64,000 nucleotides of DNA from Kocuria salsicia. GTDB lineage: Bacteria; Actinomycetota; Actinomycetes; Actinomycetales; Micrococcaceae. The DNA lies in assembly GCF_007681555.1 (NCBI RefSeq), contig NZ_VELE01000003.1:124001-188000 (forward strand), in the 5' to 3' direction. Below, in pieces: positions 1 through 64,000 of this stretch (its first letter is position 1; each line of letters starts with the position of its first letter). Below the pieces are notes generated by a model, which saw only the letters and a list, made by a program, of their open reading frames with translations, was not told the DNA's origin and ran no database searches. A program made the position numbers and the translations under genes.

Positions 1-1061
1 GTCTCGGGGTCCCGCTCCTCGTCCACGTGCATGGGAGGGAACATGCCGTCCCGGTACCAGTCCAGGTGCCCGGAGACCTCGTAGAGGTGGCCCTTGGTGA
101 TGTGCGGCGTGTAGACGAACTCGTAGCCGGCGCGCGCGTGGCGCTCCCGCGAGTAGTCCTCCATCTCCTTGCGGATGATCCCGCCCTTGGGGTGGAACAC
201 GGGCAGGCCCGAGCCGAGCTCGTCCGGGAAGGAGAACAGGTCCAGCTCCACGCCGAGCTTGCGGTGGTCGCGGCGCTCCGCCTCCGCCAGGCGGTCCTTG
301 TAGGCCTTCAGCTCGTCCTTGGTGGGCCAGGCCGTGCCGTAGATGCGCTGCAGCTGCTTGTTGTTCTCGTTGCCGCGCCAGTAGGCGGCCGCGGAGCGCA
401 TCAGGGCGTAGCCGTTGCCGATGTGCTTGGTGTCCGGAAGGTGCGGACCGCGGCACAGGTCCTTCCAGACCGTCTCCCCGCTCTTGCGGTCCACGTTGTC
501 GTAGATGGTCAGCTCGCCGCCGCCCACCTCCACGGAGGCGCCCTCGGCGGACTCGTCCACCGCGCCGGAGCCCGGCCCGCCGGCCAGGTCGATGAGCTCG
601 AGCTTGTACGGCTCGTCCGCCATCTCCGCACGAGCCTCGGCCTCGGTGACGCTGCGGCGGCGGAAGATCTGGTTCTTGTTGACGATCTTCAGCATCGACT
701 TCTCGAGCTTCTTGAGGTCCTCGGGCGTGAAGGGCTCCGCGACGTCGAAGTCGAAGTAGAAGCCGTCCGTGATGTACGGGCCGATCCCCAGCTTGGCGTC
801 CGCGCGCAGCTCCTGGACGGCCTGCGCCATGACGTGCGCGGTGGAGTGCCGCAGCACCTCGAGGCCCTCCGGATCGCTGACGAGCACCCGCTCCACGACG
901 TCCCCGTCCCGCAGGGGCGTGGCCAGGTCCTTGAGGTCACCGTTGATGTGCGCCACCACCACGTCGCGCTGCTGCGCGTAGAGGTCGGCGGCGGTGGTGC
1001 CCGGTTCCGCGGTGCGGGACTCGCCGTCCACGCTCAGCCGTAGTGAAGGGGCGTCCGTCAT
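1..1061 (-). CDS. thrS: Threonyl-tRNA synthetase, N-terminal part (3' end outside window)
   Basis: Class II aminoacyl-tRNA synthetase that charges tRNA-Thr in the cytoplasm. About 353 residues are visible. An N-terminal TGS domain (about residues 1-62) is followed by the editing-domain zinc-type motif HSTAH (72-76), then a second additional domain and the beginning of the catalytic core, where [11 protein letters not shown] and the class II motif-2 approach are readable. The ATG at 1061 gives the usual ThrRS N-terminus (MTDAPSLRL). The gene runs off the left edge, so the C-terminal anticodon-binding domain is not seen. The 211 bp upstream holds only the terminator of the next minus-strand gene. 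Identification is secure from the TGS plus HxxxH arrangement. Confidence 0.96.
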
Positions 1062-1197
1062 GGTGATTCTCCTCGTCAGGTGTCATGTGTGCCCGCCCGT
1101 ACCTGGGGCGTGCCTCTCGCCGGGGACCGCTCTGGGCCGCCGACGACGCTGTCGATGCTACCGCTCCGCCGCGACCCGCACGAAGCGGGCCGGACAC

Positions 1198-1232
1198 GGC
1201 TGTGCCCCGGACACGGGGTCCGGGGCACAGCC
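1198..1232 (-). terminator. Hairpin downstream of the PRC-barrel gene
   Basis: Perfect 15-bp inverted repeat (arm GGCTGTGCCCCGGAC) with a 5-nt loop, about 40 bp past the stop of the minus-strand gene 1273-2151 and before thrS. No T run follows it on the minus strand, so termination is inferred from position and stability. Confidence 0.6.
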
Positions 1233-1272
1233 TGTGCTCACTGCTCGGGCGCGTCACTCACGCCGGTGCGGT

Positions 1273-2151
1273 TCAGCGGCGGGGCAGGTCGCCGTCGCGG
1301 CCGAGGTCGTCACGACCAGCGGCGTTGCGGTCGACGTCCGTCTCGACGTCCACCTGCTCCTTCTTCACGTCCGCCTCGACGTGCTGGGTCTCGCGGACGG
1401 TCTGCTTGTTCAGCCCGACCTCCTCGACGGCAACCGCCTCCTTCTCGACGACGGGGCGCTCCTCGTGCAGAGTGACGTCCACCTCTTCCTCGCCGATCAC
1501 ACCGTTGTCCACGCGGCCCTCGGTTCCGTTGAGCGGGGTGCGCTCCACGGTCACCTCTTCGCGCTCGACCGGAACGTCCACGGTCTCGTGGTCGGTGACC
1601 ACGTACTTGCGCAGGCGGGCGTGGCCAGCTTCGCGCTCCTGGGTGCCCACGTTCAGGCGCTCCTCGTGGCGGACCACGGAGGCGTCCTCGCCAGCGACGG
1701 CGGCGCGGTCCTGGTCCACGGCAGCGCGGTCCTGGTCCCCGGCGGCGCGGTCGCGGTCGGCAACCACGGCATCGCGGTCGGCGACGTCGCCGTCACGGCG
1801 GTCGCGGCCCGCGGCGGCGGTGCCAGCGGTGCGGCCGTCGTCGTAGTTCAGCTCGTAGTAGCGGTACAGCTCCTCTTCCTCGGCCGGGGAGAGGTGCTGG
1901 TCGGCGTCGACCTTCGGAGCGTCCTTGATGACGTCCTTGGTGTAGGGCAGGACCACACGGTCGCCGTCCTGACGAGCGCCCTTCACAGGAACGAAGTTCT
2001 CTTTGGCGCCGAACAGACCGGTGTTGACGGTCAGGAACGTGGGCTCGCCCGAGTTGTCGTCCAGGAAGACCTGCTCGACCTTGCCGATCTTGTCACCGTC
2101 GGAACTGTAGGCCGTGCTGGACAGAATTGCATTCACGTCGAACGTGGTCAT
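1273..2151 (-). CDS. PRC-barrel and DUF2382 (YsnF-type) domain protein
   Basis: 292 aa. Residues about 1-85 form a PRC-barrel (NAILSSTAYSSDGDKIGKVEQ), a small beta-barrel also found in RimM and photosynthetic reaction-centre H subunits. Residues about 150-290 form a DUF2382 domain with its charged ERPVVEKE-like repeats. Between them is a low-complexity linker rich in DRDAV/DRAA/DQ repeats. In actinobacteria this combination is usually described as a general-stress or envelope-stress protein of unknown biochemical activity. A good Shine-Dalgarno (TGAGGAGT) lies 7 nt before the ATG. No signal peptide or membrane segment is seen, so it is probably cytosolic. The function is not known. Confidence 0.85.
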   Translation of the reverse strand: MTTFDVNAILSSTAYSSDGDKIGKVEQVFLDDNSGEPTFLTVNTGLFGAKENFVPVKGARQDGDRVVLPYTKDVIKDAPKVDADQHLSPAEEEELYRYYELNYDDGRTAGTAAAGRDRRDGDVADRDAVVADRDRAAGDQDRAAVDQDRAAVAGEDASVVRHEERLNVGTQEREAGHARLRKYVVTDHETVDVPVEREEVTVERTPLNGTEGRVDNGVIGEEEVDVTLHEERPVVEKEAVAVEEVGLNKQTVRETQHVEADVKKEQVDVETDVDRNAAGRDDLGRDGDLPRR

Positions 2152-2512
2152 CGCATTAACTCCTCAGTAAGTCTCTGCTTGCAGCGCACGGTTTTGTGCG
2201 CTTCGTTAGGCCACCGCCCCCGCAGTGGGTGTGCGGTCCGGCTTCGTGACTCATATTACGACGTGGGCAACACGTCGCCACCGATTTCTCTCACGGGGAA
2301 ACCGCCGCGCCGTTGCCGTGCGCCGCCGCCGCAGTGTAGTGGCCGACGTCGACGACGCGCCCTCCAGCGGCTCCCACCCGCTCCTCCGCGCGCCACCCCC
2401 GGCCCCGGGAGTGCCGTAGGGCACAATGGGACGGACCGAGTGGTGTGGATTCCCGGAGGGCGTCCGGGTGATTCACACGAAACGTCGACCCCGACGAGAA
2501 CGGAGCCGCACC
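2152..2512. promoter_or_regulatory. 361-bp divergent intergenic region
   Basis: Lies between the minus-strand PRC-barrel gene and the plus-strand nfeD gene. On the minus strand TAATAT (2258-2253) is a possible -10 for the PRC gene, with a leader of about 95 nt. The leader holds a small hairpin GCGCAC/GTGCGC (2184-2201). An inverted repeat abuts the -10 (see 2259-2277). No coding frame with good start signals was recognised here. Confidence 0.4.
2259..2277. other. Inverted repeat, candidate operator
   Basis: CGACGTG-ggcaa-CACGTCG is a perfect 7-bp dyad directly upstream of the TAATAT hexamer that could drive the PRC-barrel gene. Spacing and position would suit a dimeric regulator. The regulator is unknown and the role is inferred only from symmetry and location. 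Confidence 0.35.
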
Positions 2513-3007
2513 GTGTGGGAACCACTGGTCAACAACCCCTGGATCTTCTGGCTGATCGTCATGCTGGCCCTGGCCGCCATCGAGATGCTCACCCTGGACT
2601 TCCTGTTCCTGATGATGTCCCTGGCAGCGCTGGTCACCACCGTGGTGAGCCTGGTCGTGGACAGCTTCACCCTGCAGGTGGTGCTCTTCGCGGTGGTCTC
2701 GGTGCTGCTGATCTTCCTGATCCGCCCGCTCGCGCTGCGGCGGCTGAACCGTTCGACACCCACCACCCGCTCCAACGCCGAACGCCTGGTGGGGCTGCCC
2801 TGCACCGTGCTCGAGTCCGTGGGCCGGCACAGCGGCCTCGTCCGGCTGGAGGGTGACATCTGGACGGCCCGCTCGGACACCGAAACGCCCCTCGTCGAGG
2901 GCAGCAGCGTGTTCGTGCTGCGCATCGACGGAGCCACCGCGGTGGTCTCGGAAACTGCCCCGGCGGCCGTCGCCCCGGAAGGCCCGGGCCGCGGCGTCCA
3001 CCCCTGA
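2513..3007 (+). CDS. NfeD family integral membrane protein
   Basis: 164 aa from the GTG at 2513. NfeD-type proteins are partners of SPFH/stomatin proteins in membrane microdomains. The N-terminal half has two or three hydrophobic helices (NNPWIFWLIVMLALAAIE, then FLFLMMSLAALVTTVV and LQVVLFAVVSVLLIFLI). The C-terminal part (about 85-150) is a small OB-fold beta-barrel containing the typical GLPCTVLESVGRHSGLVRLEGDIW-like stretch. An upstream in-frame GTG at 2468 also has a strong Shine-Dalgarno (GGAGGG, 7 nt). I preferred 2513 because it has its own GGAG at 7 nt and gives the usual short N-terminus. The SPFH partner follows directly. Confidence 0.85.
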   Translation: MWEPLVNNPWIFWLIVMLALAAIEMLTLDFLFLMMSLAALVTTVVSLVVDSFTLQVVLFAVVSVLLIFLIRPLALRRLNRSTPTTRSNAERLVGLPCTVLESVGRHSGLVRLEGDIWTARSDTETPLVEGSSVFVLRIDGATAVVSETAPAAVAPEGPGRGVHP

Positions 3008-3009
3008 GC

Positions 3010-3048
3010 GGTGACGACGCCGCGCGGGCCGAGCGCGGCGTCGTCACC
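3010..3048 (+). terminator. Hairpin between nfeD and the SPFH gene
   Basis: Perfect 16-bp inverted repeat (arm GGTGACGACGCCGCGC) with a 7-nt loop, starting 2 nt after the nfeD stop codon. No T tract follows. It could end the nfeD transcript, or trim or attenuate a shared transcript, since these two genes usually work together. Confidence 0.55.
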
Positions 3049-3115
3049 GGATCCCGGCACACGGGCACGGGCAAGGCCCGGCACCGCGTGCGGAACCCCC
3101 CGATGAAAGGTCCCC

Positions 3116-4336
3116 ATGTCTGTCGTCATCCTCATCCTGCTGGTCGTGGTGGTGCTCGCCGCGGTCATCGCACTGGTCAAGGCGGTGCGGATCATCCCGC
3201 AGTCGCGCGCCGGCATCGTCGAGCGCCTGGGCAAGTACCAGGCCACCCTGAACCCCGGTCTGCACTTCCTGATCCCCTTCATCGACCGGCTGCTGCCCCT
3301 GATCGACCTGCGTGAACAGGTGGTGCCGTTCCCGGCGCAGTCCGTGATCACCGAGGACAACCTGGTGGTGGGCATCGACACCGTGGTCTACTTCCAGGTC
3401 ACCGATCCGCGCGCGGCCACCTACGAGATCACCAACTACATCCAGGCCGTGGACGAGCTCACGAGCGCCACGCTGCGCAACGTGGTGGGCGGGCTGAACC
3501 TCGAGGAGACGCTGACCTCGCGCGACAAGATCAACGCCGAGCTGCGCGGCGTGCTGGACTCCACCACCGGGCGCTGGGGCATCCGGATCTCCCGCGTTGA
3601 CATCAAGGAGATCACTCCCCCGCCGTCCATCCAGGACTCCATGGAGAAGCAGATGCGCGCCGAGCGTGACCGCCGCGCGGCCATCCTCACAGCCGAGGGC
3701 GAGAAGCAGTCCCAGATCCTCACCGCCGAGGGCTCGCGCCAGGCCTCGGTGCTCTCCGCCGAGGGTGACGCCAAGGCCGCGATCCTGCGGGCGGACGGCG
3801 AGGCCCAGGCCATCGCGAAGGTCTTCGACTCCATCCACCGCGCCAAGCCCACCCAGAAGCTGCTCGCGTACCAGTACATCCAGACGCTGCCCAAGGTCGC
3901 CGAGGGCTCTGCCAACAAGGTGTGGATGATCCCCGCCGAGCTCACCGGTGCGCTGCGCGGTGTGGGCTCCTACCTCAACCCCGGGGGCTCCGACGCCCCG
4001 GACTCGGACGCCGACGACGAGCCGGTGCTCCCCCGCGACCTCCCCGAGGACGAGCCGATCGTCGCGCACGAGACCGTGAAGGTCACGGAGAAGGACCTCG
4101 AGCCGGACCTGAAGCTCACCGACCCGAGGGACTTCGAGATGCCGGACTCCCCCTACTCGTCCCCGATCGCCCAGCAGGCCGCCGATCCGCACGTGGACGA
4201 AGTGGGCGTCACCGGCGTCGTCGAGGGCGCCACGGACGCGGCCCGCGACGGCGAGCCGGGCACTCGGCACGCGCAGCACCGGGACGAGCCCGGCCAGCCG
4301 GAGGATCCCGGGAACCCCGGGAATGAAAACCGCTGA
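3116..4336 (+). CDS. SPFH/Band 7 (stomatin-like) membrane protein
   Basis: 406 aa. Residues about 2-25 are a single N-terminal membrane anchor. They are followed by a canonical SPFH/Band 7 domain (IIPQSRAGIVERLGKYQATL, FPAQSVITEDNLVVGIDTVVYFQV) and an alanine/glutamate-rich coiled coil with an AEGE/AEGS/AEGD periodicity near residues 185-235. The last 130 residues are acidic and proline-rich, probably disordered. Such proteins oligomerise into membrane microdomain scaffolds and pair with NfeD, which is the gene just upstream. The Shine-Dalgarno is AAAGG, 7 nt before the ATG. The exact substrate or client is unknown. Confidence 0.9.
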   Translation: MSVVILILLVVVVLAAVIALVKAVRIIPQSRAGIVERLGKYQATLNPGLHFLIPFIDRLLPLIDLREQVVPFPAQSVITEDNLVVGIDTVVYFQVTDPRAATYEITNYIQAVDELTSATLRNVVGGLNLEETLTSRDKINAELRGVLDSTTGRWGIRISRVDIKEITPPPSIQDSMEKQMRAERDRRAAILTAEGEKQSQILTAEGSRQASVLSAEGDAKAAILRADGEAQAIAKVFDSIHRAKPTQKLLAYQYIQTLPKVAEGSANKVWMIPAELTGALRGVGSYLNPGGSDAPDSDADDEPVLPRDLPEDEPIVAHETVKVTEKDLEPDLKLTDPRDFEMPDSPYSSPIAQQAADPHVDEVGVTGVVEGATDAARDGEPGTRHAQHRDEPGQPEDPGNPGNENR

Positions 4337-4452
4337 CGGCCCGTTGTGCTCACGGAAGAGGAGTCGGGACCGCGCGGTGACACGCGCGGACGCGGGACGC
4401 CGAGGTGCGCCCCGCGGGACCCGGCCGAGCGGACGGCAGGAAGGATCGTTGC

Positions 4453-4788
4453 GTGAGTGATCGCAGCCTACGAGGGATGCGCCTGGGCTCCCAGTCCATG
4501 GAGACCGAGTCCGGTGTGGAGCCCGCACCGCGCCAGCGCGTGGAGTACCGCACCGCGGACGGCGAGTCCGTGTCCGTGATGTTTGCCGCGGAGGCGGAGA
4601 TCCCCCCGGTGTGGACCACGAAGACCGGTCAGGAAGCCATCCTGGTCAACGGCGAGAAGCCCGAGAACCCCAACGAGAAGCACCAGCGCTCCCACTGGGA
4701 CATGCTGCTGGAGCGGCGCAGCGTGGAGGAGCTCGAGGAGACCCTCGCCCAGCGCCTGGAGTTCTACAAGGAGCAGCACGCTCTCTGA
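4453..4788 (+). CDS. rbpA: RNA polymerase-binding protein RbpA
   Basis: 111 aa. RbpA is an actinobacterial general transcription factor that binds sigma-A-type factors and the RNA polymerase clamp and stabilises open complexes. The sequence starts SDRSLRGMRLGSQSMETE, then the central core (RVEYRTADGE...FAAEAEIPPVW), and ends in the sigma-interaction helix region (HWDMLLERRSVEELEETLAQRLEFYK). The GTG at 4453 fits the family N-terminus and has a Shine-Dalgarno (AGGAAGGA) 7 nt upstream. It is a monocistronic unit closed by a strong hairpin. Confidence 0.95.
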   Translation: MSDRSLRGMRLGSQSMETESGVEPAPRQRVEYRTADGESVSVMFAAEAEIPPVWTTKTGQEAILVNGEKPENPNEKHQRSHWDMLLERRSVEELEETLAQRLEFYKEQHAL

Positions 4789-4800
4789 GAATCCCGCGTT

Positions 4801-4842
4801 CACGACAGTGGCCCCCGTCCTCGGACGGGGGCCACTGTCGTG
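4801..4842. terminator. Bidirectional hairpin between rbpA and the mannose synthase gene
   Basis: Perfect 20-bp inverted repeat (arm CACGACAGTGGCCCCCGTCC) around a 2-nt centre, placed between the convergent rbpA stop (4788) and the 4851 stop. It can serve both strands. There is no T tract. Confidence 0.75.
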
Positions 4843-4850
4843 TGCGGGGG

Positions 4851-5591
4851 TCAGCGGCCGATGCCGAGCTTTCCCGCCAGGGTCTTGGCGCGCGCCGTGA
4901 GACCCCACTTGGCCACGCTGGTGGCGGCCTCGATGGTGACGTCGTTGCTCATCTTGGACACGCCCTCCTCACGCTCCACGAACGTGATGGGAACCTCCAC
5001 GATGGTGAAGCCGAGCTGCTCGGCCCGCCACGCGAGGTCGATCTGGAAGCAGTAGCCGCGGGACTGCACGGAGTCGAGGTCCAGCGCCCGCAGGGTGGTG
5101 TCCCGGTAGGCGCGGAAGCCGCCGGTGATGTCGTGGATCGAGGTGCCGAGCAGCACGCGGGAGTAGAGATTGCCGCCGCGGGAGATGAGCTGGCGCTGCA
5201 GGGGCCAGTTCTCGGTGCGGCCACCGGGCACGTAGCGGGAGCCGACGGCCATGTCAGCGCCCCGCTCGATGGCGTCCAGCAGCAGGGGAAGCTGCTCCGG
5301 CTGGTGGGAGCAGTCCGCGTCCATCTCCACCAGAACGTCGTAGCCGTGCTCCAGACCCCATGCGAAGCCCGCGAGGTACGCCGGGCCGAGGCCCTCCTTG
5401 GCGGTGCGGTGCAGCACGTGGATGTTGCCGTCCTGTGCCGCGAACTCGTCGGCCATCCGACCGGTGCCGTCCGGGCTGTTGTCGTCCGTGATCAGGACGT
5501 GGGCGTCCGGCACCGCGGCGCGCAGCCGGGCGATGACCGTGGGCAGCGACTCGCGCTCGTTGTACGTGGGGATGATGGTGAGAACTCGCAC
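4851..5591 (-). CDS. Polyprenol-phosphate mannosyltransferase (dolichol-phosphate mannose synthase family)
   Basis: 246 aa GT-A glycosyltransferase of family GT2. It should transfer mannose from GDP-mannose to polyprenyl phosphate, making the lipid-linked donor used for extracellular mannosylation. Visible motifs are IIPTYNERE at the N-terminus, the DDNSPDGT nucleotide-sugar loop, the metal-binding VEMDADCSH, and GGFRAYRD further on. There are no membrane helices, unlike Ppm1 fusions carrying an acyltransferase domain. The GTG at 5591 is chosen because AAAGGA lies 6 nt upstream. An ATG 15 nt earlier (5606) has no such site. The terminator is shared with rbpA. Confidence 0.88.
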
Positions 5592-5779
5592 CGGGCGTCC
5601 TTTCATGCCGATGGGGCTCGGGCGACGGAGCCCGAACAGACCACTGGGCAGGCCCATCCGCCTTCGGACCAGACGGGGCACTCGGCCTCGTTCTGTTTTC
5701 TAAGGACGGATGGACCCACCCGGCAGTAAGAACTCAGTCTAACCTCAGCGGACGCAAGGTCCAAGGTGAAAACACCCCG

Positions 5780-7078
5780 TCAGGGGCGCGGCTCCTCCCC
5801 GCTCACCAGGGTGCCCGCGACCATCGTCGCCTCGCACAGCGGCAGCCGGGAGTCGTCCAGGGAGGGCAGCACGGGCGTCCTCGCGCGCGGATCCGTGCTC
5901 CAGGACGCCCCGGTGCCCTGGGCCTGCTGCACCATGACCGACTCGGCGTCCCACACGGCCAGGGTGGCCTCCGCCCCGGGTGCGAGCTGGCCCGCCAGCG
6001 GTGCGCCCCCGGCCTGAGCGCGCCACGCGCCGCGCGTCAGCGCCAGGAAGGCCGCGCGCGCGGAGGTCCGCAGCCGTTCCTGCGGGGCGTCGAGGGCGGC
6101 CTTCACCGCGGTCCAGGGGTTCTCCGCGTCCGTCGTCAGCGTCACGGGGACCCCGGCGCGGGCGAGATCTCGAAGCGGCGCCTGCCCGGCACGGCACGAG
6201 ACGGTGCAGGCGAGGCTCGCCAGGCGTTCGCACTGCGCGTCGTCGAGGTCGGCCACGCCCACGATGCGGTGGCCCCGTGCCCGGAAGGGCCGCTCCCCCA
6301 CCTCGGCGCGGGCCGCCTCGGCGGCGGAGAGCACCCGGTCCAGGAGCACCGCGCCGGTGGACGCGGCGGGGGTGGCCGCCTGGGCGTCGGCAGCGGTGCT
6401 GGCCGGGACGGAGGCGGTGGCGGTGGCGGTGGCGGCAGCATCACCGGCATCGGTATCGGCACTCGCACTGGCACTGGCACCGTCCGCGGCTGCTTCGGCG
6501 GTGGATGCGGCGTCCGGCAGGGGCGAGGGGAGCACGAGCACCGCCTGAAGGCCCGCGCGGGTGCAGGCGACGAGGTGGCGTCGCACCGCGTCCTCGGGCG
6601 TGTCCTCGCGCACGGCGAGCCCCAGCGCCGGAGACGGCAGGGACGCCGGGTCGACGTCCCCCGTCAGGGCCTCTTCCCGCACGAGGACGGGCAGGGCGTG
6701 CATGCCGTCCTCGCGGATCCGCCGCACCGCCTCCGCGAGTTCCCCGGGATCTGTTCCCAGCACCTCGACGGCGCCGTAGCCGTCCCGCGCGCGTGGCAGC
6801 CGCGCGGCGTCGTCGTCGTCGGATCCTGACACGCTCGACTGCCCCCGGAGCGATGCGAGGTCCCCGAGCAGGTGGTGCGCCACGAACGCGGGGGTGACCA
6901 CGGCGGCCCGCAGGTCCCCGAGGACGGCGTTCGAACCCGCGATGCCGCGGGCGGCGTCGTCGGAGCCCACCCACGCGACGGTGGGACCGTCCACGAGCAG
7001 GGCGGTGGCGAACGGGTCCGCGGGCGAGTAGACCGACCCGTTGACCCACACCCGCTGACCGGGCTGAGCAGAGTTCAC
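5780..7078 (-). CDS. Degenerate amidohydrolase-like protein (YtcJ-type fold)
   Basis: 432 aa. The N-terminus (VWVNGSVYSPADPFATALLVDG) and C-terminus (LAPGAEATLAVWD) are the composite beta-domain of amidohydrolases, and the middle resembles the YtcJ-type barrel. Metal ligands look lost. The expected HxH after the first strand reads AFVAHHLLGD, and the usual HRIEH strand reads HRIVG. The region about residues 195-240 is a repeat-like Ala/Ser/Thr/Asp stretch. It may therefore be a pseudo-enzyme. It sits 44 bp downstream of helY on the same strand and is probably co-transcribed. I cannot name a substrate. Confidence 0.7.
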   Translation of the reverse strand: MNSAQPGQRVWVNGSVYSPADPFATALLVDGPTVAWVGSDDAARGIAGSNAVLGDLRAAVVTPAFVAHHLLGDLASLRGQSSVSGSDDDDAARLPRARDGYGAVEVLGTDPGELAEAVRRIREDGMHALPVLVREEALTGDVDPASLPSPALGLAVREDTPEDAVRRHLVACTRAGLQAVLVLPSPLPDAASTAEAAADGASASASADTDAGDAAATATATASVPASTAADAQAATPAASTGAVLLDRVLSAAEAARAEVGERPFRARGHRIVGVADLDDAQCERLASLACTVSCRAGQAPLRDLARAGVPVTLTTDAENPWTAVKAALDAPQERLRTSARAAFLALTRGAWRAQAGGAPLAGQLAPGAEATLAVWDAESVMVQQAQGTGASWSTDPRARTPVLPSLDDSRLPLCEATMVAGTLVSGEEPRP

Positions 7079-7121
7079 GTGACTCCTTCCGTGGCGGCGG
7101 CAGTGGCCGCCGCGACTGTTC

Positions 7122-9944
7122 CTACTGTTCGAAGACGCTGTACTCGACCACGCCGCGGCGCACCGACTCGATGGCCTCGTGGGCGGTCTCGCGCAGCTGG
7201 GGGTCGATTCCTGCGACGCTGCGCAGCTGGTCCAGGACGTCGATGGTCTGCTTGGCCCAGCGCACGAAGTCCCCGGCGGCGAGGTCGGTGCCCGTGAGGG
7301 TCCGCGTGAGCGTGGCGCCGCGCGCCCACCGGTGCATGGCCTCCACGAGACCCAGCTCGGGGGCGCCCGTGACCGGCAGCCGGTGCTCGGCCTCCTGGGC
7401 GCTGAGCACGGACCAGTTCTCCAGCAGGACCTGGACGGCGGCCTCCATGTGCGCGGTGGGCAGGTGGGGGCGCGAGCCCTGGTCCTCGCGGCGCGGCTGG
7501 TAGACGAGCGCAGTCATCACACCGGCGAGGCCGGGCGCGTCCAGCCCGTCCAGGAAGCCCTCCCGCAGGGACAGGGCGAGCAGCAGGTCCCGCTCGCCGT
7601 AGAGCCGCCGCAGCTGCTCGCCGGCGGGGGTGGGCCGCAGGTGCCCTGACTCGTCCGGTTCGAGGTACTCGAAGTGGGTGAGCACCGCGCACACGCGGTC
7701 GAACGTGGCCGCGATGCTGCCGGTGCGCCCGGCGATCTGCTTGCGCAGTCCCTGGGTGTCCTTCTCCAGCTTCCACGCGCGCTCCGCCCAGCGGGCGTGC
7801 TGCTCGCGGTCCGAGCAGCCGTGGCACGGGTGGGCACGCAGCCTGCGCCGCAGCTCCTCGATGCGGTGGTCCCGCGCGGAGGTGCCGCGGTCGAAGCGGA
7901 TCGTGTGCCCGCCCGAGCCGCTGCGCGCCGGCCGGTGCTCGCGCAGCGCGGCGCGCACCGTGGCCGCGAGGTCCTTGCGCTCCTGGGGCGACTTGCCGGA
8001 GAAGTGCTTGGGGATCTTGATCCGGGACTCCGGCGCCAGGGAGCCGTCGAGGTCGTTCACGCCCACGCGGCGCAGCTTGCCGTCCACGGTGAGGATGTGC
8101 GGGCGCGGGTCGAACGGGTGCGCGTCCTCCCGCAGCACCACGGCCCACCCGGCGTTGCGCCCGTGCGGGATCTCGACGACGTCGCCGGGCAGCAGGTCCT
8201 GCAGGGATGCCGCGGCGTCGTTGCGCTGGCGCGCCGAGCGGGACTTGCTCGCGGACTTCTCCTCCCCGGCGAGCTCACGCCGCAGCTCGGCGTACTGCGA
8301 GAAGTCCCCCAGGTGGCAGGACATGGCCTCGCGGTAGGCCTCCAGCGTCTTCTCCTGCGAGCGCACCCGCTTGGCGATCCCCACCACGGAGCGGTCCGCC
8401 TGGAACTGCGCGAAGGAGGTCTCGAGGATCGAGCGCGAGCGCTTGGCGCCGTAGCGCGCGATCAGGTTGGTGGACATGTTGTACGTGGGCCGGAAGCTCG
8501 AGTTCAGGGGGTAGGTGCGCGTGGAGGCCAGGCCGGCGACGGCCTGGGGGTTCATGCCGTCGCGCCACAGCACCACGGCGTGGCCCTCGACGTCGATCCC
8601 CCGCCGTCCCGCGCGGCCCGTGAGCTGGGTGTACTCGCCGGGGGTGATGTCCACGCGGGCCTCGCCGTTGAACTTGTCGAGGCGCTCGAGCACCACCGAG
8701 CGGGCGGGCATGTTGATCCCCAGCGCGAGCGTCTCCGTGGCGAAGACCGCCTTGAGGAGCCCCTCCGCGAAGAGCTGCTCGACGACCTCCTTGAAGACCG
8801 GCAGCATCCCGGCGTGGTGGGCGGAGATGCCCCGGACGAGGCCCTCGTACCAGTCCTCGTAGTTCAGGGCCGCGAGGTCCGCGGTGGACATGTGCGCGGT
8901 GGCCTCCGCGGCGAACGCGCGGATGGTGCGCTGCTCCTGCGGGGTGGTCAGCCACAGGTCCGCGGCCACGCACTGGCCCACGGCGGCGTCGCACCCGGCC
9001 CGGGAGAAGATGAAGGTGATGGCCGGCAGCAGGGCCTCCGCGTCCAGGCGGCGCAGCAGCTGCGGGCGGGAGACCCGGTCCTGGCGCGCGGGGCGCGAGT
9101 CCTGGGGACGGCCGCGGCGGCGGTTGCGGTGGCCCGGCCCGCGACCGCCGGAACGACCACCGCGCGGGTGCTGCGCGCGGAACAGGCGCAGCAGCTCGGG
9201 GTTGACCTCGGGCTCGTCCCGGTGCTTGTCCGAGCGGCGCTGGGCGGCCTCCTCCACGGTCGTGTCGTCAACGAAGAGGTCCATCAGCTGCGGCCCCACC
9301 TGCACGTGCTGCCACAGCGGCACGGGGCGGTGCTCGGAGACCACCACGTCCGTGCTGCCCCGGACGTCGTCCAGCCACGCACCGAACTCCTCCGCGTTGG
9401 AGACCGTGGCGGACAGCGAGGCCAGCTGCACGTAGTCAGGGAGGTGGATGATGACCTCCTCCCACACCGCGCCCCGGAAGCGGTCCGCGAGGTAGTGCAC
9501 CTCGTCCATGACCACGAAACCCAGGTTGGTGAGGGTGGAGGAGCCCCCGTAGAGCATGTTGCGCAGCACCTCGGTGGTCATCACCACCACGTCCGCCTCC
9601 GAGTTCACGGACGTGTCCCCGGTGAGCAGTCCCACCCGCTCCGGGCCCCAGCGCCGCGAGAACTCGTGGAACTTCTGGTTGCTCAGCGCCTTGATGGGAG
9701 TGGTGTAGAACGCCTTGCGCCCCGTGGCCAGGGCGAGGTGGATGGCGAACTCCCCCACGACCGTCTTGCCCGCGCCCGTGGGCGCGGCGACGAGCACGCC
9801 GTGACCCTGTTCGAGCGCGCGGCAGCCCTCCGTCTGGAAGGGGTCCAGCTCGAAGTCGAGGGTCTGCTCGAACGCCGAGAGCTCAGTGCCTGCGTGGGCC
9901 GCGCGTGCCTTGGCGGCCATGTACCGATCGGCGGGGGAAGACAT
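7122..9944 (-). CDS. helY: Ski2-like DEAD/DEAH-box RNA helicase HelY
   Basis: 940 aa. Superfamily 2 helicase of the Ski2/Mtr4 group, probably acting in RNA turnover. Motifs in order: Walker A APTGAGKT (54-61), TTPIKALSNQ (motif Ia), DEVH (147-150), SATVSN (motif III), then in the second RecA domain the FIFSRAGCD, TETLALGINMPAR and QLTGRAGRRG motifs. The C-terminal DSHCT-like region follows. A basic Gly/Arg-rich insertion of about 35 residues lies between the RecA domains near residue 265. Its position next to tatC matches helY of Mycobacterium tuberculosis. Confidence 0.93.
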   Translation of the reverse strand: MSSPADRYMAAKARAAHAGTELSAFEQTLDFELDPFQTEGCRALEQGHGVLVAAPTGAGKTVVGEFAIHLALATGRKAFYTTPIKALSNQKFHEFSRRWGPERVGLLTGDTSVNSEADVVVMTTEVLRNMLYGGSSTLTNLGFVVMDEVHYLADRFRGAVWEEVIIHLPDYVQLASLSATVSNAEEFGAWLDDVRGSTDVVVSEHRPVPLWQHVQVGPQLMDLFVDDTTVEEAAQRRSDKHRDEPEVNPELLRLFRAQHPRGGRSGGRGPGHRNRRRGRPQDSRPARQDRVSRPQLLRRLDAEALLPAITFIFSRAGCDAAVGQCVAADLWLTTPQEQRTIRAFAAEATAHMSTADLAALNYEDWYEGLVRGISAHHAGMLPVFKEVVEQLFAEGLLKAVFATETLALGINMPARSVVLERLDKFNGEARVDITPGEYTQLTGRAGRRGIDVEGHAVVLWRDGMNPQAVAGLASTRTYPLNSSFRPTYNMSTNLIARYGAKRSRSILETSFAQFQADRSVVGIAKRVRSQEKTLEAYREAMSCHLGDFSQYAELRRELAGEEKSASKSRSARQRNDAAASLQDLLPGDVVEIPHGRNAGWAVVLREDAHPFDPRPHILTVDGKLRRVGVNDLDGSLAPESRIKIPKHFSGKSPQERKDLAATVRAALREHRPARSGSGGHTIRFDRGTSARDHRIEELRRRLRAHPCHGCSDREQHARWAERAWKLEKDTQGLRKQIAGRTGSIAATFDRVCAVLTHFEYLEPDESGHLRPTPAGEQLRRLYGERDLLLALSLREGFLDGLDAPGLAGVMTALVYQPRREDQGSRPHLPTAHMEAAVQVLLENWSVLSAQEAEHRLPVTGAPELGLVEAMHRWARGATLTRTLTGTDLAAGDFVRWAKQTIDVLDQLRSVAGIDPQLRETAHEAIESVRRGVVEYSVFEQ

Positions 9945-10006
9945 GGTGCCAGCCTACGCGGTGCCTCCGACACCCTGTCCGGGCCGTCGCGGACCGGTGA
10001 TCGGGC

Positions 10007-10918
10007 TCACTTCTCCGCGGCGGTGCTGCCCATCGAGCGCAGGGCCTCCGCGGAGGTCCCCCGGTCCGCGCTCGCGCCGGTGGCGGCCGCCTGCTTCGCG
10101 GCCTTCTTCGCCCGACGGCGGTCCAGGTAGAGGCACAGCGCCACCGCCACGAAGAACAGGACGAGCAGCGGGATGGCCAGGTAGAGCATGGTCATGGGAT
10201 CCGGCCCGGGGGCGGCCATCGCGGAGATCACGAGCACGATCACCACCACCACGCGCCAGGACTTGAGCACCGTGCGCCCGGACAGCAGGCCCATCATGTT
10301 GAGCCCCACGAGCAGCACGGGCACCACGCACGAGAATCCGAAGGTCAGGATCAGCTGCAGGAAGAACCGCAGGTAGACGCTGGCCTCCACGAAGTTCGCG
10401 CCGCCCTCCGGGGTGAACGCGGTCAGGGCGTAGACGGCCGCAGGCAGCGCGGTCACGGCCATGGCGCAGCCACCCAGGAACAGTGGGATGGCCGCGGCCA
10501 GGAACCCCAGGGCATAGCGCCGCTCGTTCTTGTGCAGCGCTGGAGTGATGAACGCCCACAACTGGTACAGCCACACGGGCGAGGCGAAGATCAGTCCGAG
10601 CACCAGGGCCACCTCGACCATGATGTTGAACGAGCCGCCCACCGACGAGTAGTTGATGGTTGCCGTGCGCCCGGACTCGGCGAGGCGCTGCAGCGGCGCG
10701 GTGATGTACTGCATGAACGGCTCGTAGGCCATGAAGCCGAGCACCGCGCACAGCACCGTGGCCACGGCGGACTTGATGAGCCGGTTGCGCAGCTCCCGCA
10801 GGTGCTCCTTCAGCGCCATCTCCGCCTGGGGGTTGCGACGCCGCGACGTCGCTTTCCTGCGCTGCCTGCGTTCCCGGCGTGCGGAGGCACCCGCGGTCCC
10901 GGTCTCGGGAGTGGACAT
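10007..10918 (-). CDS. tatC: Sec-independent protein translocase TatC
   Basis: 303 aa, six predicted membrane helices. TatC is the twin-arginine signal receptor and core translocon subunit in the cytoplasmic membrane. The first cytosolic segment contains the hallmark MALKEHLRELRNRLIKS, and the loop region FITPALHKNERRYA is also typical. The N-terminus is a basic 35-residue extension and the C-terminus is charged and alanine-rich. It lies downstream of tatA on the same strand, with a hairpin between them, and helY follows 62 bp later. The Rieske lipoprotein at 43500 is a likely Tat client in this window. Confidence 0.95.
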   Translation of the reverse strand: MSTPETGTAGASARRERRQRRKATSRRRNPQAEMALKEHLRELRNRLIKSAVATVLCAVLGFMAYEPFMQYITAPLQRLAESGRTATINYSSVGGSFNIMVEVALVLGLIFASPVWLYQLWAFITPALHKNERRYALGFLAAAIPLFLGGCAMAVTALPAAVYALTAFTPEGGANFVEASVYLRFFLQLILTFGFSCVVPVLLVGLNMMGLLSGRTVLKSWRVVVVIVLVISAMAAPGPDPMTMLYLAIPLLVLFFVAVALCLYLDRRRAKKAAKQAAATGASADRGTSAEALRSMGSTAAEK

Positions 10919-10960
10919 GGCTCACTGGCCTCTCTGACGGGCGTGCCCCTCGCACGGGAC

Positions 10961-10986
10961 GGGGCCGAGCCGACGGGCTCGGCCCC
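10961..10986 (-). terminator. Hairpin between tatA and tatC
   Basis: GGGGCCGAGCC and its complement form an 11-bp perfect stem with a 4-nt loop, between the tatA stop and the tatC start. It lies inside the presumed operon, so it may partly terminate and lower tatC relative to tatA, or stabilise mRNA ends. Confidence 0.5.
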
Positions 10987-11018
10987 GGATCACGCGAGGG
11001 CTGACGGACTGCTGCCGC

Positions 11019-11420
11019 TCAGGCGGTGGGCCGCTGGTTCTGGTCCACGACCGGCGCCCCCTGGACGGGCTGCACCGGAGCCGCGGACTGGACCGGGGCG
11101 GGCTGGGTGGCCGTGGGCTGCTGCACGGTCGGCTGGGCCGCGGGCTGCGCCACGGTGGGCTGCTGGGCGGGGGCCTGGGCGGTGGCGCCCTGCTGCGCTG
11201 TGGCACCGGCCACCGGTTGGCCGTTGGCCACGGGCTGGCCGTTGACCGTCACGTTGGGGTCGTCGTCGTGCTTCATCTCCTTGACCTCGGACTTGAAGAT
11301 GCGCATGGACTGGCCGAGGCTGCGGGCCATGCCAGGCAGCTTGGGCGCCCCGAAGAGCAGGAGGATGACCACGAGGATCAAAATGATGGTGATGGGGCTG
11401 TCAGCCAGACGACCGAACAT
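11019..11420 (-). CDS. tatA: Twin-arginine translocase subunit TatA/TatE
   Basis: 133 aa. A single N-terminal membrane helix ([20 protein letters not shown]) is followed by the amphipathic helix ([19 protein letters not shown]) typical of TatA, which polymerises to form the export pathway. The C-terminal 80 residues are a Gln/Ala/Pro/Val-rich low-complexity tail, longer than in E. coli TatA but usual for actinobacteria. The ATG at 11420 lies inside the end of the upstream gene (20-bp overlap), so translation is probably coupled. The Shine-Dalgarno is AAAGGA. Confidence 0.93.
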
Positions 11421-11784
11421 GGTGGAGTCCTTTCGTTTCTGCCCGGCGCACGTCCCGGTAGCTCTGGGGCTGTCCCAGTGCCTCCCGACGCTGCATCCTG
11501 CGGATGAGCCGAGCGGTCTGTCGTTGGTCGCGGCCGCTGCGGTACGCGGCGCGGGTCTCGTCCACCGGGGTGAACAGGGCGGAGGGGGCGGGGGTGCGCA
11601 GCGGCGTGGACTGCCCCTGGGCCGCGGCGTTCCAGCGGACGGAGAAGTCCTCGGCGGTGCGCTCGAGGTCGTCCAGGGCGGGCAGCACCTGACCGCGCAG
11701 GGTCCGGTAGAGCAGCCATCCGATGAACGCCGCGCTGCTCAGGACCAGCACGGTCCACAGCAGGACCCACATCCACCAGAGCAT
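11401..11784 (-). CDS. Conserved small single-pass membrane protein
   Basis: 127 aa. One N-terminal hydrophobic helix ([24 protein letters not shown]) is followed by a basic cytosolic region that is probably helical. No catalytic motif is recognised. It lies between pafBC and tatA, overlapping tatA by 20 bp and following pafBC after 23 bp, so it belongs to the same transcript. An alternative overlapping frame on the same strand (11378-11776) has no such organised N-terminus and was not chosen. A role near the Tat system is possible from position only. Confidence 0.65.
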
Positions 11785-11807
11785 GCTGCCAGTATAGGCG
11801 GGTCAGC

Positions 11808-13985
11808 CTAGGTGCGGGCTGTGCCGCTGCTGTCGAGCCACTGTTCCACGGCGGCCACGGCCTCCGGCGGGGAGACCACGCCCACGTGTCCCGCGTGGCG
11901 TGTCACCAGGGAGCACAGCGCGTCCAGCGTGGGGAAGTCCACCTCTGCCGCCACGAACTCCGGAAGCGGCCGCGGACCCCGTGCCGTGCGCGGACGGGCG
12001 GGCTCGCGCGCGCCGTGGGCCGCGGCGTCGTCGTCCGCTCCCCCGGCCCCTGGCCCCCCTGTGGCCGGGGCGGGAACCTCGACCTCAACGTGCCGCTTGG
12101 CGTGGTAGTGCTCCACGATCCACCGGCCGCGGCGGTCCGTGACCACCACGGCCTGCACGGGGCGGCGCTTGGCCGGCTGGATGCTCGAGCGCACCTCGGA
12201 CTCCATCCGGGGGTGCACCTCTGCCTCCCCGGCGTCCTCGCAGCCCACGATCCGGTCCGTGCGGAACGTGCGCGGCGCGTTGGCCTGCAGGCACCACCCG
12301 CGCAGGTACTGGTGGCCGTCCGAGAAGATCATCCGCACCGGGTCCACGAGCCGCTCGGTGACCTCGTCCCGCGAGGTCACGAGGTAGCGCAGCCGCACGC
12401 GGCGCCCGTCCGCGATGGCGGCCCGCAGCCCGGTGACGAGCTCGCTGTCCCGGGGCTCCGAAACAGCGTCGGCGTCCGGAACGTCCAGCGCGTCCGCGAG
12501 CGGCAGGGCGTCCGCGGCGGTGGCGACCTTGCGCATGGCAGAGCGCACCACGCGGCTGTCACCGCCGGGAACCGCCTGCAGGGTCTGCAGCCCCATGAGC
12601 AGCGCGCTCGCCTCGGGCACGGTGAGCCGCACGGGCTCCGAGAGCTCCTGGGCGTTGCCCAGGTAGATGTGGCCGTCGTCCCAGGAGGCGTCGATCAACT
12701 GATCCGGGAGGTGGCCGGGGCGTCCGCACACGAACAGGGTCTGCAGGTCGTTGACCAGCTCCGCGTCCGTGATGCCGAAGTGCCGTGCGGTCTCCTCCAG
12801 CTCCGCACCCTGGTGCGCGTAGACGTGGCGCACGATGTGCAGCAGCCGCGCGAGGTGCTGCTCCGTGCTGGCCTTGGCCGCACCGTGGCGGCGCTGCTTG
12901 CCCCACTGCACCTGCACCCCGGACATCCGCGCCTGGAACGCGCGTGCGTCCTCGAGCCGCCGGGCCACGGCGTCCGCGACCGCCACCTGGGTGTCCTTGC
13001 CCACCGTCCCGTCCGGGTCCGCTCCCGGGGCCGGTTCGCGGGGCACGACGGCGTCCGGTCCGGCCGCGCACACGTGCTCCGCCGCGGACTCGGTGTCGTG
13101 CACCGCGAGCTGCACGGCGTCGTAGCCCTCGGGGGCCCGCCACGCGGGCGAGTCGGACGGAGCGGCAATGCGGCGCAGCAGCTGGCCCGCGCCCTGGCGG
13201 ACGTGGACCACCACGCACAGCTGCGGCGGCTGGCTGACCATGCGCGCGAGCTGACCGCCCATGGAGAAGTCCCGGGGCGGCTCGAACGTCTCGCGCGTGG
13301 TCTCCACCTCGGAGATGATGCGGGAGAGCCGGAACGTGCGCTGTGCACGCCGGTCCGTGTCCCAGCCCGCGAGGTACCAGGCTCCGTAGCGGGAGCCCAC
13401 GCCCCACGGCTGCACCGTGCGCTGGGAGAACGCCCCGGTGCGGTCCACGTAGTCGAAGCGCACCGTGCGGTGCGCAAGCACTGCCGAGAGCAGCGGCTCG
13501 AAGGCGGGGTCCGCCACGGCCACGGTGGGCTGCAGGTCCCGGCCCGGCGCCGCCTCGCCGCTGAGCGCCGGTTCGAGCTTGTCGAGGGCGCGGCGTGCGA
13601 GCCGGTCCTGGGCAGCGTCGTTCCACGCGTCCGCCGCGACGGCGAGCACCGCGGACTCCTCCGCGCTGAACCGCACCCGGGGCAACCGGTACGAGCCCCG
13701 GGGCACGCGGTAGCGGGGGGTGAGCTGCGCGTCCGAGGCCCAGGGGTCGTCGTCCGGGATCTCCTCCACCGGGTACCCGAGTGAGCGCAGGTGCGCCTTG
13801 TCGCGCTCGAACATGCGCTCGAACGCGTCCTGATTTCCGGCGCGGTCGTAACCGGGCACGATCCCGCGCAGCTGCTCACGGGTGTACCCGGACTCGCGGT
13901 CGAGCAGCGCGATCAGCAGGTTGAGGAGCCGCTCGGCGGACGCCGTGGTGGAACGGCGCGCCGAGGGTCCCGCGGAGGGCGCCAT
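11808..13985 (-). CDS. pafBC: Fused PafB-PafC WYL-domain transcriptional regulator
   Basis: 725 aa. Two HTH-WYL-WCX modules in one chain. The N-terminal PafB part (about 1-345) has a winged helix followed by a WYL region (TVRFDYVDRTG, GAWYLAGWD). The C-terminal PafC part (about 365-725) has a second HTH (EETARHFGITDAELVND) and WYL region (VRLRYLVTSRDE, HQYLRGWCLQ). In mycobacteria the separate PafB and PafC activate the LexA-independent DNA-damage response, and fused forms are known from Arthrobacter. The start ATG abuts the stop of the FKBP gene with no gap (TGA then ATG), implying translational coupling. Confidence 0.9.
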   Translation of the reverse strand: MAPSAGPSARRSTTASAERLLNLLIALLDRESGYTREQLRGIVPGYDRAGNQDAFERMFERDKAHLRSLGYPVEEIPDDDPWASDAQLTPRYRVPRGSYRLPRVRFSAEESAVLAVAADAWNDAAQDRLARRALDKLEPALSGEAAPGRDLQPTVAVADPAFEPLLSAVLAHRTVRFDYVDRTGAFSQRTVQPWGVGSRYGAWYLAGWDTDRRAQRTFRLSRIISEVETTRETFEPPRDFSMGGQLARMVSQPPQLCVVVHVRQGAGQLLRRIAAPSDSPAWRAPEGYDAVQLAVHDTESAAEHVCAAGPDAVVPREPAPGADPDGTVGKDTQVAVADAVARRLEDARAFQARMSGVQVQWGKQRRHGAAKASTEQHLARLLHIVRHVYAHQGAELEETARHFGITDAELVNDLQTLFVCGRPGHLPDQLIDASWDDGHIYLGNAQELSEPVRLTVPEASALLMGLQTLQAVPGGDSRVVRSAMRKVATAADALPLADALDVPDADAVSEPRDSELVTGLRAAIADGRRVRLRYLVTSRDEVTERLVDPVRMIFSDGHQYLRGWCLQANAPRTFRTDRIVGCEDAGEAEVHPRMESEVRSSIQPAKRRPVQAVVVTDRRGRWIVEHYHAKRHVEVEVPAPATGGPGAGGADDDAAAHGAREPARPRTARGPRPLPEFVAAEVDFPTLDALCSLVTRHAGHVGVVSPPEAVAAVEQWLDSSGTART

Positions 13986-14381
13986 TCAGCGGACGTCGAG
14001 CAGGTCCACCACGAAGATCAGGGACTCGTCCGGGCCGATCGCGGCGCCGGCGCCGCGCGAGCCGTACGCCAGCTCGGAGGGGATCTCCAGCCGACGCCGA
14101 CCACCCACCTTCATGCCCAGCAGACCCTGGTCCCAGCCCTGGATGACCTGTCCCACGCCCACCGTGAAGCCCAGCGGCTCACCGCGGTTCCAGGAGGCGT
14201 CGAACTCCTCGCCGCCCGAGTACGTGACACCCACGTAGTGGCACGAGACCGTGTCCCCGACCTTCGCCTCCCGGCCGGTGCCCTGGATCTCGTCCACGAT
14301 CCGCAGCTCGGTGGGAACCGGGTCCTGGGGGAAGTCGATCTCCGGCTTGGAACGATCAAGCTTGCGCTGTCCGAATGACAC
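13986..14381 (-). CDS. FKBP-type peptidyl-prolyl cis-trans isomerase (cytosolic)
   Basis: 131 aa, one complete FKBP domain. It catalyses Xaa-Pro isomerisation in protein folding. Typical elements are SCHYVGVTYSGGEEFDASW, the VGVGQVIQGWDQGLLGMKVGGRR active-site region, and ELAYGSRGAG near the end. No signal peptide is present. It lies 63 bp downstream of a secreted FKBP lipoprotein gene and directly upstream of pafBC. Family length and motifs are normal, so it is probably active. Confidence 0.92.
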   Translation of the reverse strand: MSFGQRKLDRSKPEIDFPQDPVPTELRIVDEIQGTGREAKVGDTVSCHYVGVTYSGGEEFDASWNRGEPLGFTVGVGQVIQGWDQGLLGMKVGGRRRLEIPSELAYGSRGAGAAIGPDESLIFVVDLLDVR

Positions 14382-14444
14382 GGGCTCTACCTTTCGTCGT
14401 GGGCCCCGGGCGGGGCCGTGCCGAGCACACAGTGTAGCCGTGTC

Positions 14445-15452
14445 TCACTTGCCGGACGCAGAGGACTCCGGGCTCGCGCTCGGCGCCGTGGACGCACCGG
14501 GGGTGGCGCTCGCCGAGGCCTGCGGGCTCGCGGTCTCCGTCTTCGGGGTGGGTGTGGTGCCGAGGATGTCCACCACGAACACGAGCGCGCCCGCGGGGTA
14601 CTGGGAGTCCTTGCCGAGCTCCTTCTCCGTGCCGTAGGCCTTGTCGGTGGGTATCACCAGCTCCACGCGCGAGCCCACCTTCTGGCCCTTCAGACCCTCC
14701 TTCCAGCCGGCGATCACACCGTTGAGGGGGAAGGAGGCCGGGGTGCCCTTCTCGTAGGAGGAGTCGAAGGACTTCCCGTCCGCCCAGCGCACGCCCACAT
14801 AGTTCGCGATCACGGTGTCCGACTCCTTGACCGTGTCACCGTCCCCCTCGATCAGCACGTCCGTCTTCAGCTCCTTGGGCTCGCTGCCGGAGGGCTTGGC
14901 GATCGTGGGGGTGCCCTTGTCGTCCTGCGTGACGTTGGGCATGCCCTTGGAGGGGGTCTTCATCTTCTCGTTGAGCGGCGGCATGATCTTCTTGGTCACC
15001 TGGTAGACCTCCACCGAGGTGGAGTCGTCCCCCTCGGAGGCCGCGCCGCTGGTCTTGGGAGAGCTGTACGCGATGATCTCCCCCTCCTTGGCCTTCGTCA
15101 GGGCGTCGTACATCTGCGGCAGGGAGTCCTTGAGCTCGTCGTTGACGGTCAGCACCTGTCCGGCACCCTGACTGTAGGTGTCCCCCAGCGAGGAACCATC
15201 CGAGCCCTTGTACAGGGCCGCCTGCAGCATGATGCTGTCGCCGGCGTGGATCTCCTCACCGTCCCCCTCCTTCAGGACCTTGGTCTGCGCGTCGTCCACC
15301 TTCAGGGGGGTCTCGAAGGACACCGACGGCGCGGTGCCCTCCGAGGGGTCTGCGGACAGTTCCACGGAGTCCCAGCCCGAGCCCCCGCCGCAGCCGGTCA
15401 GCAGCAGGGACAGGGCGAGCGCGGCGGTGCCGGCGGGGATGATCTTTCGCAC
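14445..15452 (-). CDS. FKBP-type peptidyl-prolyl isomerase lipoprotein, two FKBP-like domains
   Basis: 335 aa. The signal peptide ends in a lipobox (SLLLTGC) with the lipidated cysteine near residue 23, so it should be anchored outside the membrane. A first FKBP-like domain (about 55-165) lacks the usual GWxxGL active-site stretch and looks degenerate. The second (about 205-300) is canonical (NYVGVRWADGKSFDSSYE, IAGWKEGLKGQKVGSR). The tail is Ser/Ala/Pro-rich. The GTG at 15452 is preferred, with AAAGG 10 nt upstream. An ATG at 15473 has no ribosome-binding site. It probably folds exported proteins. Confidence 0.85.
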   Translation of the reverse strand: MRKIIPAGTAALALSLLLTGCGGGSGWDSVELSADPSEGTAPSVSFETPLKVDDAQTKVLKEGDGEEIHAGDSIMLQAALYKGSDGSSLGDTYSQGAGQVLTVNDELKDSLPQMYDALTKAKEGEIIAYSSPKTSGAASEGDDSTSVEVYQVTKKIMPPLNEKMKTPSKGMPNVTQDDKGTPTIAKPSGSEPKELKTDVLIEGDGDTVKESDTVIANYVGVRWADGKSFDSSYEKGTPASFPLNGVIAGWKEGLKGQKVGSRVELVIPTDKAYGTEKELGKDSQYPAGALVFVVDILGTTPTPKTETASPQASASATPGASTAPSASPESSASGK

Positions 15453-15556
15453 GAGGGGGTGACCTTTCGTCATCGGGGTGCTGGCTCGGGGCCAATGTAG
15501 AGGGCCCGCGTGGGCCGCGGCTGGGAGAGTCCCCGGAACACTGCGGGCGGGTGGGG

Positions 15557-16966
15557 TCAGGCGCGTCCGGAGGTGATCTCCGCGATCAGCCCCTCGACGT
15601 CCGGCTGGGTGGTGGCGAAGGGGTCCTTGCACATGACCGTGCTCTGCTGGTGCTCCCCGTTGAGCTTCAGGTGCACCCAGTCCACGGTGGTGCTGACCCC
15701 GGCGTCGTGGGCCGCGGCCACGAACCGCCCGCGCATCTGCGCCCGGGTGGGAGGGCCTTCGACGACGGCGCGCTCGACGTCCTGCGGGGTCACGAACGTC
15801 TCCACGGCACCGCGGCGCTCCAGCATGTGGAAGAGTCCGTGGCGCGCGGAGGTGTCGTGGTAGGCGAGGTCCAACTGCGCCATGCGGGGGTGGGACCAGT
15901 CCATCCCGTGGGCGCTCGCGTAGGAGTCCAGCAGCTTCTTCTTGATGGCCCAGTCCAGCTCGCGGTCCACCAGCGCGCTGTCCTGCTCCTCGACGGCCCG
16001 CAGCCCGCGGTCCCACAGACCGAGGACCCAGTCGAGGCGGTCGTGGTGCGCGCCGTGGCGCTGCACGAACCGGGTGACCTCCTCAAGGTACTCGCGCTGC
16101 AGTTCGATCGCCGAGCGGTGGCCCCCCGCGGCCAGCTCCAGCGGTGCCAAACCGGTGAGGTCGTGGGAGACCTGCCGCAGGGCGGCGGCCGGGTCCGCGA
16201 GCGTGCGGTCCGGCAGGATCTGGCCCGCCTCGATCATCCGCAGCACCGCGTCCGTGATGCCGATCTTCAGCGCCGTGGTGGTCTGGGACATGGACGAGTC
16301 GCCCGTGATGACGTGCAGCCGGCGGTAGCGCTCGGCGTCCGCGTGCGGTTCGTCCCGGGTGTTGATCATGGGGCGGGAGCGGGTGGTGGCCGAGGACGAC
16401 CCCTCCCACACGTGGTCCGCCCGCTGGGAGAACGAGTAGCCGGGGCGCCCGTCCCCCAGGGCCAGGGAGCCGAAGGACGGCGGCCCGTCCGGGTGCACCC
16501 GGCCCGCGCCCACGAGGATCTGCCGCGTGACCAGCAGCGGCAGCAGGTGCTGGACCAGCCGGGAGAACTCCGTGCGGCGGGCAATCATGTAGTTCTCGTG
16601 CGAGCCGAACGAGTTGCCTGCGGAGTCCGCGTTGTTCTTGAACAGGTGCACCGTGCCGCCCACGCCCTCGGCGTCCAGGCTCTCCTGCAGCTGGGCGCGC
16701 AGGTCGTCCACGATCCGTTCGCCGGCGGCGTCCTGGGCGACGACGTCCTGCAGGGTCGCAGCCTCTGCCGTCGCGTACTCGGGGTGGGAGCCCACGTCCA
16801 GGTACAGGCGCCCGCCGTTAGGCAGGAACACGTTGGAGGCCCGCCCCCACGCGAGCACCGGTGCGAACAGCCGCCGCGCCGTCTCGTCCGCACCCAGGGG
16901 ACGGCCCTGCGGTGCGCTGTGGGTCAGTCCGAACTCGGTCTCGATCCCGTAGATGCGCCGTTCCAC
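15557..16966 (-). CDS. pafA: Proteasome accessory factor A, Pup-protein ligase
   Basis: 469 aa. An ATP-dependent carboxylate-amine ligase that joins the C-terminal glutamate of Pup to substrate lysines. It carries the family signatures: N-terminal RIYGIETEFG (nucleotide/metal binding), LYLDVGSHPEYATAE with the catalytic Asp, NNADSAGNSFGSHENY, and INTRDEPHADAERYRRLHVI. Length matches the family. The start lies 4 bp after the pup stop codon, so the two are co-translated. In other actinobacteria prcB and prcA commonly lie between pup and pafA; here nothing does. Confidence 0.96.
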   Translation of the reverse strand: MERRIYGIETEFGLTHSAPQGRPLGADETARRLFAPVLAWGRASNVFLPNGGRLYLDVGSHPEYATAEAATLQDVVAQDAAGERIVDDLRAQLQESLDAEGVGGTVHLFKNNADSAGNSFGSHENYMIARRTEFSRLVQHLLPLLVTRQILVGAGRVHPDGPPSFGSLALGDGRPGYSFSQRADHVWEGSSSATTRSRPMINTRDEPHADAERYRRLHVITGDSSMSQTTTALKIGITDAVLRMIEAGQILPDRTLADPAAALRQVSHDLTGLAPLELAAGGHRSAIELQREYLEEVTRFVQRHGAHHDRLDWVLGLWDRGLRAVEEQDSALVDRELDWAIKKKLLDSYASAHGMDWSHPRMAQLDLAYHDTSARHGLFHMLERRGAVETFVTPQDVERAVVEGPPTRAQMRGRFVAAAHDAGVSTTVDWVHLKLNGEHQQSTVMCKDPFATTQPDVEGLIAEITSGRA

Positions 16967-16970
16967 GCCG

Positions 16971-17177
16971 TCACTGACCGCCCTTCTGGACGAAGCCCTT
17001 CACGAAGGCCTCGGCGTTGGTCTCGAGCACGCCGTCGATCTCGGCGAGCAGGTCGTCCGTGCCCCGGGTGTCGTGCTGGGCCTGGGCGGCCCCGGACGAC
17101 GGCGGGGTGGCCGGCGCGGGTGCGTCCGGCTCCTCCTCGCGGCGGGACCCCGTGCCGAAGATGCGTTCCTGTGCCAT
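16971..17177 (-). CDS. pup: Prokaryotic ubiquitin-like protein Pup
   Basis: 68 aa. The intrinsically disordered N-terminal half (QERIFGTGSRREEE) is followed by the conserved helix region DDLLAEIDGVLETNAEAFVK, which binds the ARC/Mpa coiled coil, and the C-terminus FVQKGGQ. Because it ends in glutamine, Dop must deamidate it before PafA can use it. It lies between dop and pafA with a 4-bp gap to pafA. The Shine-Dalgarno is GGAGGAG, 5 nt before the ATG. Confidence 0.97.
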   Translation of the reverse strand: MAQERIFGTGSRREEEPDAPAPATPPSSGAAQAQHDTRGTDDLLAEIDGVLETNAEAFVKGFVQKGGQ

Positions 17178-17327
17178 GTCTCCTCCTGTGTGCCCGGGAT
17201 TCGTTCACCCGGACGTGTCCGTTCGTGTCTGCGTGCGTCTCTTGTCCGGTGGTGCGTGTGCCCGCGTGCCACCCGGCCTGCCGGTGGTCGCTCGTGCGGC
17301 CGCGCCGTCCCTGTGAGCGGCACCGGG

Positions 17328-19037
17328 TCAGTCGGTGCTGCTGCCTGTGACCAGTCCGGGGCGGTGCCGGGCCACCTGGGCCACCCACTGCTCGGCGTCC
17401 GGGGCGGTGAACCAGTCTCCGCTCACCTTCCGGGTGAGGTCCCCGGGCTCGGGCATCGCGATCCGTGCGCCGCGGCGCACCCCGGGGAAGCTCACGCTCA
17501 CGGTGTCCCACCCCACCCCGGCCATTGCCTCCGGATAGGTGGCCACTGCGGTGCCGCGGAACCACGCGCGGGTGTCCACGGGAGGGGTGTCCGCGGCGTC
17601 GACGATCCGGGCGTGGTCCACGAGGGTGCGGATCCGCCCGCCCGCCGCGAGCCGGTGGTAGAGGCCCTTGTCTGGCCGGACGTCCGCGTACTGCAGGTCG
17701 ATGGCGAGCAGCCGCGGGTCGTCCCAGGACATCGCGTCCCGGCGGCGGTAGGCCTGCAGCAGGGCGTACTTGGCGGCCCAGTCCAGGCGGTCGGCCAGCT
17801 GGGCCGGGTCCGCGGCGAGGCCCGTCAGCACCTCGTCCCACAGTTCGAGCACCTGCGCGGTGTCCGGGTCCAGTCCGTCCGGGGCGAGCTCGGTCTCCAG
17901 CTCCAGGGCCGCCCGGTGGTACTCGCGCTGCAGCTGCACGCCCGTGAGCTCGCGGCCGTCGCGCAGGGGCACGGTCGTGGCCAGGGACGGGTCGTGGCTG
18001 ATGCTCTGCAGGGCGGCCACGGGGTCCACGAGGTCCAGTTCCGGGACACGGTCGTGCTCCACGAGGTTCAGGACGAGCGAGGTGGCACCGAACTTCAGCA
18101 GGGTGGCCGTGTGGGAGAGGTTGGCGTCTCCGATGATCACGTGCAGCCGGCGGTAGCGGGCGTCGTCCGCGTGCGGTTCGTCCCGGGTGTTGACGATCGG
18201 CCGGTGGATGGTGGTCTCCAGCCCCACGGTGCGCTCGAAGAAGTCCGCGCGCTGGCTGAGCTGGAACCCGGGCCGGGAGCCGTCCGTGCCGATCCCCACG
18301 CGTCCGGCCCCGCAGACCACCTGGCGGGACGCGAAGAACGGCAGCAGCGCCGCGGTGATCCGCTCGAACGGGACGTCTCTGGAGACCGTGTAGTTCTCGT
18401 GGGCCCCGTAGGAGACGGACTTGTTGTCCGTGTTGTTCTTGTAGAGGTTCACGGGCGCGCCCTGCCCGGAACCCGCGGCGAGGAAGTCCACAGCCCGGTG
18501 CGCCACCACGTCCCCCGCGGCGTCCCATGTGAGGGCGTCGAGCGGGTTCGTGACCTCCGGGGAGGAGTACTCCGGGTGGGAGTGGTCCACGTAGACCCGC
18601 GCGCCGTTGGGGATCACGGTGTTCATGACCACCCGGCGCCAGTCCATGTCCTCCGCGTACAGCGCGGACTCCTGGATGGCCTCCGCGGCGATCTCCTCCG
18701 CCGTGAGCTCCGGGGCGCTGTCCGTGAGCTGCGAGGGGTGGGCCGCTTCCCGGTCCACCGTGAAGCCGCGGGCGTCCGTGAGCGGGGCCTCGGAGCCGTA
18801 GTCCCACGCGGTGCCCAGCGGGGCGTCCTGCGCCCCCGCACCGTGCTGGTCGGCGGCAGCACCCGGCCGGGTTGCCTCCCCATTCCGATGAGTGGCGGCC
18901 GTGCGGTGCTGGCGTGCGACCCAGGCGGCGTAGCCGGTCACCACGCGCGTCGAGAGCACCGTGGGGTTGGCCCCCGGCTCGCCCTGGGCCAGCACGCCGA
19001 ACTCCGTCTCGCTGCCCATGATCCTGCGCACCGTCAC
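17328..19037 (-). CDS. dop: Deamidase of Pup / depupylase Dop
   Basis: 569 aa, longer than most Dop proteins (about 500). It deamidates the Pup C-terminal Gln and also removes Pup from substrates. Signatures: RIMGSETEFGV, VYVDHSHPEYSSPEV with the catalytic Asp, NNTDNKSVSYGAHENY, and VNTRDEPHADDARYRRLHVI. Extra length comes from a low-complexity stretch after residue 35 (RQHRTAATHRNGEATRP) and from a loop. The GTG start at 19037 overlaps the arc stop (GTGA), so translation is coupled. Other in-frame starts are GTG 19031 and ATG 19019. Confidence 0.94.
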   Translation of the reverse strand: MTVRRIMGSETEFGVLAQGEPGANPTVLSTRVVTGYAAWVARQHRTAATHRNGEATRPGAAADQHGAGAQDAPLGTAWDYGSEAPLTDARGFTVDREAAHPSQLTDSAPELTAEEIAAEAIQESALYAEDMDWRRVVMNTVIPNGARVYVDHSHPEYSSPEVTNPLDALTWDAAGDVVAHRAVDFLAAGSGQGAPVNLYKNNTDNKSVSYGAHENYTVSRDVPFERITAALLPFFASRQVVCGAGRVGIGTDGSRPGFQLSQRADFFERTVGLETTIHRPIVNTRDEPHADDARYRRLHVIIGDANLSHTATLLKFGATSLVLNLVEHDRVPELDLVDPVAALQSISHDPSLATTVPLRDGRELTGVQLQREYHRAALELETELAPDGLDPDTAQVLELWDEVLTGLAADPAQLADRLDWAAKYALLQAYRRRDAMSWDDPRLLAIDLQYADVRPDKGLYHRLAAGGRIRTLVDHARIVDAADTPPVDTRAWFRGTAVATYPEAMAGVGWDTVSVSFPGVRRGARIAMPEPGDLTRKVSGDWFTAPDAEQWVAQVARHRPGLVTGSSTD

Positions 19038-20893
19038 CGTGCACCACCCCGCAGGGCATCCAAACCGGTCGCCGAACCGGCGGCGGAGCCGTCCGCCGAA
19101 CCGGCCGCTGAGCCCGTGCCGGAGCCAGTTTCCGATCCGGTGGACCCATCAGTCGAGGACGCGGTCGAGGATGCTGACGCGAGCGCGCCCTGCTCCGTGG
19201 CATCACCCTGCACCGGGGTGTGCCGCACGATCCGCACGTCCTGGAACGTGTCCGCGCGGCGTCCCGTGAGCCGGGCCCAGTCCTCGGCGTCCCCCGTGTT
19301 CGGCAGGTCCTGCTGCTCGTGGAACTCCTCGTCCACCGCACGCACCAGGTGCTCAGCGGTGAGCCCGCGCCGCCCGGTGGTGAGAAGGGTCTTGATCGCC
19401 TGCTTCTTGGCGCGGTCCACCACGTTGCGGATCACCGCGCCGGACGCGTAGTCCGCGAAGTAGAGGGTCTCCTGCGAACCGTCCTTGTGGGTGATCGTGA
19501 GGAACTCGGTGTCCGACACCCGCGCGTACATGCGCTCCACGGCGGCCCGGACCAACTCCTCGGCGGCGGCCGCGCGGGAACCGGCGCGGGCGACGTCGTC
19601 CTCCCGCAGCGGGAGGTCCTCGGTGACGTAGAGCGAGAAGATCTCGCGCGCCCCCTCGCGGTCCGGGCGGTCGATGCGGATCTTCACGTCCAGGCGTCCG
19701 GGGCGCAGCACGGCGGGGTCGATCATGTCCTCACGGTTGGTGGCACCCACGACCATGACGTTGTCGAGCTTCTCCACGCCGTCGATCTCCGTGAGCAGCT
19801 GCGGCACGATCGTGGTCTCCACGTCCGAGGAGAGCCCCGAGCCGCGGACCCGGAACAGCGAGTCCATCTCGTCGAAGAACACGACCACGGGCACGCCCCG
19901 GGCCGCCTGCTCGCGCGCGTTGGCGAAGATCGAGCGGATCTGCCGCTCCGTCTCCCCCACGTACTTGTCCAGCAGCTCGGGGCCCTTGATGTTCAGGAAG
20001 TACCCCTCGGCCCGCGAGCGCCCGGCCTTCGCGGCGCTGCGCTCGGCGAGGGAGCGGGCCACGGCCTTGGCGATCAGTGTCTTGCCGTTGCCCGGGGGCC
20101 CGTAGAGCAGGATGCCCTTGGGCGGGTGCAGGCCGTGCTCGCGGAAGATCTCGGGGTGGATGTGGGGCAGCTCCACGGCGTCGCGGATGGCCTCGATCTG
20201 GGGGCCCAGCCCGCCGACGTCCGAGTAGCTGACGTCCGGGACCTCCTCCAGCACGAGCTGCTCGACGTCCGTGCGGGCCACGGGCTCCAGGGCGAAGCCG
20301 GTGCGGTGGTCCACGGTGACGGCGTCGCCGGGTTTTGGGCGCTCGCGGCGCAGCCTGCCGGAGAGCAGCAGCACGCGCTCCTCGTCCGAGCGGCCCACAG
20401 TGAGGACGCGGTCGTGGTCCACCACTTCCTTGACGGTGGCGACCTCCCCGGTGCGCTCGTAGTCGAGCACCGCGACCACCACGTAGTTCTCGTTGAGCAG
20501 CACCCCGAGGCCGGGTTCGCACGCGCCCAGAGAGACGAGGGGGCTCAGTGCCACGCGCATCCGACGCCCGGCCGCGAGCACGTCCACGGTGGGTCCGGTG
20601 ACCACGGGGCCGTCCCCGGTGGCCTCTCCCACCGGCTGCCTGCCGTGGTTGACCTGCAGGATCGTGGCGAACGTGGCGGGCGGCTCGGCCTCCGCAGCCA
20701 GGGTCTTCTTGAGCGTCACGATCTCCTGGCGGGACGCGTTGAGCAGCCGCACCAGCTTCTCGTTCTGCGAACCCAGGGCGCTGAGCTGCTTGTCGAGGTT
20801 GCGCTTCTGGTCCCGCAGCATGGCCATCTGCCGCTGCACGATCTCCTCCGACGAGCGCTGGGGCCGCTGCTGCGGGTGGGGTGCCTCAGACAT
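19034..20893 (-). CDS. arc: AAA+ ATPase ARC (Mpa homologue) of the pupylation pathway
   Basis: 619 aa. A hexameric AAA+ unfoldase that recognises Pup. The N-terminal coiled coil (about 14-65, EEIVQRQMAMLRDQKRN) binds Pup. Two OB-type subdomains follow. Walker A GPPGNGKT is at 265-272 and Walker B VFFDEMDS around 341. The last 60 residues are Ser/Gly/Ala/Thr repeats ending LRGGAR. There is no GQYL-like tail, the motif that docks Mpa onto the 20S proteasome. The ATG at 20893 (GAGGAG 4-5 nt upstream) overlaps trmI. A GTG at 20917 is a weaker alternative. Confidence 0.95.
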   Translation of the reverse strand: MSEAPHPQQRPQRSSEEIVQRQMAMLRDQKRNLDKQLSALGSQNEKLVRLLNASRQEIVTLKKTLAAEAEPPATFATILQVNHGRQPVGEATGDGPVVTGPTVDVLAAGRRMRVALSPLVSLGACEPGLGVLLNENYVVVAVLDYERTGEVATVKEVVDHDRVLTVGRSDEERVLLLSGRLRRERPKPGDAVTVDHRTGFALEPVARTDVEQLVLEEVPDVSYSDVGGLGPQIEAIRDAVELPHIHPEIFREHGLHPPKGILLYGPPGNGKTLIAKAVARSLAERSAAKAGRSRAEGYFLNIKGPELLDKYVGETERQIRSIFANAREQAARGVPVVVFFDEMDSLFRVRGSGLSSDVETTIVPQLLTEIDGVEKLDNVMVVGATNREDMIDPAVLRPGRLDVKIRIDRPDREGAREIFSLYVTEDLPLREDDVARAGSRAAAAEELVRAAVERMYARVSDTEFLTITHKDGSQETLYFADYASGAVIRNVVDRAKKQAIKTLLTTGRRGLTAEHLVRAVDEEFHEQQDLPNTGDAEDWARLTGRRADTFQDVRIVRHTPVQGDATEQGALASASSTASSTDGSTGSETGSGTGSAAGSADGSAAGSATGLDALRGGAR

Positions 20894-22091
20894 GACGCTC
20901 CTCGTCCAGCCGCTCACCGGCCACGGTCGGGTGCGCGGCCGAGGCGCCCCGGGTGTCCTGGGTGCTCGAGGTGTCTGGGGACGACGACGCGCTTTCCGTG
21001 GCGTCGTCGCTGGCGGTCACCACTGGGTGCCTGTCCGACTCCGCGCGACCCTCGGAGATCTCGCGGTCCGCGCGGGCGGCGTGCTGGGCCAAAGACGTTG
21101 CGTCGCGCCCGGCGCGACGGAGCTTCTTGTCGGAGACCACGCGCTCGCCCAGGGCCACCGGGGTCCAGGCCTGCAGGTCCTCCTCGGTGTACTCGCTCTT
21201 CGATGCGCGCCGCTTCGGTGCGAGCCGGGGCGAGCCGTCGGCAAGGCGGCGGGACTGGATCAGGAAACCGGTGTGGGCGACCATGCGGTGGTCCGGGCGC
21301 ACCGCGAGCCCTTCCACGTGCCAGCCTCGAACCATGGTCTCGGAGGCCTCGGGCTCGGTGAAGCGCCCGTCAGCGCGCATGGCCTCGGCCACGCGGGAGA
21401 GCTGCGGCACGGTGGCCACGTAGCAGATCACCACACCACCGGGGGCCAGCGCGGTGGCCACGGCGTCGAGGCACTCCCACGGTGCGAGCATGTCCAGCAC
21501 CACGCGGTCCACGGAGCCCGGCTCCTCGTTCTCCCCGAGCTCCTCGGCGAGGTCGCCCATGCTCAGGTGCCACGCGGGGTGCGGGCCGCCGAACATGGTC
21601 TCGATGTTCCCGCGCGCGATCTCGGCGAACTCCTTGCGGCGCTCGAAGGAGCGCACGTGGCCCTCGTCCCCCACTGCCCGCAGCAGCGAGATGGTGAGGG
21701 CGCCGGAGCCCACGCCGGCCTCGACCACGCGCGCCCCGGGGAAGATGTCCGCCATCGCCACGATCTGCCCGGCGTCCTTCGGGTACACCACGGCGGCTCC
21801 GCGCGGCATGGACAGCACGAAGTCCTTGAGCAGGGGGCGCAGCGCCTGGTACTGGATGCCCGAGGTGTTGGTCACCACCGTGCCCTCCGGCCGCCCGACC
21901 AGCAGGTCGTGGCCGAGGACCCCGCGGTGGGTGTGGTGCTCCCCTCCATCCACCAGGGTGATGGTGGTCATCTTCCCGCTCTCGTCCGTGAGCTGGACGC
22001 GCTCACCGGAGCGGAACGGACCGCGCCGGTTGGCGGCGCCGCGCACCGGGGCGGGGGTCACGGGGATGTCTCGGGGCTGCTGCTGGGTCAT
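20886..22091 (-). CDS. trmI: tRNA (adenine(58)-N1)-methyltransferase TrmI
   Basis: 401 aa. A tetrameric SAM-dependent enzyme making m1A58 in the T-loop of tRNAs. The N-terminal beta domain (GPFRSGERVQLTDESGKMTTI, HHTHRGVLGHDLLVGRPEG) precedes the Rossmann domain with SAM motif VVEAGVGSGALT and RSFERRKEF. The C-terminus is extended by about 80 acidic, Ser/Asp-rich residues beyond the family core. It is the first gene of the pupylation block and overlaps arc by 8 bp, the same order as in Mycobacterium (trmI then mpa). Confidence 0.92.
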   Translation of the reverse strand: MTQQQPRDIPVTPAPVRGAANRRGPFRSGERVQLTDESGKMTTITLVDGGEHHTHRGVLGHDLLVGRPEGTVVTNTSGIQYQALRPLLKDFVLSMPRGAAVVYPKDAGQIVAMADIFPGARVVEAGVGSGALTISLLRAVGDEGHVRSFERRKEFAEIARGNIETMFGGPHPAWHLSMGDLAEELGENEEPGSVDRVVLDMLAPWECLDAVATALAPGGVVICYVATVPQLSRVAEAMRADGRFTEPEASETMVRGWHVEGLAVRPDHRMVAHTGFLIQSRRLADGSPRLAPKRRASKSEYTEEDLQAWTPVALGERVVSDKKLRRAGRDATSLAQHAARADREISEGRAESDRHPVVTASDDATESASSSPDTSSTQDTRGASAAHPTVAGERLDEERHV

Positions 22092-22176
22092 CTGCTCACT
22101 TTCACACCTGCTCGACGATGACGGCGGGTGCCGCCCGTCCTCGGCCCGCCGCACTGCCGTGCCGGGGCCTCTTCTC

Positions 22177-22190
22177 ATTCTCTCACCGTA
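22177..22190 (-). promoter_or_regulatory. Candidate promoter of the trmI-arc-dop-pup-pafA operon
   Basis: On the minus strand TACGGT (22190-22185) and GAGAAT (22182-22177) are both possible -10 hexamers, about 85-95 nt before the trmI ATG. No clear -35 is visible. This is the only larger gap upstream of the block, so the main promoter should be here, but which hexamer is used cannot be decided by eye. Confidence 0.3.
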
Positions 22191-22321
22191 CCCACACCGC
22201 TACCACCGGGGACGACGCCGCCCGCGCGCTGGCGGGGCCGCCGTCGCCTCGTAGCGGGCCGGGGTGGGGTGGAGAGGGGGCACTGCCGAGACCACGCCCG
22301 CCGGGATCCCGTCCGCAGAGG

Positions 22322-23503
22322 TCAGCGGTGCAGCGCGTGGCGCACGAGGTCCTCGTGGTGCACGACCCCCGTGACCGGGGCGACGTCGTCGGCCACCCAC
22401 ACCCACTGCAGCCGCCCGGCCTCCAGCTGCCGCGCGAGTTCGCCACCGGGGGTCCGCGGGGCGACCACCGCGTCCGCCGGGTACCACTGACACACGTCCC
22501 CCAGTGCCACGCGGGAGCGCTCCGGCAGCGGCACGCGGGCCGCGAGTGCGGGGTCGAGCACGCCGAGGGTGCCCCGGGCCGCGTCCCGGGCGACCACGTC
22601 CGGCGTCCAGCCGCGGTAGTCGTCCCCGGTGGCCGCCGTGACGGTGGCGTCAACGAGCGAGAGTGGGGTGGCGGGCGTGAACTCCATGGCGGGGCGGGCG
22701 ATCTCCTCCGCCCGCACGGAGTCGAGCCGACCCATCAGCCGCGCCTGCCGCAGTGCCTGGCCGGCACCCGCGACGATGAATGTGACGACGAGCAGCGAGA
22801 CCACGAGCACGGCGGGCTGGCGCCACTGCTGCGTCCACACGAGCCACAGCACCAGCAGCGCGGCGATCCCCCGTCCGCACCACGCGGACACGGCCGTGCC
22901 CCGCCACTCGGAGCCGGTCACCGTCCACACCACGGCCTCGACCACCCGGCCGCCGTCCAGGGGCAGGCCCGGCAGGAGGTTGAACAGTCCGAGCACCCAG
23001 TTCGCGATCACGAGCAGCTGCGCGAGTGCCCACCAGGGCCCGGTGGCCCCGGCCGGTGCGGCAGCGAGCAGGACCTCGCCGAGGACCGCGAGCGCCACGT
23101 TGGCCAGCGGGCCGGCGAGGGAGACCAGAGCGGTGGGCAGGGGTCGGGTGCGCACGGTGCCGAACGTGGTGTGACCGCCCATCAGGGTGAGCACGATCCG
23201 GTCCACGGGCCACCCGGCGCGTCGCCCGGCGGCCGCGTGCGCGAGCTCGTGTGCGAGCACGCTCACCGCCAGGCCCACGGCGAAGCCCAGCGCCACCACG
23301 AGGTTCAGCCACCCGAGGTCCGGGTACACCCGCCACAGCACCGGGCCGTACATCACCACGGTCAGGCCCGCGATCAGGAACCACGAGCGGTCCAGACGGA
23401 CCTCCACGCCGAGCACCCGGCCCAGGCGGACCCCGCGAGAGCGGCGCGGGCGCCCCGCGGGTGAGGAGGCGGCGTCGGGGGCGGGGAAGCGGGGATCGGC
23501 CAT
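22322..23503 (-). CDS. M50 family site-2 protease-like zinc metalloprotease
   Basis: 393 aa. A polytopic membrane protease of the S2P/SpoIVFB type that cuts transmembrane substrates. The zinc-binding HELAH is at residues 85-89 within a hydrophobic helix, and the second ligand motif NLLPGLPLDGGR follows near residue 180. Five or six membrane helices are visible. The C-terminal 130 residues resemble a degenerate CBS-domain pair (VWVADDVAPVTGVVHHEDL). There is no Shine-Dalgarno before the ATG at 23503; an ATG at 23512 is possible. The substrate is unknown. Confidence 0.87.
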   Translation of the reverse strand: MADPRFPAPDAASSPAGRPRRSRGVRLGRVLGVEVRLDRSWFLIAGLTVVMYGPVLWRVYPDLGWLNLVVALGFAVGLAVSVLAHELAHAAAGRRAGWPVDRIVLTLMGGHTTFGTVRTRPLPTALVSLAGPLANVALAVLGEVLLAAAPAGATGPWWALAQLLVIANWVLGLFNLLPGLPLDGGRVVEAVVWTVTGSEWRGTAVSAWCGRGIAALLVLWLVWTQQWRQPAVLVVSLLVVTFIVAGAGQALRQARLMGRLDSVRAEEIARPAMEFTPATPLSLVDATVTAATGDDYRGWTPDVVARDAARGTLGVLDPALAARVPLPERSRVALGDVCQWYPADAVVAPRTPGGELARQLEAGRLQWVWVADDVAPVTGVVHHEDLVRHALHR

Positions 23504-23574
23504 GGTGCACATGGTAAGTGGGCCACCCGGCACCGGGCTGGGTGGCCGTCGTGGAACCGCCGGGACGGGCGCCG

Positions 23575-23580
23575 TACAGT
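23575..23580 (+). promoter_or_regulatory. -10 hexamer of a leaderless PAC2 transcript
   Basis: TACAGT followed by exactly 6 nt and the GTG start at 23587. This is the spacing of leaderless actinobacterial promoters, where transcription starts on the start codon. Confidence 0.6.
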
Positions 23581-23586
23581 GGAGCG

Positions 23587-24483
23587 GTGAGCACATCGCA
23601 CAGCAATGCGGAGCAACCCGGCACCGGTCCCTTCGGAGTGGTGCGTGACGGTCGGGAGCAGGAGACCGTCACGGTCCTCATCGCCGCGTTCGAGGGCTGG
23701 AACGACGCCGGGGACGCCGCAACCGACTCTCTGAAGCTGATCCGCGAGCACCTCGGGGCCAAGGAGGTCTTCGAGGTCGAGTCGGACGACTACTACGACT
23801 ACCAGTACTCGCGGCCCATCATCCGGCGTTCACTGACCGGGGAGCAGAAGCTGCACTGGCCCAGCACCCGGCTGACGAAGGCGAGCGTGGCGGGCACGAA
23901 CCTCGACGTGGTCCTGCTGCACGGCTGGGAGCCGTCCTACCGGTGGCGGACCTTCACGGCGGAGCTCATCGAGCAGGCCACCGCACTGGACGTGGACTTC
24001 GTGATCATGCTGGGCTCCCTGCTCGCGGACGTCCCCCACACGCGCCCCATCCCCGTGACTCTGACCTCGGACACCGAGGAGTTGCGGGAGGAGCTCGAGA
24101 TCGAGGCACCCCAGTACGAGGGCCCCACGGGCATCGTGGGGGTGCTCTCCCACATGGCCGCCCTCGCGGGCTTCCCCACGCTGAGCATGTGGGCCGCCGT
24201 GCCGCACTACGTGGCGCACTCGCCCTCCCCGAAGGCCCAGCTCGCGTTGCTGCGCCAGCTGGAGGACCTGCTCGGCATGTCGTTGCCCCTGGAGCCGGTG
24301 GTCGAGGATGCCGAGGCGTGGGAGCGCGGCGTGGACGAGCTCGCCTCCGAGGACCCGGAAGTCGCGGACTACGTCCGGCAGCTCGAGGAGGCCAAGGACA
24401 CCGTGGACCTCCCGGAGGCCACCGGGGACGCGATCGCGCGCGAGTTCGAGCGCTACCTGCGCCGCCGCGACGACCGCAAATGA
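23587..24483 (+). CDS. PAC2 family protein
   Basis: 298 aa. The PAC2 family is related to eukaryotic proteasome assembly chaperone 2. In actinobacteria its function is unproven. The sequence shows a Rossmann-like start (VLIAAFEGWNDAGDAATDSL), the conserved HGWEPSYRWRTF and a LGSLLADVPHTRP segment, then YEGPTGIVGVL. The start is the GTG at 23587, placed by the leaderless -10 TACAGT. It lies beside mshC and uppP, an order also seen in the mycobacterial proteasome neighbourhood. It is retained here although no 20S proteasome genes lie in the locus. Confidence 0.87.
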   Translation: MSTSHSNAEQPGTGPFGVVRDGREQETVTVLIAAFEGWNDAGDAATDSLKLIREHLGAKEVFEVESDDYYDYQYSRPIIRRSLTGEQKLHWPSTRLTKASVAGTNLDVVLLHGWEPSYRWRTFTAELIEQATALDVDFVIMLGSLLADVPHTRPIPVTLTSDTEELREELEIEAPQYEGPTGIVGVLSHMAALAGFPTLSMWAAVPHYVAHSPSPKAQLALLRQLEDLLGMSLPLEPVVEDAEAWERGVDELASEDPEVADYVRQLEEAKDTVDLPEATGDAIAREFERYLRRRDDRK

Positions 24484-24538
24484 CCCGGCCCCGCGGTCAC
24501 TCGCCCGTCACCACGGGGGCACACACCGCGCCGGGCAC

Positions 24539-24588
24539 GGAGGAGGGCCCACGGACACCCTGTTCGGGGTGACCGTGGGCCCTCCTCC
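24539..24588. terminator. Bidirectional hairpin between PAC2 gene and mshC
   Basis: 16-bp perfect arms (GGAGGAGGGCCCACGG) with an inner CACCC/GGGTG stem and a short loop, between the convergent stops at 24483 and 24599. It serves both genes. Confidence 0.75.
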
Positions 24589-24598
24589 CACCGGGTCC

Positions 24599-25909
24599 TC
24601 AGAGGACGACGCCGAGCAGCGCGTCGAGCGTGTCCCGCACCAGCTGCGCGTCCTCCGCGGACGACTCGGAGCCGCGCTGGGCGGCTCCGCCCAGATTCCG
24701 GGCCGCCCACGCGTCCACGGCGAGCAGCGCCGCGGGAGCGTCGAGATCCTCGGCCAGTGCCGCACGCACGGCCTCCAGCAGTGCCTGGGCCCCGGCCGTC
24801 TCCGGCTTCGCGGCGGCCTCCCGCCAGCGGACCAGACGGCGCTTCGAGTCCTCCAGCAGCTCGTCCGTCCAGAACCAGTCTGTGCGGTAGTGGTTCGAGA
24901 GGATCGCGACACGGATGGCGGCCGGGTCCACGCCCTGCTGCCGCAGGGTCGAGACGAGCACCAGGTTGCCCTTGGACTTGGACATCTTCTCGCCGTCCAG
25001 CCCCACCATGGCGGTGTGCACGTAGTGCTGAGCCATCGGTTCGCTGGACAGCGCGTAAGCGTGCCCCGCGCCCATGTCGTGGTGCGGGAACGCGAGGTCC
25101 GAGCCACCACCCTGCACCGTGAACGGCGTGGGCAGGTACTTCAGCGCGATCACGCTGCACTCGATGTGCCACCCCGGGCGGCCACGGCCCAGGGACGCAC
25201 CGTCCCACGAGGGCTCCCCCGGGCGCTCAACGCGCCACAGCAACGGGTCCAGGGCGTCGCGCTTGCCCGTGCGATCCGGGTCCCCGCCGTGGTCCGCGAA
25301 CAGGGGCATCATCTGCCCGCGGTTCATGCGGCACGTGCTGCCCACCACCCAGGCGTCCGGGTCGTCCTCGCGCAGGCGCCCCGCGGCGGCGACGTCGAAG
25401 TAGACGTCCCCGGCGGGTGCCGGCTGCCCGTCCTGGCCGGTGCCCGCAGGCACCCGGTAGGCCAGCCCGCGCTCCACGAGCCGCTCGACGGCGGGCACGA
25501 TCCACTCCACGGCCTCGGTGGCACCCACGTAGTGCTCCGGAGCGAGGACGTTCAGTGCGGCCATGTCCGTGCGGAACAGCTGCGTCTGTGACTCGGCCAA
25601 CTCACGCCAGTCCACGCCCGTGGCGATCGCGCGCTCCAGCAGGGGGTCGTCCACGTCCGTGACGTTCTGCACGTAGTCCACGGGGTACCCGGCGTCGCGC
25701 CAGGCACGGTAGAGCAGGTCGAACGTGACGTACGTGGCGGCGTGGCCCATGTGGGTCGCGTCGTACGGAGTGATCCCGCACACGTAGAGCCCCGCGCGGT
25801 CCCCCAGCGGCGCCACCGCCTCCGTGCGTCCGGTACTCGTGTCGTGCACCCTCGGGACGCAGGACGTCCCGGGCAGTTCCGGGACCGGGCGGCTGGGCCA
25901 AGACTTCAT
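24599..25909 (-). CDS. mshC: L-cysteine:1D-myo-inositol 2-amino-2-deoxy-alpha-D-glucopyranoside ligase
   Basis: 436 aa. ATP-dependent ligase of mycothiol biosynthesis, evolved from cysteinyl-tRNA synthetase. It joins cysteine to GlcN-Ins. The N-terminus [10 protein letters not shown] is characteristic of MshC. The zinc cysteine lies in YVCGITPYD (C44), the HIGH-like motif reads HMGH (53-56), and KMSKS is near residue 308. The shorter C-terminus lacks the tRNA-binding domain of CysRS. The ATG at 25909 has GAAGG 5 nt upstream; a GTG two codons earlier is possible. It shows the organism uses mycothiol. Confidence 0.94.
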
Positions 25910-26034
25910 GTTCACCTTCGGTAGGAGGAGCTGACAGTACTCACGATCGCAACGGGCCCCGCCGGTGCGCTATTCCCCGGGACACGGGGAGCCACTCGCC
26001 GGGGCCGGTCGCCACGGCGGGTGCCCGGGCAGGA

Positions 26035-26868
26035 TCAGGCGTTGATCAGACCCGTGCCGAGCAGCACGAACACCACGGCACCCAGCAGCACGCGGTACCA
26101 CACGAACAGGTTGTAGCTGCGCTCGGAAATGTAGTGCATGAACCAGCCGATGATCAGGTAGCCCACCGCGAACGCAATGACGGTGGCCACGGTCGTCTGG
26201 CCCATGGTGTAGACCCCGCCGGCCTCCTTACCGCTGACCGCCTTGTAGAGCTGGTAGAGCCCGGAGGAGAACACGGCGGGGATCGCCAGCAGGAACGCGT
26301 AGCGCGCGGCGGCGGCTCGCGTGTAGCCCATCAGCAGACCGGCGGTGATGGTTCCGCCGGAGCGGGAGACTCCCGGGATCAGCGCAAGCGCCTGCGCGAA
26401 GCCGTAGCCCACGGCGTGCTTGAGGTTCAGGTCCTCCAGGCTGCGCTCCTGCTTGCCCACCCGGTCTGCGATGGCCAGGAAGAGACCGAAGACGACGAGC
26501 ATCGTGGCCGTGATCCACAGTGAACGGAACTGCGTCTCGATGTAGTCCTGCAGCAGCAGGCCGAGCACCGCAATGGGCAACGAGCCCAGGATGATGAACC
26601 ACCCCATGCGGGCGTCCGGATCGCTGCGGTCCACCCTGCCGGTCAGCGACAGCGCCCACCGCTTGATGATGCGCACGATGTCCCGCCAGAAGAAGATGAT
26701 CACAGCGGTCTCCGTGCCCAGCTGCGTGATCGCGGTGAAGGTTGCACCGGGGTCCGCGCCGTTCGGCAGGAACTCGCCCACGATCCGCAGGTGCGCGGAG
26801 GAGGAGACGGGGAGGAATTCTGTCAGGCCCTGCACCAGGCCCAGGATTATCGCTTCGATCCAGTTCAC
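26035..26868 (-). CDS. uppP: Undecaprenyl-diphosphate phosphatase UppP (BacA type)
   Basis: 277 aa polytopic membrane enzyme that recycles undecaprenyl pyrophosphate for peptidoglycan synthesis. The catalytic region [14 protein letters not shown] and the second motif [11 protein letters not shown] are intact. About seven or eight hydrophobic helices are visible. The start is the GTG at 26868, giving the usual [13 protein letters not shown] beginning, placed by a -10 TACAGT exactly 6 nt upstream. A longer frame upstream is Cys/Gly-rich and not family-like. Neighbouring mshC is on the same strand 126 bp away. Confidence 0.95.
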
Positions 26869-26874
26869 GCGACA

Positions 26875-26880
26875 ACTGTA
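26875..26880 (-). promoter_or_regulatory. -10 hexamer of a leaderless uppP transcript
   Basis: On the minus strand TACAGT is followed by 6 nt and the GTG at 26868. It has the same hexamer and spacing as in front of the PAC2 gene. Confidence 0.6.
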
Positions 26881-27067
26881 CGGCACCCCCTCCGGGCCTC
26901 CCCCGCCACCGGCCTGAGAGCACTCTGGGCACCCACCGCGCGCCCGATCCGCACGCTGGATCCACGCCGAGGTCACAGGTGCGGGTCACAGGCCACGGGC
27001 GTCACAGTCGGCGGCGTGGCCGCGACGTCATCGGCGGGAACCCCGGGTGTCTTCCTGGGGGAAACGC

Positions 27068-27100
27068 ACGAGGGCCCCCACCAGCGGTGGGGGCCCTCGT
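27068..27100 (-). terminator. Hairpin downstream of the acidic protein gene
   Basis: Perfect 15-bp stem (arm ACGAGGGCCCCCACC) with a 3-nt loop, 21 bp after the stop at 27122 on the minus strand, followed there by GCGTTTC. Confidence 0.7.
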
Positions 27101-27121
27101 CGATCCGGTGTGCCGGTCGCG

Positions 27122-27487
27122 TCAGCGGCGCTCGCGCGACCCGTTGGAGGAGTCTGCGGAGGAGTCGTCGTCCTCGTCGTAGTCGTCCTCGTCCACGAGG
27201 TCCTCGTCCAGCATCTCGTTGTCCTCGAGGAGGTCGTCCTCCTCGTCGTCATCGTCCTCGTCGTAGTCGTCGTCCGAGTCGTCGTCGTCCGCGAAGACGG
27301 TGAGGGGGGTGACCTCGTCGTAGGCGTCGTAGAGCGCCTCCTCGTAGGCCTCGAACGAGTTCGCGATGGCCAGGTAGGCCCCGTCCACCGAGGGGTCGTC
27401 GTCCGAGCGGCGGTTGGCCGCGGCGGCGAGGTGTTCTTCGAGGGCGTTGACGAGAGATTGCAGGGCGGCGCGGGGATCGGTGCTCAT
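27122..27487 (-). CDS. Conserved very acidic small protein
   Basis: 121 aa. Residues 1-65 form a probable helical domain (RAALQSLVNALEEHLAAAANRR, AYLAIANSFEAYEEALYDAY). The rest is almost only Asp and Glu, with a few Tyr and Leu, and must be disordered. The same family in related Micrococcales is often labelled primosomal or DNA primase-like without proof, and I see no primase motif. The ATG at 27487 has TAACGT 7 nt upstream and no Shine-Dalgarno, so it is likely leaderless. It is divergent from the DUF5703 gene. Confidence 0.7.
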   Translation of the reverse strand: MSTDPRAALQSLVNALEEHLAAAANRRSDDDPSVDGAYLAIANSFEAYEEALYDAYDEVTPLTVFADDDDSDDDYDEDDDDEEDDLLEDNEMLDEDLVDEDDYDEDDDSSADSSNGSRERR

Positions 27488-27494
27488 GGTGTAG

Positions 27495-27500
27495 ACGTTA
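27495..27500 (-). promoter_or_regulatory. -10 hexamer of the acidic protein gene
   Basis: TAACGT on the minus strand, then 7 nt (CTACACC), then the ATG at 27487. This is leaderless spacing. The divergent gene's possible -10 CAGAAT (27514-27519) lies just beyond, so the two promoters nearly touch. Confidence 0.5.
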
Positions 27501-27527
27501 GCCGGTATCGGAGCAGAATGGGTAGCG

Positions 27528-27773
27528 ATGAAAGAACAACGTCTGAAGCACAGTTCGGTGTCCGGCCACCCCACCATGACCGGACGCGACGAGCGCTACG
27601 AGTACCTCTCGCTGACCGTGGCGCCCCGCGAGAAGATTGCCGAGGCCCGGACCCGCGTCAAGGAGCACGCGGAGTACGGCAAGTGGGAGCTCATGCGCTC
27701 CGCGGTGCTCTACGGGGGTGCCCGGCGCTACGTGATGCGCCGGCGCATCATGCGCGTGGATCGCACGCTCTGA
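27528..27773 (+). CDS. DUF5703 family small protein
   Basis: 81 aa, basic. It resembles the actinobacterial DUF5703 family of unknown function, with conserved YEYLSLTVAPREKIAEAR and a C-terminal helix region ELMRSAVLYGGARRYVMRRRI. No catalytic residues are obvious. CAGAAT 8 nt upstream of the ATG may be the -10. It is divergent from the acidic protein gene and its stop lies 10 bp from the convergent acyl-CoA dehydrogenase stop, without a hairpin between them. Confidence 0.75.
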   Translation: MKEQRLKHSSVSGHPTMTGRDERYEYLSLTVAPREKIAEARTRVKEHAEYGKWELMRSAVLYGGARRYVMRRRIMRVDRTL

Positions 27774-27782
27774 CTCGGGGCC

Positions 27783-28967
27783 TCACTCGCAGACGGGCCC
27801 GAGCAGGGAGGTGGCCGTGGCGGCGAGCACCGACTCCGGGTCCGAGGGGTGGTACAGCCCCGCGAGCACGTCCCGGTAGAGGCGTTCCAGCTCCGTGCCG
27901 CTGCGGTACTGGGACCCTCCGGAGGCGCGCAGGACAAGGTCCACGACCTCCCGGGCGGACTCGGTGGCACGGTGCTTGACGCCCGAGAAGAGGATGAACC
28001 AGCGCGCGCCGTGTCCAGGGTCTCGTTCGGACCCCAGGGCGTCCACGTCCGCCGCGAGCTGGCGCAGCTGCAGCTCCACCCCGTCCCGCAGCACCCCGGC
28101 CCGAGCAATGTGGCGGCGGATGTCCGGGTCGTCCGAGTACGGCGCGCCCTTGGCGAGTGAGCGGCGCGCAGTGGTGACCTCGACCGCCACCTGGATCGCC
28201 CGGTCGGCGATGCCCGTGTAGACAGCCGCCAGCAGCAGCTCGAAGCACCCGAAGATCCCCCACACCACCGGGTCCGGGTTCGGCCCCACCGGGGTGGTGG
28301 CCAGCAGGTCCTCCCGACGCAGCAGGGCACCGTCCAGCACGGTGGTGCAGGACTGCGAGCCCCGCATTCCCAGGGCGTTCCAGTCCTGGCGGACATCCAC
28401 GCCGGGCACCGCGGTGGTGTGCTCCGCCCGGGTGAGGAAGCCGACGACGAGCCGCGCGGCGTCGTCGTCCCGCTCCGTGCGCGCGTGGACCAGAAGGCGC
28501 GTCCACCGCGGGGACAGGGACGTGAAGATCTTGGTGCCGTGGAGGCGCCAGCCCTCGGGGGTGTCGTGCGCGCGGGTCGTGGCGTCGAAGAGCACGGAGT
28601 CGTTTCCGGCCTCCGAGATGCCGAACGCGAAGACCTCCCCGGCCACCGCGTCCTCAAAGATCCGCCTGGCGCGCTCGTCCCCGCGCAGGTGCAGGGTGTA
28701 GCCGATCCCCACGATGACGTGGTGCATGTTGATGCCCAGGGCCGTGGCCGGCGCCGCGGTGGCGAGCCGACGCTGGGCCGCCACTGCCTGCTCCAGTGTG
28801 AAGCCCAGCCCGCCGAACTCGCGCGGCACGAGCATCCGCAGGTACCCGGCCTCCCGCAGGGCCTCGAAGTCCTCGTCGAAGAAACGGTTCTCGCGGTCCA
28901 CCGCGCCCGCCCGGCCCCGGATCTGATCGATCAGCTCGTCCGGCAGCAGTTCGGTGACGGCGTTCAT
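27783..28967 (-). CDS. Acyl-CoA dehydrogenase family flavoprotein
   Basis: 394 aa. FAD-dependent family oxidising acyl-CoA or related substrates. N-terminal helical domain (RFFDEDFEALREAGYLRMLVP, REFGGLG), middle beta domain with FGISEAGNDS and the GWRLHGTKIFTSL stretch, then a C-terminal helical domain. The usual catalytic Glu region is not clearly conserved and the C-terminal GGSQYRSGTELERLYRD resembles the DszC/monooxygenase-like branch, so the reaction could be a two-component oxygenase or an oxidation of a non-standard thioester. It is probably monocistronic. Confidence 0.8.
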   Translation of the reverse strand: MNAVTELLPDELIDQIRGRAGAVDRENRFFDEDFEALREAGYLRMLVPREFGGLGFTLEQAVAAQRRLATAAPATALGINMHHVIVGIGYTLHLRGDERARRIFEDAVAGEVFAFGISEAGNDSVLFDATTRAHDTPEGWRLHGTKIFTSLSPRWTRLLVHARTERDDDAARLVVGFLTRAEHTTAVPGVDVRQDWNALGMRGSQSCTTVLDGALLRREDLLATTPVGPNPDPVVWGIFGCFELLLAAVYTGIADRAIQVAVEVTTARRSLAKGAPYSDDPDIRRHIARAGVLRDGVELQLRQLAADVDALGSERDPGHGARWFILFSGVKHRATESAREVVDLVLRASGGSQYRSGTELERLYRDVLAGLYHPSDPESVLAATATSLLGPVCE

Positions 28968-29039
28968 CTCAGGCTCTTTCCATGGGGTGCGTTCGGGACG
29001 CGGTGGTTGAACGGTGCAGGGGAGGCGACGCCGCGCGGC

Positions 29040-30389
29040 TCAGTAGCTGCGCAGCAGCCGGTCGAGCACGCGGGAGCCGAATTCGAGCGAGGACACCGGA
29101 ACCCGCTCGTCCACACCGTGGAACATGCCCGTGAAGTCCAGCTCCGGGGGCAGCTGCAGGGGCACGAAGCCGTAACCGGTGATGCCCAGACGGGACAGGG
29201 ACTTGTTGTCCGTGCCGGCGCCGAGCATGTAGGGCAGCACCACGGCGTCCGGGTCCTCCGCGCTCAACGCGTCCACCATGGCGTCCACCACGGTGCCGGA
29301 GAACGGGACCTCCAGGCCGATGTCCTCGAACTCGGTCTCGATGCGCACCCTGTCTCCCGCGAGCTCCTGCAGCTTGGCGCGCACGTACTCCTCCTGCTCC
29401 GGCAGGAAGCGGACGTCCACCGAGCCCTGGGCGGAGCCGGGGATCACGTTCGTCTTGTAGCCGCCGTCCAGGCGGGTGGGGTTCGAGGTGTTCTGCAGGG
29501 TGGCACCCACGAACCGTGAGACCGCCCCGAGCTCCTTCAGCAGCCGCTGGGGGTTCTGGGGGTCGAACTCCACCCCCGTGAGCTCGGTGACCTCGTCCAG
29601 GAACGCGCGGGTGGTCTTGGTCAGCTCCACGGGCCACGTGAACTCGCCGATGTTCGCCATCGCCCGCGAGAGGTGGGTGACCGCGTTGTCCTCGTGCAGC
29701 CCCGAGCCGTGGCCCGCCTGACCCTCCGCAACCAGCCGCAGCCACATGAAGCCCTTCTCCGCCGTCTGCAGCAGGTACGCCCGGCGCCCGCCGATGTCGG
29801 CGGAGAAGCCACCCACCTCGCTCAGGGCGTCCGTGACGCCGTCGAAGACCTCCGGGTGCTCCTGGACCATGTACTTGGAGCCGTAGCGCATGCCGGCCTC
29901 CTCGTCCGCGAAGAACCCGAAGACGATGTCCCGCTTCGGCCGTGTGCCCGTGCGGCGCATGTGGCGCAGCACCGAGAGCATCATGGCGTCCATGTCCTTC
30001 ATGTCCACGGCGCCGCGGCCCCAGATCATGCCGTCCCTGACCTCCGCCGCGAACGGGTCCACGGACCAGTCCTGGGCCATGGCGGGCACCACGTCCAGGT
30101 GGCCGTGCACGAGCAGCGCGTCCGCGCCGGGGTCCGAGCCCTCGAGGCGGGTGAAGACGTTCGCCCGGCCGGGCGCGGACTCGAAGTACTGGGCCTCCAG
30201 GCCCACCTCCTCGATCAGCCCGGCAACGTACTCCGCGGCCGCGCGCTCGCCCTCCGCCTCCCCGCTCGCGTAGTTGGAGGTGTCGAAACGGATCAGCTCG
30301 CGGCAGATCCGGGCGGCCTCCCCCTCGGGGGAGGAACCGCCTGCGGGGGTGGCGTCCGCTGCCGAGGGTGCTCCGGTGTGCTCGCTCAT
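29040..30389 (-). CDS. M20 family metallopeptidase/deacylase
   Basis: 449 aa. Dinuclear zinc hydrolase of the M20/M25/M40 family, removing N-terminal residues or acyl groups. Metal and catalytic motifs are intact: LLVHGHLDVVPA (first His and Asp), WGRGAVDMKDMDA, and FFADEEAGMRYGSKYM (catalytic Glu and ligand). The dimerisation domain is around residues 200-330. The ATG at 30389 has GAGGA 4-5 nt upstream; a longer N-terminus is less likely. The substrate is not predictable. Related actinobacterial proteins are annotated M20/M25/M40 hydrolases. Confidence 0.9.
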   Translation of the reverse strand: MSEHTGAPSAADATPAGGSSPEGEAARICRELIRFDTSNYASGEAEGERAAAEYVAGLIEEVGLEAQYFESAPGRANVFTRLEGSDPGADALLVHGHLDVVPAMAQDWSVDPFAAEVRDGMIWGRGAVDMKDMDAMMLSVLRHMRRTGTRPKRDIVFGFFADEEAGMRYGSKYMVQEHPEVFDGVTDALSEVGGFSADIGGRRAYLLQTAEKGFMWLRLVAEGQAGHGSGLHEDNAVTHLSRAMANIGEFTWPVELTKTTRAFLDEVTELTGVEFDPQNPQRLLKELGAVSRFVGATLQNTSNPTRLDGGYKTNVIPGSAQGSVDVRFLPEQEEYVRAKLQELAGDRVRIETEFEDIGLEVPFSGTVVDAMVDALSAEDPDAVVLPYMLGAGTDNKSLSRLGITGYGFVPLQLPPELDFTGMFHGVDERVPVSSLEFGSRVLDRLLRSY

Positions 30390-30530
30390 GGTCCTCGTCT
30401 CTCGTTGCTGTCTCTCGCCGCCGCGGTGGGTCTGCACCCCACGGTAGTCCCCGCGTGGACTTACAGGGGTTCTCCGCTACTCTGAATGACGGATGCACCC
30501 GTGTTCACCCCTGACCCGTGGAAGGCCGTC

Positions 30531-31034
30531 ATGACTGGAAACATCACACTGATCGCCCGCACCGCGCCCGGTTCGCGCGAGGTCACGGCCACGAGCCGCG
30601 CCGTGACGGAGGCGGACACCGCGGAGCTCACCCGCCTGTTCCTGGAGGCCTACGGTTCCAAGATCTCCGGCACCGCCGAGGATGCCGAGCGCATGATCCG
30701 CGGCGCATTCCAGGGAGACTTCGGCCCGTTCCTGAGCCGGGAGTCGCAACTGATCGAGGACGAGAACGGCACCCCCGTGGCCGCCGCCGTGGTGCTGGAG
30801 CGGCGCAAGGACCGCACTCTCCCGGACGTCCCCTACCTCTTCGAGCTCTTCACGGCCTCCTCCCACCGCCGCCGCGGCTACGCGGAGCAGCTCGTGCGCC
30901 AGGTCATGGCTTCGCTGCACGAGAGCGGTTACGAGGAGGTCTGCGTGCGCATCCCGGAGGACAACGCCGCCGCGCTCGCCCTGTACCTCACGCTGGACTT
31001 CAACCGCTGGACCCCCGAGCAGGACGAGTTCTAG
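30531..31034 (+). CDS. GNAT family N-acetyltransferase
   Basis: 167 aa. Acetyl-CoA-dependent acetyltransferase fold. The acetyl-CoA loop appears as ASSHRRRGYAEQLVRQVM and the C-terminal strand-helix as VRIPEDNAAALALYLTLDF. The substrate is unknown. The ATG at 30531 is chosen because GGAAGG lies 5 nt upstream. An earlier ATG at 30486 is only 2 nt after the likely -10 TACTCT (30478-30483) and would be inside the leader. It stands alone between convergent neighbours. Confidence 0.82.
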   Translation: MTGNITLIARTAPGSREVTATSRAVTEADTAELTRLFLEAYGSKISGTAEDAERMIRGAFQGDFGPFLSRESQLIEDENGTPVAAAVVLERRKDRTLPDVPYLFELFTASSHRRRGYAEQLVRQVMASLHESGYEEVCVRIPEDNAAALALYLTLDFNRWTPEQDEF

Positions 31035-31122
31035 TCCGCTCCCTGCCTGGCACGCGCCCGGGTCGCGACGTTGTAGCCCACAACGGTGGCCCGGGCGTCC
31101 TCGTGTCCGGCGCAGACCCTGG

Positions 31123-31569
31123 TCAGCGCAGGTCGAGGTCCGCGGCCAGCGGCGGCTGGTGCGTGGTGTCCGTGCGGGACGCCCAGCGCACGGTGACCTC
31201 CACGACCCGAAGGTTCTCCGGGTCCCGGGTGTCCGTGGAGCCGGGGTGCTGGGCGGCGAGCGCCTCCGTGGCCGGGGCGGCGTCGGAGCCCTCCAGGACC
31301 CGCGCCTCGCCCTCGAGCTGGACCTCGTGGGCTCCGTCCTGCACCAGGACCATGGACACGCGGGGGTCCGAGGTGATGTTGGTGAACTTGCGGGACTGCG
31401 CGTTGGTGCCGAAGGTGATCTTCCCGGCGTCCGTGGCGGCGACGAGCACGTAGGCGGACTCCGGGGCTCCCGTGCCGCTGTTGCTCGCGACCACTGCCCC
31501 ACCGGTGCCACGGACGAAGTCCACCAGCCATCGTGCGTCCTCGGTCAGGGTGTTGCCCAGTTCCACCAT
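31123..31569 (-). CDS. Pyridoxamine 5'-phosphate oxidase-like (split-barrel) protein
   Basis: 148 aa. Split beta-barrel flavin- or F420-binding fold. Typical segments are GGAVVASNSGTGAPESAYVL at the start, KITFGTNAQSRKFTNITSDP in the middle and VSMVLVQDGAHEVQLEG after it. These proteins bind FMN, F420 or haem and their reactions differ, so only the fold is called. The ATG at 31569 is preceded by GGGGGA at 5-6 nt. Confidence 0.82.
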   Translation of the reverse strand: MVELGNTLTEDARWLVDFVRGTGGAVVASNSGTGAPESAYVLVAATDAGKITFGTNAQSRKFTNITSDPRVSMVLVQDGAHEVQLEGEARVLEGSDAAPATEALAAQHPGSTDTRDPENLRVVEVTVRWASRTDTTHQPPLAADLDLR

Positions 31570-31741
31570 CGTCGTCCCCCGGTGCTCGTGAGTGTGCGGT
31601 GGTTCTCCCACCACGTCCCACTGTAGGGGCGGGCGTCGGAGCCGTCACGGGGTGCCGCGCCGGGCGGTGGTGTCAGAAGCGTGGTGCCAGTGGTGAGGTG
31701 TCGGCGATGCGGCCTCGTGCCGTGCGGTCAGGGCTGTAGCG

Positions 31742-32563
31742 TCACAGCAGGGTGTCGAGGGGTTCCACCAACCGGGGGCCCGTTGAGGAGACCGATCCCA
31801 CCTCCGTGGTCACGGGGTGCATCTGCCACTCTGCGGCGACCCCCAGCGACTCGGCGACGGCCCGCTCCACGAGCGCCGCGGCGTGCGCCTTGTCCTTCCC
31901 CGGCGCGATCCACTCGCGCGCAAAGTCCCGGGTCATGCCCATCGGAAGCCGGTTGTGCAGCGCACCGAGCTGCGCCAGGTGGGGGTTCTCGTCCCCCGGG
32001 GATGGTGCCTCGCGCGTGAGAATCGAGCACGAGAGCAGCCAGTGCCCCGCGGCACCGTCGCCCCCGGCGTTCCTCCCGGCCCGTGTCTGTCCCTCGCGCA
32101 CCGCGTCCGACGCGTGCTCCGGGATGCGCCACCACTCGTAGATCCCGGCAAACCAGATCTCGGACCCGTCCTCGGGATGGACGAAGTACGGCTGCTTGCG
32201 CCCCTTCCCCGTCTCCGGGGCCTTCCACTCGTAGTACCCGTCCGCGGGAATCGCGCACCGGCGGGCGGCCACGGCGGAACGGAACGATGGTTTCTCGGTG
32301 ACCGTCTCGGAGCGGGCGTTGAACATCTTGGAGCCGATTGAGATCTCCTTGGCCCACGAGGGGACCAGACCCCACCGCGCCGCGTGCAGCTCCGCGACCA
32401 GCTGCCCGTCCTCGGACAGGCGCTCCAGCAGGACGGGCACGGTGTGGGTGGGGGCCACGTTCCAACTGGGCCCCACGGCGTCGCCCACCGAGTCGTCCAC
32501 CCGGGCGTCGAAGGGCAGGGCCAGCTGGCCCGGGGTCCTCGCGATCACATAGCGGCCGCACAT
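31742..32563 (-). CDS. SRAP domain protein (YedK/HMCES type abasic-site DNA-protein crosslinker)
   Basis: 273 aa. SOS-response-associated peptidase family. The protein shields abasic sites in single-stranded DNA by a thiazolidine bond with Cys2. MCGRYV at the N-terminus supplies that cysteine. WNVAPTHTVPVL, WGLVPSWAKE, FNARSET, RRCAIPADGYYEW and the conserved Glu and His (NRLPM region) are all present. It carries an insertion of about 35 residues near residue 165 (EGQTRAGRNAGGDGAAG). The start is fixed by AAAGGAG 6 nt before the ATG and by the requirement for Cys2. Confidence 0.93.
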   Translation of the reverse strand: MCGRYVIARTPGQLALPFDARVDDSVGDAVGPSWNVAPTHTVPVLLERLSEDGQLVAELHAARWGLVPSWAKEISIGSKMFNARSETVTEKPSFRSAVAARRCAIPADGYYEWKAPETGKGRKQPYFVHPEDGSEIWFAGIYEWWRIPEHASDAVREGQTRAGRNAGGDGAAGHWLLSCSILTREAPSPGDENPHLAQLGALHNRLPMGMTRDFAREWIAPGKDKAHAAALVERAVAESLGVAAEWQMHPVTTEVGSVSSTGPRLVEPLDTLL

Positions 32564-32588
32564 GGTGTGCTCCTTTCCTGATGGGCGC

Positions 32589-33317
32589 TCACCGTTCGCC
32601 GTCTCCGACGACCCGCCCGTAGCCCATGTAGGCGGAGTAGCGGCCGTAGACGTCGAGCAGCGCCTCCTCGACCTCGGCCACGGTGGTCCCGGGCCGGACG
32701 TCTGCCACGCACCCGGCAGTGCTCGGCTCCCACGGCACGTCGAGTGCGGCGTACACGTCCTCCAGCACTGCGCGCAGCGGTTCGGCCTCCTCGACCACGA
32801 GCACCGTGGAGAAGTACCAGGCCCCGGCCACCACGCGCTGGGCGGTGCCAGCGAGTTTGACGGGGCGCCGGGGGTCCTCGGCCGTGCCCGGCGCGTGCAC
32901 GCTGTACTCCCCCGCGCAGTACTCCCCCGGGATCTCTCCCACCTGGGCAGGGACCTCGAGTTCCTCGAGCGCCGCCACAACCATGTCCCCGAACAGCCGG
33001 TAGCGGTCCTGGATGCCGGTCTTCGGGTCCGGGTCCGGTTCCACGTGGTCGATCACGAGGCAACCCCCGTGGTAGGCGGCCGCGCGGCCGCCCACGCGGC
33101 GCACGAGCGGGGTGAACGCGGCGTCGACGGCGGCCTGGCGGGCGTGCGCGAACCCCGGGTTGAGCTCGTCCCGCCGCCCGAATGCCACGGTGGGGCGCGG
33201 CTGGTAGACGCGCAGCACCGGTTCGGTGACGCCCCCGCGGGCCGCGTCGAGGATGGCGAGCGCACGGCGGTAGTCCTGCTCCGCGCCCAGGGATTCGCGC
33301 TGACGTATGAGTTTCAT
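32589..33317 (-). CDS. Biotin/lipoate A/B protein ligase family protein
   Basis: 242 aa. Lipoyl/biotinyl ligase fold that activates lipoate or octanoate and transfers it to carrier domains. The signatures VRRVGGRAAAYHGGCLVIDH, with its RRxxGGxxxxH core, and YSVHAPGT and KLAGTAQRVVAGAWYFS are visible. Length is close to LplA-like short forms. The ATG at 33317 has a TAGAGT 10 nt upstream and no Shine-Dalgarno. It lies 25 bp upstream of the SRAP gene on the same strand, so the two may be co-transcribed. Confidence 0.85.
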   Translation of the reverse strand: MKLIRQRESLGAEQDYRRALAILDAARGGVTEPVLRVYQPRPTVAFGRRDELNPGFAHARQAAVDAAFTPLVRRVGGRAAAYHGGCLVIDHVEPDPDPKTGIQDRYRLFGDMVVAALEELEVPAQVGEIPGEYCAGEYSVHAPGTAEDPRRPVKLAGTAQRVVAGAWYFSTVLVVEEAEPLRAVLEDVYAALDVPWEPSTAGCVADVRPGTTVAEVEEALLDVYGRYSAYMGYGRVVGDGER

Positions 33318-33483
33318 GCTGGCGCCAACTCTAGTCCAGGGAGGCAACGCCCAGACGGCGGTCCAGCACGGGCTCGACCTTGAACGCCGCGGACGGCACA
33401 CCGGTGTTCTCACCGGACCTCGCGCACGACTCAGATCCCGCACACGCTCCCACACGCGGCGGGGCGCGACGACGCCGAGCGCT

Positions 33484-34023
33484 TCAGACGCCGGACGGAG
33501 CCAACTGCTCCCGGGACCGCTGTGCTCCGGTTCCCTGGGTGGCGGGCTGCTGCTGGGCCGGGGCCGCCACGCGCGGAACCGCGGTCGCCGGACCGTGGGC
33601 CGCCGCGGCGACGAGCGCGGTCTTCAGCAGGTGCGGGTCGTCGAGCAGGTCACGGGACTGGTTGAGCGAAGCGAGCACCGTACACGTCATGGTCACGCCT
33701 CCGCGCGGGACGAAACGGTTGACGCGGCGCACGGCCGCGTTCCAGCGCCTGCGCTGGTCCCGGGTGAGCTCGTGGCCCCCCAGCTCGTCGAGCCAGGCGC
33801 GGGCGCCCACGAACACGCGGGTGACGAGCTCGCGCTCGAACGCCTCCACGGATCCGGTACCACCCATTACCCTGTTCAATGCCGTGAGTTCCGCGACGGA
33901 CACCGCCGCCTTCACGGTTGCTGCAGCACGAGTCATGTCCTTCAAGCCCCCTGTGAAGATCTCTTCCACGGTGGCGGCGCGCGCCGCCACCCCGGTTGTC
34001 GATCGTGCCCCCATGAACCTCAC
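33484..34023 (-). CDS. Hypothetical protein, alpha-helical
   Basis: 179 aa. I do not recognise a family. Residues 1-150 look mainly helical and basic (TRAAATVKAAVSVAELTALN, LTRDQRRRWNAAVRRVN). The last 40 residues are Gln/Ala/Pro-rich and disordered. No signal peptide or catalytic motif is seen. The start is uncertain: GTG 34023 has GGGGGG 3-5 nt upstream, ATG 34014 is also possible. A -10-like TAGACT lies about 50 nt upstream at 34080-34075. Codon use and GC are like the neighbours, so it is probably a real gene. Confidence 0.55.
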   Translation of the reverse strand: MRFMGARSTTGVAARAATVEEIFTGGLKDMTRAAATVKAAVSVAELTALNRVMGGTGSVEAFERELVTRVFVGARAWLDELGGHELTRDQRRRWNAAVRRVNRFVPRGGVTMTCTVLASLNQSRDLLDDPHLLKTALVAAAAHGPATAVPRVAAPAQQQPATQGTGAQRSREQLAPSGV

Positions 34024-34074
34024 GATCCCCCCGGATCGGCTGCGAGTTCACGGGGAACCTCCCCTTGTGCTCCC

Positions 34075-34080
34075 AGTCTA
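34075..34080 (-). promoter_or_regulatory. Candidate -10 for the hypothetical gene 33484-34023
   Basis: TAGACT on the minus strand with TGTAAC 17 nt further upstream as a weak -35. It gives a leader of about 45 nt with a G-rich ribosome-binding region. Confidence 0.4.
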
Positions 34081-34222
34081 GGACTGCGCGCGAGGCGGTT
34101 ACAGTCGCACATTGGGGGACGTGGGATACACCTGTCCCCGGGTGTGAAGCGGCGGTGCGGTGCGCAATGGCAACGCGACGTCGACGCCCCCCCGGACCGC
34201 ACGCCACTTCAGGAACGCGGCA

Positions 34223-34257
34223 GGCCCGGGACCCGCGCGTCGTGCGGATCCCGGGCC
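34223..34257 (-). terminator. Hairpin downstream of nrdF
   Basis: 14-bp arms (GGCCCGGGACCCGC) with one mismatch and a 7-nt loop, about 40 bp after the nrdF stop at 34298 on the minus strand. Confidence 0.6.
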
Positions 34258-34297
34258 CGGTGGCGCCCGCGTGTCAGCTCAGGGTCTCAGGGGCGGC

Positions 34298-35347
<1,050 letters not shown>

Positions 35348-35562
35348 TTACCACATGGGGTTGGCGGGGGCCGTGCCAGGGGATCTCCCAGGTTACTCCA
35401 CCCGCGCGCGGACCCTGCCGCGTTTCCGTCGACGGTGCCGGGGCTGTTTTCTGAGGGCGAACGCCCCCCCGCGGGTCTTCCCTGTGGCGCCCACTGCCGT
35501 GCAGGATGAGTGACATGCCGACCCGGTACCGGGCTGGTGACTCAAGCGAAAGGAATCAGATC

Positions 35563-35745
35563 ATGCCTGATCTCGGAGGACTCGCGGATAAGGCCAAGGA
35601 TCTGGCCGGAGGCCACCAGGACAAGGTCAACGAGGGTATCGACAAGGCCGGAGACGCCGTCGACGACAAGACCGGCGGCAAGTTCGAGGGCCAGGTCGAC
35701 CAGGGCCAGGACGCCGTGCGCGACCGCTTGGGCGGCAACGAGTAG
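35563..35745 (+). CDS. Small Rv0909/MT0933-like antitoxin-family protein
   Basis: 60 aa, highly charged (GLADKAKDLAGGHQDKVNEG, then GKFEGQVDQGQDAV). It matches the actinobacterial family named after MT0933 antitoxin, but such proteins are often found without a toxin and may act as general stress or DNA-associated proteins. No toxin gene is adjacent. The ATG at 35563 has AAAGGA about 8 nt upstream. A longer in-frame ATG at 35506 lacks such a site. It is followed by a terminator. Confidence 0.75.
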   Translation: MPDLGGLADKAKDLAGGHQDKVNEGIDKAGDAVDDKTGGKFEGQVDQGQDAVRDRLGGNE

Positions 35746-35766
35746 TCGTTCCCCCTACAGACCACG

Positions 35767-35802
35767 ACAGCGCCCCGTCCACTTCGGCGGAGGGGGCGCT
35801 GT
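35767..35802 (+). terminator. Hairpin downstream of the MT0933-like gene
   Basis: ACAGCGCCCC and GGGGCGCTGT form a 10-bp stem with a 16-nt loop that is followed by TCTTCG. It starts 22 bp after the stop at 35745 and can also serve the converging zapE gene. Confidence 0.65.
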
Positions 35803-35871
35803 TCTTCGTGCGGGCCTCTCCCAAGAGTCTTCTCGCGCCGGTCACTCGGCGTCCCGCAGCCGTGCGGGGCC

Positions 35872-36921
35872 TCAGGCCTCGTCGGCCTCGCGGGCAAGGG
35901 CGGTGAGACGGGAGACCGCGCGGTAGTACTTCTTCTGGTACCCGCCGGCCATCATCTCCTCGGTGAAGACCTGGTCGAACGGGACGCCCGTGGAGAGGAT
36001 GGGCAGGTCCCGGTCGTAGAGGCGGTCGGCGAGCACCACGAAGCGCAGCGCCACGGCCTGCTGGTCGATCGTGCGCACCCCGCGCCACGCCATGGCGTCC
36101 AGGTCTTGGATCAGCGCCCGGTAGCGGGAGGGGTGCACACGGGAGAGCTGGTCCACGAGCGCCTCGAAGTCGTCCAGCGCCACCCGCTTGCCCGGGAAGT
36201 GCTGCTCGATCGCGGTGTCGAGCGCGGCGTCGTCGGCCAGGGGCGACGGTGCCTGGGGCAGACCGCGGTGGCGGTAGTCCTCGCCGTCCACCCGGACCAC
36301 CTCGAACTGCGAGGAGAGCACCTGGATCTCGCGCTGGAAGTCCTGCGCCGCGAAACGCCCCTCCCCCAGCGACCCCGGCAGCGTGTTTGACGTCGCGGCG
36401 AGCTTCACACCGGCATCCGCGAGCTCGCGCATCAGCCGGGACATCAGCACAGTGTCCCCGGGGTCGTCCAGCTCGAACTCGTCGATGCACACGAGCGAGT
36501 ACTCCTTCAGGGCGTCCACCGTACGGCGGAACGTCAGCGCACCCACGAGGTTGGTGTACTCCACGAACGTGCCGAACGCCTTGGGCCCGGGCACCGCGTG
36601 CCACAGGGACGCGAGCAGGTGGGTCTTGCCCACGCCGAACCCGCCGTCCAGGTAGATGCCCTGTGCCGCGGTCGATGCCTTGGAGCCGCCGAAGAGCTTC
36701 GAGAAGAACCCGCCGCCACCCTGGCCGCCGCGCCCCGAGACGCCCGCGGCGAAGGCCTTTAGCTTCTGCACCGCCTCCGCCTGGGTGGGCTGGGAGGGGT
36801 CCGGGCGGTAGGTGTCGAAGGAGACTTCACCGAAGCGCTCAGAGGGCCGGAAGCCGTCGAGCAGTTCTTCGGCCGAGACCCGCGGGTTGCGGTCGACCAG
36901 GTGTTCGATCTGAGTGCTCAC
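35872..36921 (-). CDS. zapE: ZapE/AFG1-like P-loop ATPase
   Basis: 349 aa. AAA-type ATPase related to AFG1 (mitochondrial) and ZapE (cell division in E. coli). Walker [12 protein letters not shown] lies near residue 105 and Walker [12 protein letters not shown] near 150. The preceding segment is an unusual Gly-rich insertion [17 protein letters not shown]. The GTG at 36921 has GGGAGG 9 nt upstream; a longer frame to 37023 is Cys/Pro-rich and atypical. In actinobacteria the role is unproven: cell division or membrane protein turnover. Confidence 0.87.
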
Positions 36922-37124
36922 GTTCCGGGACCTCCCGACCTGCTCCCCCGCGCACCCCGGGCTCGGGGTCCTGCAGGCAGCTGGTCCTGTGCATAGACGG
37001 TTGGCGGGAGCGCTGGCACGCACCCCCTTCTGCCCCCGATGCTACCGGTCAGCCCGTGGTGAACACGGCCCGGGCTGTGACGGGGCAGTCACTGCCCGGT
37101 ATGCACGTGCCGCGGGCTCCCCAC

Positions 37125-37130
37125 TACGCT
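37125..37130 (+). promoter_or_regulatory. Candidate -10 of the sulfurtransferase-sufE operon
   Basis: TACGCT about 70 nt before the ATG at 37200. The leader then contains a strong Shine-Dalgarno (AAGGAGAGG). The opposite-direction hexamer TAGCAT (37044-37039, minus strand) may serve zapE. Confidence 0.4.
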
Positions 37131-37199
37131 GGAGGCAGGAAGACGGGCGGTCCGCCGTGGGCCGCAACCGTGACAGCGCCAGGACAAGGAGAGGTTTCA

Positions 37200-38108
37200 A
37201 TGGCTGTAGGAGCAGAGCAGAACAAGGCGTTCGCACAGTACGCGCACCCGCAGCGGCTGGTGTCCACCGAGTGGGTGGCCGAGAACGTCGGGGCCCCGGG
37301 CGTCGTCGTCGTCGAGTCGGACGAGGACGTCCTGCTGTACGAGACCGGGCACGTCCCCGGTGCCGTGAAGATCGACTGGCACACAGACCTCAACGAGCCG
37401 GACACGCGCGACTACGTGGACGGAGAGCAGTTCGCCGAGCTGATGTCCCGCAAGGGCATCAGCCGCGACGACACCGTGGTGATCTACGGGGACAAGTCCA
37501 ACTGGTGGGCCGCCTACGCCCTGTGGGTCTTCACCCTCTTCGGCCACCCGGACGTCCGTCTCATGGACGGTGGCCGCGACAAGTGGATCGCCGAGGGCCG
37601 TGAGCTGACCACGGACGCCACCGAGGTCACCCAGGCCGAGTACCCCGTGGTCGAGCGGAACGACGCCCCCGTCCGCGCGTACCGCGAGGACGTTCTGGCC
37701 GCGCTCGGCACCACTCCGCTGATCGACGTCCGCTCCCCCCAGGAGTACACGGGCGAGCGCACCCACATGCCGGACTACCCCCAGGAGGGCACGCTGCGCG
37801 GCGGGCACATCCCCACTGCGGCCTCCGTCCCCTGGGCCCGTGCCGCCGCCGAGGACGGCACGTTCAAGTCCCGTGCGGAGCTCGAGGCCATCTACCGGGA
37901 CGAGGTGGGCCTGCAGCCGGGCGACGACGTGATCGCGTACTGCCGCATCGGCGAGCGCTCCTCCCACACCTGGTTTGTGCTCACCCACCTGCTGGGTTAC
38001 GAGAACGTGCGCAACTACGACGGCTCCTGGACCGAGTGGGGCAACGCCGTGCGCGTTCCCGTGGCCCAGGGCGAGGAGCGCGGCGAGGCCCCGGGGTCTT
38101 CCCTGTGA
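37200..38108 (+). CDS. sseA: Thiosulfate/3-mercaptopyruvate sulfurtransferase
   Basis: 302 aa with two rhodanese domains. The N-terminal domain (about 20-145) is structural and the C-terminal one (about 170-290) is catalytic. The active-site cysteine is C248 in [13 protein letters not shown], whose CRIGERSS loop is typical of actinobacterial thiosulfate sulfurtransferases. It transfers sulfane sulfur to cyanide or thiols. AAGGAGAGG lies 6 nt before the ATG. Its stop overlaps the start of sufE (GTGA), suggesting a coupled sulfur-transfer role. Confidence 0.92.
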
Positions 38109-38551
38109 GCGCGCAGGACCTTCCGGAGCAGCTGGCGGAGCTCGTGAGAGAGTTCAACGAGGTCCCGGATCCGGACAAGCTGCAGCTGCTGCTCGAGTTC
38201 TCACGCTCCCTGCCCGAGCTGCCCGACCGTCTGGGTGAGCACCCCGAGGAGCTGGAGCAGGTCACCGAGTGCCAGTCGCCCCTGTTCCTCGCGGTCGAGG
38301 TGGGCGACGGCGACGACGCCCCGGTCAGCCTCTTCTTCTCGGCCCCGGCCGAGGCACCCACCACCCGGGGCTTTGCCTCGATCCTGCACGAGGGCCTCAA
38401 CGGCCTGCCTGCGGCCCAGGTGCTCGAGGTCCCGGACGACCTCCCGGAGCGCTTCGGGCTGACCCGGCTCGTGTCCCCCCTGCGCATGCGGGGGATGTCC
38501 GCAATGCTTGGGCGCATCAAGCGCCAGATCCAGGCACGCCAGGCGGTCTGA
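38105..38551 (+). CDS. SufE-like cysteine desulfurase accessory protein
   Basis: 148 aa. SufE proteins accept persulfide sulfur from a cysteine desulfurase for Fe-S cluster assembly. The conserved acceptor cysteine is C56 in [14 protein letters not shown] and the compact alpha/beta fold ends in [17 protein letters not shown]. It starts with GTG overlapping the upstream stop by four bases. The pairing of a rhodanese and SufE is common in actinobacteria. No sufS or sufB is in the window, so the donor enzyme is elsewhere. Confidence 0.9.
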
Positions 38552-38567
38552 GCCAGCCTCACGAAAC

Positions 38568-38603
38568 GCGCGGTGCCCGGGACATCGGTGCCGGGCACCG
38601 CGC
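38568..38603 (+). terminator. Hairpin downstream of sufE
   Basis: Perfect 13-bp stem (arm GCGCGGTGCCCGG) with a 10-nt loop, 17 bp after the sufE stop. It is between convergent genes (next stop at 38768), so it can act in both directions. Confidence 0.7.
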
Positions 38604-38767
38604 TCGTGTCGTCCCAGGGTTCTCCACCGCCCGCCGTCGCCCCCCGTGCCTCGTCCGCCCCGGTCTCTCGACCGTCTGGTCCGACGACGCCGCACCCCGG
38701 TCCGTGGCGCGACCGACCCGAGTGCCGAGCGCTCTGCCGCCCGGAGGACCGTGCGCTCGCGACGGGA

Positions 38768-39994
38768 TCAGCGCCGCGGGGCGAGCCGTGACGGGAGCCA
38801 GTCCTGGATCGCCCGCTCGTAGCGCTTGCGCTCGATGTTCCACTCCTTGGTGTGCCGCGCGCCGGTGAAGCCCACGAAGTCCACGAGCGGGCTCAGGTCC
38901 GCAAGCTTCACGGACCCCGCCACGGGTACCACCTCGTCGTCCGTGGAGTGCAGGATGAGGGTGGGCGTGTCGATGTCCTCCCAGCGGGAGAGCCAGTCGA
39001 GGGCGTGCAGGTCCAGGGGTGCCGCGAGCCCGGTGATGCGCGGGCCCAGCCGGTGGGAGATCATGTCCGCGGCCATCCGCCCCACGCGCCGGGGCACCCG
39101 GTGCACCTTTGTCTGGTGGGCCAGCAGCTCGTACCAGTCCACCACGGGTCCGGTGAGCACGAGGGCGCGCAGCCGGTCACGGTACTCGGTGAGCTCAGCG
39201 GTGCGCAGCACAATGGCCCCGCCCATGGACCAGCCGAAGAGCACGATCTCCGTGGCCCCGTGCTCCAGCGCGTAGCGGATCCCGGCCTGGACGTCCTCCC
39301 ACTCGGTGAAGCCCAGCCCGTAGCGGTGGTCCGGAGTGGCGGGCGCGTCACCGTCGTTGCGGTAGGACAGCAGCAGACTGTGCAGCCCGAGCCTGCGGGC
39401 CACCCGGGCGCCACGGATGCACTCAGCGCGCTGGGCCCCCCGGCCGTGGACCATCACGGCCCACGTGCCGGTGCGGGCGGCGTCGCCCCCCTTCGCGGGC
39501 ACGAACCACGCCGGCGCGTCCCCCAGTGGGGTGGGAATCTGCACCTCCTCGTACGGCAGGCCCGCGTCCGACGGCCGGGCATAGACCGTGCCGGTCCACC
39601 AGCCCCGAGCGCCCACCGTGAGCTCGCCGCTGTACACGCGCTCCACCAGGCGGGTCACGGTGCCGCCGGTCTGTCGCACCACGAAGCCGATCCGGGCGAG
39701 GCCCCGGCCCTCGTCGAAGCGCAGCGCGTAGGTCCCTGCGACGCGGGTGTCCGGCGTGGCCGGCAGGGTCACGAGGTCCCGGCCCGAGTTAGCGTCCTTC
39801 TCGATCTTGAGCACCGTGACGTTGCCGGGACGGGTGGAGGGGGTCACCACGTGGCGGGCGACGAGTGCGGCCACGCCGCCGGACAGCGCGAAGGTGGCCG
39901 ACGCCGCGCCCACACTGGCCGCGGCGCCCACGAGTGCGCCGTGGCGCCACGCGCGCGCGTCCGTGCCGGGGCGGGGAGAGGTCTCGGAAGCCAT
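38768..39994 (-). CDS. Alpha/beta hydrolase, secreted or membrane-anchored
   Basis: 408 aa. An N-terminal hydrophobic segment (ALVGAAASVGAASATFALSG) could be a signal anchor. The catalytic domain (about 175-405) has the nucleophile elbow FGWSMGGAI (Ser), the HGRGAQRAE loop and the acid/base region LHSTDDEVVP (Asp) with GARHTKEW (His). It is therefore an intact Ser-Asp-His esterase or peptidase-type fold. A long N-terminal region about 60-160 has no recognised family. The ATG at 39994 is the family-like start. The substrate is unknown. Confidence 0.85.
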   Translation of the reverse strand: MASETSPRPGTDARAWRHGALVGAAASVGAASATFALSGGVAALVARHVVTPSTRPGNVTVLKIEKDANSGRDLVTLPATPDTRVAGTYALRFDEGRGLARIGFVVRQTGGTVTRLVERVYSGELTVGARGWWTGTVYARPSDAGLPYEEVQIPTPLGDAPAWFVPAKGGDAARTGTWAVMVHGRGAQRAECIRGARVARRLGLHSLLLSYRNDGDAPATPDHRYGLGFTEWEDVQAGIRYALEHGATEIVLFGWSMGGAIVLRTAELTEYRDRLRALVLTGPVVDWYELLAHQTKVHRVPRRVGRMAADMISHRLGPRITGLAAPLDLHALDWLSRWEDIDTPTLILHSTDDEVVPVAGSVKLADLSPLVDFVGFTGARHTKEWNIERKRYERAIQDWLPSRLAPRR

Positions 39995-40084
39995 GGCGTC
40001 ATTGTGGCACGCGGGCATAACGGCGACGGCTCCGTCGTTGGACACCACGGGAAGAAATGACACCGAGTAGCAGGAGGCACCACC

Positions 40085-40576
40085 GTGGATCCCCGGACCC
40101 AGCAGCACGACACCGACGGCCGAGGCGAGGACCGGGCCCTGAGCCCCGAGGCCGCCGCCGCCCGCACCGACGCGCAGTGGCGCCAGGTACTCAACCCCGT
40201 GGAGTACCAGGTGCTGCGCCAGGCGGGCACCGAACGTCCCCACACCGGCGAGTACGTGGACACCACCACCGAGGGGGTGTATGAGTGCCGCGCGTGCGGC
40301 GCGGAGCTGTTCCGCTCCGAGACCAAGTTCGCCTCCCACTGCGGCTGGCCCTCGTTCTTCGCGCCGCTGGCCGAGGACCGGGTGCGCTACATCGAGGACA
40401 CCACCATGGGCATGAAGCGCGTGGAGGTCCGTTGCGCCACCTGCGACTCCCACCTGGGCCACGTCTTCGAGGGCGAGGGCTACGGCACGCCCACGGACCT
40501 GCGGTACTGCATGAACTCCGTGTCGCTGCGCCTGGTTCCCGCTGAGGCAGCCGAGGGTTCGGACGCGACGGTGTGA
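40085..40576 (+). CDS. msrB: Peptide-methionine (R)-S-oxide reductase
   Basis: 163 aa. It repairs the R-epimer of methionine sulfoxide in proteins. Both zinc CxxC pairs (CRAC, CATC), the KFASHCGWPSFF segment and the catalytic cysteine C142 in RYCMNSVSLRL are present, so it should be active. The GTG at 40085 has GGAGG about 6 nt upstream. The first 35 residues are an unusual acidic/alanine-rich extension. It stands alone. Confidence 0.95.
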   Translation: MDPRTQQHDTDGRGEDRALSPEAAAARTDAQWRQVLNPVEYQVLRQAGTERPHTGEYVDTTTEGVYECRACGAELFRSETKFASHCGWPSFFAPLAEDRVRYIEDTTMGMKRVEVRCATCDSHLGHVFEGEGYGTPTDLRYCMNSVSLRLVPAEAAEGSDATV

Positions 40577-40668
40577 GACCACGCCGTCGTGAGCGGGACT
40601 GCCCGGTCTCGGGCCGACATGCGGGCGCGACACGACGCCAAAGACGCTGCGTTTCGTAACGCTGTGGT

Positions 40669-40674
40669 TACTGT
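40669..40674 (+). promoter_or_regulatory. -10 hexamer of a leaderless DUF3000 transcript
   Basis: TACTGT then exactly 6 nt and the GTG start at 40681. There is no Shine-Dalgarno. Confidence 0.6.
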
Positions 40675-40680
40675 GACGTT

Positions 40681-41298
40681 GTGGGAGCGGTAACCGAGTT
40701 GAACAGCACTCCGGACGTGTTCCGCGCGGTCGTGCAGGCTCTCGAGAGCGCCCGCTTCCGCCCGGAGGTCGCGCTCAGCCGGATCGCCCCGCCGCGCGGT
40801 CTCGCCCCCCACGCCATCTCCTTCGCCGCCGAGGTGGGACACGGCCTGCACCGCCGCCTCACCAACCCGGAGGAACCCCGCACCGCCCGCGAGGCACCGG
40901 CCTCCGGACGGTTCGTCGTGCTCTACGACGAGTCCTGTCCCCAGCCGTGGCAGGGACCGTTCCGGATCGTGAGCTGGTTCCGCTCCCGCCTGGACGCAGA
41001 GATGGGCCGCGACGAGCTCCTCCCGGACGTGAGCTGGTCCTGGCTCACGGACACCCTGGGAGAGCACGGTGCGCGGTTCACCGCCGAGGGCGGCACCGCC
41101 GCACGCACCGTCGAACGCCACTACGGCAGCCTGACCGAGCAGGCGGACGTGGCCCAGGTGGAGGTCAGAGCCTCCTGGACGCCCGTCCAGCACGGAGGCC
41201 CCCAGCACTGGGCACACACGCACCTCAACGCGTGGGCCCAGGTGCTGTGCACCGCCGCGGGGCTCCCGCCGCACCACGAGGGCGTCACCTACCTGTAG
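40681..41298 (+). CDS. DUF3000 family protein
   Basis: 205 aa. Actinobacterial family of unknown function that is usually next to the RNase D-like gene, as here. Features are FRPEVALSRIAPPRGLAPHA near the N-terminus, DESCPQPWQGPFRIVSWFR in the middle and ASWTPVQ later. No catalytic motif, signal peptide or membrane helix. The GTG start is set by the leaderless -10. The next gene begins after the stop with no hairpin between, so they are likely one transcript. Confidence 0.88.
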   Translation: MGAVTELNSTPDVFRAVVQALESARFRPEVALSRIAPPRGLAPHAISFAAEVGHGLHRRLTNPEEPRTAREAPASGRFVVLYDESCPQPWQGPFRIVSWFRSRLDAEMGRDELLPDVSWSWLTDTLGEHGARFTAEGGTAARTVERHYGSLTEQADVAQVEVRASWTPVQHGGPQHWAHTHLNAWAQVLCTAAGLPPHHEGVTYL

Positions 41299-41427
41299 GT
41301 CCGCCCCGCACCCATCCGACCCGGCCGCGGAGAACCCCGCGACCCCCGATCCGCCGTTCGAGGACCACCCATCAGCAGCAACGCCAACGATCCCTCACCC
41401 GCCCGCGAACCGGGACCGCCCGAGATC

Positions 41428-42690
41428 GTGGTGCCCGGCTTCGAGCACTTCGACATTCCAGCGACCGTGCATCTCAACGGACCCGCGGACGGTCTGCCGC
41501 GCGTTGTCGACACCGCCCGTGGCCTCGCCCGGGCCGCCGAGCAGCTCGCGGTCGCCACCGGGCCGGTGGCCGTGGACACCGAGCGCGCCTCCGGCTTCCG
41601 CTACGGTCAGCGCGCGTTCCTCGTGCAGCTGCGCAGGGAAGGCGCGGGCACCATCCTCATCGACCCCGAAGCCGTGGGGTCCCTCGCCAGCGTGGACGAG
41701 GCCCTGCGCGGCGTCGAGTGGGTTCTGCACGCGGCCACCCAGGACATGCCGTGCCTGGCCGAACTGGACATGCGACCCGACCGGCTCTTCGACACCGAGC
41801 TCGGTGGGCGTCTGCTCGGGCTGCGGAAAGTGGGCCTGGCCTCGATGACCGAGGAGCTGCTCGGGTTCACGCTGTCCAAGGAGCACTCCGCGGTGGACTG
41901 GTCGCGCCGCCCGCTGCCCGTGGACTGGCTGAACTACGCCGCGCTGGACGTCGAGGTCCTGGTGCAGCTGCGCTGGGCCACCGAGGAGCGGCTGTCCCAG
42001 GCCGGGAAGCTGGACTGGGCGCTCGAGGAGTTCGAGCACGTCCGCACCGCTCCCCCGCCGCCCCCGCGCCAGGACCCGTGGCGCCGCACGCACGGCATGG
42101 GCAACGTGCGCGGACGGCGCAAGCTCACGGCGCTGCGCAACCTGTGGCAGGCTCGGGAGACCCTGGCCCGCCACAAGGACCTTGCGCCCACACGGCTGCT
42201 GCCCGACTCCGCACTCGTGGCCGCCGCCAACGCGATGCCCCGCACGGTGCCCCAGCTGCTGGGGACACCCGGCTTCCACGGGCGCCAGGCGGAGCGGGAG
42301 GCCACCCGGTGGCTCACCGCCGTTCAGGAGGCGAGGCTCGCGGAGGAACCCGTGCCCGCCACCGTCCCCTCGAACACCCTGCCACCGGTCAAGGCCTGGG
42401 AGACCAAACGCCCGGAGGCCGCCGCGCGGCTCTCGGTGGTCAAGCCGGCCGTCGCGCACCTCGCGGAGGAGCTGGGCCTCCCCACGGAGAACCTGCTGAC
42501 GCCGGAGCACCTGCGCCGCTTCTGCTGGCAGCCCCCGCGCTCCACGTCCGACGACGCCGTGGCGGAGCGGTTGCGCGAGCTCGGTGCCCGTGAGTGGCAG
42601 ATCCGGCACGTTGCCCCCGTGATCGGTGCCGAGTGGCGAACCCTGCGCTCCCAACGGCGCTCTGAGAAGTCGGCGGAAGCGCAGGACTGA
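41428..42690 (+). CDS. Ribonuclease D-like 3'-5' exoribonuclease with HRDC domain
   Basis: 420 aa from GTG 41428. DEDD-type exonuclease domain (about 30-210): GPVAVDTERASG (first acidic pair), VLHAATQDMPCLAEL, and NYAALDVEVLV (final Asp and the Tyr). An HRDC domain (about 225-330) follows, then a C-terminal helical region. The start is uncertain: GTG 41428 has no clear Shine-Dalgarno. An ATC at 41371 in the same frame has GAGGA exactly 6 nt upstream and would add 19 residues (see findings). It follows DUF3000 as in other actinobacteria. Confidence 0.88.
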   Translation: MVPGFEHFDIPATVHLNGPADGLPRVVDTARGLARAAEQLAVATGPVAVDTERASGFRYGQRAFLVQLRREGAGTILIDPEAVGSLASVDEALRGVEWVLHAATQDMPCLAELDMRPDRLFDTELGGRLLGLRKVGLASMTEELLGFTLSKEHSAVDWSRRPLPVDWLNYAALDVEVLVQLRWATEERLSQAGKLDWALEEFEHVRTAPPPPPRQDPWRRTHGMGNVRGRRKLTALRNLWQARETLARHKDLAPTRLLPDSALVAAANAMPRTVPQLLGTPGFHGRQAEREATRWLTAVQEARLAEEPVPATVPSNTLPPVKAWETKRPEAAARLSVVKPAVAHLAEELGLPTENLLTPEHLRRFCWQPPRSTSDDAVAERLRELGAREWQIRHVAPVIGAEWRTLRSQRRSEKSAEAQD

Positions 42691-42743
42691 GCCTGCTCCG
42701 CGGTGTTCCGGCGCCATGGCCTCGCCGTTCGGCTCCCGGCACG

Positions 42744-42781
42744 GCAGTGGCCGCACTCCCCTGTGGGTGTGCGGCCACTGC
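42744..42781. terminator. Hairpin between the RNase D gene and the YtxH-like gene
   Basis: Perfect 13-bp stem (arm GCAGTGGCCGCAC) with a 12-nt loop, followed on the plus strand by ATTTTC. It lies between convergent stops at 42690 and 42864 and is one of the few here with a short T run. Confidence 0.75.
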
Positions 42782-42863
42782 ATTTTCACGTGTTGCCACG
42801 CGGTCTCACCGAGGCCCCGCGGGAGCCTTCACGTCACTGTCCGCGGACGGCCCCGTGGGCGGG

Positions 42864-43337
42864 TCAGTTCTTCATGTCCTTGGCATCCGGCGCCGGGTGG
42901 GCCGGCTTCATGTCCACCTCGTCCTCGGTGGTCGCGGGCTTGGGCAGCTCGGTCTCGGAGTCCTTCGAGGACTTCTCCTGAGCCTTGTCCTTGACCTCCT
43001 GAGCCTTCTGCTGCGCGGTCTGGGAACCCTGGGCGGCCTTGTCCTTGACGGTGGCCGCACCCTCCTGGGCCTTGCCCTTGACCGCGGCGGCACCGTCCGA
43101 GGCCTTCGCGCCCACGGTCTCGGCGGCCTTCTGGGCGCTCTCCGCGAGCTTCTCGCCCACTACGGGCACCTCGGACTTGACCCAGTCCGTGCCCTCGGAG
43201 ACCTTGGACTGGACCTTCGGATCGTTCCAGGTGTTCAGGGCGCTCTCGCGCAGGGACTCGTAGCTCTTCCGCCCGGACGCGGAGCCGACCACGAAGCCGA
43301 TCCCGAAACCGGCCACAAATGCAAGACGCTTGATCAT
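42864..43337 (-). CDS. YtxH-like small protein with Lys/Ala/Gln-rich helical repeats
   Basis: 157 aa. The start MIKRLAFVAGFGIGFVVGSA is a short membrane or glycine-zipper-like helix typical of YtxH proteins. The rest is an amphipathic helix with repeats of the KAQEGAATVKDKA kind, resembling LEA/phasin-like proteins, and a Pro-rich end. Function is unknown; membrane or stress protein is inferred. GGAAGGA lies upstream of the ATG. A longer frame from 43394 is less likely. Confidence 0.7.
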   Translation of the reverse strand: MIKRLAFVAGFGIGFVVGSASGRKSYESLRESALNTWNDPKVQSKVSEGTDWVKSEVPVVGEKLAESAQKAAETVGAKASDGAAAVKGKAQEGAATVKDKAAQGSQTAQQKAQEVKDKAQEKSSKDSETELPKPATTEDEVDMKPAHPAPDAKDMKN

Positions 43338-43461
43338 GGGGCGTTCCTTCCGTTCACGCGGGTCGAGGGGACTCGGCCCGATCCTGATCACCATGGTACT
43401 GACAGTTCCCCCCCCCGCAAGGGCCCCCGCGCCGCTGCAAATCCACCGGACTGTGCAGATC

Positions 43462-43467
43462 TAGGAT
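43462..43467 (+). promoter_or_regulatory. Candidate -10 of the Rieske lipoprotein gene
   Basis: TAGGAT 32 nt before the ATG at 43500. The leader contains GAGGAGGAG. No clear -35 is seen. Confidence 0.4.
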
Positions 43468-43499
43468 GGACGCGTCCGCGCACGAGGAGGAGCACCACC

Positions 43500-43985
43500 A
43501 TGACCGCAGCCCACCGCCACCACGACGGCAGCGACCAGCAGGAGTTCGGCGAGGAGGCTCCTCCCGTGGCCTCCCGACGCCGCGTGGTCGGCGCGGCGGG
43601 GCTCGCCGCCGTGGGCGCCGCGGCCCTGAGTGCGTGTGGTTCCGGATCCGGCGGCGGCTCGAACGCCGCGGAAGCTCCCGCGGCTCCGGCCACCCCCACG
43701 GACGTGGCCGCGACCGAGGACATCCCGGTCGGCACGGGTGTGAAGGTGGACAAGGACGGTGTCCAGGCCGTGGTCGCCCAGCCCACCAAGGGAACCTTCA
43801 CAGCGTTCTCCCCCGTGTGTCCGCACCAGGGCTGTCAGGTCAACCCGTCCGGGGATACCTACGTGTGCCCGTGCCACAGTTCCGTGTTCGACGTGCGCAG
43901 CGGTGACGTCACCGCGGGACCCGCCACCACCGGGCTGACGTCCTACCCGGTCTCGGTCCGCAACGGTCGAGTGGTGATCGGCTGA
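43500..43985 (+). CDS. Rieske 2Fe-2S domain protein with Tat and lipobox signal
   Basis: 161 aa. The N-terminus holds a twin-arginine run (SRRRVVGAAGLAAVGAAALS) ending in a lipobox LSAC, so it should be exported folded by Tat and lipid-anchored. The C-terminal Rieske domain has CPHQGC and CPCHSSVF, giving two Cys and two His ligands for a 2Fe-2S cluster. It resembles small actinobacterial Rieske proteins of unknown partner. The Shine-Dalgarno is GAGGAGGAG. It stands alone, not beside cytochrome bc1 genes. Confidence 0.9.
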   Translation: MTAAHRHHDGSDQQEFGEEAPPVASRRRVVGAAGLAAVGAAALSACGSGSGGGSNAAEAPAAPATPTDVAATEDIPVGTGVKVDKDGVQAVVAQPTKGTFTAFSPVCPHQGCQVNPSGDTYVCPCHSSVFDVRSGDVTAGPATTGLTSYPVSVRNGRVVIG

Positions 43986-43995
43986 GCGCCGCACC

Positions 43996-44075
43996 CCAGT
44001 CGTGGCGGCATGTCCCAGTCCTGGCGATGCACCCTGGTCCCGGGGCCGTGTCCTGGCCCGCCCTAGTCCTGGCGG
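43996..44075. repeat. Three degenerate copies of a 14-15-bp motif at the dxs 3' end
   Basis: CCCAGTCGTGGCGG (43996), CCCAGTCCTGGCGA (44014) and CCCTAGTCCTGGCGG (44061). The third copy encodes the end of Dxs on the minus strand (the codons for RRQD and the stop). The other two lie in the gap up to the Rieske stop. Confidence 0.45.
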
Positions 44076-46075
44076 CGCGTCTCGGCGGCCGTCCCGCGGG
44101 GCGCGGCAGCGGCGTCGTCGGCCACGGGGCGGGCGTAGGGCACCTTGGTGCCCAGCACGGACGCGAGAGTGTCCTGGGCAATCCGCTGGGCGGTGACGCC
44201 CGTGCGCTGCAGGATCTGGTCCCTGCTCGCGTGATCGAGGAACTCCGTGGGCAGGCCCACCTCGTTCAGGGCCGTGTCGACACCGCGGGCGCGCATCTTC
44301 TGACGGATCAGGGAACCAATGCCCCCGGAGCGCACACCGTCCTCGATGACCACCACGATCCTGTGTGCCGCCGCGGTGTCCACCACGGACTCGGCCACGG
44401 GGAGCACCCAGCGGGGATCGAGCACCGTGGAGGACACGCCGTGCGCCGCGAGCCGCTCGGAGACCTCCAGCGCCGTGGTGCACATGGCGCCCACACCCAC
44501 CAGAAGCACGTCCCGGTCGCGGCCGTCCGCCCCGGTGCCCTCCCCGTTGCGCGCCAGGACGTCCACGCCGTCGTCGAAGCGTTCGAGGGCGGGCAGGGGC
44601 TGGCCCACCGCGCCCTTCGGGTAGCGCACGACAGTGGGGGCATCGTCGACAGCCACCGCCTCTCGCAGCTCCTCAACCATCGTGGCCTCGTCCCGGGGTG
44701 CGGCCAGGTGCAGGCCGGGAACGATCTGCAGCAGCGCGAGATCCCACATGCCGTGGTGGCTGGGGCCGTCCGGGCCCGTGACGCCCGCGCGGTCCAGGAC
44801 CACGGTCACGCCGGCGCGGTGCAGCGCGACGTCCATGAGCAGCTGGTCGAAGCCGCGGTTGAGGAACGTGGCGTAGAGGCCCACCACCGGGTGCAGACCG
44901 CTGAAGGCCATGCCCGCGGCCATCGTCAGGGCGTGCTGCTCAGCAATCCCCACGTCCACCACGCGCTCGGGGTGCGCGGCCTGCATCTTCTGCAGGCCCA
45001 TGGGAATGAGCATGGCACCGGTGACGCCCACGACGTCCTCGCGCTCGTCCGCGATCCTCGCGATCTCGTCCCGGAAGACATGTGTCCAGGTGCGGGCGGT
45101 GGACGTGCCCTCGGGCTTGCCCGTGGCGGGGTCGATGATGGGCACGGAGTGGAACTGGTCGTTCTCGTCCAGGCGCGCGGGCAGGTAGCCGTGACCCTTC
45201 TCCGTGATGGCGTGGACGATCACCGGGCCGCCGTAGTTGCGGGCGTTGGTCAACGCCTGCTCCATGGCCTGCTGGTCGTGGCCGTCCACAGGACCCACGT
45301 ACTTCATGCCGAGGTCCTCGAAGATCCCCTGCTGGACCACTACGTCCTTGATGCCCTGCTTCATGCCGTGCAGCCCGCGGTAGACGGCCTGGCCCAGGTG
45401 CCCCGACCCCGAGAGCAGCTGCCGGGCCTTCTCGAGGGTCTGCTCGTAGCGGCGGTCCGTTCGCATCGCGTCCACGCCCTGCTGCACGCTGGCCTGCAGC
45501 TCCTTGAGGTGGTTCGCAAAACCGCCCACGGTCGGGGCGTAGGAGCGGCCGTTGTCGTTGACTACGATCACCACCTTGCGGTGGCGGTCGGAGGCGATGT
45601 TGTTGACCGCCTCCCACGCCATGCCACCGGTCAGGGCACCGTCGCCGATTACCGCCACGGCGTGTCTGTCCTGCTGTCCCGTGAGCGCGTACCCGCGGGA
45701 GATTCCGTCCGCCCAGGACAGGGACGACGACGCGTGGGAGGACTCCACGATGTCGTGCTGCGACTCGACCCGGGATGGATAGCCCGCCAGCCCGCCCTGC
45801 TGGCGCAGCGTGGAAAAGTCCTGGCGGCCCGTGAGCAGCTTGTGCACGTAGGACTGGTGCCCGGTGTCGAAGACGATCGAGTCCTTCGGAGAGGAGAACA
45901 CCCGGTGCACGGCCAGGGTGAGCTCGACAACGCCCAGGTTGGGTCCCAGGTGCCCGCCCGTCGCGGAGACGTGGGTGATCAGGAACGCCCGGATTTCCTC
46001 GGCCAGCTGCGCCATGGCCGCGGCGTCCAGGCCCTTCAGGTCCTCGGGTCCCTCGATGCTCTCCAGAAGCGTCAT
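44063..46075 (-). CDS. dxs: 1-deoxy-D-xylulose-5-phosphate synthase
   Basis: 670 aa, thiamine diphosphate-dependent enzyme making DXP from pyruvate and glyceraldehyde 3-phosphate, the first step of the MEP isoprenoid pathway. Diagnostics: ATGGHLGPNLGVVELT, the ThDP-binding GDGALTGGMAWEAVNN, and the transketolase pyrimidine domain with FIT-like AEQHALTMAAGMA. The C-terminal transketolase domain is complete. The Shine-Dalgarno is GGAGAG. Hairpins are absent at its 3' end. It supplies precursors for undecaprenol and polyprenols used by UppP and the mannose synthase. Confidence 0.96.
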   Translation of the reverse strand: MTLLESIEGPEDLKGLDAAAMAQLAEEIRAFLITHVSATGGHLGPNLGVVELTLAVHRVFSSPKDSIVFDTGHQSYVHKLLTGRQDFSTLRQQGGLAGYPSRVESQHDIVESSHASSSLSWADGISRGYALTGQQDRHAVAVIGDGALTGGMAWEAVNNIASDRHRKVVIVVNDNGRSYAPTVGGFANHLKELQASVQQGVDAMRTDRRYEQTLEKARQLLSGSGHLGQAVYRGLHGMKQGIKDVVVQQGIFEDLGMKYVGPVDGHDQQAMEQALTNARNYGGPVIVHAITEKGHGYLPARLDENDQFHSVPIIDPATGKPEGTSTARTWTHVFRDEIARIADEREDVVGVTGAMLIPMGLQKMQAAHPERVVDVGIAEQHALTMAAGMAFSGLHPVVGLYATFLNRGFDQLLMDVALHRAGVTVVLDRAGVTGPDGPSHHGMWDLALLQIVPGLHLAAPRDEATMVEELREAVAVDDAPTVVRYPKGAVGQPLPALERFDDGVDVLARNGEGTGADGRDRDVLLVGVGAMCTTALEVSERLAAHGVSSTVLDPRWVLPVAESVVDTAAAHRIVVVIEDGVRSGGIGSLIRQKMRARGVDTALNEVGLPTEFLDHASRDQILQRTGVTAQRIAQDTLASVLGTKVPYARPVADDAAAAPRGTAAETRRQD

Positions 46076-46208
46076 GGCCTGCTCTCCGTGGGTGTCTCGT
46101 GGTGCTCGGGCCCGGGGAACGGGCGAGCGGCCCGCCGGGGCTCACCCATGGGCCCGAAATGCTCCGTCCGATCCTACTCGCCCGCCCCGCGGGTGCGTGA
46201 ACGGGCAG

Positions 46209-46250
46209 ACGCCGCCGGCCGGTGACCTGAAGGTCACCGGCCGGCGGCGT
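46209..46250 (-). terminator. Strong hairpin downstream of acnA
   Basis: Perfect 20-bp stem (arm ACGCCGCCGGCCGGTGACCT) with a 2-nt centre, 18 bp after the acnA stop at 46268. It separates acnA from dxs on the minus strand. Confidence 0.75.
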
Positions 46251-46267
46251 TCTCGTGCTGGCAGCGC

Positions 46268-49075
46268 CTACTTGGCGATCTGACGCAGCACGTACTGCAG
46301 GATGCCGCCGTTGCGGTAGTAGTCGGCCTCACCCGGGGTGTCGATGCGCAGCACGGCGTCGAACTCCACGGTGGAGCCGTCCTCCTTCGCGGCGGTGACC
46401 TTCAGGGTCTTGGGGGTGGTGCCGTCGTTGAGGGCGGTCACCCCTTCGATCGAGAAGGTTTCTGTGCCGTCCAGGCCCAGCGAGTCGGCGGACTCGCCCT
46501 CGGGGAACTGCAGGGGCAGCACGCCCATGCCGATCAGGTTGGAGCGGTGGATGCGCTCGTAGGACTGCGCGATCACCGCGCGGACGCCGAGCAGCGAGGT
46601 GCCCTTTGCCGCCCAGTCGCGCGAGGAGCCGGAACCGTACTCCTTGCCGCCGAGCACCACCAGAGGCACGCCGGCCTCCTGGTAGTTCATCGCGGCGTCG
46701 TACACTGCGGCCTGGGGGCCGCCGTCCTGGGTGAAGTCGCGGGTGAAGCCGCCCTCCACGCCGTCCAGGAGCTGGTTCTTGATGCGGATGTTCGCAAACG
46801 TGCCGCGGATCATGACCTCGTGGTTGCCACGGCGGGAGCCGTAGGAGTTGAAGTCCTTGCGCGCCACGCCGTGCTCGATCAGGTAGCGGCCCGCGGGGGT
46901 GTCGCTCTTGAACGAACCGGCCGGGGAGATGTGGTCCGTGGTCACGGAGTCGCCCAGCTTGAGCAGCACGCGCGCACCCTCGATGTCCTTCACCGGGGTG
47001 GGCTCCATGCTCATGCCCTCGAAGTACGGTGGCTTGCGCACGTAGGTGGACTCGGGATCCCACTGGAACACGTCACCCGTGGGGGTGTCGAGGTTCCGCC
47101 AGCGTTCGTCGCCGTCGAAGATCGTGCTGTACTCGCGGTCGAACATCTCCGTGTCGATCGAGGCGTCGATGATCTTCTGGACCTCGGTGGGGTCCGGCCA
47201 GATGTCCTTGAGGAACACGTCCTTGCCATCCGCGTCCTGTCCCAGGGGCTCCTTCTCGAAGTCGAAGTCCATGGTCCCGGCCAGGGCGTAGGCGATGACC
47301 AGCGGCGGGGACGCCAGGTAGTTCATCTTCACGTCCGGGTTGATGCGGCCCTCGAAGTTGCGGTTGCCGGAGAGCACCGACGTGACCGAGAGGTCGTTGT
47401 CCTGGATGGCCTGGGAAATCTCGGACTCGAGCGGACCCGAGTTGCCGATGCACGTGGTGCAGCCGTAGCCCACGATGTAGAAGCCCAGCTCCTCCAGAGC
47501 GGGAACCAGACCGGACTTCTCGTAGTACTCGGTGACCACGCGGGAGCCGGGGGCGATCGAGGTCTTGACCCACGGCTTGGCCTTCAGACCCTTCTCCGTG
47601 GCGTTGCGCGCCAGCACGGCCGCCGCCATCATCACGGAGGGGTTGGAGGTGTTGGTGCACGAGGTGATCGAGGCGATCGACACGGCACCGTGGTCCAGCT
47701 CGAACTCGCGGCCGTCCGGCATGGACACGGGCACCGGGTTCTCCACGCGCTCGCGCAGCTGCTCGGCGGTGGTGGAACGGGGCTCGTGCTCCGGATCCTG
47801 CTCCTCCGAGGCGTCGTGCGAGGGGGCGTCCGAGGCCGGGAAGGACTCCACCACGTTGGCGTCCACCTCCACGTTCTCGTCCCGCACCACGTAGTTCACG
47901 AGGTCTTCGCGGAACTGCTCCTTGGAGCGGGTCAACTCAATGCGGTCCTGGGGGCGCTTCGGGCCGGAGATGGAGGGCACCACGGTGGAGAGGTCCAGCT
48001 CCAGGTACTCGGAGTAGCTGACCTCCTTGGCGGGGTCGTACCACATGCCCTGCTCCTTGGTGTACGCCTCGATCAAGGCGATCTGCTCCTCGGAGCGGCC
48101 CGTGAGCTCGAGGTAGTCAAGGGTGACCTGATCGATCGGGAAGATCGCGGCCGTGGAGCCGAACTCCGGGGACATGTTGCCGATCGTGGCGCGGTTGGCC
48201 AGCGGCACGGCCGCGACGCCCTCGCCGTAGAACTCCACGAACTTGCCCACCACACCGTGCTCGCGCAGCATCTCGGTGATCGTCAGCACCACGTCTGTGG
48301 CGGTGGCCCCCGCGGGAATCTCGCCGGTCAGCTTGAAGCCCACCACGCGCGGGATCAGCATGGAGATGGGCTGGCCCAGCATGGCCGCCTCGGCCTCGAT
48401 GCCGCCCACCCCCCAGCCGAGCACACCGATGCCGTTCTCCATGGTGGTGTGGGAGTCGGTGCCCACGCAGGTGTCCGGGTACGCGCGCACGGTACCGTCC
48501 ACCTCACGGGTCATCACCACGCGCGCCAGGTTCTCGATGTTGACCTGGTGCACGATGCCCATTCCGGGCGGCACCACCTTGAAGTCGTTGAACGCGGTCT
48601 GGCCCCAGCGAAGGAACTGGTAGCGCTCACCGTTGCGCTCGTACTCGATGTCCATGTTGCGCTCGATCGCATCTGCGGAGCCGAACGCGTCGATCTGCAC
48701 GGAGTGGTCGATGACCAGCTCGGCAGGTGCCAGCGGGTTCACGCGGGAGGCGTCGCCGCCGAGGTCCGCGACGGCCTCGCGCATGGTGGCGAGGTCGACG
48801 ATGCAGGGCACACCGGTGAAGTCCTGCATGATCACGCGACCAGGGGTGAACTGGATCTCCGTGTCAGGCTGGGCGTTGGGGTCCCAGTTGCCGAGCGCCT
48901 CGATGTGCTTGCTCGTGACGTTCGCACCGTCCTCGGTGCGCAGCAGGTTCTCGAGCAGGACCTTCAGGCTGTAGGGGAGCTTCTGTGCTCCCTCCACGGC
49001 GTTCAGTCGGAAAATTTCGTAGTCGGTGCCCTTGACGTTCAGTACGCCCTTGGCTCCAAAGCTGTCCACAGTCAT
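46268..49075 (-). CDS. acnA: Aconitate hydratase AcnA
   Basis: 935 aa. Fe-S enzyme interconverting citrate and isocitrate in the TCA cycle. The IRP/AcnA type is indicated by length and by [16 protein letters not shown] at the start. The 4Fe-4S ligand cysteines lie in [14 protein letters not shown] and [11 protein letters not shown]. The swivel domain at the C-terminus has [13 protein letters not shown]. It carries an acidic insert near residues 410-455 ([17 protein letters not shown]). The ATG at 49075 is preceded by GAGGAG at 10 nt. Confidence 0.95.
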
Positions 49076-49249
49076 GGTGTGGAACTCCTCTCGCCACCGT
49101 TGGTTTCGTTCGAGGCCCACGGCACACCACGGTGCACCGCACGCGAGGAACGGTCCCTGCCAGTGTAGCCCGTGCGGCACCGCCGACACCGCCAGCGCGG
49201 CGCGTGCCGCGGATGCTAGATGTACGCGGGTTCACACCGCGGGCGGAGT

Positions 49250-50668
49250 TCAGCCGTCGCGGCGCAGCAGCGCCACGGCCTCCACGTGGTGCGTGTTGGG
49301 ATAGAGGTCGAAGGCCTCCACCCCGTCCACGCGCCAGCCCCGGCGGCGCAGCCTGCCGAGGTCCCGACCCAGCGCGGCAGGGTCGCACGCCACGTAGACG
49401 ATGCGCCGCGGGGCGGCGTGGTCCACCGCGGCGAGCACGTCCTTGGCGGCACCGGCCCGCGGCGGGTCCATGATGACCACGTCCGGCCGCGCGGGTGCCG
49501 GCCCACCGGGGCGCATCGACATCGCACGCCCGCGCCCGCGCCGCTGCCCGCCGCGGCCCTGGGAGCCACGCCCGGTGAGCACCCGGGCGACGTCGCCTCG
49601 CACCGTGTTCACGTGCGGCGCGTCCGCAAGGTTGCGGGCGGCGTCGGCGGAGGTTACCGGGGAGCCCTCGACGGCGAGCACGCTGCCCGTCTCCCCCACG
49701 GCCCGCGCGGCCACCGCCGTGAACAGTCCCGCGCCGCTGTAGAGGTCCCACACCGCATCCCCCGGGGCGAGCTGTGCGGCGTCGAGGACCGCGCGCACGA
49801 GCGTGGTCGGGGCCTGCCGGTGGATCTGCCAGAAGCCCGTGGGGCTCACCTGCCACGAGAACTCCCCGCCGGCCTCCGGCACGCTGAGGGTTTCCACGCT
49901 GTGACCCGCACCGGTCCACACGCCTACGTCGCGGTGGTCGGCCGTGCGCGCGGTGACGGCCACCCCGTGCTGCTCGCCCCACGGAGCCAGCTGGGCCCGC
50001 AGCGCGTCGATCTGCTCCTGAGCGGCGTCCCCGTGCAAGCTCACGTGCAGCAACGGCCCGCTGCCGGATGGTGCGGCCACGTCCACGCGCTCGGCGCCCT
50101 CGTAGCGCAGGTCCCACGGTGCGAGCGCCCGCAGAGCGTCCGTGGCCAGGGGCATGTCAGTGACGGGAACGAGCTCGCCGCTGCGGTGCGGGTGCATGCC
50201 GGGCGAGCCGTCCGGGGCCACGTCCAGGTGCAGGCGGGTGCGCCAGCCGGTGCCGTCGGGGGTCTCCCCCGCCACGGCCCGCACGTGCCCGTCCCACTCG
50301 AGTCCGGCGAGGTGCGAGAGCTGCTCGGCGACCACGCTCGTCTTCAGCGCACGCTGCGTGGCCAGGTCCGCGTGGCCGAACTCGGCCCCGCCCAACGGGC
50401 TGGTGCCCGCGGCGGCTGCCAGCACGGCGTCGGCCTGGGACCACACGTGGGTGTCGCGGCGCCCGGGGACGGGTTCCAGAACCTCGACGACGTCCCCGCG
50501 CCAGAAGGAGGCGGCGGGCTCGTGGTCCGTGAGGCGCACGCGGACCAGTTCACCGGGCAGGCCGTGGCGGACGAAGACCACGCGGCCCTCGTCCGTGCGC
50601 GCCACCACGTGCCCGCCGTGGGCGACGGCGCCGAGGCGCAGCACGAGGGGGGCGGGAGCGTCGGTCAT
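49250..50668 (-). CDS. TrmA/RlmD family class I SAM-dependent RNA methyltransferase
   Basis: 472 aa. RNA uracil-C5 methyltransferase family. The N-terminal region (about 10-70) is a TRAM-like OB domain (GAVAHGGHVVARTDEGRVVF, RHGLPGELV). The catalytic domain has DLYSGAGLFTAVAA for SAM, VVIMDPPRAG and VYVACDPAALGRDL with the catalytic Cys. It differs from E. coli RlmD by lacking the 4-Cys Fe-S cluster of the N-terminus. An Arg/Gly-rich loop (about residue 375) is inserted. Its start overlaps the APC permease stop by four bases. Confidence 0.9.
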   Translation of the reverse strand: MTDAPAPLVLRLGAVAHGGHVVARTDEGRVVFVRHGLPGELVRVRLTDHEPAASFWRGDVVEVLEPVPGRRDTHVWSQADAVLAAAAGTSPLGGAEFGHADLATQRALKTSVVAEQLSHLAGLEWDGHVRAVAGETPDGTGWRTRLHLDVAPDGSPGMHPHRSGELVPVTDMPLATDALRALAPWDLRYEGAERVDVAAPSGSGPLLHVSLHGDAAQEQIDALRAQLAPWGEQHGVAVTARTADHRDVGVWTGAGHSVETLSVPEAGGEFSWQVSPTGFWQIHRQAPTTLVRAVLDAAQLAPGDAVWDLYSGAGLFTAVAARAVGETGSVLAVEGSPVTSADAARNLADAPHVNTVRGDVARVLTGRGSQGRGGQRRGRGRAMSMRPGGPAPARPDVVIMDPPRAGAAKDVLAAVDHAAPRRIVYVACDPAALGRDLGRLRRRGWRVDGVEAFDLYPNTHHVEAVALLRRDG

Positions 50669-52638
50669 CTGCTGTTCTCCGTGAGTTGAAGTTCGCGCAC
50701 CGATTCGAGGTGCCAGGGCACGGAGGCGATCATGACTCCGCGTTCGTAGTGCAGCCGGGTCCGCAGCGGACGGATGGCCTGGTTGTGCAGGAAGCGTTCC
50801 CAGCCGCGGCCCACCACGTACTCGGGCAGGTACACGATCACGAGGTCACGCGGGGACTTGCGCCGGATGCCCCGGATGTGGGCGATCACCGGGCCCACGG
50901 TGTCGCGGTACGGGGAGGCGAGCACGGTGATGGGCACGGGGATCTCGAGGGACTCCCACTGGCCCACGATCTGCGCGGTGCGGGAGCGGTCCGTGTCCAC
51001 CACCACGGCCTCGAGGCTCGAGGGCCGGGACGCGCGCGCGTAGCTCAGGGCGCGCACTACCGGCTTGCGCACGGAGGTGACCACAATGATCGAGTGCACG
51101 CGCGAGGGCAGGGCGCGGATGGGGGTGTCCGGGCCGACCTCCAGCTCGGCGTCCACCGCGCGGTAGTGGTGGGCGATGGCGCGCATGAAGACCGTGGTCA
51201 GGGCGATCGCCCCGATCGTCAGCCACGCGCCCTGCGCGAGCTTGGTCACCAGCACCACCACGAAGACAGCGGCGCAAGCGACGAGCGCGACTACCGCGAC
51301 GGTCAGCCGCAGCGCGAACTCGCGGTGAATGACCTCCACCGTGCGCAGCCGGCGCCCGCGCAGCCAGTGCCGCACCATGCCGGCCTGCGTGAGGGTGAAG
51401 GCGAAGAACGCACCCACCACGTAGAGCTGGATCAGGGCGTTGACGTTGGCCCCGAAGACCAGGGTGAACGCGGCAGCCACGACGGAGAGCAGGATGATCC
51501 CGTTGGTGAATGCGAACCGGTCCCCGCGGCTCTGCAGCTGGCGGGGCAGCAGGGCGGCGGAGGCCAGCCGGGAGGCCAGCACGGGGAAACCCGAGTAGGC
51601 GGTGTTCGCGGCCATGAACAGCACGCCCACTGTCACGAGCACGAGCACCACGAACCACAGCGAGTCCACGCCCGCAACCGCCTGCGCGATCTGGCCGAGG
51701 ATCGGCACCTGGTAGAAGTCCCCGCTCGGCGTGTGGCCGTGGATCAGCAACTGCCGCGCGGGGTCCATCACGACCACCGCGCCGGTGCGCCACGTCAGGT
51801 ACATCACGCCCAGCAGCAGGGCCGCGGACAGTGCCCCCAGCACCGCAAGGGTCCGGGCGGCGTTGCGCGCCTTGGGCTTGCGGAAGTAGGGCACGGAGTG
51901 GGTGATCGTCTCCACACCGGTCACGGCCACCGCGCCGGAGGAGAAAGCGCGCAACACCAGCATGGCTCCGGCCAGGCCCGTCAACCCGGCGTCCGCGCCG
52001 GTGGCGGGCAGCACGTCGTAGCCCGCCGACGGCGCGGGGTCCAGCGTTCCGGCCACGTCCTGGACCACGCCGGCCACGACCAGCACGAGCACCACGGCCA
52101 CGAAAGCATACGTGGGCACGGACGAGGCGCGTCCCATGAACTTGAGCCCGCGCAGGTTCAGCAGTCCCACCAGCGCGATCCCGCCGACGGCCACGGCCGT
52201 CTGGTGGCCCACGAGCCACGGCACTGCCGCGGCCAGGTACTGTGCGGCGGCCGCCATGGACACGGCCACCACGAGCGTGTAGTCCACCATCAACGCTGCA
52301 CCCACGGCTGCCCCGGCCGGGCGCCCCAGGTTCTTGGACGCGATCTCGAAGTCCGCACCGCCCGAGGGGTAGGCCTGCACGTTCTGGCGGTACGCGGTGA
52401 TGACCACTGCGAGCACCACCAGCACCACGAGCCCCACCCACGGCGAGACCGCAATCGCGGCGCTGCCGGCGAGCGCGAGGGTCAGGACGATCTCGTCCGG
52501 TGCGTACGCCACGGAGGACAGCGCGTCCGAGGCGAACACGGGCAGGGCCGTGCCCTTGGAGAGCACCGTGCCCGCGGCGCGCTCGTTGTGGATCGGCTTG
52601 CCCACCAGCGCGCGGCGGACGAATTGGGACACATACAC
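50665..52638 (-). CDS. APC family amino acid/polyamine or cation permease
   Basis: 657 aa. Twelve membrane helices (about 45-460) of the APC superfamily, with GTALPVFASDALSSVAYAPDEI early in the transporter and GADFEIASKNLGRP. A soluble C-terminal domain of about 150 residues follows (VHSIIVVTSVRKPVVRALSYA), resembling a regulatory universal-stress-like or potassium-uptake domain. Substrate is unknown, but divergence from CeoB/CeoC suggests a link to ion transport. The GTG 52638 is preferred (TAGCGT 8 nt upstream). The next downstream gene is the overlapping methyltransferase. Confidence 0.85.
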   Translation of the reverse strand: MYVSQFVRRALVGKPIHNERAAGTVLSKGTALPVFASDALSSVAYAPDEIVLTLALAGSAAIAVSPWVGLVVLVVLAVVITAYRQNVQAYPSGGADFEIASKNLGRPAGAAVGAALMVDYTLVVAVSMAAAAQYLAAAVPWLVGHQTAVAVGGIALVGLLNLRGLKFMGRASSVPTYAFVAVVLVLVVAGVVQDVAGTLDPAPSAGYDVLPATGADAGLTGLAGAMLVLRAFSSGAVAVTGVETITHSVPYFRKPKARNAARTLAVLGALSAALLLGVMYLTWRTGAVVVMDPARQLLIHGHTPSGDFYQVPILGQIAQAVAGVDSLWFVVLVLVTVGVLFMAANTAYSGFPVLASRLASAALLPRQLQSRGDRFAFTNGIILLSVVAAAFTLVFGANVNALIQLYVVGAFFAFTLTQAGMVRHWLRGRRLRTVEVIHREFALRLTVAVVALVACAAVFVVVLVTKLAQGAWLTIGAIALTTVFMRAIAHHYRAVDAELEVGPDTPIRALPSRVHSIIVVTSVRKPVVRALSYARASRPSSLEAVVVDTDRSRTAQIVGQWESLEIPVPITVLASPYRDTVGPVIAHIRGIRRKSPRDLVIVYLPEYVVGRGWERFLHNQAIRPLRTRLHYERGVMIASVPWHLESVRELQLTENSR

Positions 52639-52646
52639 GAAGGAAC

Positions 52647-52652
52647 ACGCTA
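52647..52652 (-). promoter_or_regulatory. -10 hexamer of the APC permease-methyltransferase operon
   Basis: TAGCGT on the minus strand, 8 nt before the GTG at 52638. It lies about 40 bp from the divergent ceoB -10, so the two promoters share a short control region. Confidence 0.5.
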
Positions 52653-52689
52653 GTCCCTCGGCCGGGCCTTGTCCCGCGCCGCGGCGTCC

Positions 52690-52695
52690 TATGCT
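52690..52695 (+). promoter_or_regulatory. -10 hexamer of a leaderless ceoB transcript
   Basis: TATGCT followed by 7 nt and the ATG at 52703. There is no Shine-Dalgarno. Confidence 0.6.
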
Positions 52696-52702
52696 GTGCC
52701 CC

Positions 52703-53422
52703 ATGGCGCATTTCGTGATCATGGGTGTGGGCCGGGTGGGTATCACCCTGGCGCACGCCCTTGAGGACTCAGGACACACCGTGGCGGTGATCGACCAGGA
52801 CGACCGCGCGTTCCGCAAGCTGCGCCCCTCGTTCAGTGGCAAGAAGATCACGGGCCACGGCTTCGACCGGGACGTGCTGCGCCGCGCCGGGATCAGGGAC
52901 GCATACGCGTTCGCGGCGGTCTCCAGCGGGGACAACTCCAACATCATCGCCGCGCGCGTGGCCCGGGAGACCTTCAAGGTCAAGCACGTGGTGGCGCGGA
53001 TCTACGACCCCACGCGCGCCGAGTTCTACCAGCGCATGGGGATCCCCACCGTGGCCTCCGTGCGGTGGAGCGCGGACCAGGTGCTGCGCCGGATCCTGCC
53101 CGAGCACGCCATCACCGGGGACTTCCGCGAGGCCTCCGGGCGGCTGCAGCTCGGCGAGCTGCCGCTGGACGACTCCTGGTCCGGGCTGCACCTGGACCGC
53201 ATCGAGGAGGCCGCCGGGGTCCGGGTCGCCTTCGTCACACGCTTCGGGGAGGGCATCCTGCCCGCGAGCGACACCAGCTACCAGCAGGGGGACATCGTGC
53301 ACGCCATGATGCGCGTCGAGGACGTCGAACAGGTCGCCCGCGTGCTTTCGCGCCCGCCGTCGGACGAGGTCATGGAGGCCGTGGCACTCGCCGCCACGGA
53401 GCAGTCACGGGGGCGGCGCTGA
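52703..53422 (+). CDS. ceoB: TrkA-family potassium uptake protein CeoB
   Basis: 239 aa. Cytosolic regulatory subunit of Trk/Ktr-type potassium channels. RCK_N domain (about 3-130) with the Rossmann nucleotide loop MGVGRVGITLAHALED and an acidic residue at the end of strand 2 (VIDQDD). An RCK_C domain follows (about 145-220). The gene is named after the paired ceoB/ceoC of Mycobacterium. It is leaderless. The stop overlaps the ceoC start by one base (TGATG), so they are coupled. Confidence 0.92.
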   Translation: MAHFVIMGVGRVGITLAHALEDSGHTVAVIDQDDRAFRKLRPSFSGKKITGHGFDRDVLRRAGIRDAYAFAAVSSGDNSNIIAARVARETFKVKHVVARIYDPTRAEFYQRMGIPTVASVRWSADQVLRRILPEHAITGDFREASGRLQLGELPLDDSWSGLHLDRIEEAAGVRVAFVTRFGEGILPASDTSYQQGDIVHAMMRVEDVEQVARVLSRPPSDEVMEAVALAATEQSRGRR

Positions 53423-54180
53423 TGCATGTGGTCATCGTGGGCGGTGGGTCCGTGGGGTCCTCGATTGCCCGGGAGCTGCTCTCGCACGGTCACGACGTCG
53501 TGGTGGTGGACGCCACCTCCGAGGTCATCGGCCGCTCGAACCTGCGCGGCGCCCAGTGGGTCGTCGGGGACGCGTGCGACCTCGACGTGCTGCAGCGCGC
53601 GAGGGCCGAGGAGGCGGACGTCGTCGTCGCCGCGACCGGTGACGACAAGGCAAACCTGGTGGTCTCCCTGCTCGCCCGCAGCGAGTTCGGCGTGCCGCGC
53701 ACCGTGGGACGGGTGAACAACCCCAAGAACGAGTGGCTCTTCGACGACGCCTGGGGCGTGGACGTGGCCGTGTCCACACCGCGGCTGATGACGGCGCTGG
53801 TGGAGGAGGCCGTGGAGGTGGGCGACGTCGTACGGTTGCTGAGCTTCCAGACCGGTGACGCCACACTGTCCGCATACACGGTCCCCCGGGAGCACCCGGT
53901 GGTGGCGAGCACGGTCACGCAGGTGCCGTGGCCGCCGGAGGTGGCTCTCGTGGCGATCCTGCGCGACGGCGTGCCCATCGCCCCGTCCGGGGATGACGTC
54001 CTCGAGGGCGGGGACGAGCTGTTCTTCATCACCACCACGGAGGGTGAGGAGCAGCTGCGGGCCATGTTCACCACGGCCCGGGACGTCAACCTGCAGGCGG
54101 CGCGGGGCGAGGGCGGCTCCACAGCCATCCCAGCCACAGCACAGCGGCGTACAGCGGGGCCCCCATCACCAGCCGGGTGA
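53422..54180 (+). CDS. ceoC: TrkA-family potassium uptake protein CeoC
   Basis: 252 aa. Second RCK subunit. Rossmann loop IVGGGSVGSSIARELL with VVVVDATSE, then CDLDVLQRA, and an RCK_C domain ending at FITTTEGEEQLRAMF. The last 35 residues (ARGEGGSTAIPATAQRRTAG) are not part of the domain and overlap the convergent DUF3159 gene by 95 bp. CeoB and CeoC form a NAD(P)-sensing heteromeric or paired regulator of a Trk channel that is not in this window. Confidence 0.9.
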   Translation: MHVVIVGGGSVGSSIARELLSHGHDVVVVDATSEVIGRSNLRGAQWVVGDACDLDVLQRARAEEADVVVAATGDDKANLVVSLLARSEFGVPRTVGRVNNPKNEWLFDDAWGVDVAVSTPRLMTALVEEAVEVGDVVRLLSFQTGDATLSAYTVPREHPVVASTVTQVPWPPEVALVAILRDGVPIAPSGDDVLEGGDELFFITTTEGEEQLRAMFTTARDVNLQAARGEGGSTAIPATAQRRTAGPPSPAG

Positions 54181-54844
54181 TGCCGAGCCCGGCCACGTCC
54201 CCGGCGAAGTACAGCGGCAGCTGCACCAGCAGCCGCGCGGCGAACATCGCGAGAAGCACGCCGTTGACCCGCTGGTAGGCGCGGCGGCGCACGGGGTCCC
54301 GACGCCAGTGCGTGCCCTCCCCTCGGATGTAGCCGAAGAGCACCCCGAGCAGAGGCCAGCCGGCGAGCGCCGAGGCCGCCAGTCCGAGCAGCCACACGGC
54401 GTTGGTCACGAACCCCCACACGTAGTAGTCCAGAGCGTCCCCTCCCACGCGGGCGAAGAGTGCGCAGATCCCCACGCCCACGAGCCCGCCGAGGGCCTGG
54501 GTTACGGGCTGGCGCTGGACGAGGCGCACGAGGGTGAACAGCGCGGCGGCCGCCAGGGACGCGGTCAGCGCAGGGCCCAGCTGCCCGGTGACGACCACGC
54601 ACACCAGGTAGACGAGACCTGGCAGCAGGGACTCGAGCAGGCCGCGCCAGCCGCCCACCGCGGAGAGCACGTCGAGCTGCCCGGCCTCGTCGCGGCGCAG
54701 CCCGGAGCGGCGGGCGAAGTCCTCGACGGCGCGGTCCCGTGCGGGGCGGCTCACGTCCTCGCGCTCCGGTGCCTCCGGGTCGCCTGCGCCGAGCGGGGTC
54801 TGCCGGGGGGCGTCCTCCGCACCGGGGCCTGCGGGCGAGCTCAT
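54086..54844 (-). CDS. DUF3159 family polytopic membrane protein
   Basis: 252 aa. Actinobacterial DUF3159. An acidic N-terminal segment of about 60 residues precedes five or six hydrophobic helices (LLPGLVYLVCVVVTGQLGPA and so on). Function unknown. It ends within the 3' part of ceoC, giving a 95-bp antisense overlap. Its start overlaps the OB-fold gene (54841) by four bases, so it is translationally coupled. It also neighbours the ceo genes in Mycobacterium (Rv2693c region). Confidence 0.85.
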   Translation of the reverse strand: MSSPAGPGAEDAPRQTPLGAGDPEAPEREDVSRPARDRAVEDFARRSGLRRDEAGQLDVLSAVGGWRGLLESLLPGLVYLVCVVVTGQLGPALTASLAAAALFTLVRLVQRQPVTQALGGLVGVGICALFARVGGDALDYYVWGFVTNAVWLLGLAASALAGWPLLGVLFGYIRGEGTHWRRDPVRRRAYQRVNGVLLAMFAARLLVQLPLYFAGDVAGLGITRLVMGAPLYAAVLWLGWLWSRPRPAPPAG

Positions 54845-55212
54845 CGCGTGACCTTCTTGGGGGTGATGATCTCGTAGCGCGGATTGTGCATCGTGGGGAT
54901 CCCGTCGGGGAAGCAGATCACCCCGAGGCAGCGCAGCCTGGTCCCCGCGCTCACCCCCGGCACGGTGTGCTGGCCGTTCCACAGCAGCTCGAGCGCGCAC
55001 GGCACAGCGGAGTCGGGGCGCGGCACCTTGAGCACGGCGCGGAACTGCGGCTGCCGCGTCACGGGCGCGATGGTGACCTCCACCACCCGGCCCTCCACGA
55101 CCGCGCGGCGGCGGTGGCGCTCGCGGAAGGCCGGGTCGAGGTCCTCTGAGACCGCCTCGGGCTCCCCGAGCACGTCGATAGCCCCGGTAAGCGGGTTGTT
55201 GACGGGTGCCAC
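54841..55212 (-). CDS. OB-fold nucleic acid binding protein
   Basis: 123 aa, a single OB-like beta-barrel (RRAVVEGRVVEVTIAPVTRQ, then ALELLWNGQHTVPGVSAGTRLRCLGVI). Such small proteins resemble the tRNA-anti-like OB family. A role in RNA or DNA binding is inferred. The GTG start at 55212 overlaps the DUF3710 stop by one base, and the stop overlaps the DUF3159 start by four. The three genes therefore form one operon. Confidence 0.8.
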   Translation of the reverse strand: MAPVNNPLTGAIDVLGEPEAVSEDLDPAFRERHRRRAVVEGRVVEVTIAPVTRQPQFRAVLKVPRPDSAVPCALELLWNGQHTVPGVSAGTRLRCLGVICFPDGIPTMHNPRYEIITPKKVTR

Positions 55213-56012
55213 TAGCCGATCTCCGTGATCTCCGGGCCCCGGCGCGGGGGCTGCACGGCCGGGCCCGACGGCGCGCCGTCGCCACCCCGCGGTGCCACCC
55301 CGTCCGCGTCCGCCACGGGAGCCGGGGGCTGCCCCGCAGAGTCAGCCATCCGGCGGACGGTAGCGTCTTCGGGGACGGAGAGGGTCAGGAGGTCGCGCGG
55401 CGGGCGGGGGTCCTGGCCGCGGACGACGACAAGTGCCCGCACGGCGTCGTCGAGCACCTCCGCTGTGGGTCCGGGCAGGGCCGCGCCGCCCGTGAAGACG
55501 GCGCGCAGGAACCAGCGGGGGCCGTCGATCCCCACGAAGCGCGCGAGACGGTAGCCCTGGCGCCCGTCCGCGGTGGTGGCGGGGAACTTGGCGTCCGCCT
55601 GCAGCCCGAAAGAGCCGCGGGTGACGCTGGGGTCCCCGTTGTCCCGGCGCAGTCCGGCGATCAGCTCGGCGCGCACCTCCTCCCACAGACCGCTGGACTT
55701 GGGCGCGCTGAAGGGCTGCAGCTGCACGGAGCCGTCCCGGAAGTCGAGGTTCACCGCGCGCGGTTCCTGGGTGCGCTGGTCCACCTCGAGGCGCACGTCC
55801 ACCCCGGAGATCGGCTTGACGAGCAGCGCCCCCAGGTCAAGGTACTCACTCCGCTCGCCCGGCAGCTCGCTCTCGTCCCGGGGGCCGAGTGCACGGGGGT
55901 TCTCCTGCGCCTGCTCGGCGGAGGCGGTGCCTGCCGTCTCCGCCGCGGCGTTCGACTCGCCGGACGGGACGACGCCGTCCCGGCTGCCAGTGCGCTTCTT
56001 GCGTCCGAACAT
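55212..56012 (-). CDS. DUF3710 family protein
   Basis: 266 aa. Conserved actinobacterial family of unknown function. The core (about 50-230) includes SEYLDLGALLVKPISGVDVR, then VQLQPFSAPKSSGLWEEVR and the GPRWFLRAVFTGGAAL segment. The Cys-free N-terminal 45 residues and the C-terminal 40 are Pro/Ala-rich and probably disordered. The ATG at 56012 (MFGRKKRTG) has GGGAG 8 nt upstream. It is the first gene of the DUF3710-OB-DUF3159 operon, downstream of dut. Confidence 0.87.
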   Translation of the reverse strand: MFGRKKRTGSRDGVVPSGESNAAAETAGTASAEQAQENPRALGPRDESELPGERSEYLDLGALLVKPISGVDVRLEVDQRTQEPRAVNLDFRDGSVQLQPFSAPKSSGLWEEVRAELIAGLRRDNGDPSVTRGSFGLQADAKFPATTADGRQGYRLARFVGIDGPRWFLRAVFTGGAALPGPTAEVLDDAVRALVVVRGQDPRPPRDLLTLSVPEDATVRRMADSAGQPPAPVADADGVAPRGGDGAPSGPAVQPPRRGPEITEIG

Positions 56013-56081
56013 CGATGATCTCCCGAAAATGTGTAGGTGGTGTCGTGGAGCAGAGGAAATAGGGGGGGTGCGTCCCGGTAC

Positions 56082-56130
56082 GCCCGTCAGCCCGGCGTGC
56101 CCGTCAACCGTGGGGCCCGTCAACCATGGT
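56082..56130. repeat. Three tandem 16-17-bp repeats between dut and DUF3710
   Basis: GCCCGTCAGCCCGGCGT, GCCCGTCAACCGTGGG and GCCCGTCAACCATGGT follow one another directly. Copies two and three differ mainly at one position, copy one is more diverged. They lie in the 177-bp gap before the DUF3710 start. Confidence 0.55.
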
Positions 56131-56189
56131 GGGACGGGCAGCCGCCCCGCGCAACGAGCTCCACGCGGCCGCACCGTGGTCGCTCGGGC

Positions 56190-56651
56190 TCAGTGCGTTC
56201 CCGAAGAACCGAACCCGCGCTCGCCGCGCTCGCTCGACGGCAGGTGCGCGACCGTCTCGAAACGGGCCGTCGTCACCTCCTGGAGCAGCAGCTGCGCGAT
56301 GCGTTCACCCCGGCGCACGGTGTAGGCGGTGCTGCGGTCCGTGTTCAGCAGGCACACCTTCAGCTCGCCCCGGTAACCGCTGTCCACGGTGCCGGGGGCG
56401 TTGAGCACGGTGATCCCATGCTTGGCTGCGAGCCCGGACCGGGGGTGCACGAGCCCCACGTAGCCCTCGGGGATCGCCACGGCGACCCCGGTGTCCACCA
56501 GGGCGCGCTCTCCCGGGGCCAGCGTCACGTCGTGCCGCGCGCGCAGGTCCGCACCCGCGTCGCCCGGGCGCGCGTACGCGGGAGCGGGGAGGTCGGTGTC
56601 CAGCAGCTGCAGCGCCACGCTCACGGTGGCGGGTTCCCTCACGTCAGTCAC
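56190..56651 (-). CDS. dut: Deoxyuridine 5'-triphosphate nucleotidohydrolase (dUTPase)
   Basis: 153 aa, trimeric all-beta dUTPase that hydrolyses dUTP to dUMP and keeps uracil out of DNA. All five motifs are readable: GDAGADLRA (I), HPRSGLAAKHGI (II), NAPGTVDSGYRGE (III), RRGERIAQLL (IV) and RGERGFGSSGTH (V). The GTG at 56651 is chosen because GGAGG and a TAGAGT hexamer lie just upstream; GTG 56642 is an alternative. Length is normal. Confidence 0.95.
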   Translation of the reverse strand: MTDVREPATVSVALQLLDTDLPAPAYARPGDAGADLRARHDVTLAPGERALVDTGVAVAIPEGYVGLVHPRSGLAAKHGITVLNAPGTVDSGYRGELKVCLLNTDRSTAYTVRRGERIAQLLLQEVTTARFETVAHLPSSERGERGFGSSGTH

Positions 56652-56659
56652 AGTCCTCC

Positions 56660-56665
56660 ACTCTA
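56660..56665 (-). promoter_or_regulatory. Candidate -10 of dut
   Basis: TAGAGT on the minus strand, 8 nt before the GTG at 56651. Between them lies GGAGG, so the start could be used with or without a leader. Confidence 0.45.
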
Positions 56666-56780
56666 ACGCGCACCCCCCGGCCTCCGGCGTGCGCGGCAGC
56701 ACCTCTGCGCGGGCAGCGCCCATCCGCGAACAGGCCAGCCCGCGGATGACCGCCGTCCCGGCGGCCTCGCCACGGCGCCG

Positions 56781-56808
56781 GGCTCCCCGGGGAACCGACC
56801 GGGGAGCC
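56781..56808. other. Hairpin in the dut-DUF3093 divergent gap
   Basis: GGCTCCCCGG and CCGGGGAGCC form a 10-bp perfect stem with an 8-nt loop. Both flanking genes point away from it, so it does not end either of them. It may be a binding site or a relic. Confidence 0.4.
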
Positions 56809-56858
56809 GCCCGCGGCGCGGTAGGCAATCCCCAGCGGGAGTGTGCCAAGGTGGTGCC

Positions 56859-57407
56859 ATGAGTTCCCAGCACCCCGAGTCCACCGAACCGGAGCCCACC
56901 GCGACAGTGCCACCCCTCCAGGGCGGTGGCGGGGTCCGTTACGAGGAGCGGCTTTCCGTCTCCTGGTGGGTGTGGCTCATCGTGCTGTTCGTCGGCGCGG
57001 CGGGGTTCGTGGCCGTGGCTCCCATCAGCATTGCGGTGGGTGTGATCGTGGGCGCCGTGCTGGTGGCCGTCATCGCGGTGGTGGTGCACCTGGGCACGCC
57101 CAGGATCGTGCTCACGGACGAAGACCTGCGCGTGGGACGCGCCCACATCGAGCGCCGCTACGTGGGCGAGGCCGAGGCCCTGCGCGGTGACGACGCCCGC
57201 CTGGCCCGCGGCCCCGCGCTGGACGGTCGCGCGTTCATGAACTTCCGAGTGTCCATCCCCGACCTGTGCCGGATCAGCATCGTGGACCCGGTGGACCCCA
57301 CTCCGTACTGGCTCACGGCCACGCGCCACCCGGAGGAGCTGGCCCGCGCCATCAACGCCAGTCCCAGAGACGTCGAAAACATTGCGCGCGAGGTGCTCTC
57401 GGACTAG
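56859..57407 (+). CDS. DUF3093 family membrane protein
   Basis: 182 aa. Actinobacterial DUF3093, typical neighbour of dut. After a disordered N-terminus (about 1-25) there are two hydrophobic segments (SVSWWVWLIVLFVGAAGF, SIAVGVIVGAVLVAVIAVVV), then a cytosolic or external PH-like domain (IVLTDEDLRVGRAHIERRYV) with conserved PYWLTATRHPEELARAI. Function unknown. The ATG at 56859 has AAGGTGG upstream. Confidence 0.85.
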   Translation: MSSQHPESTEPEPTATVPPLQGGGGVRYEERLSVSWWVWLIVLFVGAAGFVAVAPISIAVGVIVGAVLVAVIAVVVHLGTPRIVLTDEDLRVGRAHIERRYVGEAEALRGDDARLARGPALDGRAFMNFRVSIPDLCRISIVDPVDPTPYWLTATRHPEELARAINASPRDVENIAREVLSD

Positions 57408-57502
57408 CGGCCTCCGCCGGGCCGTGCGCCCCGGTGGGCGTTCGGCACCCAGCGCTTGTCCACGTTGGAGCAGGTACCCCGCGTCCCGGGCTCTCCATCC
57501 CG

Positions 57503-57550
57503 GTACGACGACGGACGGTCCACCGAGAAGGTGACCGCCCGTCGTCGTAC
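57503..57550. terminator. Bidirectional hairpin between DUF3093 and DUF4193 genes
   Basis: Outer stem GTACGACGACGG/CCGTCGTCGTAC (12 bp) encloses a second stem CGGTC-CACC/GGTG-ACCG and a small loop. It lies between convergent stops at 57407 and 57617. Confidence 0.75.
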
Positions 57551-57616
57551 TCGCCGCCCGTCAGCTCCGAACGGGTCCGGCGGCCCCGGTGCGCAACCGG
57601 GGTGGGGTGCGCGGGA

Positions 57617-57916
57617 TCAGCCCACGCACTCGTGGCAGAACTTCACACCGTTGCGCTCCTCCGCGAGCTGCGAACGGTGGCGGACAAGGAAGCAGGAGCC
57701 GCAGGTGAACTCGTCGTCCTGGGCGGGAAGGACCACCACGGAGAGCTCCTCGTTGGAGAGGTCCGCGCCGGGCAGCTCGAAGCTCTCGGCCGCCGTGGCT
57801 TCGTCTTCGTCAACGCTTCCGGACTGGTGGTCCGACCGCCGGGACTGCAGCTCCTCGATGGAGTCTTCCTTGAGGTCCTCGTCCTGCTTGCGCGGTGCGT
57901 CGTAGTCTGTGGCCAT
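57617..57916 (-). CDS. DUF4193 family zinc-ribbon-like small protein
   Basis: 99 aa. The N-terminus is acidic (DYDAPRKQDEDLKEDSIEEL) and the C-terminus holds CGSC and CHEC, a four-cysteine zinc-ribbon-like site. DUF4193 is actinobacteria-specific, of unknown function, and lies between dut and sepH in many genomes. The ATG at 57916 has GGAGCGG upstream. No membrane segment. Confidence 0.85.
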   Translation of the reverse strand: MATDYDAPRKQDEDLKEDSIEELQSRRSDHQSGSVDEDEATAAESFELPGADLSNEELSVVVLPAQDDEFTCGSCFLVRHRSQLAEERNGVKFCHECVG

Positions 57917-58273
57917 GTGTCTATCCGCTCCAACCGGTCTTCGCGAGATCGCTGTGTGAAACGGTTCCCCGGACGATCTCCCCCCGGGGCCGTGTCGCGT
58001 AGATTGTTCACCATGGTGCCGCAAAAAGCCAGTACCGTGGCGGGCATTTTCTCCCAGCGCGAGATTTGTCCCTGGAGGGGGTCTTCCAACCCGGTCCCAG
58101 ACGGCCGGCAACCGGCCCGGACGGGCCCCTGGCGACGTCGGTGCCGCACCACCGCCGCGCCCTGCCGCGGATCCTCGGCGTCCGGCAGACGCGGTGCCAC
58201 TAGACTGGCGCACGAACGCGCCGCGCGCACCGCAGGAACACGGGGGCGCAGACACCCGTGAGGGAAGGACAGC
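57917..58273. promoter_or_regulatory. 357-bp divergent intergenic region
   Basis: Separates DUF4193 (minus) and sepH (plus). It contains a -10-like TAGACT for sepH near its right end (58201-58206). No conserved coding frame, repeat or tRNA was recognised in it. Confidence 0.4.
58201..58206 (+). promoter_or_regulatory. Candidate -10 of sepH
   Basis: TAGACT about 68 nt before the ATG at 58274, giving a leader with GGAAGG close to the start. No clear -35 is seen. Confidence 0.4.
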
Positions 58274-59653
58274 ATGGAGCAGTTGCGTCTGGTAGGAGTG
58301 CACGACGACGGTGAGCACCTCATCGTGGAGACCCACGACTCGACCCGGTACCGGGTAAAGATCGACCAGCAGTTGCGGCAGACCATCCAGCACGCCCGCC
58401 GCAAGCCCCCCGCTCGCGGCCGCGGCGGCTCGTCCTTCGGCCCCCGGGACATCCAGGCGCGCTTCCGCGCCGGGGCGAGCGTGGACGACGTCGTGGCGGA
58501 GTCCGGGTGGGAGGCCGAGCGGGTCAAGCGCTACGAGTGGCCGATCCTCGCCGAACGCTCCCACATGGTCACGGCCGCGTGCCGCGTGAAGGTCTCCGGC
58601 ACCGCGCCCTCCCACGACGGCTACCGCTCCGTGTTCGAGGGCGAGCCCAAGACGCTTGAGGAGACCGTGGACGAGCGGGCCTCCCAGCTCGGCGTGGACC
58701 GGCGCAGCCTCGACTGGGACGCCTGGCTGCGCGAGGACCAGCTGTGGAACGTGCAGCTGAGCTTCTCCGTGTCCGACCCCCGGGCCTCGGGACTCGACAC
58801 CGAGGGCCCCGCGCTGTGGAGCTACAACCCCGCGAACCAGACCGTGCGCGCCGAGAACGACTGGGCGCGCGCGCTCGGCGAGGAGCCCCGCGAGACGGGT
58901 CCGCTCGGCGTGACCGCCCCCGTCTCCCCGGCGGTCGCCACCCCCGTGGCCCCCACGCCCTCCGCGCAGCTGCGCCACCTGCAGCACGAGGCGAGCCAGG
59001 CGGACGACCTCCTGGACGTCCTGCAGTCCCGCCGTGGCCGCCGGCTCGGATCGGACGAGGACGGCGACGACCGCCTCGCCGAGATCCTCGGCCGCGGCAT
59101 GGGCCGCGTGGAGCAGCGCCCCCGCCCGATCGACGCACCGGAGGACTCCCCCGTCTTCGACCAGCCCATCCAGCCCGCGGCCTCCCGCGTGGCGGAGGAG
59201 CAGGCCCTACAGGGAGAGGGCATCGAGATCGTGGACGACTCCACCCCCTACGGACACGACGCCGCCACCCCCGCCGAGGACCCGACCGCACCGCTGGCCC
59301 CGGGCGAGGCCACCGCGCAGCACCTCGCCTCCGGCGACACGGAGACCACCGACCAGAACGACGACGTGGCTCCTGACGCGGACGCGGAGGAACCCGCTGC
59401 GGAACCCACCGCACCCGAGACGCCGCGCTCGGACGAGAGCGCCCCCACCGAGGCGACCGCCCACGAGGACTCTGCCCCCGAGCACTCCGCCCCCGACGAG
59501 TCCGACGAGCCCCTCAACGGCGACCGTAGCGAGACCCCGGAGGAAGATCACACCGCCGCGAACGCCGCGCCGGGACCCCGTGGACGCACGCCCCGGGCCA
59601 AGCGCTCCTCCGTTCCGAGCTGGGACGACATCGTCTTCGGCAACCGCACGTGA
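58274..59653 (+). CDS. sepH: SepH septation protein (DUF3071)
   Basis: 459 aa. SepH binds FtsZ and promotes Z-ring assembly in actinobacteria. The conserved N-terminal DUF3071 domain (about 1-175) starts MEQLRLVGVHDDGEHLIVET and contains a helix-turn-helix-like segment (FGPRDIQARFRAGASVDDVV, SGWEAERVKRYEWPI). The rest is an Asp/Glu/Thr/Ala/Pro-rich disordered linker ending in a conserved short C-terminal motif (SVPSWDDIVFGNR). That C-terminal motif is typical of the family. GGAAGGA precedes the ATG. Confidence 0.93.
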   Translation: MEQLRLVGVHDDGEHLIVETHDSTRYRVKIDQQLRQTIQHARRKPPARGRGGSSFGPRDIQARFRAGASVDDVVAESGWEAERVKRYEWPILAERSHMVTAACRVKVSGTAPSHDGYRSVFEGEPKTLEETVDERASQLGVDRRSLDWDAWLREDQLWNVQLSFSVSDPRASGLDTEGPALWSYNPANQTVRAENDWARALGEEPRETGPLGVTAPVSPAVATPVAPTPSAQLRHLQHEASQADDLLDVLQSRRGRRLGSDEDGDDRLAEILGRGMGRVEQRPRPIDAPEDSPVFDQPIQPAASRVAEEQALQGEGIEIVDDSTPYGHDAATPAEDPTAPLAPGEATAQHLASGDTETTDQNDDVAPDADAEEPAAEPTAPETPRSDESAPTEATAHEDSAPEHSAPDESDEPLNGDRSETPEEDHTAANAAPGPRGRTPRAKRSSVPSWDDIVFGNRT

Positions 59654-59787
59654 TCCGCGTCCACCGCTCCCACGTGCACTGATGCGCGAATCGCGCGGCA
59701 CGCGGTAAAGTCACTGGAGCGGATCGGGCTGAGGGGAGAATCGTCCCGGTCACGTGACTTCTCGGGCGATCTTTAGGGACTTTGTGC

Positions 59788-60462
59788 ATGAGCAACTCCA
59801 TCCAGGACGATCTCTTCGGCGACGACGCCCAGGCCGGTGACGGCGCGGCAGCCTCGTCCCCGACGGGAGCCCACAGGTACCTCGCGCCCGTCGCTCTCGG
59901 CGGCGCGGCCCTGCTCGTGCTGGCCGGGGTCGGGGCGGTCGCGTTCACGGGTCTCTCCGGCGGTTCCGACGACGACGCCCCCGCCACCTTCACATCCGCC
60001 TCGCCGAGCGCAACCCCCAGCCCCACGCCGTCGGCGACCCCGTCCCCCACGCCAAGCGTGGAGCCCGAGCCCACGGAACCCGCGGAGCAGTACTACTACG
60101 TGCCCGCGCCCCAGCCCGTGGCGCCGGTCCAGCCCGAGGTCCCCGCCCCGCAGCCTGTTGCCCCGCAGCCCGCACCCACCACGGCCGCACCGGCCCCCAC
60201 CCCGGAGAAGTCGCAGGCCCCGGCGCCCACGAAGCAGCCCGCCACCCCGCCCGCTGACGGCAGCACGGGTTCCAAGGGCGGGGATTCCACGGGCGGCGGC
60301 TCGAACGGCGGCGGTTCGGGCAACGGCAGTGGTTCCGGCGCAGGCAACGGAAGCGGCACGGGGAAATCCGGTGGGGGCTCGACCGGAAAGCAGGGCGGCA
60401 CCACCGGCGGCACGGGCGCCGGCTCCAAGGCGACCCAGGGAACCGGGGGCGCCGGCCGCTGA
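59788..60462 (+). CDS. Membrane-anchored protein with Pro/Thr and Gly/Ser-rich tail
   Basis: 224 aa. One hydrophobic helix (about 34-56, VALGGAALLVLAGVGAVAFTG) with a short acidic cytosolic part, so most of the protein should be outside. The exterior consists of SPT repeats (PSPTPSATPSPTPS), a PQPVAP-type proline-rich block and a GSG/GNGS-rich tail. It resembles disordered surface or cell-wall-crossing proteins. No enzyme motif. The gene lies between sepH and a phosphodiesterase-like gene. The start at ATG 59788 is chosen over a GTG-type upstream start at 59782. Confidence 0.6.
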   Translation: MSNSIQDDLFGDDAQAGDGAAASSPTGAHRYLAPVALGGAALLVLAGVGAVAFTGLSGGSDDDAPATFTSASPSATPSPTPSATPSPTPSVEPEPTEPAEQYYYVPAPQPVAPVQPEVPAPQPVAPQPAPTTAAPAPTPEKSQAPAPTKQPATPPADGSTGSKGGDSTGGGSNGGGSGNGSGSGAGNGSGTGKSGGGSTGKQGGTTGGTGAGSKATQGTGGAGR

Positions 60463-60602
60463 GGCGGAAGGGGCACCGGAACGGTCCAGGGGCCAGGACT
60501 GCCCGGGCTGCCACACGAGCCACGGCGTCAAGACGTCCTGGAAACATCAAGAGATGGCTTCACGTGTGCTCGGCCGCCGCAATGCCGTCGTTTGCCGTCA
60601 CC

Positions 60603-61748
60603 TCACCACAGCAGTGCCGGGACCATCCGTTCATGCTCGGTGAGCGAACCGTGCTGGCCCACCATGGCCAGCGGCCGGGTGCCCTGCCGCGCGACGTCGT
60701 ACAGCGCGACGTCCTCCCGGCCCAGCACCCACACGTCACCCGCCCGGGCGAGCATCCGCTCGTCCGGGCTCGGGCCGAAGTAGCCGTACGCGGCCAGCTC
60801 GTCACGGGTGGCGAGCCACACCGCGTCTCCGAAGTGTGAGCGCCAGTGGTCCACTACCTCCTCGGCCGAGGTGCCGCGCTTCAGGTGCAGCTGCACCGCG
60901 CGGGGCTCCCCCGCGGTGTGCCGCACCCCGGCCATCAGCTCCGGGACGGCGGAGACGTCGAGGCGGTTTTCCTGGGGGACGTCCACCATGCCGTGGTCGG
61001 CCGTCAGGACCACCCGGGTGTTGGCGGGCAGCCGGGACACGAGCCGCTTCAGAGCCGAGTCCAGGTCCTCGAGCGCGCGCAGCCAGGAGTCCGAGCGCCA
61101 GCCCTGCTTGTGCCCGGTCTTGTCGAGGTCGTCCCAGTAGAAGTAGACCAGCCCGCGGCGGCCCTCCTTCAGCTGTTCCAGAGTCCGCGCCGAGCGTGCG
61201 TGGACGCCCTGCGCGCCCACGAATCTGCCACCGCGCAACACCGCGCGGGTCAGCGCCGAGGACTCGAACCGGGGGGAACTCACAGTCACGGCGTCCACGT
61301 GGCGTGAGGCCCGTTCCAGTACTGTCTCCCCGGGCTGCCACTGCAGGGGATCCAGGGAGGCAGGCCAGTTGCCGAGCATGTTGACCACGCGGTCCGTAGC
61401 GGGGTCCAGGACGTCGTAGCCCAGCATCCCGTGCCGGCCCGGAGCGCGCCCGGTGCCCAGGCACGCGAGCGAGACGGACGTCGTGGACGGGAACGCGGCG
61501 TCGAGCTCCCCCAGCGACTGGGTCGAGCGCAGAGTGGGTGCGTACCCGCTGACCTGCGAGAGCAGCCGCGAGCCGAGCCCGTCCACCAGCACCACCACGT
61601 AGCGCTGCGCGGCAGGCAGGCTCAGCGCGTTGCGGAACCCGGGGATCCCCAGGGCCGCGGCGGCGGAGGTCATCACCTCTCCCACGCCGCGGGAGCCGTA
61701 CCTCGGGGGTGCGGGCAGGAACGGGGTTGGCGCGGCGTCCTCGCTCAC
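60603..61748 (-). CDS. Alkaline phosphatase family / type I phosphodiesterase-like protein
   Basis: 381 aa. Alkaline phosphatase superfamily fold (nucleotide pyrophosphatase/phosphodiesterase type). The N-terminal VVVLVDGLGSRLL supplies the first metal Asp, FPSTTSVSLACLGTG the catalytic Thr/Ser, and YFYWDDLDKTGHKQG and LTADHGMVDVP the further Asp/His ligands. Probably secreted or cytosolic; no signal peptide is seen. Substrate unknown. The GTG start overlaps the DUF5998 stop (GTGA), so both belong to one operon. Confidence 0.87.
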   Translation of the reverse strand: MSEDAAPTPFLPAPPRYGSRGVGEVMTSAAAALGIPGFRNALSLPAAQRYVVVLVDGLGSRLLSQVSGYAPTLRSTQSLGELDAAFPSTTSVSLACLGTGRAPGRHGMLGYDVLDPATDRVVNMLGNWPASLDPLQWQPGETVLERASRHVDAVTVSSPRFESSALTRAVLRGGRFVGAQGVHARSARTLEQLKEGRRGLVYFYWDDLDKTGHKQGWRSDSWLRALEDLDSALKRLVSRLPANTRVVLTADHGMVDVPQENRLDVSAVPELMAGVRHTAGEPRAVQLHLKRGTSAEEVVDHWRSHFGDAVWLATRDELAAYGYFGPSPDERMLARAGDVWVLGREDVALYDVARQGTRPLAMVGQHGSLTEHERMVPALLW

Positions 61749-62452
61749 GAGGAGCGCCCCGTGTCGCGCCCGTTGTGCCGGTGGCCGAAACGGGTGCGCG
61801 GTGCCGGGGTCTCCGTGCGGGCGGTGCCCTGGTACTGCGGGGCCTGGGCGAGCTGCGCCCCTGAGTCCGTCAGCGGGGCCACGTTGGCCCGACGCAGGGT
61901 CCGCGCGAACTCTCGAGCGCCCTCCACGGCGTCCTGGCCGTCCGCCTCGGAGCTGATGCGCATCACCACGTCCTCGCTCGCCGCAGTACCCGTGTAGCCG
62001 TGGTCCGCCTGGCACTCCGGGTCCTCGCACATGGCCGGGTAGAGCTCGAGCTGCTGGGTGCCTGTCCAGCTGACTGCGAGGTTCAGCTCCATGATGGGGG
62101 TGCCGGGTGTGTAGTTCTGGGGCTGGTGGTACGCGTAGCTCAGCGTCACGGAGCGGATCTGGGAAATCGGCACGGTCTCCGTGGACACTCGTGCCACGGT
62201 CTCCGCGCCGACGTCGTCGAACTGCTGGTCGTCCACGTGCGTGATGTGCAGAACGTCCTCCGCGAGCACGAGCGCCGTGATGTGGCGGTGCAGCTCGGTG
62301 TTCGTGAAGTGGGTCTCCAGCTGCACGAGGTGGGACACGGGACGCCTGCCGTCCAGGGAGTCCTTGACCACGTCCGTGACGAGCTGGGGGTAGAAGCCCG
62401 CCTTCTCGATGTCCTGGACCAGCCGTGAACCGTCGGGTGCTGAGAATGTCAT
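61745..62452 (-). CDS. DUF5998 family protein
   Basis: 235 aa. Actinobacterial DUF5998, unknown function. Core segments are FYPQLVTDVVKDSLDGRRPV, ALVLAEDVLHITHVDDQQ and RSVTLSYAYHQPQN, which look like a beta-rich PH-like fold. A C-terminal tail of about 40 residues is Gln/Arg/Thr-rich. The ATG at 62452 has GACAAT 6 nt upstream (a possible leaderless -10). It is translationally coupled to the downstream phosphodiesterase gene. Confidence 0.87.
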   Translation of the reverse strand: MTFSAPDGSRLVQDIEKAGFYPQLVTDVVKDSLDGRRPVSHLVQLETHFTNTELHRHITALVLAEDVLHITHVDDQQFDDVGAETVARVSTETVPISQIRSVTLSYAYHQPQNYTPGTPIMELNLAVSWTGTQQLELYPAMCEDPECQADHGYTGTAASEDVVMRISSEADGQDAVEGAREFARTLRRANVAPLTDSGAQLAQAPQYQGTARTETPAPRTRFGHRHNGRDTGRSS

Positions 62453-62510
62453 GGCGCCATTGTCCTCTACCCGGGCGGACGGGGCACATCCGTGACCAGC
62501 CGCGCACCGC

Positions 62511-64000
62511 TCACGGGGTCACAACGCACGAGACCGTGCCGTCCTCCAGCTCCGTGCACACGGGCGTGGCGTCAGTGGTGGGTTCCGCGGTGGGCACGGT
62601 GGGCGCCTCGTTGCCCGGTTGTGCGGGGCTCGTGGTCGGTGCGGGTGAGGTGCTCGGACTCGAAGGGTCCGTGCCACCGCCCCACTGGGCGAGCAGCGGC
62701 CCGAGCCACACGTAGCCCACCGCCAGCGCGAGCACAACCAGGGCCAGCATCAGCAGCCACCAGGGCCAGCGCGGGCCACGACGACGCGGCGGGGCCGCCT
62801 GCCCCAGGCCCGTGTCCGCGGAGTCCGTCGTCGCCGGGTCCGTGGCCGCTGCCACAGAGCCCTGCGAAGCCCCGACGTCATAGGGTTCGGTCTCGTACAG
62901 CCCCGCCTGCACGGTGGCCACCACGGGCTCGACCACCAAGGGGTCGACCGCCGCTTGCCCCGAACCGCCCGGCGCCTGACCGTCACGGAATTCCTGACCG
63001 TCACTGAAGCCATGGTCGTCGGCGAAGCCCTGGCTGTCAGCGGTGCCGTGGGCGTCGGTGGGTATGGCAACGGTGGCGTCCGTGACCTCCCCGAGGGAGT
63101 CCTCCGCCGGGGCCAGCTGCTCCGTGGGCTCCACCGGGGCGAAGGGCCGCAGCGGGTCCCCGGACCACTGCGCCGCCACCGGCTGCCCCGCAGCGGCAAG
63201 GCCCTGCGCACGCTGCCCGTCAACCGGCTGTCTCCGAAGGTGTTGTCCCTGAGCTGGTTCCCCCTGGGCCGGCAGCGCCTTGCGGTGCACCGCGTGCCAC
63301 GCGAGCGGTGCGTCCGGCGTGCCCGCCCCGGGAGGCAGTCGGGCGGCGTCGGCCACCGGGGACAGCTCCCGCTCCGTGGTGGGTTCCAGGACGTCGAACA
63401 CCTCGAAGGGCTCGCCGTCCGCCGTCTCGCTCTGCTTGTTCTCGCGCTCCGGGGCGGTCTCCAACAGAGCGGTGACCAGCTCCTGCGCCGCCCGGGTGCG
63501 CTCCTCGGGCTCCCGGCTGAGCAGCCCAGCCATGCCCCGGCGCAGCACGGGCGAGTTCTCGAACAGCCCCAGCCGGGCAACATCGTCCGGGCCCAGAGGG
63601 TCCCCGCTGAGGTCAACCTCCGGCAGCACCATGCGCACGGCGGTCACGCCCGCGGCGTAGAGGTCCATGGTCGGAGAGGGGTTGCCGGGGGCGTACGCCT
63701 CGTGCGGGAGGTAGCCCGGGGTGCCCACCACGGTGCCGGTGTGCGTGAGCCGGGCGTCGTCCGTGCGCACCGCAATGCCGAAGTCCGCGAGCCGCGCGAC
63801 CGGCGGGGCAGAGCCCGTGGGCTCGAGCAGCACGTTGGCGGGCTTCACGTCCCGGTGCACCCAGCCGCGGGTGTGCACGAACTGCAGGGCCTCGAGCAGC
63901 TGGTAGACGAGCTCCTCGGCGAGCGCGTCCGAGACCGGGCCGTTATCCTGCAGCGCGGCCTCCAGGGTGCCGCCTGAAACCAGTTCCATGGCGATGGCCA
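62511..64000 (-). CDS. Membrane serine/threonine protein kinase, C-terminal part (5' end outside window)
   Basis: About 496 residues are visible. Hanks-type kinase: HRDVKPANVLL catalytic loop, DFG in LADFGIAVRT, activation loop ending in VGTPGYLPHEAY, then the C-lobe. A long disordered, Gln/Asp/Ala-rich juxtamembrane linker leads to one hydrophobic helix (WPWWLLMLALVVLALAVGYV). The outside part is only about 60 residues with Pro/Ser/Thr and two cysteines (PVCTELEDGTVSCVV). There are no PASTA repeats. The start lies beyond 64000. Confidence 0.9.
   Translation of the reverse strand, partial: AIAMELVSGGTLEAALQDNGPVSDALAEELVYQLLEALQFVHTRGWVHRDVKPANVLLEPTGSAPPVARLADFGIAVRTDDARLTHTGTVVGTPGYLPHEAYAPGNPSPTMDLYAAGVTAVRMVLPEVDLSGDPLGPDDVARLGLFENSPVLRRGMAGLLSREPEERTRAAQELVTALLETAPERENKQSETADGEPFEVFDVLEPTTERELSPVADAARLPPGAGTPDAPLAWHAVHRKALPAQGEPAQGQHLRRQPVDGQRAQGLAAAGQPVAAQWSGDPLRPFAPVEPTEQLAPAEDSLGEVTDATVAIPTDAHGTADSQGFADDHGFSDGQEFRDGQAPGGSGQAAVDPLVVEPVVATVQAGLYETEPYDVGASQGSVAAATDPATTDSADTGLGQAAPPRRRGPRWPWWLLMLALVVLALAVGYVWLGPLLAQWGGGTDPSSPSTSPAPTTSPAQPGNEAPTVPTAEPTTDATPVCTELEDGTVSCVVTP

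Follow-up and report, generated by a model that had tools for sequence, protein, structure and literature searches.

Among the closest described counterparts of the system reported here is that of Corynebacterium glutamicum, which has Pup, PafA, Dop and ARC without the core subunits of the proteasome (PMC12288473) and in which, according to passages of two papers, protease-free pupylation has a ferritin-linked role in iron metabolism (PMC8223512, PMC12288473). The state is widespread. A 2019 review states in one passage that about half of the sequenced actinobacteria have lost prcBA and retained pupylation (PMC6466877). A section of PMC8223512 likewise speaks of a subset of species that lost prcBA, poses other proteasome-independent roles of pupylation as a question, and includes Micrococcus luteus in a locus figure, the legend of which does not say which species lack prcBA. 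Two features by which Mpa/ARC binds the 20S core are given in a part of PMC8755798: GQYL at the C-terminus and a hairpin loop, which reads ANGDK in Mycobacterium tuberculosis. The hairpin is described there as not conserved in species without a 20S core, and that of C. glutamicum ARC as having lost its 20S contacts.

Because loss of prcBA with pupylation retained is described in passages of PMC6466877 and PMC8223512, the kind of system is known, and the Pup system of Kocuria, which has no 20S core, is a member of a known and common class. A sequence-only reading of the Kocuria salsicia locus had named C. glutamicum as the precedent; the gene pattern is indeed the same, but C. glutamicum does not stand alone, as the estimate in the 2019 review indicates. 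What we add to the known class is the absence of the docking features of ARC in K. salsicia, with motor and active-site residues kept, and the absence of the activator Bpa. A literature search on pupylation under five genus names gave no relevant paper among the matches listed.

Results

The window, that is, the whole stretch of K. salsicia DNA that was analysed (64,000 nucleotides), carries the Pup genes on the minus strand, in the order trmI, arc, dop, pup, pafA. The upstream neighbour, found in the same place in many relatives, encodes a trmI-type tRNA methyltransferase (20886..22178; PF14801 and PF08704) and shares 8 bases with arc/mpa (19034..20893), the gene of the AAA ring ATPase (TIGR03689, 738.6 bits against a cut-off of 504.75). 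We took arc to start at the ATG at 20893, the mechanical open reading frame beginning at a GTG at 20917. The end of arc and the start of dop, for the Pup deamidase/depupylase (17328..19037; TIGR03688, 587 bits), have 4 bases in common. A gap of 150 bp (17178-17327) lies between the dop stop and the start of pup (16971..17177), whose 68-residue product ends in VQKGGQ (PF05639, E 6.3e-19; TIGR03687), and 4 bp (16967..16970) lie between the pup stop and the start of pafA, for the Pup ligase (15557..16966; TIGR03686, 630.2 bits). All four genes are named by NCBIfam equivalog models above cut-off, with Pfam in agreement, and the order and the two gaps given in the sequence-only reading proved exact to the base. 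Downstream on the same strand are two genes for FKBP-type isomerases (14445..15449 and 13986..14381; both PF00254) and one for a fused PafB-PafC-like WYL regulator (11808..13985; PF19187, and PF13280 in two stretches).

That reading had also remarked that prcB and prcA are missing between pup and pafA, and this is confirmed: there is only the 4-bp junction, whereas both genes occupy this site, with the same flanks, in 8/8 20S-bearing family members compared (L109-L111, L123-L127), where the order is trmI-arc-dop-pup-[prcB-prcA]-pafA-FKBP-pafBC. The junction leaves no room for remnants of prcBA. A promoter scan returned 0 sites. A terminator scan returned 3 sites where 1.5 were expected, but each of them lies on the plus strand and so none belongs to the Pup genes; Rfam and tRNA scans of the 64-kb window gave no match.

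The protease could have been encoded elsewhere, and the sequence-only reading had made its case depend on this. A genome-wide search (50 contigs totalling 3.06 Mb, with a completeness of 99.96%) for prcA, prcB and other HslV/20S-like proteases gave 0 matches to the family PF00227. The result was the same across 27 Kocuria genomes, K. salsicia included (two of them just 76 and 79% complete). Given this completeness, these 27 negative genomes and the 4-bp junction between pup and pafA, a gap in the assembly is rejected as the cause. The search was positive in Escherichia coli and Bacillus subtilis, where the matches are presumably HslV-type members, and the C. glutamicum control resembled K. salsicia in being negative for PF00227 and positive for Pup. 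Pup itself was found in 26/27 Kocuria genomes, the one miss being a genome of 76% completeness (G174), and thus in 25/25 good genomes. The Bpa activator (PF10759) had no match in the K. salsicia genome. Compared with a complete Pup-proteasome system, such as that of Mycobacterium or of the Arthrobacter and Sinomonas loci of the same family, K. salsicia has pup, pafA, dop and ARC in the same gene order, but lacks prcBA, Bpa and both docking features of ARC, the GxYL end and the acidic hairpin residue.

ARC of K. salsicia, in which the residues of Walker A, Walker B and the pore loop are conserved, can be aligned with the Mpa chain 5kwa as far as about residue 554. Beyond that point the tail is of low complexity and ends in LDALRGGAR, with no GQYL or GxYL, and the hairpin reads KDGSQ where M. 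tuberculosis Mpa has ANGDK. We read the ARC end in each of the 48 genomes of an order-wide survey that have Pup and no 20S core, in 28 of the 99 that have one, and in 7 more genomes of a genus designated g12. A GxYL end occurs in 0/48 of the former, one of which (G137) ends in RDYL and so keeps Tyr-Leu, in 0/25 other Kocuria, and in 0/14 loci without 20S among the best 80 of 592 named loci. It occurs in 23/28 sampled 20S-bearing order genomes with the ARC end in the stretch, and in 52/52 such 20S-bearing loci among the best 80 of 592 named loci; the five exceptions among 20S-bearing genomes are L114 and four members of g12. An acidic residue in the hairpin was found in 75/75 20S-bearing rows, with g12 (0/11) and L114 (which has Glu) set aside, and in 12/84 rows without 20S. 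Of these 84 rows, which are not independent because some named loci may come from genomes already in the genus set, 11 are gapped at this site. Glu persists at this site in 4/25 other Kocuria.

The enzymes that attach and remove Pup appear to be intact. PafA of K. salsicia aligns over almost its full length with chains 4b0t and 4bjr, both of which we take to come from C. glutamicum, and keeps the Asp of RLYLDVGSHPEY, a residue that is Asn in chain 4bjr. Dop aligns with 4b0r and keeps YVDHxHPEY. We also tried Dop-loop length as an indicator that 20S is missing and dropped it, there being no clear difference between the sets; the motif pair was found in 19/48 order genomes without 20S, 24/25 genomes of the genus, 27/32 genomes with 20S and 61/80 of the best 80 of 592 named loci.

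In each of the 26 Kocuria read (K. salsicia and 25 others), Pup has a C-terminal Gln. It ends in Glu in 13/48 order genomes without 20S, in 2/32 sampled ones with 20S, and in 6/65 20S-bearing loci among the best 80 of 592 named loci. Dop is present in 47/48 order genomes without 20S, the one in which it was not found (G098) being 90% complete, and it accompanies Pup-Glu in every case (13/13, 2/2 and, among the best 80 of 592 named loci, 6/6). As Pup that already ends in Glu can do without deamidation, these counts support depupylation as a function kept in those lineages, a role for which PMC12288473 also argues in one of its passages on Pup-Glu species, and Dop retention in Pup-Glu genomes without 20S points to a reversible cycle. 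In Kocuria, Pup-Gln needs Dop for deamidation, so that retention of Dop is no evidence for untagging in this genus; the argument for untagging rests on other lineages.

The order was surveyed by one even draw of 159 genomes, of which 99 carry PF00227, 147 carry Pup and 78 carry Bpa, all 78 being among the 99. Pup without 20S was thus found in 48/147 Pup-bearing genomes. Among the best 80 of 592 named loci, those scoring highest are from Kocuria; 65 have prcB, one incomplete row (L215) was excluded, and 14 lack prcBA, namely six from Kocuria, five from Rothia, one from Micrococcus (L193) and two from Glutamicibacter. Three genomes in which the examined stretch held no ARC (G152, G137 and G098) have not lost it, as ARC was located elsewhere in each genome. 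In G098, 90% complete and from a family whose other sampled members carry 20S, both the no-20S state and the missing Dop may be assembly gaps.

We built a tree of 93 rows, a quick one (LG+G4) with SH-aLRT support alone, made from the Pup genes themselves and giving long-branch warnings. It drew on the 48 order genomes without 20S, 32 of the 99 with it, and, from the best 80 of 592 named loci, 8/14 without and 10/65 with 20S; rows L090, L102, L120, L141 and L245 were dropped, and L108 was also left out. The K. salsicia locus groups with two Kocuria loci (100% support) and belongs to a single clade of ten rows without 20S (100% support), the rest of which are three family members and the loci of Kocuria, Rothia and Micrococcus. 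The Micrococcus locus and the five Rothia loci, from the best 80 of 592 named loci, share this clade and the arrangement without prcBA, and no substantive difference from K. salsicia was found. The Glutamicibacter loci without 20S fall outside the clade. Overall, the 20S state changed at least six times on the tree, a count by which gain and loss look the same.

Discussion

We consider it likely that the Pup system of K. salsicia is that of Actinobacteria from which the 20S core has been lost, as in the Kocuria/Rothia/Micrococcus clade, and that it serves as a cycle of tagging, remodelling and untagging without a docked protease, acting on several clients. Dop would convert Pup-GGQ to Pup-GGE, and PafA would join Pup-GGE to lysines of the client. 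ARC would then bind Pup and pull on or unfold the tagged protein, with no transfer to a docked protease, and Dop would take the tag off again. The clients would be remodelled, disassembled or reversibly changed in activity, and not degraded by a proteasome. What is observed in K. salsicia is the gene content, the lack of any 20S/HslV match in the genome, the absence of the ARC docking features, and the conservation of the motor motifs and of the active-site residues in the alignments; from these we infer that the enzymes work, that ARC unfolds and releases its substrate, and that there is more than one client. Judged by its predicted proteins, K. salsicia would belong with the protease-free systems of the C. 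glutamicum type, having the gene set, the motor motifs and the active-site residues, no 20S core, and an encoded ferritin. The sequence-only reading had anticipated a reversible or disassembling use of pupylation instead of a degradative one. This part agrees with an ARC without docking features, the absence of Bpa, the retention of Dop and the lack of a 20S/HslV match; the ferritin precedent that it named does not hold in general.

The proposal from C. glutamicum is that the Pup system exists so that ARC can disassemble pupylated ferritin and free its iron. In its favour are the C. glutamicum case itself, in the passages of PMC8223512 and PMC12288473 cited above, and the K. salsicia genome, which encodes one non-heme ferritin (L143) besides one Dps; L143 matches PF00210 at 114.1 bits, its best NCBIfam model is non-heme ferritin (88 bits, below that model's cut-off of 178). 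A PDB search with L143 gave mostly generic ferritins. Because this ferritin is encoded, a role of the C. glutamicum type is possible in K. salsicia. Across genomes, however, the link fails. A query with one ferritin protein found a relative in 12/48 order genomes without 20S versus 47/99 with it; ferritin is thus not bound to the absence of 20S. The remaining 36 genomes without 20S had 30 single PF00210 matches (29 Dps and 1 ferritin-like protein) or, in 6 cases, none, which leaves 35/48 pupylating genomes with no ferritin of the Ftn, BfrB or Bfr type, these counts covering iron stores of the PF00210 family. Within Kocuria, 19/27 genomes have a ferritin, of two types (13 of one and 6 of another), and 8/27 have Dps alone, seven of these eight being at least 94% complete. 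Disassembly of ferritin cannot, then, be the general reason for keeping pupylation without a 20S core, and we regard it as unlikely to be what the system exists for. In the literature searched, as far as its available text goes, there is no report of such a count of ferritins across genomes without 20S.

These numbers also mark a difference from C. glutamicum, where the ferritin role in iron is established in the passages cited, and they make Kocuria a genus in which protease-free pupylation could be separated both from degradation and from ferritin, Pup being present in 25/25 good genomes and ferritin in 19 of the 27. On the wider claim that pupylation is a tag-unfold-untag machine in its own right, separable from the proteasome and not bound to ferritin, kept in several lineages that lack 20S and for the most part have no ferritin at all, with ARC and 20S already parted in g12, we hold the balance to be even.

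Degradation by another route is also conceivable: ARC could deliver pupylated proteins to ClpP1P2, FtsH or some other protease. K. salsicia has at least one open reading frame for an ATP-dependent protease, which reads as FtsH (L318), with an AAA domain and HEGGH, a motif we take to mark FtsH. A protease may, moreover, dock by another surface of ARC. Against this route, ARC tails differ widely between Kocuria species, with no conserved tail found, and since they are not conserved there is no sign of a docking peptide common to them that would substitute for GQYL. The sole peptidase-family gene among nine genes scanned around the locus encodes an M50 peptidase (22322-23596), and we know of no link between it and ARC. 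Delivery to another protease thus appears improbable. A second AAA protein of the Cpa/Cdc48 kind was sought as well, and TIGR03689 has, besides ARC, a single match in the genome, the FtsH-like open reading frame.

Within Kocuria, median dN/dS is 0.29-0.34 for arc, dop, pup and pafA, which are under purifying selection; the value for TrmI (19 sequences) is 0.137, below all four. Relative to TrmI, PafA diverges by 1.88 in Kocuria versus 1.22 in 20S-bearing family members, and Dop, with 1.96 versus 1.98, shows no rise. Some relaxation is possible, given the faster PafA and a dN/dS above that of TrmI. That the system is a decaying relic without function, as the divergence of PafA might suggest, is nevertheless hardly credible with four intact genes and conserved motifs in K. 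salsicia, dN/dS well under 1, Pup in every good Kocuria genome and, across the order, in 48 genomes with no 20S, and at least six state changes on the tree.

Elsewhere in the order, too, ARC and the 20S core appear to have parted. A single-genus family (f6, genus g12) has 20S and Bpa in 11/11 sampled genomes, yet its ARCs lack both GxYL and the acidic hairpin residue (11/11), and Bpa ends in GNYL in the 7/7 looked at. The literature searched, in its available text, holds no report of such a split of ARC from 20S. Genome G062, sister to a group without 20S, keeps a 20S core with its catalytic Thr and has no Bpa; its ARC keeps an acidic hairpin residue and lacks GxYL. Both g12 and G062 resemble stages at which ARC is already uncoupled from 20S while prcBA is still present. 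The order of uncoupling and prcBA loss need not be uniform, because G137, with no 20S match, still ends its ARC in Tyr-Leu.

ARC docking features and Bpa in 20S-bearing genomes

One 20S-bearing genus, g12 (the only genus of family f6), encodes both the 20S and its activator Bpa. All seven g12 Bpa proteins read (L326-L332) end in GNYL, whereas both 20S-docking features, GxYL and the acidic hairpin residue, are missing from all g12 ARCs (11/11; L115, L116, L117, L130, L319-L325). In 6 of these 11 ARCs, the common end NSDLV/NSDLL replaces GxYL. It may be that, in g12, pupylation is separated from the 20S within one cell.

The locus L114 (genome G062, f11 g42), sister of a group without 20S, looks like an intermediate state. 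It retains prcBA, including the catalytic Thr, with a divergent PrcB, and its ARC has lost GxYL while the acidic hairpin residue is still there. Bpa is missing from G062. Within the order survey, no PF10759 (Bpa) match was found in 21 of the 99 20S-bearing genomes, although a divergent Bpa could escape this profile. This stands against the statement in PMC8223512 that all 20S-bearing species have Bpa.

Walker A motif and unusual loci

The Walker A motif of ARC reads GPPGCGKT in 25 of 28 ARCs with a 20S; in those without, its Cys is frequently substituted, with Asn in 37/70. The window ARC also carries Asn in place of this Cys (about 20072-20105, minus strand).

Near the Pup locus of the window lies a PAC2-family protein (23518-24483, plus strand). 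This family comprises relatives of eukaryotic proteasome assembly chaperones, yet the window's genome offers no 20S for assembly.

Genome G151 (L108, L106) harbors, in addition to its normal locus, an extra ARC-Pup-PafA locus, and Dop was not found within the stretch of this second locus. In genome G137 (f3 g63; L336, L102), ARC ends in RDYL, thus retaining Tyr-Leu despite the lack of a 20S match, and arc and dop lie on a different contig from pup and pafA.
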